Shown here piece by piece: positions 1 to 35,655 of a stretch of 35,655 bases of DNA; within the stretch, counting starts at the first letter, position 1, and each line of letters opens with the position of its first letter. Location of the stretch: the NCBI GenBank assembly GCA_016791115.1, contig JAEUNL010000028.1:1-35655 (forward strand), given 5' to 3'. This DNA is from Rhodocyclaceae bacterium. Lineage in GTDB: Bacteria; Pseudomonadota; Gammaproteobacteria; Burkholderiales; Rhodocyclaceae. Made by a program: the position numbers and the translations under genes. The notes beneath the pieces are model-generated. The model saw only the letters and a list, made by a program, of their open reading frames with translations. It had not been told where the DNA came from and searched no databases.

Positions 1-1971
<1,971 letters not shown>

Positions 1972-2010
1972 GCCCTATTGCAGCCGAATGTTCTCCTGGA
2001 GATCTCTGCG

Positions 2011-2238
2011 ATGCGAACTGCAAGACTATTCACCATCGGGCGTAGCCAGGCTGTTCGGCTGCCGAAGGAATTTCGCTTCGAAGGCGACGACGTTTTTATA
2101 AAGCGCGTCGGGCAGGCGGTTGTCCTGCTGCCGCGCAAGAAGGGCTGGGAACTGCTCGAAAGCGCGCTCAAGTCCTTCGAGCCCGGATTCACGATCGACC
2201 GAAGCCAACCCGGCCATCAGGCACGCACAACATTGTGA
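2011..2238 (+). CDS. VapB-type (AbrB/MazE fold) antitoxin, no toxin partner visible
   Basis: This 75-residue protein has the hallmark N-terminus of VapB antitoxins: a short strand, then [14 protein letters not shown], the swapped-hairpin DNA-binding AbrB fold. A C-terminal tail ([14 protein letters not shown]) resembles the toxin-binding helix of the family. The ATG at 2011 is preferred over an upstream TTG because GGAG at 1998-2001 lies nine bases before it. VapB proteins normally repress their own operon and neutralise a PIN-domain RNase (VapC) encoded immediately downstream. Here only about 80 bp follow before parC and they encode no PIN domain. It is therefore an orphan antitoxin or a remnant of a vapBC module sitting between parE and parC. 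Whether it still binds DNA is not known. Confidence 0.82.
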
Positions 2239-2319
2239 CCGTGAGGCTCGCGGCCGGCTTATTCCCGTAAGCACTGGACGAAGCGAGTCTCCGAGCCGCC
2301 CACCGACAAGTCTGAAACC

Positions 2320-4662
2320 ATGAACGACACCCCCGACCTTTTCGACAACGCACCGCCCGCCCCGCCCGCGCCACCGTCATCACCGGCGCCGCCCGAGGAC
2401 ATGGGCGACAGCCTGCCGCTCGACGCCTACGCCGAGCGCGCCTATCTTGCCTATGCCATGAGCGTGGTGCGCGGGCGCGCCCTGCCCCAGGTCGAGGACG
2501 GCATGAAGCCGGTGCAGCGGCGCATCCTCTACGCGATGAACGCGATGCGCCTGGCGCCGACGTCGAAGCACGTGAAGAGCGCCAAGGTGGTCGGCGAGGT
2601 GATCGGCAACTACCACCCGCATGGCGATTCGAGCATCTACGAAGCCGCGGTGCGCATGGCGCAGGAATTCACGCTGCGCTATCCGCTGGTGGACGGCCAG
2701 GGCAACTTCGGCTCGCGCGACGGCGACTCGGCCGCGGCGATGCGCTACACCGAGGCACGGCTGACGCCGATCGCCGGGCTGCTGCTCGACGAGATCGACC
2801 GCGGCACGGTGGACTTCATCCCGACCTACGACGGCACCTCGAAAGAGCCGCAACTGCTGCCGGCGCGCCTGCCCTTCGTGCTGCTCAACGGCGCGTCGGG
2901 CATCGCGGTCGGCATGGCGACCGAGATTCCGCCGCACAACCTGCATGAAGTCGCCGCCGCGGCACAGGTGTTGATCCGCAAGCCGGAAGCCACGCTCGAC
3001 GAATTGCTGACCTTCATTCCCGGGCCGGATTTCCCCGGCGGCGGGCAACTGATTTCGACCGCCGCCGCGATCCGCGAGGCCTACGAGACCGGGCGCGGCA
3101 GCCTGCGCATGCGCGCGCGCTGGCGCAAGGAGGATCTCGCGCGGGGGCAGTGGCGCATCATCGTCGACGAGCTGCCGCATGGCGTGTCGTGCGCGCAGGT
3201 CCTGACCGAGATCGGCAACCTGACCAACCCGCAGCCCAAGACCGGCAAGAAGGATCTCTCGCAGGACCAGAAGACCGTCAAGGCGCTGCTGCTCGGCGTG
3301 CTGGAAAACAGCCGCGACGAGTCGAACGAGAAGGCGCCGATCCGCATCGTGCTGGAGCCGCGTTCGTCGCGCCAGTCGCCGGAGGAATTCATGGCGGTGC
3401 TGCTCGCGCACACCAGCCTCGAATCGAGCGTGCCGGTGAACCTGACGATGATCGGCCGCGACGGCCGCCCGCAGCAGAAGGGGCTGGTCGCGATCCTGCG
3501 CGAGTGGGTGAACTTCCGCTACGTCACCGTCGAGCGGCGCACGCGCCACCGGCTGGACGAGGTCGATCGGCGCATTCACATCCTCGAAGGCCGCATGATC
3601 GTTTTCCTGCGCATCGAGGAAGTCATCGCCTGCATCCGCGAATCGGACGAGCCGAAGCCCGCGCTGATCGCGCGCTTTGGCCTCACCGAAATCCAGGCCG
3701 AGGACATCCTCGAAATCCGCCTGCGCCAGCTCGCGCGGCTTGAAGGCATCCGCATCGAGAAGGAACTCGGCGAACTGCGCGAGGAGCGCGGCCAGTTGCT
3801 GAACCTGCTCGACGATCGCAAGGCGATGACCAAGCTGATCCTCAAGGAGATCAGCGAGGACGCGAGGAAGTTCGGCGATTCGCGCCGCACGCTGATCGAG
3901 GCGGTCGCGCCGGTGGCGCAGGCCGAGATCGCGGTGCCCGACGAACCGGTGACGGTGATCCTGTCGCGCAACGGCTGGGTGCGCGCGCGCCAGGGCCACG
4001 GCATCGACCCGGCGACGATCAGCTACAAGACCGGCGACTTTCCGATGCTGGTGCGCGAGGCGCGCACCACCTGGCCGCTGGTGCTGCTCGATACCCGGGG
4101 GCGCGCCTATTCGTTGCGCATTGCCGACCTGCCGGGCGGGCGCGGCGACGGCGTGCCGCTCACCACCATGGTCGAATTCCAGGACGGCGCCAAGCTCGCC
4201 GCCGCGATTGCCGACGACCCCGAGGCGAACTACCTGTTCGCCGGCTCCGGCGGCTACGGCTTCATCACCAGGGCAGCCGAACTGGTGACGCGGCAGAAGG
4301 CGGGCAAGAGCTTCATGTCGCTCGAAGCCGGCGAGCGCGTGCTTGCGCCGGTGCCGGTAGCGGCCGGCGCAACGCAGGTGGCCTGCATCTCGGAAGGCTC
4401 GCGCCTGCTGAGTTTCGCGATCGAGGAGGTGAAGGTCCAGGCCGGCGGCCGCGGCGTGATCCTGATGGCATTGGACAAGGGCGAGGCGCTCGTCGCGGTG
4501 GCGACCGGCAACGGCCAGCGCTGGGAAGTGGAAGGCGCGGGACGCGGCGGCAAGGTGAAGACGGTCGCCGTCGGCGCGAAGGACATGGACAAGTACCGCC
4601 TGCATCGCGCCCGCAAGGGCTGCCTGCTGCCGGAGAAGATCAAGCCGTCGGGCATCCGCTAG
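2320..4662 (+). CDS. parC: DNA topoisomerase IV subunit A
   Basis: DNA-breaking and rejoining subunit of topoisomerase IV, partner of ParE encoded just upstream; 780 residues, normal for the family. The catalytic tyrosine is Y143 in AMRYTEARL. The winged-helix region carries [11 protein letters not shown]; the positions matching E. coli ParC S80 and E84 are S104 and E108, so the fluoroquinolone-sensitive residues are intact. The C-terminal half (about 500-780) is the beta-pinwheel region. A proline/alanine-rich N-terminal tail of about 27 residues precedes the conserved core. The ATG at 2320 has only a weak upstream ribosome site. parE and parC are co-oriented and probably cotranscribed through the small antitoxin gene between them. 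Confidence 0.95.
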
Positions 4663-4675
4663 CGCGGATTGCGCG

Positions 4676-4704
4676 GGCCGGGCTGCGCCATGCGACGCCC
4701 GGCC
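4676..4704 (+). terminator. GC-rich hairpin downstream of parC, terminator-like
   Basis: Perfect 8-bp inverted repeat GGCCGGGC/GCCCGGCC with a 13-base loop, starting 14 bp after the parC stop, in the 230-bp gap between the convergent parC and uup genes. There is no T-run, so intrinsic termination is uncertain; it may instead stabilise the 3' end. The rest of the gap (4705-4892) shows no gene. Confidence 0.3.
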
Positions 4705-4892
4705 GGGTTCGCCGCAAAACGCGGCCGGCATCCTGCCTGCAAGGCGCATGAATAGGCGTTCCCGAGCCGGCACGACCGGCGAGGCGCATGGAATGGCGCA
4801 CGCAGGGCAGACAGGCCGCCGAGCGCCTGTCCATGCGGGCTCCAGGGCTGGTGGTTTTCACCTTCGTGGCGGCAACGCCCTGCCCCGCGCGC

Positions 4893-6818
<1,926 letters not shown>

Positions 6819-7028
6819 GCGGTTCGCTAGGAAATCGGTCAAGGGCGAATTGTCTCACGCGGCGCCGGCGCGGCAGCCGCGCTTGACGCGTCGGGCGCCG
6901 GGACGAACCTCGCGGAACCGGGCAAAGCCCGTAACACGCCTTTCGACGGGCGCAGACTGAACGACGAGGGCAGATCCCGAGGCTGATTCCGTTAGTAGCG
7001 AACCCGTCGAACCCTGAACGGACGCGCC

Positions 7029-9521
7029 TTACGCGTCGCTGCCCCGGTTGCCTGCACCCGGATCGCGCCCTTGGTCGGGCGCAGGTGCTTCGTCCTGCGC
7101 ATCCTTGCCACGCTTGCGGCGGCCGCGCTTCGGGCCGGCGGCAAAGCTCTGGCGCGCCAGCGACATCTCGGCAAGCTGCGTGGCGACCATGTAATTGATC
7201 GAGCCTTCCGGCACCACGCCGGTTTCGTCCGGTTCGCCGGCCGGCACGCCGCTGAGCAACGAGATCGCCTGATCGACCGTGCTCACCGCGTAAACGTGAA
7301 AGCGGCCTTCCGCGCAGGCGCGCACGACGTCCTGCCGCAGCATCAAGTGCTTGACGTTGGCATCGGGAATCAGCACGCCCTGCGCGCCGGTCAGGCCTCG
7401 CGCGGCACAGATGTCGAAGAAGCCTTCGATCTTTTCGTTGACGCCGCCGATCGCCTGCACGCGGCCGTACTGATTGACCGAACCGGTGATGGCGAGCGAC
7501 TGGCGGATGGGCGCTTCGGCAAGCGCCGAGAGCAGCGCGCAGGTTTCGGCAAGCGAGGCGGAATCGCCTTCGACCGGGCCGTAGGATTGCTCGAATACCA
7601 GACTCGCGGCCAGCGAGAGCGGCAAGGAACGCGCAAAGCGCGCGCCGAGGAACGATGCCAGGATCATGACGCCCTTGGAGTGCAGCGCACCGCCGAGTTC
7701 GCTCTCGCGTTCGATGTCGATCACGTCGCCCTCGCCGAGGCGCACCGTGGCCGTGATGCGCACCGGATGCGCGAAGCGGAAGTCGCCGAGGTCGATCACC
7801 GCAAGACCGTTGACCTGCCCGACGTGGCTGCCGTCGGAGGCGATCAGCAGCGTGTCGCGCAGCACCTCGCGCTGGACCTGCTGGCGCAGCCGGTCGGCGC
7901 GGCCGATCTGCGCCTGCAGGGCGCGCTCGATGTCCTGCGGACCGACGGCCGCCGCGCCGGCCGCGGCCAGATGGTCGGCCTCGCACATCAGGTCGGCGAG
8001 GCGCCGCGTGCGAATGCTCAGCCGCTCGGAATCGCCGGCCACGCGCGCCGCCTCTTCGACCAGCCGCGCCACGGCTTCGCGCGTGAAGGGCCGCAGCCCG
8101 CCGGCACGCGCGAGCCGGCCGACGAGATGCGCATAGAGCTGCGTGTTGGCATCGTCGCGCGGTATGTCGTCCTCGAAATCCGCCGCCACCTTGAACAGTT
8201 CGTCGAACTCCGGGTCGTACTGCTGCAGCATGTAGTAGTGAAGACGTTCGCCGAACAGAATCACCTTGAGGTCGGCCGGGATCGGCTCCGGCTCGATCGA
8301 CGCGGCGCCGATCACGCCGATCATCTGGCCCAGCGATTCGATGCGGATCTGCCCCGATTTCAGCACGCGCTTGAGGCCTTCGTAGGCGTAGGGCTGCGAC
8401 AGGAGCTTGACCGCATCGAGCATCAGGTAACCGCCGTTGGCACGATGCAGTGCGCCGTTGCGGATCATCGAGAAGTTGGTAAGCAGCGTGCCCATGTGGG
8501 CCACCTGGTCGAGGCGGCCGACGAGGTTCGGGTAGTTCGGGTTGTCCTCGAACACGATCGGCGATGCGCGCGTCGCGCCGTGGTCGATCAGCAGGTTCAC
8601 CTGGTAGCGCGCCAGCGAGATCGAGCCGGTCATGGTGACCGTGATGGTCTCGCCTTCGGACTTCTGGCTCTCGCGCAGTTCCTCGCCGGTCTCGATGACG
8701 TCGCGCTCGACTGCGCCGAGGTAGGCCAGCACTTCGGGCAGGTCGGTGTAGCGGCCCTTGAGCTCCTCGACCATGTGGCTGACTGCCATGCTCATCGCCT
8801 CGCGGCTGGCTTCGCGGATTTTCGCCTGCGTCTCGCGCCGCCAACGCGGAAACTGGTGCAGCAGCTTGCCCAGCTTTTCGCCGTGTGCCTCGATGGTCTT
8901 GCCGATGCGCTTCTGTTCCTCCTCGGGCAACTTCGAGAATTCGTCCGGGCTCATCGCCTCGTCGTCCTTCACCGGCGCGAACACGAAGCCGTGCGGCGTG
9001 CGCAGCAGCGCGATGCCGTGCTTGCCGGCTTCGTCGCCGAGGTCGCGCAGCGCGGCGTCCTCGCGGCCCTTCAGCGCCTCCTGGATGGCGTCGATGCGGT
9101 TGCGGTATTCGTCGCTCTCGAACACGCCGGTAATGGTGGTGCCGAGTTCGAGGACGAATTCACTCATGTCGCGCTTGAACTGCGCTCCGCGTCCGGCCGG
9201 CAGTTGCAGCGCGTTCGGCTTCTGTTCGTCGTCGAAGTTGTAGACATAACACCAGTCGCCCGGCACGTCGCCACGCGCAGCCGCCTCTTCGAGCAGGCGA
9301 CGGATCATGTAGTGGCGCCCGCTCCCCGCTTCGCCGAGCACGAACAGGTTGTAGCCCGGCCGTTTCATCGCGACCGCGAAGCGCAGCGCCGCCTCGGCAC
9401 GTCCCTGGCCGAAGCTGTCGGCCGTTTCCGGCAAGTCGGCGGTAGTGGCGAAGTCGAAAACAGCCGGGTCGCATACCCGGCAAAGCTGGGCCGGATCGAG
9501 CCCTTGAATGACGGCATTCAT
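7029..9521 (-). CDS. Lon-like ATP-dependent protease (AAA_32 / YcbZ family)
   Basis: Large (830 aa) predicted cytoplasmic protease of the Lon-related family with an N-terminal AAA_32-type region and a C-terminal Lon proteolytic domain. The P-loop is GEAGSGRH (residues 63-70), with arginine in place of the usual lysine, a variation I recall as common in this family. The Ser-Lys catalytic dyad is clear: S654 in EGDSAS and K697 in GGVNEKIEGF. NPNYPNLVGR and NGGYLMLDAVKLL are other family-typical segments. The tail after residue 800 is basic then acidic (GPKRGRRKRGKDAQDE) and probably disordered. The gene stands alone, divergent from the tRNA-Arg region. Substrates are not predictable from sequence. 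It is distinct from canonical LonA. Confidence 0.88.
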   Translation of the reverse strand: MNAVIQGLDPAQLCRVCDPAVFDFATTADLPETADSFGQGRAEAALRFAVAMKRPGYNLFVLGEAGSGRHYMIRRLLEEAAARGDVPGDWCYVYNFDDEQKPNALQLPAGRGAQFKRDMSEFVLELGTTITGVFESDEYRNRIDAIQEALKGREDAALRDLGDEAGKHGIALLRTPHGFVFAPVKDDEAMSPDEFSKLPEEEQKRIGKTIEAHGEKLGKLLHQFPRWRRETQAKIREASREAMSMAVSHMVEELKGRYTDLPEVLAYLGAVERDVIETGEELRESQKSEGETITVTMTGSISLARYQVNLLIDHGATRASPIVFEDNPNYPNLVGRLDQVAHMGTLLTNFSMIRNGALHRANGGYLMLDAVKLLSQPYAYEGLKRVLKSGQIRIESLGQMIGVIGAASIEPEPIPADLKVILFGERLHYYMLQQYDPEFDELFKVAADFEDDIPRDDANTQLYAHLVGRLARAGGLRPFTREAVARLVEEAARVAGDSERLSIRTRRLADLMCEADHLAAAGAAAVGPQDIERALQAQIGRADRLRQQVQREVLRDTLLIASDGSHVGQVNGLAVIDLGDFRFAHPVRITATVRLGEGDVIDIERESELGGALHSKGVMILASFLGARFARSLPLSLAASLVFEQSYGPVEGDSASLAETCALLSALAEAPIRQSLAITGSVNQYGRVQAIGGVNEKIEGFFDICAARGLTGAQGVLIPDANVKHLMLRQDVVRACAEGRFHVYAVSTVDQAISLLSGVPAGEPDETGVVPEGSINYMVATQLAEMSLARQSFAAGPKRGRRKRGKDAQDEAPAPDQGRDPGAGNRGSDA

Positions 9522-9539
9522 GCTTGTTCTGGTTTATCC

Positions 9540-9577
9540 GTAGAATCGCCGCTCGCCACGGCACGCAAGGATTCTAC
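9540..9577. repeat. Perfect 8-bp inverted repeat upstream of the Lon-like gene
   Basis: GTAGAATC at 9540-9547 and GATTCTAC at 9570-9577 form a perfect dyad with a 22-bp spacer, 19 bp upstream of the Lon-like start. The position suits an operator or promoter-overlapping site, but no regulator can be named. A second perfect hairpin (GCGGCAGC/GCTGCCGC, 9616-9638) lies nearer the tRNA. Confidence 0.4.
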
Positions 9578-9705
9578 GACGTGCGCCCTCGCCCGGGATG
9601 CTGCGTGGTAGACTCGCGGCAGCTTTCGATGCTGCCGCTGTGTATCAGAGCACGGCACGATCCGGTTCCATCCGGATTGCCGGTTCCGCGGGATCCAGGC
9701 GTCCA

Positions 9706-9780
9706 CTCCTCGTAGTTCAATGGATAGAACGGGTGCCTCCTAAGCGCCAGATACAGGTTCGATTCCTGTCGAGGGGACCA
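9706..9780 (+). tRNA. tRNA-Arg, anticodon CCU
   Basis: A complete cloverleaf can be folded by eye. The acceptor CTCCTCG (9706-9712) pairs with CGAGGGG, with one G-U pair. The D arm is GTTC...GAAC and the anticodon stem GGTGC/GCGCC, with loop CTCCTAA (9737-9743) giving anticodon CCT. The T arm is ACAGG/CCTGT with loop TTCGATT, and the 3' CCA is encoded. It reads the rare arginine codon AGG. Seventy-five bases, single copy in this window. Confidence 0.95.
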
Positions 9781-9783
9781 TCC

Positions 9784-9803
9784 AGACGGTCCTTCCGTCT
9801 TCA
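9784..9803 (+). terminator. Possible terminator after tRNA-Arg
   Basis: AGACGG/CCGTCT with a five-base loop immediately follows the tRNA CCA and ends in TTC rather than a T-run. It overlaps the end of the convergent sirtuin gene, so it may only be a 3'-end processing hairpin. Confidence 0.35.
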
Positions 9804-10697
9804 GCCCGACGCATCGTCGCCGCCCATGCTGCGGACCCCATCCGGGTTCGCCGAAAACTTAACGCGCATCAGCGCCGATTGAATCGCGCGCAGACCGGCG
9901 AGTGCGCCGCACGCGATGCCCACGCCGGGTACCCTGCCGACATCGGGTTCGGACGGGTTGATGCGCACGAGCGCACCGCCTGACTGTTGCGCATACATGC
10001 GCACCGTCGGGATCGCGCTGCCGGCGCCGAGTTCGATCGCGACCGGGCGCGAAACCCGCGCCATCCAGCGATCGAGCCGGCGCAACTGGGTGTCGGTGCG
10101 TGCAGGCAGCCAGCCGCTGTCGCCGAACATCAGGATGTTCGGCCGCGCGAGACCACCACATGCCGGGCAGCGCGGCAGTTCGGAGAGCAACATGCAGTTC
10201 GATTCGTCCACTTCGGGATCGACGGTGTCGGCCTGCCAGATGTGCGTGCAGCAGGGCCTGGCACACTGCAACCAGTGGATCGATCCATGGCATTCGGTGA
10301 CCGACTGCTCGCCGAATCCGGCACGCTGAAACTGACCGTCGACGTTGCTGGTGAACACCGCGACACCCCGCGGAAGCCCGGCGCCGATGCGGCGCAGGAT
10401 GCCGAAGCCTTCGTGCGGCCGGGTTCGTCGGTAGAGCCGGAGTCGATGCCCGTAGAATCCCCAGGCGCGGCGAGGATCGCTTGCGAACGCATCGGGATTC
10501 GCGATCTGTTCGAAACGGATGCGCGCGGCGCCGAGCGCCGGATAGGCCGACCAGAAGCCCTGCGTGCCACGAAAATCGGGCAAGCCCGAATCGACGCCCA
10601 TTCCGGCCCCTGCACAGACGAGCAGCCCGTCTGCGTCGAGAATCAGCCGCGCCGCGACGTCGGCACAGCGTTCGAAATCGAGAGGGTCGGACTGCAT
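9801..10697 (-). CDS. Sir2-family NAD-dependent protein deacylase, divergent
   Basis: Sirtuin-fold protein of 298 aa expected to couple NAD+ cleavage to lysine deacylation or a related reaction. The NAD-binding loop is GAGMGVDSGLPDFRG (residues 30-44), the TQNID motif is TSNVD (116-120), and the catalytic histidine is H137 in CHGS. Zinc-type cysteines are C145 with C149 or C150, and C177/C180 (CPAC). RPNILMFGDSGW matches the RP-VV-FGE segment. The sequence differs from ordinary CobB at several active-site positions (GAGMGV for GAG-S, Ser for Gln in TQNID), so activity or substrate may differ. It lies 36 bp downstream of sspB on the same strand and may be read from it. Enzyme class is secure; specific function is not. 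Confidence 0.82.
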   Translation of the reverse strand: MQSDPLDFERCADVAARLILDADGLLVCAGAGMGVDSGLPDFRGTQGFWSAYPALGAARIRFEQIANPDAFASDPRRAWGFYGHRLRLYRRTRPHEGFGILRRIGAGLPRGVAVFTSNVDGQFQRAGFGEQSVTECHGSIHWLQCARPCCTHIWQADTVDPEVDESNCMLLSELPRCPACGGLARPNILMFGDSGWLPARTDTQLRRLDRWMARVSRPVAIELGAGSAIPTVRMYAQQSGGALVRINPSEPDVGRVPGVGIACGALAGLRAIQSALMRVKFSANPDGVRSMGGDDASG

Positions 10698-10733
10698 TCC
10701 GGAGCCGCCGCCGTCAGGTGGCTCCGCGCGCGA

Positions 10734-11171
10734 TTACTTGATGCGCGTCAGGTGCGGACGGCCGGGGGCCGGCTTGGGCGGCTCGTCGGGGGCTGTCGGG
10801 TTCTCAGCCGAAACTGCCGGTTCGGGCTGCTCGACTGCCGACACGTCCGCCTTTGCCACGCCGACTTCGAAGGCCATGCCCTGCCCGTTCTCGCGGGCAT
10901 ATACGGCGGCGACGTTGTCGACCGGCACCGAGATGCTTTGCGCGACACCGCCGAAGCGCGCCGAACAGGTGAGGAAGTCGTTGCCAAGCACCAGCTGGTG
11001 CACGGCATCCGGGCTCAGATTCAGGACGATCTGGCCGTCCTTGACGTAGTTGCGCGGCACCTCGGTGCGTCCGTCGACCGCGACCGCCACATAGGGCGTG
11101 AAACCCTGATCCACGCACCATTCGTAGATGGCGCGGATCAGATAGGGCTTGGTCGAGGTCGTCGCTGACAT
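10734..11171 (-). CDS. sspB: ClpXP protease specificity-enhancing factor SspB
   Basis: Adaptor that delivers ssrA-tagged and some other substrates to ClpXP in the cytoplasm. The 145-aa protein has the compact SspB substrate-binding domain (KPYLIRAIYEWCVDQGFTPY at the N-terminus, VPRNYVKDGQIVLNLSPDAV, FSARFGG-like CSARFGGVAQSISVPV). A Pro-rich flexible tail ends in a short basic-hydrophobic peptide (PHLTRIK), which in the family docks on the ClpX N-domain. It follows sspA by 19 bp, the standard sspAB arrangement downstream of petABC in betaproteobacteria. Confidence 0.94.
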   Translation of the reverse strand: MSATTSTKPYLIRAIYEWCVDQGFTPYVAVAVDGRTEVPRNYVKDGQIVLNLSPDAVHQLVLGNDFLTCSARFGGVAQSISVPVDNVAAVYARENGQGMAFEVGVAKADVSAVEQPEPAVSAENPTAPDEPPKPAPGRPHLTRIK

Positions 11172-11190
11172 CCGGGATCCGCAGCGGCGC

Positions 11191-11787
11191 TCAGCGGCGC
11201 ATCACCTTCTCGGACGGCGTGAGGGCATCGATGAAGCCCTGGCGCGAGAAAATGCGCTCGGCATACTTCATCAACGGCGCTGCCGCCTTGGGCAGTTCGA
11301 TGCCGTAGTGCTCGAGGCGCCACAGCAATGGCGCGATCGCCACGTCGAGCATCGAGAACTCGTCGCCGAGCATGAACTTCTGCTTGAGGAAGATCGGCGC
11401 GAGTTCGGTGAGCCGGTCGCGCACGTGCCCGCGCGCCTTCTCGGCCGACTTGAGGTTCTTTTCGAGCGCCTCGATGTGGGAGAACAGCTCCTGCTCGAAC
11501 GTGAACAGCAACTGCCGCGCACGGGCACGCATGATCGGGTCAGGCGGCATGAGCTGCGGATGCGGGAATCGCTCGTCGATGTACTCGTTGATGATGTTGG
11601 CCTCGTAGAGCACGAGGTCGCGATCGACCAGCACCGGCACGCGGTTGTACGGGTTGATGACCGCAATGTCTTCCGGCTTGTTGAACAGGTCGACGTCGAT
11701 CACCTGGAAGTCCATGCCCTTCTCGTACAGGACGATGCGGCAGCGATGGCTGAAGGGATCGGTGGTTCCGGAGTATAGATTCATCAT
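11191..11787 (-). CDS. sspA: Stringent starvation protein A (glutathione-transferase fold)
   Basis: RNA-polymerase-associated protein with a glutathione-S-transferase fold, a global regulator in starvation; 198 aa. The thioredoxin-like N-terminal half (MMNLYSGTTDPFSHRCRIVL, then NPYNRVPVLVDRDLVLYEA) and the helical C-terminal half (MLGDEFSMLDVAIAPLLWRL) match the family. The start chosen is the tandem ATGATG at 11787. The frame stays open upstream to another ATG at 11883, preceded by AAAGG, which would add 32 residues (MGAVQFLGETNPLAPRVRR...) lacking family support and with lower third-position GC. It lies 104 bp downstream of petC, with a strong hairpin in between. Confidence 0.92.
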   Translation of the reverse strand: MMNLYSGTTDPFSHRCRIVLYEKGMDFQVIDVDLFNKPEDIAVINPYNRVPVLVDRDLVLYEANIINEYIDERFPHPQLMPPDPIMRARARQLLFTFEQELFSHIEALEKNLKSAEKARGHVRDRLTELAPIFLKQKFMLGDEFSMLDVAIAPLLWRLEHYGIELPKAAAPLMKYAERIFSRQGFIDALTPSEKVMRR

Positions 11788-11818
11788 TGTATTGGCACTC
11801 CAGGAGTACTCGGCATCC

Positions 11819-11845
11819 CGCACCACGCGCCGGACGCGCGGTGCG
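11819..11845 (-). other. Strong intercistronic hairpin between petC and sspA
   Basis: An 11-bp stem with one G-U pair (CGCACCGCGCG with CGCGTGGTGCG on the minus strand) and a five-base loop. No U-tract follows, so it is more like a partial attenuator or an mRNA-stabilising element separating bc1 and sspAB expression than a full terminator. Role is inferred from position only. Confidence 0.4.
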
Positions 11846-11891
11846 AGAGGATTCGTTTCGCCGAGGAACTGTACTGCGCCCATGACCTTTC

Positions 11892-12641
11892 TCAGTGGAC
11901 GTCTTTCCAGTAATTCTTCTTCAGCGCATACGCCAGGACGAAAAGCACGCCCAGCGCGATGAGCACGCCAACGCCCAGCTTCTTGCGCGTTTCGGCCATC
12001 GGTTCGCCGATGTAGACAAGGAAGGAAACGAGGTCGGCAACCGCGTTGTCGTATTCCTCCTTGTTCATCTTGCCCGGCTTGACGACTTCGAGCTTCTCGA
12101 GGTGCTTGGCCTTGTTGCCGTGACCGTCGTCCTTCTCGACGAAGTGCGCCACCTGCTCGCCCTGCAGATCCCACAGGACGTGCGGCATGCCCACGTTCTC
12201 GAACACGACGTTGTTCCACCCGGTCGGGCGGCCCGGATCGCGATAGAAGGTGCGCAGGTAGGTGTACAGCCAGTCCGCACCGCTGCCGAACTCGGAAGCG
12301 CGCGAACGAGCGATCACGGTCAGATCGGGCGGCGCAGCGCCGAACCAAACCTTCGACTCGCTGCTGCGCATGGCGATCTTCATCTGCTCGCCGACCTTGT
12401 CCGCCGTGAACATCAGGTTGTCCTTGATCTGCTGCTCGGACAGTCCGATGTCTTTCAGGCGGTTGTAGCGCATGTACGACGCGCCATGGCAGTTCAGGCA
12501 GTAATTGACGAACAGCTTGGCGCCGTTTTGCAGCGCAGCCTGGTCACGTGTCTTGTCCGGCGCCTTGTCCAGATGCAGTTCCGGACCGGAAGCGAACGCC
12601 AGCATGGGCACCACCAACAACGACATAAGGAGCTTTTTCAC
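11892..12641 (-). CDS. petC: Ubiquinol-cytochrome c reductase, cytochrome c1
   Basis: Membrane-anchored haem c subunit of the bc1 complex that passes electrons from the Rieske centre to periplasmic cytochrome c. A signal peptide is visible (MKKLLMSLLVVPMLAFA, cleavage near residue 18). The haem site is C48-L-N-C51-H52 followed by GASYMRYNRL. MPHVLW supplies the likely methionine axial ligand. A single C-terminal membrane helix (VGVLIALGVLFVLAYAL) ends in a positively charged tail. The 249-aa length is normal. The start overlaps the petB stop by four bases (ATGA), indicating translational coupling. Confidence 0.96.
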   Translation of the reverse strand: MKKLLMSLLVVPMLAFASGPELHLDKAPDKTRDQAALQNGAKLFVNYCLNCHGASYMRYNRLKDIGLSEQQIKDNLMFTADKVGEQMKIAMRSSESKVWFGAAPPDLTVIARSRASEFGSGADWLYTYLRTFYRDPGRPTGWNNVVFENVGMPHVLWDLQGEQVAHFVEKDDGHGNKAKHLEKLEVVKPGKMNKEEYDNAVADLVSFLVYIGEPMAETRKKLGVGVLIALGVLFVLAYALKKNYWKDVH

Positions 12642-13960
12642 TTGAACGTCACCCTATCCGGCTCGGGTTGGCACTTGTCCATCTTTGACCACACCGGCAT
12701 TGTCAGGAAGAAGAGGAAGTAATAGACGGAGAAGATCTGCGCGATCGGGGCGCCCGGGATCTTGCCGAAGAACTCGTACGAGGGCGGCTGGGTTCCGAGG
12801 AAACCGAGGATGATGAAGCAGAATACCCAGATCGCAAGAAGCGTCTTGAAGATCGGCCCACGGTAGCGGATCGACTTGACCGGGCTGCGATCCAGCCAGG
12901 GCAGGAAGAAGAAGATCACCACGCCTGCGCCCATCGCCACCACGCCCCAGAACTTCGCATCTATCCCGAACAGCGGGTAAGTCACGGCACGCAGCAGCGA
13001 GTAGTACGGCGTGAAATACCAGACCGGCGCGATGTGCGGCGGCGTCTTCAGCGGATCGGCCGGGATGAAGTTGTTGTACTCGAGGAAATAGCCGCCGCCT
13101 TCAGGCGCGAAGAACATCACCAGCGAGAACACCATCAGGAAGACCACCACCCCGACGATATCCTTCACCGTGTAGTACGGGTGGAAGGGAATGCCGTCGA
13201 CCGGCTTGCCTGTGACCGGATCCTTGTTCTTCTTGATCTCGACGCCATCGGGGTTGTTGGAGCCGACTTCGTGCAGCGCGATGACGTGCGCCGCCACGAG
13301 TCCGATCAGCACCAGCGGAATCGCGATCACGTGGAACGAGAAGAAGCGGTTCAGCGTCGCGTCGCCCACGACGTAGTCGCCGCGAATCCAGACCGAGAGT
13401 TCCGGGCCGATGAAGGGGATCGCGCTGAACAGGTTCACGATTACCTGGGCGCCCCAGTAGGACATCTGGCCCCAGGGAAGCAGGTAGCCGAAGAAGGCTT
13501 CGGCCATCAGGCACAGGAAGATCGCCACGCCGAAGATCCAGATCAGCTCGCGCGGCTTGCGGTAGGAACCATAGAGCAGGCCGCGGAACATGTGCAGATA
13601 GACGACGATGAAGAACGCCGAGGCGCCGGTCGAATGCATGTAGCGGATCAGCCATCCCCACGGCACGTCGCGCATGATGTACTCGACGCTGGCGAAGGCC
13701 ACCGGCACGCCGGCGCTGTTGAGCGACGCATCCGGCTTGAAGTGCATCACCAGGAAGATGCCGGTGACAATCTGGATCACCAGCACCAGCAGCGCGAGCG
13801 AACCGAAGAAGTACCAAAAGTTGAAGTTCTTCGGCGCGTAGTACTCGGAGAGGTGCTCCTTCCACAACGCCGTGAGCGGGAAGCGGGCATCGACCCACTC
13901 CATGACGCCGCCGGCCAGCGAGCCGTCGGACTTGAATTTTTCTGCGTTCGAACTGGCCAT
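12638..13960 (-). CDS. petB: Ubiquinol-cytochrome c reductase, cytochrome b
   Basis: Integral membrane core of the bc1 complex with two b haems and both quinone sites; 440 aa. Visible landmarks are the haem-ligand helices (RYMHSTGASAFFIVVYLHMF and RFFSFHVIAIPLVLIGLVAAH), multiple hydrophobic segments, and the Qo motif in the form PVWY (IAPVWYFTPYYSLLRA) rather than PEWY, a variant I associate with betaproteobacteria. The C-terminal extension with further membrane helices is normal for the bacterial long form. It starts four bases after the petA stop. Confidence 0.96.
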   Translation of the reverse strand: MASSNAEKFKSDGSLAGGVMEWVDARFPLTALWKEHLSEYYAPKNFNFWYFFGSLALLVLVIQIVTGIFLVMHFKPDASLNSAGVPVAFASVEYIMRDVPWGWLIRYMHSTGASAFFIVVYLHMFRGLLYGSYRKPRELIWIFGVAIFLCLMAEAFFGYLLPWGQMSYWGAQVIVNLFSAIPFIGPELSVWIRGDYVVGDATLNRFFSFHVIAIPLVLIGLVAAHVIALHEVGSNNPDGVEIKKNKDPVTGKPVDGIPFHPYYTVKDIVGVVVFLMVFSLVMFFAPEGGGYFLEYNNFIPADPLKTPPHIAPVWYFTPYYSLLRAVTYPLFGIDAKFWGVVAMGAGVVIFFFLPWLDRSPVKSIRYRGPIFKTLLAIWVFCFIILGFLGTQPPSYEFFGKIPGAPIAQIFSVYYFLFFLTMPVWSKMDKCQPEPDRVTFK

Positions 13961-13964
13961 CGCC

Positions 13965-14558
13965 TTATGCCTTTCCGTCGTCGCCGATCAGGATCTTGGT
14001 CTCCGCGAGATACTTGTGCGGCGGTACCTCGAGGTTGTCGGGTGCGGGCTTGCTCTTGTATACGCGCCCGGCCAGATCGAAAGTCGAACCATGGCAGGGA
14101 CAGAAGAAGCCGCCGGCCCAATCGGGGGTCACGCCCGACTCGGCGCCGGTCTTGAACTTATCCGTCGGCGAGCAGCCGAGGTGGGTACAGATGCCGACGG
14201 CGACCATGATCTCCGGCTTGATCGAACGGGTCTCGTTCTTTGCGTACTCGGGCTGCATCGGCTTGTCGGACTTCGGATCACTGACCAGATCGTCGGTCTT
14301 CTTCAGCGAATCGAGCATGTCCTTGGTGCGGTTGATGATCCACACCGGCTTGCCGCGCCATTCGACGGTCATCATCTGACCCGGGGCAAGCTTGCTGATA
14401 TCGACTTCCACCGGCGCCCCGGCCGATTTGGCACGCTCCGACGGCGTCAGGCTGACTGCAAACGGCACGACGGCCGCAGCCGTCGCCGCGCCCCCCGCCC
14501 CCGCGGTCCACAGCAGCAATCGCCGCCGGCCGCAATCCATCTTTTCATCCGCACTCAT
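13965..14558 (-). CDS. petA: Ubiquinol-cytochrome c reductase, Rieske iron-sulfur subunit
   Basis: High-potential 2Fe-2S protein that accepts electrons from quinol in the bc1 complex. Cluster ligands are visible in C124-T-H126-L-G-C129 and C153-P-C155-H156-G-S. The N-terminus carries a twin-arginine signal-anchor (CGRRRLLL followed by an Ala/Val-rich helix), the usual Tat-dependent insertion route. The ATG at 14558 (MSADEKMDCGRRR) is preceded by a purine-rich AAGGGG. Upstream in-frame codons to 14591 would add 11 residues without support. First gene of petA-petB-petC, with sspA-sspB following. Confidence 0.95.
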   Translation of the reverse strand: MSADEKMDCGRRRLLLWTAGAGGAATAAAVVPFAVSLTPSERAKSAGAPVEVDISKLAPGQMMTVEWRGKPVWIINRTKDMLDSLKKTDDLVSDPKSDKPMQPEYAKNETRSIKPEIMVAVGICTHLGCSPTDKFKTGAESGVTPDWAGGFFCPCHGSTFDLAGRVYKSKPAPDNLEVPPHKYLAETKILIGDDGKA

Positions 14559-14635
14559 GACGATCCAACCCCTTCGACCGAAAGACAACAATCACGCGGC
14601 CGGGCACAAAGAGCAGCAACCCTGCCAATCGCGGG

Positions 14636-14663
14636 AGTATAACGAATTCCACACAAAGGTTAA
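14636..14663 (-). promoter_or_regulatory. Candidate sigma-70 promoter of petABC
   Basis: On the minus strand TTAACC (14663-14658) and TATACT (14641-14636) are separated by 16 bp; the -10 matches consensus at 5 of 6 and the -35 at 4 of 6. It lies in an AT-richer island about 80 bp upstream of the petA ATG, the only such island in the gap. Confidence 0.55.
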
Positions 14664-14679
14664 AGTCTTTGCAGTGCAA

Positions 14680-14697
14680 CAACCGCGCAAGCGGTTG
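14680..14697 (-). terminator. Hairpin after the CoA-transferase gene
   Basis: A perfect 7-bp stem CAACCGC/GCGGTTG with a four-base loop begins 11 bp beyond the CoA-transferase stop. The following minus-strand bases are TTGC, so the U-tract is weak. It separates that gene from the petA promoter. Confidence 0.45.
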
Positions 14698-14708
14698 ATC
14701 AATAAGTG

Positions 14709-16013
14709 CTAAATCGCACCGAAAGTGCGCAGCTCGGCAATCTTTTGCGGCGGATAGCCGAGCCGCTGCAGGATCTCTTCGGTATGCTGGCCGAGACTGG
14801 GACCCAGCCATTCCGTCGAACCCGGCGTGGCCGACAGCTTGGGCACGATGCCCGGAATTCGGAACGACCTGCCATCCGGCAATTCCGCCGTTTCGATCAT
14901 TTTGCGCGCGAGGTACTGGGGATCGGCGAACATGTCCGCAACCGAATAGACACGGCTGACGGGCACCTCGGCCGCGCCGAGAATCCGCAGCACGTCGGCT
15001 TCGTCGTGAAGGCCGACCCACCCGTCGATCACGCCGTAGACCTCGTCGCGGCGCGCATCGCGCCCCGCGTTGCTGGCAAGGGCGGGATCATCCGCGAGGT
15101 CGTTGCGACCGATCGCCTTCATCAGCCGCTTGAAGATCGCATCGCCATTGCCGCCGACGATCACGTGCTTGCCGTCGCGCGTAGTGTGGGTATTGGACGG
15201 CGTGATGCCGGGCATGATGTTGCCGGTGCGCTCGCGCACGAATCCCATGACGTCGAACTCCGGCACCAGGCTTTCCATCATGGCAAACACCGCCTCATAG
15301 AGCGCGACATCGACCATCTGGCCCTTGCCGGCACCGCGACCGCCCGTCGCGTCGCGATGGCGCAGCGCCATCATCGCGCCGCACACGCCCCATAGCGCGG
15401 CGATCGAATCGCCGATCGAAACGCCGGTCTTCACTGGCGGACGATCGGGAAACCCGGTCACGTAGCGCAGCCCGCCCATGGACTCCCCGATGGCGCCGAA
15501 GCCCGGCTTGTCGGCCATCGGCCCGGTCTGGCCGAAGCCGGAAAGCCGCAGCATGACCAGCGAGGGATTGATCGCCGACAGCTCGTCCCAGCCGAGCCCG
15601 AAGCGCTCCAGCACACCGGGGCGGAAGTTCTCGATCACCACGTCGGCATCGGCGCACAGGCGCCGCACGATCTCGGCGCCTTCGGGGTGCTTCAGATTGG
15701 CGGTTACCGATTTCTTGTTGCGCGACTGTACGTACCACCAGAGCGAGGTGCCGGTTTCGGCGTCCGGGTAGATCTTGCGCCACTGGCGCAAGGGATCGCC
15801 GCCGTCGGGCGACTCGATCTTGATCACCTCGGCGCCGAACTCGGCCATGATGCGCGCCGCGAACGGCCCGGCGATCAGCGTGCCGAGTTCCACCACCTGC
15901 ACCCCGCGCAGCGGCTTGTCGAACAGCGGCGCGGGCTGCACGGCCCCTTCGGGCTGCGGCTCGACTTGGGTGGCCGCGGGTGCGACATGTTCGATGCGCA
16001 ACGGATCGTTCAT
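14709..16013 (-). CDS. Class III CoA-transferase (CaiB/BaiF family)
   Basis: Predicted family III CoA-transferase of 434 aa, an enzyme class that moves CoA between carboxylic acids through a glutamyl/aspartyl anhydride. Visible features are the N-terminal Rossmann-like segment (LRGVQVVELGTLIAGPFAARIMAEFGAEVIKIE), the RNKKSV segment that often contacts CoA, VVIENFRPGVLERFGLG, and the likely catalytic D202 in VSIGDSIAALWG. An extra 33 residues rich in Pro/Ala/Glu precede the conserved start. The gene starts 12 bp after recR ends and may be cotranscribed with dnaX-ybaB-recR. Its substrates cannot be read from sequence; no acyl-CoA dehydrogenase or ligase partner is adjacent. Confidence 0.85.
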   Translation of the reverse strand: MNDPLRIEHVAPAATQVEPQPEGAVQPAPLFDKPLRGVQVVELGTLIAGPFAARIMAEFGAEVIKIESPDGGDPLRQWRKIYPDAETGTSLWWYVQSRNKKSVTANLKHPEGAEIVRRLCADADVVIENFRPGVLERFGLGWDELSAINPSLVMLRLSGFGQTGPMADKPGFGAIGESMGGLRYVTGFPDRPPVKTGVSIGDSIAALWGVCGAMMALRHRDATGGRGAGKGQMVDVALYEAVFAMMESLVPEFDVMGFVRERTGNIMPGITPSNTHTTRDGKHVIVGGNGDAIFKRLMKAIGRNDLADDPALASNAGRDARRDEVYGVIDGWVGLHDEADVLRILGAAEVPVSRVYSVADMFADPQYLARKMIETAELPDGRSFRIPGIVPKLSATPGSTEWLGPSLGQHTEEILQRLGYPPQKIAELRTFGAI

Positions 16014-16025
16014 GAAAACATCATC

Positions 16026-16619
16026 TCACAGGGTGCGTCGCTCAACCAGCGCCTGCGCAATGGTGCCGGCATCGGTGTGTTCGATCTCCCCGCCCACCGG
16101 CAGGCCGCGCGCAATGCGGCTCACCTTCAAGCCGCGCGCGCGCAGCATCTCACCCAGGTAGTGCGCAGTCGCCTCGCCTTCATTGGTGAAATTGGTGGCG
16201 AGGATCACCTCGCCCACGCTGCCGTCCGTGGCGCGCGCAAGCAGTTTGTCGAGGTGCAATTCCTTCGGGCCGATGCCGTCGAGCGGCGAGATCCGCCCCA
16301 TCAGCACGTAGTACATGCCGTGATAGGCATGAGTCTGCTCGAGCATGTTGAGATCGGCGGGCATCTCGACCACGCAAAGCGTCGAGGCATCGCGCTTCTG
16401 CGAGAGGCAGCGCGCGCAGATCTCGTCCTCGGTAAAGGTGTTGCAGCGCGCGCAATGGCGGATTACGCGCAGCGCATGGTCGAGCGCGGCCGCGAGCCGT
16501 TGCGCGCCACGCTGGTCGCGTTGCAGCAGGTGGTAGGCCATGCGCTGCGCGGACTTCGGCCCCACGCCGGGCAGGCAGCGCAACGCATCGATCAGTTCGT
16601 CGAGACTGGAGGGCGACAT
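16026..16619 (-). CDS. recR: Recombination mediator protein RecR
   Basis: Cytoplasmic recombinational-repair protein that works with RecO and RecF to load RecA; 197 aa, normal length. The N-terminal helix-hairpin-helix ([18 protein letters not shown]), the four-cysteine zinc site (CARC...CARC, around residues 56-71) and the TOPRIM domain ([14 protein letters not shown], then HLDKLLAR and [15 protein letters not shown]) are all present. It ends with the family-typical [20 protein letters not shown]. Third gene of the conserved dnaX-ybaB-recR cluster, 75 bp after ybaB. Confidence 0.96.
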
Positions 16620-16694
16620 CGTCAGGGATATCGGATCGGCGATCCACGAGCCGGGGGTGGTCCGCCGCTCGAACCGCGCGCCCGGATCCGGCGC

Positions 16695-17018
16695 TCAGAA
16701 CGGCATCTTGAATCCGGGCGGGAGCTGAAGTCCCGCGGTGAAGCCCGCCATCCGCTCCTGGGTCGTGGTCTCGACGCGGCGCACGGCATCGTTGACCGCG
16801 GCGGCGAGCAGATCCTCCAGCATTTCCTTGTCGTCCATCACCGAGGGGTCGATTGAAACGCGGCGCACGTCGTGCTTGCAGGTCATCACCACCTTGACCA
16901 TGCCGGCGCCCGACTGTCCCTCCACCTCGATCTGCGCAAGCTCTTCCTGCGCCTTCTGCATGTTGGCCTGCATCTGCTGTGCCTGCTTCATCAGGCCGGC
17001 GATTCCGCCCTTCATCAT
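16695..17018 (-). CDS. ybaB: Nucleoid-associated protein, YbaB/EbfC family
   Basis: Small (107 aa) DNA-binding protein; homologues form tweezer-like dimers on the nucleoid. It starts [20 protein letters not shown] with the long N-terminal helix, followed by the beta segment ([30 protein letters not shown]) and a C-terminal helix. It begins 15 bp after dnaX ends. Confidence 0.94.
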
Positions 17019-17033
17019 GGTCCGTTCTCCGAC

Positions 17034-18701
17034 TTACAAGGGTTTGACCGAAGATTCGTTGAGCGTGGCATCGAACATGTCGATCACGTTCTGCACGAAT
17101 CCGTCCTGTTCCAGCGCGGCCACTGCCTGCTCGTGCCGCGCGCGTTGTTCCTCTCGATTCTTCTGCGCCGGCGTGGCCGTCGACACCTCGCCGATCTCTA
17201 TATTCACACGCACTGGACGCCCGAAATGGCTCTGCAGTTCGTTCTGCAGCTTGTCCTTCAGGGCGGGATTGAACAGATGCTTGTGAGTCGACGTCAGGCG
17301 AAGGTTGAAACTCCCCGCGTTCGACTCGATCAATTCGCAGTGTTGCGCAAGTTCTCTCACCATGCCGTTGATTTGCATCGCGTCGATCAGGCCGCGCCAG
17401 TCCACGCCACCGGCCGGTTCGGCCGCAACCGGCGCCATCTCGCGCTGCGCCGGCATCGCTGCAGGCGCGGGGCGTTTCGCAGCTTGCGATGTCGCGCGCC
17501 GCGCACCTGCCTGCTCCACCGGCTGCGGACTTGCGGTCGTCGCAGGCGTCACGGCCGGCGGTGCCGCCCGCGAGCGGGCCGGCACCTGGCCACCACCACC
17601 CGCCGCTCCAGCGGCAGACTGTTCGGGGCGGAACGCATGCAGGCGCAACAGCGCCATCGAGAAGCCCGTGTATTCGTCGGGTGCGAGGGGCAGGTCTTCA
17701 CGCGCGTGGATCGCAATCTGGTACGCAAGCTGCAGGAACTCGGGATCGAAGGCTTCGGCATGGGGCGCAAGGCGCGCCCGCTCCGCGTCGTCCGAGATCG
17801 CGGCAGGCGCCATCTGTTGCAACGCGATGCGATGCAGCAATACGGCGAACTCCTGCAACGCCGCCTCGAACGACAGGGTGCGCGCATTCATCGCGTCGGC
17901 CACCGCGAGCATCGCGCCCACGTCCTGCGCGGCCAGCGCGTCGAGCAGCGCGTACAAATGATCATCGCCGACCGTGCCGAGCATGTCGCGCACCGCTTCT
18001 TCCTCGACTTTGCCCGCACCGTGCGCGATGGCCTGATCGAGCAGCGACAGCGCGTCGCGCATCGACCCCGCTGCCGCCTTGGCGAGGTGACGCAACGCCG
18101 CGGCCTCGAATGGCACGGCTTCCTTGCCGAGGATGCCTTCGAGATGGCCGACGATGTGCGGCATCGGCATCTGCTTGAGGTTGAACTGCAGGCAGCGCGA
18201 CAGCACCGTCACCGGAATCTTCTGGGGGTCGGTGGTGGCGAGGATGAACTTGATGTGCTCGGGCGGCTCTTCGAGCGTCTTCAGCATCGCGTTGAAGGCG
18301 CTGGTCGACAGCATGTGCACCTCGTCGATCACGTAAACCTTGAAACGGCCGCGCGTCGGCGCGTAGGTGGCGTTCTCGAGCAACTGGCGCATCTCGTCCA
18401 CGCGCGTGTTGGTCGCGGCGTCGACCTCGATCAGGTCGACGAAGCGCCCGGCGTCGATCTCCAGGCACGAGCCACACAGGCCGCACGGCGCCGCCGTGAT
18501 GCCGGTCTCGCAATTGAGCGCCTTCGCGAGGATGCGCGCGATGGTCGTCTTGCCGACGCCGCGCGTGCCGGTGAACAGGTAGGCATGATGGAGCCGCCGC
18601 TGTTCCAGCGCATGGGTCAGCGCGCGCACGACATGCTCCTGCCCGACCAGCGTGTCGAAGCTGCGCGGACGCCATTTGCGCGCGAGAACCTGATAGCTCA
18701 T
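17034..18701 (-). CDS. dnaX: DNA polymerase III subunits gamma/tau
   Basis: Clamp-loader ATPase of the replicative polymerase; 555 aa. Visible are Walker A GTRGVGKT (residues 45-52), the four zinc cysteines C64, C73, C76 and C79, Walker B VYVIDEVHML, the sensor 1 segment FILATTDP and the SRC finger LSRCLQFNLK. Past residue 370 an Ala/Pro-rich linker leads to the tau-specific C-terminal region that binds DnaB and polymerase alpha. I see no A-rich slippery heptamer like that of E. coli dnaX, so production of a short gamma form by frameshifting is not supported. The ATG at 18701 has no Shine-Dalgarno but follows a promoter -10 element by eight bases. Confidence 0.95.
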   Translation of the reverse strand: MSYQVLARKWRPRSFDTLVGQEHVVRALTHALEQRRLHHAYLFTGTRGVGKTTIARILAKALNCETGITAAPCGLCGSCLEIDAGRFVDLIEVDAATNTRVDEMRQLLENATYAPTRGRFKVYVIDEVHMLSTSAFNAMLKTLEEPPEHIKFILATTDPQKIPVTVLSRCLQFNLKQMPMPHIVGHLEGILGKEAVPFEAAALRHLAKAAAGSMRDALSLLDQAIAHGAGKVEEEAVRDMLGTVGDDHLYALLDALAAQDVGAMLAVADAMNARTLSFEAALQEFAVLLHRIALQQMAPAAISDDAERARLAPHAEAFDPEFLQLAYQIAIHAREDLPLAPDEYTGFSMALLRLHAFRPEQSAAGAAGGGGQVPARSRAAPPAVTPATTASPQPVEQAGARRATSQAAKRPAPAAMPAQREMAPVAAEPAGGVDWRGLIDAMQINGMVRELAQHCELIESNAGSFNLRLTSTHKHLFNPALKDKLQNELQSHFGRPVRVNIEIGEVSTATPAQKNREEQRARHEQAVAALEQDGFVQNVIDMFDATLNESSVKPL

Positions 18702-18709
18702 GCGCCGGG

Positions 18710-18718
18710 ATTCTAACA
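18710..18718 (-). promoter_or_regulatory. Extended -10 promoter element abutting the dnaX start
   Basis: The minus strand reads TGTTAGAAT, an extended -10 (TGn plus a hexamer matching TATAAT at 5 of 6), and only eight bases separate the hexamer from the dnaX ATG. Transcription would begin within about three bases of the start codon, giving a leaderless or near-leaderless mRNA. No good -35 is seen. Confidence 0.5.
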
Positions 18719-18777
18719 GACCCCCCGCCCCGGCTTTCCGCGTTGTAAGCGTGCGACGGCATTTAGCGCAACAGATT

Positions 18778-18806
18778 TTGACGGGCCGCTAAGCGTTTGA
18801 AGAAAT
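18778..18806 (+). promoter_or_regulatory. Weak candidate promoter of the OmpA-domain gene
   Basis: TTGACG at 18778-18783 (5 of 6) and AGAAAT at 18801-18806 (3 of 6) are separated by 17 bp. If real, initiation near 18813 leaves almost no leader before the TTG at 18823 and so favours a later start. Confidence 0.3.
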
Positions 18807-18822
18807 TGCGAAAACGAGCACT

Positions 18823-19776
18823 TTGACGGATACTTGCGAAATCGTCGGTGCGCAGCGACAACACGCCCACCCCCCTGAGCCAGACGGACCGTACAAACAT
18901 GGACCTACGCGATTCGCCGCACCTCCGCAACGTCACCCCCAGGCAGACGCGATTGCCTCTCCGGTGCGGCCGCTGCTCATTGCCGCGCTGAGCGTGGTCG
19001 TGATCGGGGCGCTGGGCTGGTTCGCGTTCGGCAGGTCGACCGACTCGACGCCGGCGTCCTCGCCCCCAGTCCAGGCACAAGCCGCCAAACCTGCCGCAGC
19101 CGAGGCTCCGGCACGCGAGGCAGCCGGCACGATATCGGGCGAGACGAAACCGGAAGCGGCCTCGGCCCCGGCGCCCGCGACGCCCTCGGCTGGCGCGACA
19201 GGCGCACCGGCCGCGCCCCAGGCGCCGCAAACAGCCCCTGCGCCCGCCGCAGCACCGCTGGCCGCAGCCCTGCCCGTCGCCGCACCGCCGGCCTCGGACG
19301 CCGCGTCTGCCGCACCCGGGTTGAAGATGGACACGGAATTCGCGTCCGCGAAGCGCATCGTGCCGTTCGCGTTCAACAAGGTCGGGGTCGGTCCGCGCGG
19401 CCTGCTGGCGGTCAAGGAACTCGCGCCGCTCGCAAAACAGGCCGACAAGGTCTACGTGCGCGGCCGCACCGACGGCCTGGGCGGCGCCGAGGCGAACCGC
19501 AAGGTCGCGCTCGACCGCGCCTATACGGTGTTCCACGCATTCCTGCGCGAGGGCGTGCAGAAGAACAAACTGCGCCTGACCTACTGTTCGACCTGCTTTG
19601 CCGCCTCGAATGACACCGAGGAAGGGCGCCGCCTGAACCGGCGCGTAGAGGTCGAACTGCTGATGCCGCCCGACGCGATCGCCAAGCTGCCGAAGCCGGT
19701 GCACGCGCCCGAAGCGCCGCCGCCGCTGATCGCCCCGCTCGCCAGCAGCGAGATCCTGCAGAACATTCCGCGCTGA
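18823..19776 (+). CDS. Membrane-anchored OmpA-domain protein with Ala/Pro-rich linker
   Basis: The open frame gives up to 317 aa. One membrane helix (LLIAALSVVVIGALGWFAF, about residues 50-68) is followed by about 100 residues rich in Ala and Pro. The rest is an OmpA-type peptidoglycan-binding domain: IVPFAFNKVGVGPRG, GRTDGLGGAEANRKVALDRA, then the DTEEGRRLNRRVEVEL segment carrying the NRRVE motif. The likely role is an inner-membrane protein reaching across the periplasm to peptidoglycan. The start is unsettled: 18823 is TTG with a poor ribosome site; GTG at 18964 would begin right at the membrane helix; the nearby ATG at 18899 is out of frame and soon stops. Two cysteines (YCSTCF) sit inside the OmpA domain. 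Confidence 0.72.
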   Translation: MTDTCEIVGAQRQHAHPPEPDGPYKHGPTRFAAPPQRHPQADAIASPVRPLLIAALSVVVIGALGWFAFGRSTDSTPASSPPVQAQAAKPAAAEAPAREAAGTISGETKPEAASAPAPATPSAGATGAPAAPQAPQTAPAPAAAPLAAALPVAAPPASDAASAAPGLKMDTEFASAKRIVPFAFNKVGVGPRGLLAVKELAPLAKQADKVYVRGRTDGLGGAEANRKVALDRAYTVFHAFLREGVQKNKLRLTYCSTCFAASNDTEEGRRLNRRVEVELLMPPDAIAKLPKPVHAPEAPPPLIAPLASSEILQNIPR

Positions 19777-19785
19777 CGACCTGCC

Positions 19786-19826
19786 AGCCTGCAGGGCCGC
19801 ATGCAGGCTCGCTCGCAGGGCGAGCC
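19786..19826 (+). other. Overlapping, mutually exclusive hairpins after the OmpA-domain gene
   Basis: AGCCTGCA (19786-19793) pairs with TGCAGGCT (19802-19809), while GGCTCGC (19806-19812) pairs with GCGAGCC (19820-19826); the two stems share four bases. No T-run follows. Probably 3'-end structure between convergent genes. Confidence 0.35.
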
Positions 19827-19963
19827 ACGCTGCGCAACAAGGATCGCACGGCTCTCCGGGCCGACACGCTGCAAAGTGCCTATCCATGCGTATTCGCGCG
19901 GCACACCGCAGGTTCCCTGCCCGTAACTGTAGCCATCCAGCCTGCGTAAGCGCGCGTCTGGAC

Positions 19964-21277
19964 TCAACGCCGTAGCGCACCCTGCGACGCAGGCAATCCG
20001 GCCTCGCTCTTGCGCCCCAGCCAGGCACCGACCGCGGCCCATAGCAGCGCCACGACCGCGCCCACCAGCGCAATCAGCGCCGGCCCGGCACCGATCGCGT
20101 CGATGCCGGTCTTGACCCATCCACTGATCGCATCCGCGCCGCGATAGACCGCAGTGTCGATCACGTTCTTCGCCTTGTACTTGGTCGGCGCATCCACCCC
20201 GACGAACAGCATCTCGCGGCCAGGCCGCACCAGCGCGTACTCGCCGACGCGGCGCAGGACCATCACCACCATCAGCACGCCGAACACCGGCGCCAGCGCG
20301 AGCACGCCCATGCCGAAGGCGATCAGCACCGGCACCGCGACCAGTAGTACCGCCACGCCGTAGCGTTCCGCCAGCCGTCCGGTGACGAAAACCTGCACGG
20401 CAATGGTCAGCCCCTGCACCACCGCGTCGATGATCGAGAACACCTGCGTCTGCGCAACGCGGTCCGGAAAGTGCTGCGCCACCAGCCGCGCCTGCTCGAA
20501 ATAGAGGAAGGTGCTGGTGGTGGCCAGCAGCACCACGAAGGCGGCAATGCCGAGCAGATAGGGCGAGCGCACGATCAGCGCAAGCCCGTCGAGCAGCCCG
20601 CCGCTCATCGGCCGGGCGGTCTCGTCGACCGGGGCATCGACACCCGCGCCAGAACTTGCGCGCCACTTCAGCAACAGGCCGATGGCCCCCAGCGTCGCGA
20701 CGAGAAAGGCCGCCGAAAGCACGGCAAGCCCGGCGAGGCCGATCCGCCCGACCAGCGCGGCGCCGAGCAGCGGCCCGGCCAGCCCGCCGACACTTGCCCC
20801 CGCAGCCATCGGCGCAAACAGCCGCTTCGCCTGCTCCGGACGGAACACGTCGGCCAGCAGGCTCCACGCCAGCGAGACGACGAACAGGTTGAACACCGAC
20901 AGCCAGACGTAGAACGCGCGCGCCTGCCACACGTTGCCCGCGTCGTGCGCGAAGCCGGCCGCGAACGCCAGCAGGTTGGCGACGAAGAACAGCCACACCC
21001 AGGGCAGCAAACGGCGCCGCGCCACGCGCGCGCTCAGCGCGCCGAACAGCGGCACGGCGAGCAGCATCGTGACGAAGGTGGCGGTGAACAGCCATTGCAG
21101 TTTGTCGACACCCGCGGTGATGCCCATCGTCTCGCGGATCGGACGCAGCATGAAGTAGCCGGCGAACAGGCAGAAGAACAGCGCAAAGCCGGCGAACAGC
21201 GCCTGCAGCTCGTCAGCCCTCGCGTCCACCACGCGCCCGATCCAGCGCGCAATGCGACCTTCAGCCAGGTCCTGCAC
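19964..21277 (-). CDS. ATP/ADP translocase-family (NTP/NDP exchange) transporter
   Basis: Polytopic inner-membrane protein of about 437 aa with roughly twelve hydrophobic segments. Family landmarks are FAGYFMLRPIRETMGITAG in the first helix region and KYKAKNVIDTAVYRGADAISGW near the C-terminus, which I recognise from the Npt/Tlc ADP/ATP carrier family and its free-living proteobacterial relatives. Ordinary major-facilitator sequences lack these. The transported molecule cannot be deduced. GTG at 21277, just after the aldo/keto reductase stop, is chosen because it avoids overlap; ATG at 21328 or GTG at 21340 would overlap that gene by up to 53 bp and add a non-conserved leader. It is likely cotranscribed with the reductase. 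Confidence 0.75.
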   Translation of the reverse strand: MQDLAEGRIARWIGRVVDARADELQALFAGFALFFCLFAGYFMLRPIRETMGITAGVDKLQWLFTATFVTMLLAVPLFGALSARVARRRLLPWVWLFFVANLLAFAAGFAHDAGNVWQARAFYVWLSVFNLFVVSLAWSLLADVFRPEQAKRLFAPMAAGASVGGLAGPLLGAALVGRIGLAGLAVLSAAFLVATLGAIGLLLKWRASSGAGVDAPVDETARPMSGGLLDGLALIVRSPYLLGIAAFVVLLATTSTFLYFEQARLVAQHFPDRVAQTQVFSIIDAVVQGLTIAVQVFVTGRLAERYGVAVLLVAVPVLIAFGMGVLALAPVFGVLMVVMVLRRVGEYALVRPGREMLFVGVDAPTKYKAKNVIDTAVYRGADAISGWVKTGIDAIGAGPALIALVGAVVALLWAAVGAWLGRKSEAGLPASQGALRR

Positions 21278-21287
21278 GCTGCACGGC

Positions 21288-22190
21288 TCAGGCGAACAAC
21301 GCGGCGATGCGCTCGCGCTGTGCGGCATCGGGCATCGCACCGAATCCCGCTGAAAGGTTGTCGGCCATGTTCTTCGCCTTCGACGTCGCCGGAATCACGA
21401 CTGTCACGGCCGGGTGGCCGAGCGCGAACTTCAGCATCAGTTGCGCCCAAGATGCACATCCGACCTCGCCCGCCCACGCCGGCAGTTCGCGCCCCTTGAC
21501 CGCGGCGAACAGGCGACCGTCCTCGAACGGCCGGTTGACCAGAACGGCGACGCCGCGATCGCGGCACAGCGGAAGCAGGCGCCGTTCGGCGGAACGCGCG
21601 ACCACCGAAAGATTGATCTGCACGAAATCGATTTTCTCCTTGTCGACGATCTGCGCCAGCGTGTCGTGCGAATGGTCGAGGTAATGCGTGATGCCGACAT
21701 AGCGCACCTGCCCCGCCGCCTTGAGCTCACGCAGGAAGGCCAGGTTCTGCTGCCAGTCGACCAGGTTGTGGACCTGCAGCAGGTCGACCTTTTCGGTGCG
21801 CAGTGCCGTCTTCGAACGCTGCCACTGGGCACGTGCATCGTCGCCCGCGCGCGCCGAGATCTTGGTTGCCAGGAATGCCCGTTCGCGCCACCTGCCGCCC
21901 TGCAGGATATCGCCTACCACCGCTTCTGCCCGGCCATAGCTCGGCGCGGTATCGATGAGCGAATTTCGCGCATCCAGCAGCAGGCGCGTTACCTCGACCA
22001 GCGGTGCAAGCTCCGCCGGCGCCTCATCGACGTCGAAGGTGCCCGAGGTTCCCATGCCGATCACCGGAATCCGCTCGCCGCTCGCGGGAATAACGCGGGT
22101 CTGCATTGCCCCGGGCGTCCCCGCACTGCCCGACGATGCCTGCAGTACCGCGGCGGCACCAAGCGCGCCGATGAAATGTCGCCTGTTCAT
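21288..22190 (-). CDS. Aldo/keto reductase with predicted Tat signal
   Basis: NAD(P)H-dependent oxidoreductase of the aldo/keto reductase superfamily, 300 aa. Catalytic residues are visible: D80 and Y85 in LIDTAPSYGRAE, K110 in FLATKISARAG and H141 in DLLQVHNLVDW; the cofactor-end segment is TVVIPATSKAKNMADNLSA. The N-terminus, NRRHFIGALGAAAVLQASSGSAG, is a twin-arginine signal followed by an Ala-rich region, so export to the periplasm is predicted, unusual for an NADPH enzyme. GGAGG lies nine bases before the ATG. It is divergent from katA and upstream of the carrier gene. Confidence 0.87.
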   Translation of the reverse strand: MNRRHFIGALGAAAVLQASSGSAGTPGAMQTRVIPASGERIPVIGMGTSGTFDVDEAPAELAPLVEVTRLLLDARNSLIDTAPSYGRAEAVVGDILQGGRWRERAFLATKISARAGDDARAQWQRSKTALRTEKVDLLQVHNLVDWQQNLAFLRELKAAGQVRYVGITHYLDHSHDTLAQIVDKEKIDFVQINLSVVARSAERRLLPLCRDRGVAVLVNRPFEDGRLFAAVKGRELPAWAGEVGCASWAQLMLKFALGHPAVTVVIPATSKAKNMADNLSAGFGAMPDAAQRERIAALFA

Positions 22191-22293
22191 GCCATGTCCT
22201 CCTGCCGAAACGAACCGTTCGAATCACGAACCGGATTGTCCGACACATTGTGCCGCGTGTCGTTCCGCACCCAGGCGTGCGCCATGCAATTGG

Positions 22294-22338
22294 CTATCAC
22301 TATCTATCGAATTGCCAAATTCAATTTGTCGCCACTAT
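22294..22338. promoter_or_regulatory. AT-rich intergenic region with CTAT repeats between the reductase gene and katA
   Basis: An AT-rich island in GC-rich DNA carries CTAT at 22294, 22300, 22304 and 22335, and TTGGC/GCCAA arms flanking the first three. TTGCCA (22312-22317) with TATCCA (22336-22341) is a weak plus-strand promoter match. The position suggests control of the divergent pair, but no alternating ATAG/CTAT pattern of the OxyR type is present. Confidence 0.4.
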
Positions 22339-22386
22339 CCAGGGTCCGTAGCATCCGTCGTGTCGGCAATTCGAACGGAGGCACGC

Positions 22387-22458
22387 ATGGACGAGACATT
22401 CCGGATCGGGATCGACCCCTTGCTCGAATGGCTTGCCGCGATCGGCGAAGCCGCCTGA
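22387..22458 (+). CDS. 23-codon micro-ORF (possible leader peptide) upstream of katA
   Basis: An ATG at 22387 is preceded by a perfect GGAGG (22377-22381) at five bases and opens a 23-residue frame. It begins [15 protein letters not shown], ends LAAIGEAA and stops with TGA at 22458. The katA ATG follows 28 bases later with its own GGAGA. The peptide looks like an amphipathic helix and is not rich in any single amino acid as classical attenuator leaders are. It may be a translated leader that couples or modulates katA expression, or an unannotated small protein. I know no homologue. Strength of the ribosome site is the main evidence. Confidence 0.5.
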
Positions 22459-22486
22459 CACACCTCACCATAACCGGAGAAAGACC

Positions 22487-23956
22487 ATGAGCAGACCCAT
22501 CCTTCTTGCCAGCAATAATGGCGCACCGGTCGGCGACAACCAGAACTCCCTGTCGGCCGGCGCGCGGGGACCATTGCTGCTGCAGGATTATCACCTGATC
22601 GAGAAGCTCGCACAGTTCAATCGCGAGCGCGTGCCCGAGCGCGTCGTGCATGCCAAGGGTTCAGGCGCATACGGCACGTTCACCGTGACGCAGGACATCA
22701 CGCGCTACACCAGCGCGAAGCTGTTCGAGCGCATCGGCAAGACCACGCCGGTATTCACCCGATTCTCAACCGTCGGCGGCGAGAAGGGCTCGGCGGACAC
22801 CGAACGCGACCCGCGCGGCTTCGCGGTCAAGTTCTACACGGAAGAGGGCAACTGGGACATGGTTGGCAACAACACGCCGGTGTTCTTCATCCGCGACCCA
22901 AGCAAGTTCCCCGATTTCATCCATACGCAGAAACGCGACCCGCAGACCAATCTGAAATCGCCGACCATGGTGTGGGATTTCTGGGCGCATTCACCCGAAG
23001 CGCTGCACCAGATCACGACGTTGTTCTCGGATCGCGGCACGCCCGACGGCTATCGCCACATGAACGGCTACTCCAGCCACACATTCAGCCTGATCAATGC
23101 CCGGGGGGAACTGTTCTGGGTGAAGTGGCATTTCAAGACCCTGCAGGGCATCAGGAACCTCACGCCGGCGGAGGCCGTGTGCCTTGCAGGCAGCGACCCC
23201 GATTACGCGCAGCGCGATCTCTTCGATGCGATAGGGCGCGGAGACCATCCCAAGTGGCGCGTCTGCGTTCAGGTGATGCCCGAGGAGGACGCCGCGTCCT
23301 ATGCCATCAATCCGTTCGACCTGACCAAGGTCTGGCCCCACAAGGACTATCCCTTGATCGAAGTTGGCGTCATGGAGTTGAACCGCAATCCGGCCAACTA
23401 CTTCGCCGAGGTCGAACAGGCCGCGTTTGCGCCGACCAACATCGTGCCGGGCATGGGATTCTCGCCGGACAAGATGTTGCAGGGCCGGATCTTTGCCTAT
23501 CCGGACGCACATCGCTATCGCATCGGCACCAACTACGAAGCCCTGCCGGTCAATGCCCCGAAGTGCCCGTTCGCGAACTACCACCGCGACGGTGCGATGC
23601 GTTTCGACGGCAACGGCGGCAGCGCGCCGAACTACGAACCGAACAGCTTCGGCGGCCCGTTTGCGGACACGCGCTACGTCGAACGGCCGCACACGCTGAC
23701 CGGCACGATGGGTCGATACGACCACCGCACCGACAACGACTACTACTCGCAGGCCGGCGCGTTGTACCGTTTGATGAGTCCGGCGCAACAGGCCGAACTT
23801 GTCGGCAACATTGCCGGTTCGCTGCAACAGGCGCCGCGCGACATCCAGGAGCGCATGCTGTGCCACTTCTTCCGCGCCGACCCGGCTTATGGCATCGGCA
23901 TCGCACGCGGCGTGGGAATCGAACTCGATTCCGCGGCCATCGGCAAAACCGAATGA
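22487..23956 (+). CDS. katA: Catalase, haem-containing monofunctional type
   Basis: Decomposes hydrogen peroxide to water and oxygen. The 489-aa length places it with small-subunit catalases. Active-site residues are H55 in [13 protein letters not shown] and N128 in [30 protein letters not shown] is the classic segment between them. The proximal haem tyrosine lies in [17 protein letters not shown]. The ATG at 22487 ([19 protein letters not shown]) has GGAGA at 22476-22480. It is divergent from the Tat reductase and follows the micro-ORF. No catalase accessory gene such as ankB is adjacent. Confidence 0.96.
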
Positions 23957-23971
23957 GCGCGTGACCCTCAG

Positions 23972-23997
23972 GGCGGTGGCCCGAACGGCGCACCGCC
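23972..23997 (+). terminator. Possible terminator of katA
   Basis: GGCGGTG/CACCGCC with a twelve-base loop begins 15 bp after the katA stop. No T-run follows, so factor-independent termination is doubtful. Confidence 0.35.
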
Positions 23998-24124
23998 CCG
24001 CGCGTCGGCGGCGACGCTTGACCGGCGTCAATGCCCTTCGCGGGCAGTTCGAGTGAAATGCGCTGCATCCCGCGATCGCCTGCGGCACCACCCAGCAACA
24101 CGACCCGGATGTCGAACCCCGCCG

Positions 24125-24337
24125 ATGGCAAAGAAGTTTCCCCTACATCCGAAACACCCCGAGCACATCTGCTGGGGATGCGACAAGTATTGCCCGGCGG
24201 AGTCGCTCCAGTGCGGCAACGGCTCGGGCCGCACCCAGCATCCGGCCGAGCTGCTCGGCGGCGACTGGTATCGCTACGGCGACTGGGGAATCGAAGACGA
24301 CACCTCGCCACCGCCGGCGCCCGCCGATCAGCCGTAA
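24125..24337 (+). CDS. DUF3079 family small cysteine protein
   Basis: Protein of 70 aa matching, from memory, the DUF3079 family: KKFPLHPKHPEHICWGCDKY at the N-terminus, then CGNGSGRTQHPAELLG and DWYRYGDWGI. Four cysteines at 16, 19, 23 and 30 (C-x2-C-x3-C-x6-C) could hold a metal or an iron-sulfur cluster. A Pro/Ala-rich ten-residue tail follows the conserved part. The ATG at 24125 starts exactly at the conserved MAKKFPLHP although no good ribosome site precedes it. Function unknown. It follows katA by 168 bp. Confidence 0.82.
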   Translation: MAKKFPLHPKHPEHICWGCDKYCPAESLQCGNGSGRTQHPAELLGGDWYRYGDWGIEDDTSPPPAPADQP

Positions 24338-24569
24338 GCCCTGCCGCCTGCCACGCTCCCCCGGCGCAAGGTCCGCGTCTCCCGCAGGACATGCAATAGC
24401 GAGGAATCCCGGCGACATGGCCGGCGGCATCGCAGAGGCTCGTCGCCCGGCACGCCGGAGGTCAGCCACGCATTGCCTCGATGGGTCTAGGCCGTTCGCC
24501 GGATTGTGCATTGGCGCGGGTGCCGGAATACTTCATGGCATTCCGGAGAAGCACGCAAGGAGTGCAACC

Positions 24570-25355
24570 ATGGGCGATCCGCGCAAGGCCAATTTTTCCC
24601 TCCCGGCCGACTACATCGACAAACCAGCCTCCCAGGTCCGCAGCTGGCTGCAGTCGAACTCACCGACCATCCGCATGCTCGACCCGCCGGCGATCACGGC
24701 ACGCGTCCGTAGCGTCCTTGGCATGCAGATCCGCGCCCTCAACGACGCGGATCTCGCCGTCCTCGTCGACGAATGGGCCAGGAACAACGGCATCGCGCCG
24801 TCAAACCCTGCGCCGCGGGGTGCACCCGGCGAGCCCGAGATCCTGGCCCAGTTGAAGAAGACGTTCGGCGCAATTCCGACTTCGATCAAGCTCAACCGTA
24901 ACAACGTGGGCGGCGAGATTTCGGTTTCGGGCGCCACCGCGACGATCAGGACCGGCCCGATGGTCAGCGCCGTGTCGCGCGGCTGGGGCGGCAACTTTGA
25001 ACTCAAGACCCAGGTGCCCGGCGCCGCATTCGTCCTTGCCCTGGGCCAAAAGGACTGGCGCATGAGCCTGACTTTCGGCAGCGACCTGCCTGACCTGTCC
25101 AGTCTTGATGGCGTGTTCCGCAAGGGCGAAGCGGCGATGCGCGGCGCCCTGGCCAACATCGACAAGCTCGACATGCGCAACCCCGCCAAGTCCAAGCAGA
25201 TCCTGACGCCCTATCTCGACCCGATCAAATCGGCGGTCACCGCCGCGGCCCGGTCGGCGAGTGCCAGGCAGAACAGCGTCAACGTCGGCGTGTGGACAGG
25301 CAGCAGCCCCTCGACCGGCGCCACGGCCGGCATTCAGTTGACCATCGTGTTCTGA
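24570..25355 (+). CDS. Unrecognised 261-aa protein, C-terminal half beta-rich
   Basis: A good start: AAGGAG at 24557-24562 lies seven bases before the ATG. I do not recognise the family. The N-terminal 95 residues are helical and contain two proline-rich turns. From about 95 on, short alternating segments (SIKLNRNNVGGEISVSGATATIRTG, then GGNFELKTQV, AFVLALGQ, WRMSLTFGSD) suggest beta strands. The protein ends TAGIQLTIVF, an alternating stretch with a terminal Phe like outer-membrane barrel proteins. There is no signal peptide, which argues against outer-membrane export by Sec. Third-position GC is high, so it is genuinely coding. No operon partner; 207 bp precede the ZIP gene. Confidence 0.7.
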   Translation: MGDPRKANFSLPADYIDKPASQVRSWLQSNSPTIRMLDPPAITARVRSVLGMQIRALNDADLAVLVDEWARNNGIAPSNPAPRGAPGEPEILAQLKKTFGAIPTSIKLNRNNVGGEISVSGATATIRTGPMVSAVSRGWGGNFELKTQVPGAAFVLALGQKDWRMSLTFGSDLPDLSSLDGVFRKGEAAMRGALANIDKLDMRNPAKSKQILTPYLDPIKSAVTAAARSASARQNSVNVGVWTGSSPSTGATAGIQLTIVF

Positions 25356-25562
25356 AAGTCGCAACCGGCGACGGGGCGCACCGCGGCCCCACGTGCAGCC
25401 CTCGCGCCCGGCCCCGGCAGGTGTCAGGGTGCCGCCCGGTCCGGCCCGTGGTGCGGACCCTATCATTGGCTGGTCCTATCGCGGTTATTCCATCAATCGA
25501 TTGGATTGATCGATGGCGCTTCCGTATCGTGTCAGAAACCAATCGATCCGCGAGGAGCAGCC

Positions 25563-26486
25563 ATGACAGCCATCGTCATTGATTCGATACGCAGGGAAGC
25601 CGACCGCGGCCCCGCGGCCGGCGCCCGCAAGGCGCTGGGCTGGACCGTCGCATTGCTCGGTGCCGCGGCGCTGTTCGCCAGCGTCGCCGAAGCCACCCTT
25701 GCGCTGCTCGCGCAGCCTCGCGCGCGGGAGGCGCTCGGCGGCGGCATGATCGCGGCACTGGCCACCGCTGCCGGCGCCTTGCCGGTACTCCTTGCAAAAC
25801 AGGTTTCGCAGAAATTGCAGGACGGCATGCTCGGCTTCGGCGCCGGCGTGATGCTCGCGGCGACCGCGTTCTCGCTCGTCATTCCCGGCCTCGATGCGGC
25901 GCAGTCGCAGGGCGCCGGCAAGTGGGCAGCCGGCGCAATGGTCGGTGCCGGCATTGCGGCCGGCGCCTTCTTCCTGCTCATGCTTGACCGCAAGGTGCCG
26001 CATGAACACTTCATCAAGGGGCTGCAAGGCGCAGCCGCGACGCAGATGAAGCGCGTTTGGCTGTTCGTCGCGGCGATCTCGCTGCACAACCTGCCGGAGG
26101 GCCTTGCGATCGGCGTCGGCTACGGCGGTGCAGACGCAGTGAGGAGCACGGCCCTCGCAACCGGCATCGCGATCCAGGACGTGCCGGAGGGGCTCGTGGT
26201 CGCGCTCGCGCTGCTCGGCGCCGGTTACTCGCGCGGCACGGCAGCGGCGCTCGGCGCGGCGACGGGATTGATCGAGCCGAGCGGGGCGTTGCTCGGCGCG
26301 GCTGCGCTGGGCGCATCCGCCTCGTTGCTGCCCTGGGGGCTCGCTTTCGCCGCCGGCGCGATGCTGTTCGTCGTCAGCCACGAAATCATCCCGGAATCGC
26401 ACAGCCGCGGCCATGAAGCCCAGGCGACGATGGGATTGATCGCGGGATTCGTCGTCATGATGCTGCTCGACACCGCCCTGGCCTGA
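25563..26486 (+). CDS. ZIP family divalent metal transporter
   Basis: Inner-membrane protein of 307 aa with about eight hydrophobic helices, predicted to import zinc or related divalent metals. The two signature helices of the ZIP family are plain: SLHNLPEGLAIG (motif at 175-180) and AIQDVPEGLVVA (205-210), which form the binuclear metal site. A third conserved segment, FVVSHEIIPESH, lies near the C-terminus. The short loop (RKVPHEHFIKG) holds two histidines. GAGGAG ends five bases before the ATG at 25563, deciding the start over an upstream in-frame ATG at 25506. Closest to the GufA/ZupT-like branch. It is convergent with the SRP RNA gene. Confidence 0.9.
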   Translation: MTAIVIDSIRREADRGPAAGARKALGWTVALLGAAALFASVAEATLALLAQPRAREALGGGMIAALATAAGALPVLLAKQVSQKLQDGMLGFGAGVMLAATAFSLVIPGLDAAQSQGAGKWAAGAMVGAGIAAGAFFLLMLDRKVPHEHFIKGLQGAAATQMKRVWLFVAAISLHNLPEGLAIGVGYGGADAVRSTALATGIAIQDVPEGLVVALALLGAGYSRGTAAALGAATGLIEPSGALLGAAALGASASLLPWGLAFAAGAMLFVVSHEIIPESHSRGHEAQATMGLIAGFVVMMLLDTALA

Positions 26487-26620
26487 CGTCTCGCCGGCCT
26501 GCGGGCCGCATGGATGCTTGATTCTGGCGGCACATGGCCGCACAGCGCCGAACGGTGCGGCGTCCCGGACTCGCATGCCGCCGGGCGCCATTTCGTGCGG
26601 GTCTCAAGGCACGAAAGAAA

Positions 26621-26646
26621 ATGCCCGCAGACGAATCTGCGGGCAT
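26621..26646 (-). terminator. Intrinsic terminator of the SRP RNA gene
   Basis: An 11-bp perfect stem (ATGCCCGCAGA/TCTGCGGGCAT) with a four-base loop is followed on the minus strand by TTTCTTTC. It begins 11 bases past the SRP RNA 3' end. Confidence 0.85.
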
Positions 26647-26656
26647 TTCGCTGTTC

Positions 26657-26759
26657 GGGGTGGCGAGCCTGACCCCCGGCACTTGCAGGGAGCGGCTGTG
26701 GCTGCTTCCTTCCGGACCTGACCAGGTTCACCACGCTGCAATGCGGGGAGACCCGCCAC
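26657..26759 (-). ncRNA. ffs: Signal recognition particle RNA, small bacterial (4.5S) type
   Basis: The minus strand carries the diagnostic SRP apical hairpin, CAGGTCCGGAAGGAAGCAGC, containing the GGAA tetraloop and the symmetric and asymmetric loops that bind Ffh. The flanks pair to close a single long helix: GTGGCG at 26759-26754 with CGCCAC at 26665-26660, and CCCCG with CGGGG. About 103 bases, like E. coli 4.5S RNA. It acts in co-translational targeting of membrane proteins. End positions are estimated from pairing and from the promoter and terminator. Confidence 0.92.
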
Positions 26760-26764
26760 GGCGC

Positions 26765-26773
26765 ATTCTATCA
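26765..26773 (-). promoter_or_regulatory. Extended -10 promoter of the SRP RNA gene
   Basis: The minus strand reads TGATAGAAT (extended TGn plus TAGAAT, 5 of 6), predicting initiation near 26758, which agrees with the RNA 5' end inferred from base pairing. No clear -35 hexamer. It lies just downstream of the stop codon of the 97-aa gene. Confidence 0.6.
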
Positions 26774-26785
26774 GCTTCCGCCAGC

Positions 26786-27079
26786 CTAGCCGCCGCCACG
26801 CTGGAAATAGCGCCGGAAGCGATCGACCCAGGCAGCGCAGGCCGCGTCGTCGTAGCCGCGCAGGCTGAAATTCACCCGATGGCGCGGCAGGCGCAGTAGG
26901 GCAATGACGCGATCCGGCAGCGGTTCGAGTTCGATGCGCCAGCCGCGGTCATCCGCCTCGTGTGCGAAGACTGCGCCTTGAACCGTGTAGGCGACATTGT
27001 CGACCGCATCCGGCAGGCTGCGCTCGAACTCGATGCGCGAGATGGACATGTCCCACGAGAAATCGAAAGGGGCGGTCAT
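26786..27079 (-). CDS. Unrecognised 97-aa protein at the end of the aor operon
   Basis: Small protein of 97 aa with no recognised motif. It alternates charged and hydrophobic strands (MSISRIEFERSLPDAV, then WRIELEPLPDRVIALLRLPR, then VNFSLRGYDD) and ends in an aromatic, basic helix (AWVDRFRRYFQRGGG). It has no cysteine pairs, signal or membrane segment, so it is probably soluble and cytoplasmic. It follows the MoaD-like gene by 60 bp on the same strand with a purine-rich GGGGCGGGGCGG before the ATG. Being last in a tungsten enzyme operon, a role in cofactor handling or assembly is possible but only inferred from position. Confidence 0.65.
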   Translation of the reverse strand: MTAPFDFSWDMSISRIEFERSLPDAVDNVAYTVQGAVFAHEADDRGWRIELEPLPDRVIALLRLPRHRVNFSLRGYDDAACAAWVDRFRRYFQRGGG

Positions 27080-27139
27080 CCGCCCCGCCCCTTCATGTCA
27101 TGCCGTCGCATTTGCTCAGCGGCACTTTTCATCCGCAGC

Positions 27140-27394
27140 TCACCCCCCAGCAATTGGCGGCCAGATCGCCAGCACGTCGCCCTCCTGCAGCGCGCGGGAA
27201 ACACGCGCCGCAGGCGGGACGTAGTGACCATTGATCAACACCAGATGCACGAGTTTTTCGGGCATCTGCAGCGGGCCGATCACGTCCATCGGCGTCGTGC
27301 CGTCCGCCACCTGCATCGGCAGCTGGTTGGTCTTGCGCGCCTCGGCCGGCAGGTAGTCGGTAAGCGTGGCGTAAAGCTTGAGCGTGATGTTCAT
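27140..27394 (-). CDS. MoaD/ThiS-family sulfur-carrier protein of the aor operon
   Basis: Ubiquitin-fold protein of 84 aa ending in the functional Gly-Gly (PPIAGG), the site where MoaD proteins carry thiocarboxylate sulfur for the dithiolene of molybdopterin. KLYATLTDYLPAEAR at the N-terminus and LQEGDVLAIWPPIAGG at the C-terminus are family-typical. Encoded 16 bp after aorC, so likely a dedicated paralogue supplying pterin for the tungsten enzyme rather than the housekeeping MoaD. No moaE, moeB or other cofactor gene is adjacent. Confidence 0.87.
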   Translation of the reverse strand: MNITLKLYATLTDYLPAEARKTNQLPMQVADGTTPMDVIGPLQMPEKLVHLVLINGHYVPPAARVSRALQEGDVLAIWPPIAGG

Positions 27395-27410
27395 GCAGAC
27401 ATCGACATCG

Positions 27411-28673
27411 TCAGGCGAGGATCGGTTCCGTGGCCTGCGCCTGTGCCGTCGCGAGGTAAGCCTCCATGATGCGGGTCGGGTCGTGCATCAGGTAATCCTT
27501 CCACTTGCCCAGGCGGGTGCGCGACTGGATCAATCCCCGCAGCACGCCGACATGGTCGGTCAACCCGATCGAAGTTGCACCAATCAGCACGTCACCCTTG
27601 AACTGCAGCGACAGGTAGCGGCCGCGCGCTTCATCCATCATTTCGGCGGTCTGGCCGTCGGGGTCGCCCCACCACTGGCCGAAAGACGACGAGATCAGCC
27701 CCATCGTGTCGAGCACGTTGACCGCCAGCGTCCCCTGCGACACGGCGCCCTTGCCCGCCATGTTGAGCGCGGCAACGCGAGCCTGGTCTGCGGCGTTGGG
27801 CTGGATCGCGTTCACCAGCCGCTTGCCGGTCGAGAAATCGACCGCTTCCGCAACGTCGCCTGCGGCGTAGATGCCGCCCACGTTGGTCCGCATGCGCTCG
27901 TCCACCAGCACGCCGGTGGCCACCTCGACTCCGCTGCCTTCGAGGAAGGCGACGTTGGGCTTGACGCCGGCCGACGCGATTATCAGGTCGGCCACCACCT
28001 CCTCACCGCCTGCGAGTTTCGCTACCAGCTCCTTGCCGTTCGGCGTGATCGACTCGACGCGCGCATTGCAATGCACCGATACGCCCTTGGCCTCGACCCA
28101 GCGCCGAATCATGCCGCCGGCACCGGATGTCATCATACGCGGAACCATGCGGTCGCCCATTTCGACGACGGTGAGCTTCACGCCGCGCGTGGCCAGCGCC
28201 TCGAGGATGATGCAGCCGATGAAGCCGGCACCGATCTGCAGCACGCGCGCGCCCTTCTTTGCCTTGGCGGCGATCTGGCGCGCATCGGCGAGCGTCCAGC
28301 AGGTATGCACGTTGGGTGAATCGATGCCGGGCACCGGCAGCTTCAGCGGATGCGAGCCGGTGGCGATCAGCAGCTTGTCATAGGCGACCTGCTGCCCGTT
28401 GTCAAGTGTGACGGTCTTGCCTGTCGCGTCTACCCCGACTGCACGCGCGACCACGTTCTGAATGCCATGCGCATCGAAATGCCCCGGCGTCTTGCGCAGC
28501 CAAGTGCCCTTTTCCTCGATGTTGCCTATCAGGAAATAGGGAATCGCCATGCGCGAGTATGGCGGTTCGGATTCGTCGCCGATCATGACGATCGACGCAC
28601 CGGGGTCGGCCTTGCGCAGCGTTTCCGCCGCGATCACGCCGGTTGGGCCATTGCCCAGGATCACGTAGTTCAT
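27411..28673 (-). CDS. aorC: FAD-dependent oxidoreductase subunit of aldehyde oxidoreductase (AorC type)
   Basis: Flavoprotein of 420 aa with two dinucleotide folds: the FAD site G-N-G-P-T-G at the N-terminus (MNYVILGNGPTGVIAAE) and the NAD(H) site VLQIGAGFIGCIILEAL, plus the FAD segment GGIYAAGDVAE. In the Aromatoleum AOR the matching subunit exchanges electrons with NAD+. The start at 28673 is backed by AAGGA seven bases upstream and by the family N-terminus. However, the frame stays open to an ATG at 28841, adding 56 residues with a hydrophobic head (LQLFVSFWRSVLG) and a Gly/Ala linker. That stretch has about 84% G/C at third positions, so a longer protein of 476 aa is possible. It follows aorB. 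Confidence 0.85.
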   Translation of the reverse strand: MNYVILGNGPTGVIAAETLRKADPGASIVMIGDESEPPYSRMAIPYFLIGNIEEKGTWLRKTPGHFDAHGIQNVVARAVGVDATGKTVTLDNGQQVAYDKLLIATGSHPLKLPVPGIDSPNVHTCWTLADARQIAAKAKKGARVLQIGAGFIGCIILEALATRGVKLTVVEMGDRMVPRMMTSGAGGMIRRWVEAKGVSVHCNARVESITPNGKELVAKLAGGEEVVADLIIASAGVKPNVAFLEGSGVEVATGVLVDERMRTNVGGIYAAGDVAEAVDFSTGKRLVNAIQPNAADQARVAALNMAGKGAVSQGTLAVNVLDTMGLISSSFGQWWGDPDGQTAEMMDEARGRYLSLQFKGDVLIGATSIGLTDHVGVLRGLIQSRTRLGKWKDYLMHDPTRIMEAYLATAQAQATEPILA

Positions 28674-28949
28674 GGAATCGTCCTTGCGTTTGATCTCGAT
28701 GGGCGCCTTCCCGGCGTTTGCCCCGCCGGCCGGCCCGCTGTCCGCCGTCCCGCCTGCGCCGGCGCCGGTCACTACCGCCTCGGCCTGCGTTTCATTGACG
28801 CCGAGGACGCTACGCCAGAAGGAAACGAACAGCTGCAACATGAGATCGGAACCCGTCAGTCGTGAAAATGCGCAGCAATTTGCGCGCAGTCGGAACAAGG
28901 GCGCAAGGAGACAGGCTCCGTTGCGCCCTCGCCAATCGCAAACCCGGAA

Positions 28950-30794
28950 TCAGAGCCCCAGGCGCGCGGTGGTCTCGTTGGTCGGACGACCGTCGTTGTC
29001 CCAGCCGCGGATCTTGTAGTACTCGGGCAACATCTTCGCCAATCCATTCACCAGACCCTTGGCCGGGCCGGTCTTGGCCGGCTCGTTGGTCAGGCGCGGC
29101 GGCAGGTTGTCGTCCTTCGACGTGAAACCTGCTGAGTTGTTGAACATGCGCTCCATGTTCCAGATGCGCTCGCCGACGAGGTTCAGCTTGTCCATCGACC
29201 AGTCGCCTTCCAGCGCAGCAGCGAGTTGCGGCTGCAGGTCTGCCAGCGTCCAGGCGAATGTGGTGAACACGCAAACGCCCGAAGAGTCGAACACTGCGGT
29301 CGCATCCTGGAACGCCTTGACCAGTTCCGGCTTGCCGTCCGTGGTGAGCGGATCGGTCTTGACCGGTATGCCGAGCACTTCCGAGGCCACGGTATAGCTG
29401 CGCAGGTGGCAGGCGCCGCGGTTGGACGTCGCATAGGTCAGGCCCATGCCCTGGATGCCGCGCGAATCGTAGGCCGGGAACTCCTGGCCCTTGACCGACA
29501 TCGACAGATCGGGGCGCCCGTACTTTTCGCACATGCGCTTGCTGCCGAGGCCGATCACCTTGCCGAAACCCTCGCCGCGCGCCGTCATCTCAGCGAGCTT
29601 TACCAGCGCTTCGGCAGAACCGAAGGGGGCGTCGAACCCGATCTCTTCCTTCTTGATCAGGCCTAGGTCGAACAGTTCCATCGCGGCACCGATCGTGGCG
29701 CCGAACGAGATAGGATCGAACCCGTCTTCGTTGCACAACATATTGACGTACTGCAGCGCGTCGAGGTCGCCCACGCCGTTGGCACAACCCAGCGCCCAGG
29801 CGGCTTCATACTCGAGGCCGCCGGATGCGCCCCAGTACTTCGGGTTGTTCACCACGGTGAAGTGCTTCTCGTCGAGCTTTGAGATGCGGCCGCAGGCGAT
29901 GGTGCAGCCGAAGCAGGCCTGATTGGTCACCAGATGGCTCTTGCCGTCGGGACGCTTCTCGTGCATCGCCTCGGCAGAAATCTTCGAGGCCGACTCGAAT
30001 TGCACGTCGCGGTGGTTACGCGTAGGCAACGCGCCGATCTCGTTGATCACGTTCATCAGCACCTGCGTACCGTAGGTCGGCAGACCCTGCCCGGTAACCG
30101 CGTTGTCGGCCAGCACCTTCTTCTTCTCGAAGGTGACCTTCATGAATTCCTTCGGGTCGCGGATGTTGCCCACACCCTTGGTGCCGCGTACCGCGATCGC
30201 CTTCAGGTTCTTCGAGCCCATCACGGTGCCGACGCCCGAACGCCCGGCCGCGCGGTGCAGGTCATTGACGATGCATGCGTAGAGCACGCCGTTCTCGCCC
30301 GAGCGGCCAATCGACGACACGTGGATCAGCGGATCCTGGTGCGTCTTCTTGATCGTCTCCTCGGTCTCCCAGACCGTCTTGCCCCAGAGGTGCGAAGCAT
30401 CCCGGATCTCGACCTTGTCGTCCGCGATCGAGAGATAGACGGGCTTGGGCGACTTGCCTTCGACGATGATCATGTCCCAGCCGGCGAACTTGAGTTCCGC
30501 ACCGAAGTAGCCGCCCGAGTTGGAGCAGGCGATCGCGCCGGTCAGCGGTCCTTTGGTGACGACGGAGTAACGTCCGCCGGTCGAGGCCATGGTGCCGGTC
30601 AGCGGGCCGGTGGTGAAGATCATCTTGTTCGCGGGCGACAGCGGGTCAACCTTCGGGTCGACTTCCTCGACGAAATACTTGGTCGCGAGGCCGCGCTGTC
30701 CGAGGTATTCGTCGGCCCACTTCATGTTGAGGTCTTCGACCTTGACCGTGCCCTTGGTCAGATCGATGCGCAGAAACTTGCGTGTCCATGCCAT
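28950..30794 (-). CDS. aorB: Tungsten-containing aldehyde:ferredoxin oxidoreductase, catalytic subunit
   Basis: Oxidises aldehydes to carboxylic acids, or reduces acids in reverse, at a tungsten bis-pyranopterin cofactor with one 4Fe-4S cluster; cytoplasmic. The 614-aa protein begins with the family N-terminus (KFLRIDLTKGTVKVED, GQRGLATKY). Cluster cysteines are C294, C297 and C301 (CFGCTIAC) plus distant C508, matching the spacing in Pyrococcus AOR. GRSGVGTVMGSKNLKAIAVRG and YDSRGIQGMGLTYATSNRGACH are further signatures. GGGAG precedes the ATG by seven bases. It lies 34 bp after aorA and leads into aorC, the order of the Aromatoleum enzyme. Aldehyde specificity is not readable. Confidence 0.93.
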   Translation of the reverse strand: MAWTRKFLRIDLTKGTVKVEDLNMKWADEYLGQRGLATKYFVEEVDPKVDPLSPANKMIFTTGPLTGTMASTGGRYSVVTKGPLTGAIACSNSGGYFGAELKFAGWDMIIVEGKSPKPVYLSIADDKVEIRDASHLWGKTVWETEETIKKTHQDPLIHVSSIGRSGENGVLYACIVNDLHRAAGRSGVGTVMGSKNLKAIAVRGTKGVGNIRDPKEFMKVTFEKKKVLADNAVTGQGLPTYGTQVLMNVINEIGALPTRNHRDVQFESASKISAEAMHEKRPDGKSHLVTNQACFGCTIACGRISKLDEKHFTVVNNPKYWGASGGLEYEAAWALGCANGVGDLDALQYVNMLCNEDGFDPISFGATIGAAMELFDLGLIKKEEIGFDAPFGSAEALVKLAEMTARGEGFGKVIGLGSKRMCEKYGRPDLSMSVKGQEFPAYDSRGIQGMGLTYATSNRGACHLRSYTVASEVLGIPVKTDPLTTDGKPELVKAFQDATAVFDSSGVCVFTTFAWTLADLQPQLAAALEGDWSMDKLNLVGERIWNMERMFNNSAGFTSKDDNLPPRLTNEPAKTGPAKGLVNGLAKMLPEYYKIRGWDNDGRPTNETTARLGL

Positions 30795-30828
30795 GGTTCA
30801 GCTCCCGGATATTCTGTTGGCGATCGAC

Positions 30829-31302
30829 TCAGGCGCTGGCCTGGTTGCCGGTCTTCTCGGCCCACTGGCGCATCTTGTCCAGCCCGGTCCAGTCGGCGTC
30901 GATGTAGGTGATAGCGCCCGTCGGACAGGCTTCGGCGCAGGCCGGCTCGCCGCCGCACAGGTCGCACTTCTGCACCTTGCCGCGATCCGCCATGTAATTC
31001 ACCGTGCCGAACGGACAGGCGATGGTGCACACCTTGCAGCCGACGCAGACGTCTTCGTGCACGACCTTGGCACCGGTGTCCGCATCGAGCTTGATCGCCT
31101 CGACCGGGCAGGCATGCATGCACCAAGCTTCTGCGCACTGGGTGCAGGTGTAAGGCACCTTGCGCCCGGTGTGCTCGAAATCGAATACGCGAATGCGTGA
31201 TTTTGAAATATTGAATACGCCGTAGTTCTCGTACGAACAGGCCATTTCGCACTGACGGCAACCGGTGCACTTGACCGGGTCGATGTGCAGCGACTTTTGC
31301 AT
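30829..31302 (-). CDS. aorA: Four-cluster ferredoxin-type subunit of aldehyde oxidoreductase
   Basis: Iron-sulfur electron-transfer subunit of 157 aa with sixteen cysteines in four C-x2-C-x(2-4)-C-x3-C groups (C12/15/18/22, C53/56/61/65, C86/89/92/96, C113/116/122/126). These are enough for four 4Fe-4S clusters in the DMSO-reductase-B style fold. There is no signal peptide, so it works in the cytoplasm, linking the tungsten subunit with the flavin subunit. Related AorA proteins polymerise into electron-conducting filaments in Aromatoleum, as I recall. First gene of the operon; GAGGGG precedes the ATG at 31302, and a sigma-54-type promoter lies about 120 bp upstream. Confidence 0.92.
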   Translation of the reverse strand: MQKSLHIDPVKCTGCRQCEMACSYENYGVFNISKSRIRVFDFEHTGRKVPYTCTQCAEAWCMHACPVEAIKLDADTGAKVVHEDVCVGCKVCTIACPFGTVNYMADRGKVQKCDLCGGEPACAEACPTGAITYIDADWTGLDKMRQWAEKTGNQASA

Positions 31303-31419
31303 TACGCGTCCCCTCGGTGATCAGAGTTTGGTATCCGAATCCCGGGTTCGTCGCACGCGCAAAATACGTCCGCCGACCCCGCGATTCTTATGCTCAAGAT
31401 AGCACAAGGCAAAGCGCGA

Positions 31420-31433
31420 GCAAAAAACACACC
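31420..31433 (-). promoter_or_regulatory. Candidate sigma-54 (-24/-12) promoter of the aor operon
   Basis: The minus strand reads AGGTGTGTTTTTTGCT: GG at 31433-31432 and GC at 31421-31420 with exactly 10 bp between, and a good -12 (TTTTGCT). The -24 half is only partial. Initiation would fall near 31408, giving a leader of about 105 bases before aorA. Confidence 0.55.
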
Positions 31434-31492
31434 TGCGATTTCAAGCCTGATTTGACTCGAAAAAACGCGAGGAACAGCGAGGGAGTCAGCGA

Positions 31493-31524
31493 AGTGTGTT
31501 GCAGGAAGTAACAACGGGTGACAC
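31493..31524. promoter_or_regulatory. Candidate upstream activator site of the aor promoter
   Basis: AGTGTGT at 31493-31499, 15 bases, CGGG at 31515-31518, then TGACAC. The same AGTGTGT-N15-CGGG arrangement occurs before pedF in the same orientation and at nearly the same distance from the -24 GG (60 versus 62 bp). Centre near -100, typical for enhancer sites. Confidence 0.45.
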
Positions 31525-31536
31525 AGTCACCCGTTG
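31512..31536 (-). terminator. Perfect 11-bp palindrome after the solute-binding-protein gene
   Basis: CAACGGGTGAC and GTCACCCGTTG with a three-base loop, 10 bp beyond the stop of the preceding gene; the minus strand continues TTACTTCC, a poor U-tract. It is a likely transcript end but also overlaps the candidate activator site, so it may serve as an operator. Confidence 0.5.
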
Positions 31537-31546
31537 CACAAGCGCA

Positions 31547-32383
31547 TCAAGGCGCGCGGTACTTGACGCCGTAGCGGTCGAAGATCTTCTGGATCGTCCC
31601 GTCGGCGACGAGATCGTTGATGCCTTTCTGCAGCGCGCGAGCCAGTTCTTCGTTGCCAGCCTTCACCGCGAGGCCGAGCGGCCACTGGCGGCGGCCGATC
31701 ACCGGAATCGGCGGCTCCGAAATCTCGAAGCCCTTGCTGTTGAACAGCCCACCCTCGAGCTCGCCCTGCATCGCCATCACCGCGGCGACCTCGCCCTTTT
31801 TCAAGGCCTCGATCGCCTCGTCGGTGTTCTTGAAGTGGACGACGTTGTTGCGATACGCACCGGACTCGATCGAGAGCAACACCGTATCCGGATAGGTCGC
31901 CGATTCGACCCCGATCTTCTCGGTACGGAAAGGCGCGAGCGAGTCGAGGTTTGCAATCTTCTCCACGTTGCGTGCGATCGCGAAACGCTCGCGATAGTAC
32001 GGCGCGAAAAAAATGACTTTGTCGTTCCGGGACATGTACTCCTTGTCGACCGGCACGTGGATCATGAAGTCGGCAGGGCCATAGCCGAAGAGCGTTCCGC
32101 GCCAGACCATGTTGCGCAGGTCGTCTTCCATGTTCTCGTCGGCATCGAACCACAATTCGGCGAGCTTGACGCCCAGCTTCCCGGCCAGCGCTTTCGCGAT
32201 ATCGACGTCCACGCCCTTGCCCTCATCCGAAAAAGGCGCGAACTCCTTGTAGAGCGCAACCGAGATCTGCCCGCTTTTGACGACATCCGCGAGATCGTTG
32301 GCGCGCGCGCCCAACGGCGCGAGCGCCAGCAGCAGGACGACAATCGCGGCGCGATGCAATGCGCTACTGATCCAGAGATGCAC
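31547..32383 (-). CDS. Periplasmic solute-binding protein (ABC type, family 3-like), PedG-like
   Basis: Secreted binding protein of 278 aa with a signal peptide (MHLWISSALHRAAIVVLLLA, cleavage after GARA). The mature part has the two-lobed family pattern: ISVALYKEFAPFSDEGKGVDVDIAKALAGKL at the start, then IGVESATYPDT and IQKIFDRYGVKY at the end. No permease or ATPase gene is adjacent, so it is probably not a simple ABC importer component. Similar proteins accompany PQQ alcohol dehydrogenase and cytochrome c550 genes in Pseudomonas (pedG); their role is not settled to my knowledge. The GTG at 32383 overlaps the cytochrome gene by 20 bp, implying coupled translation. Confidence 0.82.
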   Translation of the reverse strand: MHLWISSALHRAAIVVLLLALAPLGARANDLADVVKSGQISVALYKEFAPFSDEGKGVDVDIAKALAGKLGVKLAELWFDADENMEDDLRNMVWRGTLFGYGPADFMIHVPVDKEYMSRNDKVIFFAPYYRERFAIARNVEKIANLDSLAPFRTEKIGVESATYPDTVLLSIESGAYRNNVVHFKNTDEAIEALKKGEVAAVMAMQGELEGGLFNSKGFEISEPPIPVIGRRQWPLGLAVKAGNEELARALQKGINDLVADGTIQKIFDRYGVKYRAP

Positions 32384-32801
32384 GGCGCGTCTCGATGTAG
32401 GACTTGATTGCCCAGATGGCTTCCTGGCTCAGCGTAGCCGCAAACGGTGGCATATAGACCGCACCATTGCGCACCTTGCCGGCCAGCACGGAATTGCGGA
32501 AGTAGGCATCGGTATCCGGATCGAGATCGAGCTTGCGCAAATCGGGGGCGATGCCGCCCGAAACCACTTCCAGTCCGTGGCAACGCGCGCAGTTCTGGTT
32601 GTAGGCCGATGCGCCGACCTTGATCGCCGCCGCGTCGTTGCGATACGGATTGACATCATGCCAGTCGGTGCCCAAGGGCTTGAGCGTCGACACATCCACT
32701 GCTTGCGGCGTCACGTCCCCGTGAGAAAGCGCAGCCCCCGCCACCAATGCAAGCCCTGCTCCGAAAGCCAAGCCTGCCAGAACTTTCCTTTTCCCGTTCA
32801 C
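32364..32801 (-). CDS. pedF: Cytochrome c-550, PedF type
   Basis: Secreted mono-haem c cytochrome of 145 aa that typically takes electrons from a PQQ alcohol dehydrogenase. The haem site is C71-A-R-C-H75 in YNQNCARCHGLEVVSGGIAPDL, and M117 in VYMPPF is the likely sixth ligand. HGDVTPQAVDVSTLKPLG right after the signal peptide is characteristic of PedF. The chosen GTG at 32801 (MNGKRKVLAGLAFG) has GGAG six bases upstream; the frame continues open to TTG at 32849 but that adds a non-signal leader. First gene of a two-gene operon, divergent from the sigma-54 activator. Confidence 0.9.
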   Translation of the reverse strand: MNGKRKVLAGLAFGAGLALVAGAALSHGDVTPQAVDVSTLKPLGTDWHDVNPYRNDAAAIKVGASAYNQNCARCHGLEVVSGGIAPDLRKLDLDPDTDAYFRNSVLAGKVRNGAVYMPPFAATLSQEAIWAIKSYIETRRASLDQ

Positions 32802-32950
32802 AACCGTCTCCCGTCCTTTGATACATGCAACAACGAAGGATAGCGCCAAGCTGCGCAGAATCCTTTAACTCCGCATCCCGTTAGCAGAGACCATGCCATT
32901 TCTTCGAAATTGCGTGCGCAACTTGATCGCGACGGGTATTTCCGCGCCGC

Positions 32951-32964
32951 GCAAAACAAATTCC
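32951..32964 (-). promoter_or_regulatory. Candidate sigma-54 (-24/-12) promoter of pedF
   Basis: The minus strand reads CGGAATTTGTTTTGCG: GG at 32964-32963 and GC at 32952-32951 separated by 10 bp, with a good TTTTGC -12 half. Initiation would be near 32939, about 138 bases before the pedF start. This 303-bp gap holds no gene. Confidence 0.5.
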
Positions 32965-33025
32965 GGTTTCAGGCAAACAATAGTTCCTTCGGGAGCCAAA
33001 AACCCCATGCCCATCCCTTTTCTTT

Positions 33026-33056
33026 AGTGTGTCCAAATGCTACATTTCGGGACACT
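33026..33056. promoter_or_regulatory. 31-bp dyad, candidate activator site between pedF and its regulator
   Basis: AGTGTGTCCAAATG, CTA, CATTTCGGGACACT: a near-palindrome matching at 11 of 14 positions, with perfect inner AAATG/CATTT and outer AGTGT/ACACT arms. It lies 62 bp upstream of the pedF -24 GG and about 50 bp before the activator start, so it could also mediate autoregulation. Confidence 0.55.
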
Positions 33057-33104
33057 CCGCATGCCACTTACCAATAATTACGCGGAGATCTCCAGGAGGG
33101 GAAC

Positions 33105-35087
33105 ATGGCATCGGTCCTACGCGGCGAGCAGGAATCGGGCGCTGCACAAAACGTCGAGATCGATCTCGGCAGTGCAACAATTCTGACACCGCAAACCATC
33201 GCGAAATCGTGGGATCGCTGCCGTGCCTACGGTCTCGACTTGTCGCAGTCGCCCGATTTCGGCCCGATACGTTCGGATTTCCTGAGCGAGGAACTCGAAC
33301 GGAACCACAACCTCGTTTCGCACGCCCTGCCGGTCCTAGAAACGCTGTACCAGCAGCTCTCGGGCACGCACAGCATGGTCGTGCTGACCGACGAGCAGGG
33401 GCTGATCCTCGATTCGCTCGGCGACAGCGATTTTCTCGAACGCGCCCAGCGTGTGGCGCTGCAGCCTGGCGTAACTTGGTCCGAGGACAGCCGGGGCACG
33501 AATGCGATCGGTACCGCATTGATCGAGCGCTCGCCGATCTGCGTCAATGGCGCGGAGCATTTCCTGCGCGCGAACCAGTTCCTCACCTGTTCGGCAGTCC
33601 CGATATCCGACCCGCGCGGCAAGCTGGTCGGCGTGCTCGACGTGACCGGCGATCATCGCGGCTACAGCAGCCACACCATCGCGCTGGTCAAGATGTCGGC
33701 GCAGATGATCGAGAACCACCTGTTCTCGGATGCGTTCCCCGAAGGCATCGCAATCCACATGCACGGCCGCCCGGAATTCCTCGGTACGCTGTGCGAAGGC
33801 ATCGTCTGCTTCTCGCCCGACGGCGAGTTCATCACGGCCAACCGCAGCGCCTGCTCGATGCTGGGACGCAGCCTGGCGGACCTGCGCACGCACTCATTCT
33901 CCACGCTGTTCGGCAACCGCATCCAGAGCGTACTCGATCAGGCGCTGGCGCAGGGCGACGTTCCGCTGCGGCTGTCGCTGAGTTCGGGCACGCCGGTGCT
34001 GGGCCGCGTCCGCATCGGCGCGCGCGCGCGCCGGCCGATGCGCATCTTCACCTTCGACCGCAAGGGCACCGCGCAGCGCGATGCCGGAGACCAGCGCCCG
34101 ATACCCGGCGTTGGCGCCCTGGACGGCCTGATGACCGGCGACGCGCAGATCGAGGCGGTATGCAACAAGGTCCGCCGCGTACTCGGCCGCGACATCACCA
34201 TCCTCATTCAGGGCGAGACCGGCACCGGCAAGGAGCTGATCGCCAACGCCATCCATGAAGATAGCCCGCGCGCCAACGCGCCCTTCGTGGCAGTCAACTG
34301 CGCCTCGATTCCGGATACTCTGATCGAATCGGAACTGTTCGGCTACGAGGAAGGCGCCTTCACCGGCGCCAAGCGCAAGGGCAACGTCGGCAAAATCCTG
34401 CAGGCCGACGGCGGCACGCTGTTCCTGGACGAAATCGGAGACATGCCGCTCAACCTGCAGGCGCGGCTGCTGCGCGTGCTGCAGGAACGCAAGGTCACGC
34501 CGCTGGGCAGCATCAAGTCCTACCCGGTGGACATCGCGATCGTCTGTGCCACCAATCGCAAGCTGCGCGACATGGTCTCTCGCGGCGAATTCCGCGAGGA
34601 TCTGTACTACCGTCTCAACGGCCTGACCGTCAACCTGCCGCCGCTGCGCACCCGCAGCGACATCCGCACCGTCGTTGAACGCATTCTGCGCAAGGAAGCG
34701 CCCGCCGGCAGCAGACCCCGCGTCGATGACGAAGTGATGCGGATGTTCCTGCGCCATCCCTGGCCGGGCAACCTGCGCCAGCTCACCTGCCTGTTGCGCA
34801 CCGCCCTGGTGATGGCCGACGAGGACGGGGAAATCCGCCGCGAGCACCTGCCGGACGACTTCCTCGACGAATTGATCGAACCGCCACCACGCGGCGAGCC
34901 CCGGCCGCAGGCAACCGGCACGGCAGCCGCCGGCGATTCCCACGCCAGCTTCAGCGACCGCCTCGACGACCTGGAACTGCAGGCGATCCGCGAAGCGCTG
35001 GAGAAACATCGCGGCAATGTATCGGCCGCCTCGCGCCAGCTTGGCATCAGCCGCAACACCATCTACCGCAAGATGAAAAGCCTTTAG
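33105..35087 (+). CDS. Sigma-54-dependent transcriptional activator (AcoR-like, GAF-AAA+-Fis)
   Basis: Enhancer-binding protein of 660 aa that remodels sigma-54 RNA polymerase. Domains in order: an N-terminal GAF-type sensor (about 75-205, with [15 protein letters not shown] and [16 protein letters not shown] as in AcoR), a PAS-like segment (about 223-300), the AAA+ domain, and a C-terminal Fis-type helix-turn-helix ([20 protein letters not shown]). The AAA+ domain has Walker A GETGTGKE (370-377), the sigma-54-contacting GAFTGA loop (417-422) and Walker [11 protein letters not shown] (437-446). AGGAGGGG lies just before the ATG. It has no receiver domain, so a small molecule is the probable signal. 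It sits between the PQQ dehydrogenase and pedF, opposite strand, suggesting alcohol or aldehyde sensing. Confidence 0.92.
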
Positions 35088-35157
35088 AACGGCGCCGCAC
35101 GCCCGATCGGCGCCGCAGCCGGGCCTGGCCGCCGCCCGGCCGAGACTTTTCCCGCGC

Positions 35158-35186
35158 AAAAAAAACCGGCGCACCAGGCGCCGGTT
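35158..35186 (-). terminator. Intrinsic terminator of the PQQ dehydrogenase gene
   Basis: A 9-bp perfect stem (AACCGGCGC 35164-35172 with GCGCCGGTT 35178-35186) is followed on the minus strand by a run of eight T, 50 bp past the stop. It may also end plus-strand transcription from the activator gene. Confidence 0.85.
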
Positions 35187-35235
35187 GATGTCGCTCGAAC
35201 CTAACTGAGCGCAGGAGGAGGAGTCTGAAGCCGAC

Positions 35236-35655
35236 TCAACCCTTGTGCAGCTTGAATACCCACATCGAACCGCCCTGGTTGAGGAAGTTGACCTTCTTGG
35301 CCACGTCCCCGCCCCACAGCGGCACCGCGCCGCCCCAGCCGGCCGCCACACCGACGTACTGCTCGCCATCCTGATCCCAGGTGATCGGCGGCGCAACGAT
35401 GCCGGTACCGACGTTGAACGACCAGACTTCCTTGCCGGTCTTGGCATCGGCCGCCTTGAGGAACCCCTCCGGCGTGCCCCAGAACACCAGGCCGCCCTTG
35501 GTCGTCAGCACGCCACCCCACAGCGGCGCGTTGTTGGTGACTTCCCATTCCATCTTGCCGGTCTTCGGGTCGAAGGCGCGCAGCGCGCCGATGTACTTGT
35601 CGTCGATCGTCTTGATGGTGAAACCGGCGCCCAGGTAGGCCGCGCCCTTCTTGTA
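35236..35655 (-). CDS. PQQ-dependent alcohol dehydrogenase, C-terminal fragment (cut by window edge)
   Basis: Only the last 139 residues are visible; the frame is open to the window end, so the gene continues beyond it. [45 protein letters not shown] and [22 protein letters not shown] are tryptophan-docking propeller repeats of type I quinoprotein alcohol dehydrogenases (ExaA, PedE, methanol dehydrogenase). [11 protein letters not shown] is the usual final signature. The enzyme oxidises alcohols to aldehydes in the periplasm using PQQ, passing electrons to a c-type cytochrome such as the PedF-like protein encoded 2.4 kb away. Whether it is calcium or lanthanide dependent cannot be judged because the metal site lies outside the window. 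Confidence 0.9.

Follow-up and report, generated by a model that had tools for sequence, protein, structure and literature searches.

A predicted sigma-54 regulon joining PQQ-linked alcohol oxidation to a tungsten-type aldehyde oxidoreductase in a Rhodocyclaceae bacterium

Sigma-54 control of an aldehyde oxidoreductase (AOR) has been predicted before. In Clostridiales, the activator AorR was assigned to AOR together with TGT-ACA dyads, and the available part of that report treats such dyads as common among activators of this kind (PMC6615313). The same part ties the clostridial AorR regulon to alcohol synthesis and places alcohol dehydrogenase genes under activators of their own, AdhR among others (PMC6615313). 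The AOR of Aromatoleum aromaticum is, in the accessible section of its description, a three-subunit AorABC enzyme, and the words regulator, promoter, sigma, and aorR are absent from the text of that paper (PMC6365974). The ped cluster of Pseudomonas unites a PQQ dehydrogenase, PedF, and PedG in one functional module, and the controls named in the accessible part of the paper are the histidine-kinase systems PedS1 and EraSR; the paper text contains neither AcoR nor RpoN and mentions sigma54 once (PMC12997753). Finally, excerpts on BmoR of Thauera butanivorans describe an alcohol-responsive sigma-54 activator of an alkane monooxygenase, with an inverted repeat 193 bp from the -24/-12 promoter that could be deleted in E. 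coli with activation kept (PMC6366067, PMC8899819).

Here, we analyzed a window of 35,655 nucleotides, the contig C30 of a 3.97-Mb Rhodocyclaceae genome in 73 contigs. The minus strand carries aorC, aorB, aorA, a gene for a periplasmic binding protein, and pedF, the plus strand encodes a GAF-AAA-HTH regulator with the GAFTGA motif, and the contig terminates within a PQQ alcohol dehydrogenase (Table 1). Genes for AorA, AorB, and AorC are adjacent, as in three-subunit bacterial AORs. Unlike in the clostridial case, the partners of the AOR here are a PQQ alcohol dehydrogenase and a cytochrome c-550, the two regulators being likened by description. Compared with the Pseudomonas ped cluster, the window has an adjacent one-component sigma-54 activator and an additional AOR. 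A distant inverted-repeat upstream site is shared with BmoR, again likened by description and from excerpts on BmoR. The kind of system is thus already known from clostridial AorR. Among the matches listed, mainly freely accessible papers, none joined AOR and PQQ alcohol oxidation under sigma-54 or described the present dyad, save the clostridial prediction, which concerns AOR only; within those matches, the pairing with PQQ alcohol oxidation and the 17-bp dyad appear new. From the sequence comparisons below, we think it probable that the regulator binds TGT-N11-ACA dyads and drives the sigma-54 promoters of pedF and aorA, likely co-inducing both oxidations.

Table 1. Genes and putative control sites of the window, with the evidence for each
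Feature	Coordinates	Strand	Evidence
aorC, FAD subunit	27411..28898	-	PF07992
aorB, tungsten-enzyme large subunit	28950..30794	-	PF02730, PF01314; best solved relative 8c0z, 1125.6 bits
aorA, Fe-S subunit	30829..31302	-	Fer4-type domains; synteny with aorB and aorC
aorA -24/-12 candidate AGGTGTGTTTTTTGCT	31419..31434	-	9.3 bits, highest in its intergenic region; moderate
aorA upstream dyad TGTTACTTCCTGCAACA (TGT-N11-ACA), putative activator site	31497..31513	-	rank 2, 16.7 bits
Perfect 11-bp hairpin, 3-nt loop, between binding-protein gene and aorA	31512..31536	-	fold z -4.2
PedG/MoxJ-like periplasmic binding protein	31547..32383	-	PF00497
pedF, cytochrome c-550	32364..32801	-	TIGR04494, 199 bits (cut-off 122)
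pedF -24/-12 TGGCATGGTCTCTGCT	32883..32898	-	15.7 bits, top sigma-54 match of window; strong
Second pedF dyad TGTAGCATTTGGACACA, overlapping the first at 10-bp offset (about one helical turn)	33028..33044	-	rank 3, 12.4 bits
pedF upstream dyad TGTCCCGAAATGTAGCA, putative activator site	33038..33054	-	rank 1, 18.0 bits
Sigma-54 activator (GAF, AAA+ with GAFTGA, Fis-type HTH), AcoR-like architecture	33105..35087	+	PF01590, PF00158, PF02954
PQQ alcohol dehydrogenase, C-terminal end, truncated by contig end	35236..35655	-	TIGR03075

The enzymes point to two different metals. The closest solved structure to AorB is named as tungsten-containing, and we take it to be the A. aromaticum AOR. A second Asp two residues after the catalytic Asp, as in WDYDG, is the mark of lanthanide-type PQQ dehydrogenases. 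The window copy is truncated before this motif; the PQQ alcohol dehydrogenase on contig C53 of the same genome carries WDYDG, and its best solved match is 6zcw, presumably PedH, at 825 bits (1flg, 648 bits). The motif and the closeness to 6zcw suggest that the C53 dehydrogenase is a lanthanide enzyme. Metal use here, be it of lanthanide or of tungsten, is predicted rather than observed. Other gene details are less certain. The pedF open frame extends to 32849, and the GTG start at 32801 was chosen from the sequence. The binding protein scores 43 bits against a cut-off of 212 for TIGR03871 (MoxJ/PedG) and therefore is called PedG-like solely on the basis of its position and its SBP fold. Family matches to AorC begin near frame residue 76, and its start is probably at 28673.

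An earlier note on this DNA held that a sigma-54 activator of AcoR-like architecture is encoded alongside the two operons, and it was right. The AAA+ domain scores 231 bits, with both the Walker A motif GETGTGKE and the sigma-54 contact motif GAFTGA, and the Fis-type HTH occupies residues 620 to 658 at the C terminus. GAF-AAA-HTH is the architecture of AcoR, and the likeness to AcoR is one of architecture only; the regulator passed the cut-off of none of the 25 NCBIfam models listed. The genome also encodes RpoN (PF04552, 220.5 bits, contig C63). The most likely arrangement is that a single sigma-54 activator with GAFTGA governs the predicted alcohol dehydrogenase of lanthanide type, the cytochrome belonging to it, and the tungsten-type aldehyde oxidoreductase. 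For the regulator gene, a weak sigma-70-like -35 (33049-33078) shares bases with the first pedF dyad; shuffled sequences yield such matches about equally often, and autoregulation is possible.

The promoter and element first put forward for this control fared differently. Both operons were said to have a candidate GG-N10-GC promoter and, upstream of it, a shared AGTGTGT-N15-CGGG. The letters and coordinates of the element are correct (plus strand, 31493-31518 and 33026-33051), as are the GG-N10-GC pairs at 31433-31420 and 32964-32951 and their distances of 60 and 62 bp from it. The two copies are the only exact matches in the 3.97-Mb genome, the element having been defined from them. When the two 150-bp regions were shuffled by dinucleotide, however, some shared 11-base two-block word turned up in 87 of 1,000 trials and one with the same 4+7 split in 23 of 1,000, and on that account the shared element is weak evidence. 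Nor was AGTGTGT-N15-CGGG conserved: a set of 73 relative loci (886,885 bases), 31 of which carry a regulator homologue in the stretch, contained no exact copy of it. The CGGG at aorA sits in the 11-bp hairpin stem and that at pedF in the dyad, so the two copies lie in different structures. Moreover, the pedF promoter proposed at 32964 scores 4.4 bits, far short of the site 67 bp closer to the gene in Table 1, and with that corrected site the matched spacing is lost, the dyad starting 79 bp upstream of the -24/-12 16-mer at aorA and 156 bp upstream at pedF. Identical letters and matched spacing had spoken for AGTGTGT-N15-CGGG as the activator site with a pedF promoter at 32964; against the shuffles, the relatives, the split structures, and the promoter scores, we give that reading almost no credence, and the element was rejected. 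What does recur in relatives is a 17-bp dyad that overlaps both elements, in differing registers, and is conserved at pedF and partly at aorA.

The -24/-12 promoters were scored with a simple matrix, its weights set by hand from the sigma-54 consensus TGGCACG-N4-TTGCA. Sites of at least 12 bits lie 44 to 104 bp before the extrapolated start of 20 of 21 pedF copies (at least 47% identity, window included). They also precede all 15 dehydrogenases of at least 60% identity, 152 to 184 bp before the first aligned residue rather than the start codon. Several loci in these counts belong to one genus, and three pedF paralogue rows below 47% and the dehydrogenase rows below 60% were left out. The aorA promoter claimed earlier (31433-31420) stands, at a score only moderate and attained at about 16 of about 71,000 window positions on both strands. 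Some of the relatives with the regulator carry a sigma-54-like site 66 to 114 bp before aorA. In the first set, 7 of the 17 loci that have the regulator, and none of the 12 without one in the stretch, showed a site of at least 9 bits 60 to 140 bp upstream of aorA, a 29%-identity aorA row (L049) being omitted from the aorA counts.

In relatives, an unguided search found the 17-bp dyad, TGT-N11-ACA (approximately TGTTnCAAATTGnAACA), to recur upstream of aorA, pedF, and a PQQ alcohol dehydrogenase. Thirty regions upstream of -24/-12 sites, three of them from the window's genome, gave the motif TGTTnCATTTTGnnACA at 14.4 bits, compared with 9.0 to 9.6 in 12 shuffles. With every sequence of the window's genome removed (27 regions), the motif reached 15.2 bits against 10.0 to 10.5 in 8 shuffles; shuffle controls used 150 seeds, and the real runs used 600 and 500. 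These searches retained L123 and L127 of the eight loci set apart as genus g6. Such motif scores are inflated because related genomes are not independent, but ranking within the window is unaffected by kinship. There, on both strands, the 27-region matrix placed the aorA dyad first, the pedF dyad second, and the second pedF dyad third. The ranks in Table 1 cover 35,639 window positions and come from a palindromic matrix of 21 relatives' sites (9 of 30 rows dropped, 6 as low scoring and 3 from the window's genome); the next nonoverlapping match after the pedF and aorA dyads reaches 9.8 bits. A scan of 137,631 bases from other loci of the window's genome gave one position that attains the aorA dyad score by this matrix. 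A set of 27 aorA regions without the regulator yielded an EM motif of 13.0 bits with a different sequence.

Elsewhere in the genome, the C53 PQQ alcohol dehydrogenase has an upstream dyad of 13.0 bits and a -24/-12 site of 14.7 bits. A 17.6-bit match on C60 (35357) was set aside, as it falls where a coding frame ends and lacks a -24/-12 site. A loose dyad pattern matched the genome 1,197 times and was useless. A tighter pattern matched 15 times, compared with 14 in a reversed control, and dyad letters alone therefore do not define the regulon. At 14 places of the tighter pattern, a -24/-12 site of at least 9 bits was nearby only at aorA, pedF, and the C53 dehydrogenase. It could be argued that neither operon depends on sigma-54 and that the GG-N10-GC pairs and dyads arose by chance, lone GG-N10-GC matches being frequent; the rank of the dyads in the window and their recurrence in relatives make this very improbable.

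Gene order across relatives is variable. The complete order of dehydrogenase, regulator, pedF, binding protein, and aorABC was found at 6 of 33 relative loci of the first set (L120, L121, L122, L123, L125, and L130), five of them from the single genus g6; the remaining loci have a partial cluster, a rearranged one, or aorABC alone. A matrix trained on dehydrogenase sites only was transferred to the other genes and its best match in 300 bp compared with 100 shuffles (p 0.05). It beat the shuffles at 14 of 21 pedF regions, some at implausible distances, and at aorA in 7 of 17 regions with the regulator and 2 of 12 without. The difference between the two classes of aorA loci is modest (Mann-Whitney 0.022 for the dyad and 0.036 for -24/-12), and "without" here means none in the fetched stretch, as 3 of the 12 first-set genomes (G029, G036, and G016) have a 46 to 49% identical homologue elsewhere. 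We note that the two no-regulator loci that beat shuffles, L107 and L119, belong to G036 and G016, as was noticed afterwards.

A held-out set was drawn from the listed part of 159 genomes with aorB, its 40 loci picked before their upstream DNA was seen. These loci are spread over genera, several per genus, and are held out by genome, sharing genera with the first set. A dyad of at least 14 bits with a downstream -24/-12 site of at least 12 bits was found at 5 of the 9 regulator-bearing loci and at none of the 30 without a regulator (Fisher 2.2e-4), and with 12 bits for both the counts were 8 of 9 and 0 of 30; these thresholds were fixed only after held-out scores had been seen. All five strict-threshold loci have the pair upstream of pedF. 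Four of the nine regulator-bearing loci lack it at the stricter threshold, and L157 lacks it at the looser one as well. The one locus of the 40 with a degraded regulator has no pair of dyad and -24/-12 site. Upstream of aorA, 5 of the 9 regulator-bearing loci and 1 of 29 lacking the regulator have a -24/-12 site of at least 7 bits within 40 to 150 bp, at a cut-off chosen afterwards and with L171 too short for the test. None of the 9 has, in the 300 bp before aorA, a dyad that reaches 12 bits. The pedF module and the presence of aorA -24/-12 sites are thus borne out by the held-out loci, but the aorA dyad is not.

The position of aorA in the regulon is accordingly the point most open to argument. 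The regulator might govern pedF and the dehydrogenase while aorA uses another promoter or read-through from pedF, its dyad being a relic. Indeed, the dyad stands at aorA in only part of the regulator-linked relatives; it occurs together with a -24/-12 site in the window and four of them (L101, L115, L120, and L129), it failed to appear in the held-out loci, and the -24/-12 site itself is moderate. In genus g6, no -24/-12 site was found upstream of aorA despite the adjacent regulator, three held-out loci included, and the dyad is only weak (7.4 to 11.6 bits) and lies within a longer palindrome. The aorA dyad of the window, however, is among the two best in 35.6 kb, a sigma-70 scan returned no site at aorA, and a stable hairpin separates the binding-protein gene from aorA. 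That hairpin, which lacks a T run and is absent from the output of the terminator scan, is a possible end of the pedF transcript. We consider a relic at aorA unlikely.

A different activator could bind the dyads. The genome encodes a 46% identical paralogue on C60 and an 87% identical copy on C53, and the final 45 residues of the C53 copy, HTH included, are identical to those of the window regulator, so that the same sites are expected for it. Across relatives, however, the paired sites track the adjacent orthologue, and cross-talk from the C53 copy would be an addition to the model, not a contradiction. That another protein is the activator we find quite improbable. As a separate matter, the 46% paralogue, the further activators in the genome, and the generality of TGT-ACA dyads are points against a model with a single activator.

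We return to the regulator of the window as the activator at both promoters, a prediction in which confidence is held lower because the aorA transfer test was modest and thresholds were chosen late. A ligand, probably an alcohol or aldehyde, would act on the GAF region of the regulator, hexamers would assemble on the dyads, and DNA looping would bring the dyad-bound hexamers to the closed complex. Sigma-54-dependent activation would follow at pedF with the binding-protein gene, at aorABC, and at the dehydrogenase. The cytochrome encoded by pedF likely serves alcohol oxidation, and oxidation of alcohol in the periplasm and of aldehyde in the cytoplasm likely would be induced together. Of the earlier proposal that one activator controls both oxidations, the general idea has gained comparative support, firmer at pedF and the dehydrogenase than at aorA; the pedF promoter it placed at 32964 and the element it named, register included, have not survived.

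The regulator family extends beyond the AOR loci. A scan of named genomes gave 33 regulator relatives, all at most 56% identical. At 10 of 10 Methylotenera-type loci (nine named Methylotenera and one uncultured; regulator 45 to 49% identical), a dyad of at least 16 bits lies beside the regulator, 134 to 160 bp before a -24/-12 site of at least 16 bits. The target is a PQQ dehydrogenase in nine, the short contig of the tenth showing none, and WDYDG is present in all three of these dehydrogenases inspected. Among the other 23 loci, two (L014 and L020) have a dehydrogenase nearby, both with a paired site beside it, and 14 have no dyad of at least 14 bits. At L110 and L181, the adjacent regulator lacks GAFTGA, yet the dyads by aorA rank with the strongest observed (dehydrogenase-trained matrix, 19.4 bits; full matrix, 22.8 bits); no aorA -24/-12 site was found at these two loci, of which L110 has masked bases. 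We tentatively speculate, at somewhat less than even confidence, that a sigma-54 activator family, with a 17-bp dyad of its own, has long controlled lanthanide-type PQQ dehydrogenases in Burkholderiales, that the tungsten AOR joined the regulon in some lineages, and that a side branch without GAFTGA retains the aor dyad free of sigma-54. L110 and L181 would be a natural experiment on the move away from sigma-54.

Ultimately, the locus offers a testable regulon, with a defined 17-bp site, two promoters, one of them corrected, and a named candidate regulator. The regulon would join periplasmic, probably lanthanide-dependent, alcohol oxidation to tungsten-based aldehyde oxidation in the cytoplasm. 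For bacterial three-subunit AORs, whose characterizing paper names no regulator or promoter (PMC6365974), it offers a way in which they could be controlled, and it provides a candidate controller for the lanthanide-type dehydrogenases of Methylotenera relatives. If the family is indeed an old controller that the AOR later joined, a two-metal pathway from alcohol to acid would be under a single switch.

The genome carries two copies of the dehydrogenase-regulator pair, one in the window and the other on contig C53 (locus L048), with DNA identities of 84% in the regulator and 88% at the dehydrogenase end. Neither copy is complete: a contig end truncates the dehydrogenase in the window, and another truncates the regulator on C53. 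A very stable hairpin that lacks a T run lies between the binding-protein gene and aorA in the window, and it abuts the aorA dyad, the predicted activator site (TGT-N11-ACA).

Features located in the window and in other loci
Feature	Sequence	Positions
Dehydrogenase-regulator pair	window	33105-35655
Dehydrogenase-regulator pair	L048 (C53)	16257-19890
Hairpin	window	31512-31536
AcoR-like regulator without GAFTGA beside aorA, with near-perfect dyad	L110	4780-5030
AcoR-like regulator without GAFTGA beside aorA, with near-perfect dyad	L181	5560-5900

At L110 and L181, where the regulators lack GAFTGA, the sigma-54 contact motif, no -24/-12 promoter was found at aorA, and control of aorA has possibly shifted off sigma-54. 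In genus g6, a long palindrome of the GTGTTCAGGTGTCCAG...GGACACCTGAACAC type lies about 180 bp upstream of aorA (L121-L123, L125, L130), with a variant in L106 and L126; the dyad inside it is only weak, and no -24/-12 was found in that upstream region. Dyad-like matches also occur in the aorA region of L107 and L119 with no regulator adjoining, and each genome (G036 and G016, respectively) encodes a 46 to 49% regulator homologue elsewhere. Finally, an unguided search found another motif, TGTTGCnnTGCAGCATC, common to 27 aorA upstream regions from loci without the regulator, which may indicate a different aor regulator or relatedness alone.

A second PQQ dehydrogenase bearing WDFSG, presumably calcium type, is divergent to the WDYDG enzyme in L106, L121-L123, L125-L127, and L130. 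In Methylotenera-type loci L030, L032-L037, and L039-L041, the dyad and a strong -24/-12 adjoin a 45 to 49% identical sigma-54 regulator. The dyad and -24/-12 precede a PQQ dehydrogenase in nine Methylotenera-type loci, and all three such dehydrogenases examined contain WDYDG, a lanthanide-type mark. The Methylotenera-type regulator is a candidate controller of lanthanide-type enzymes.
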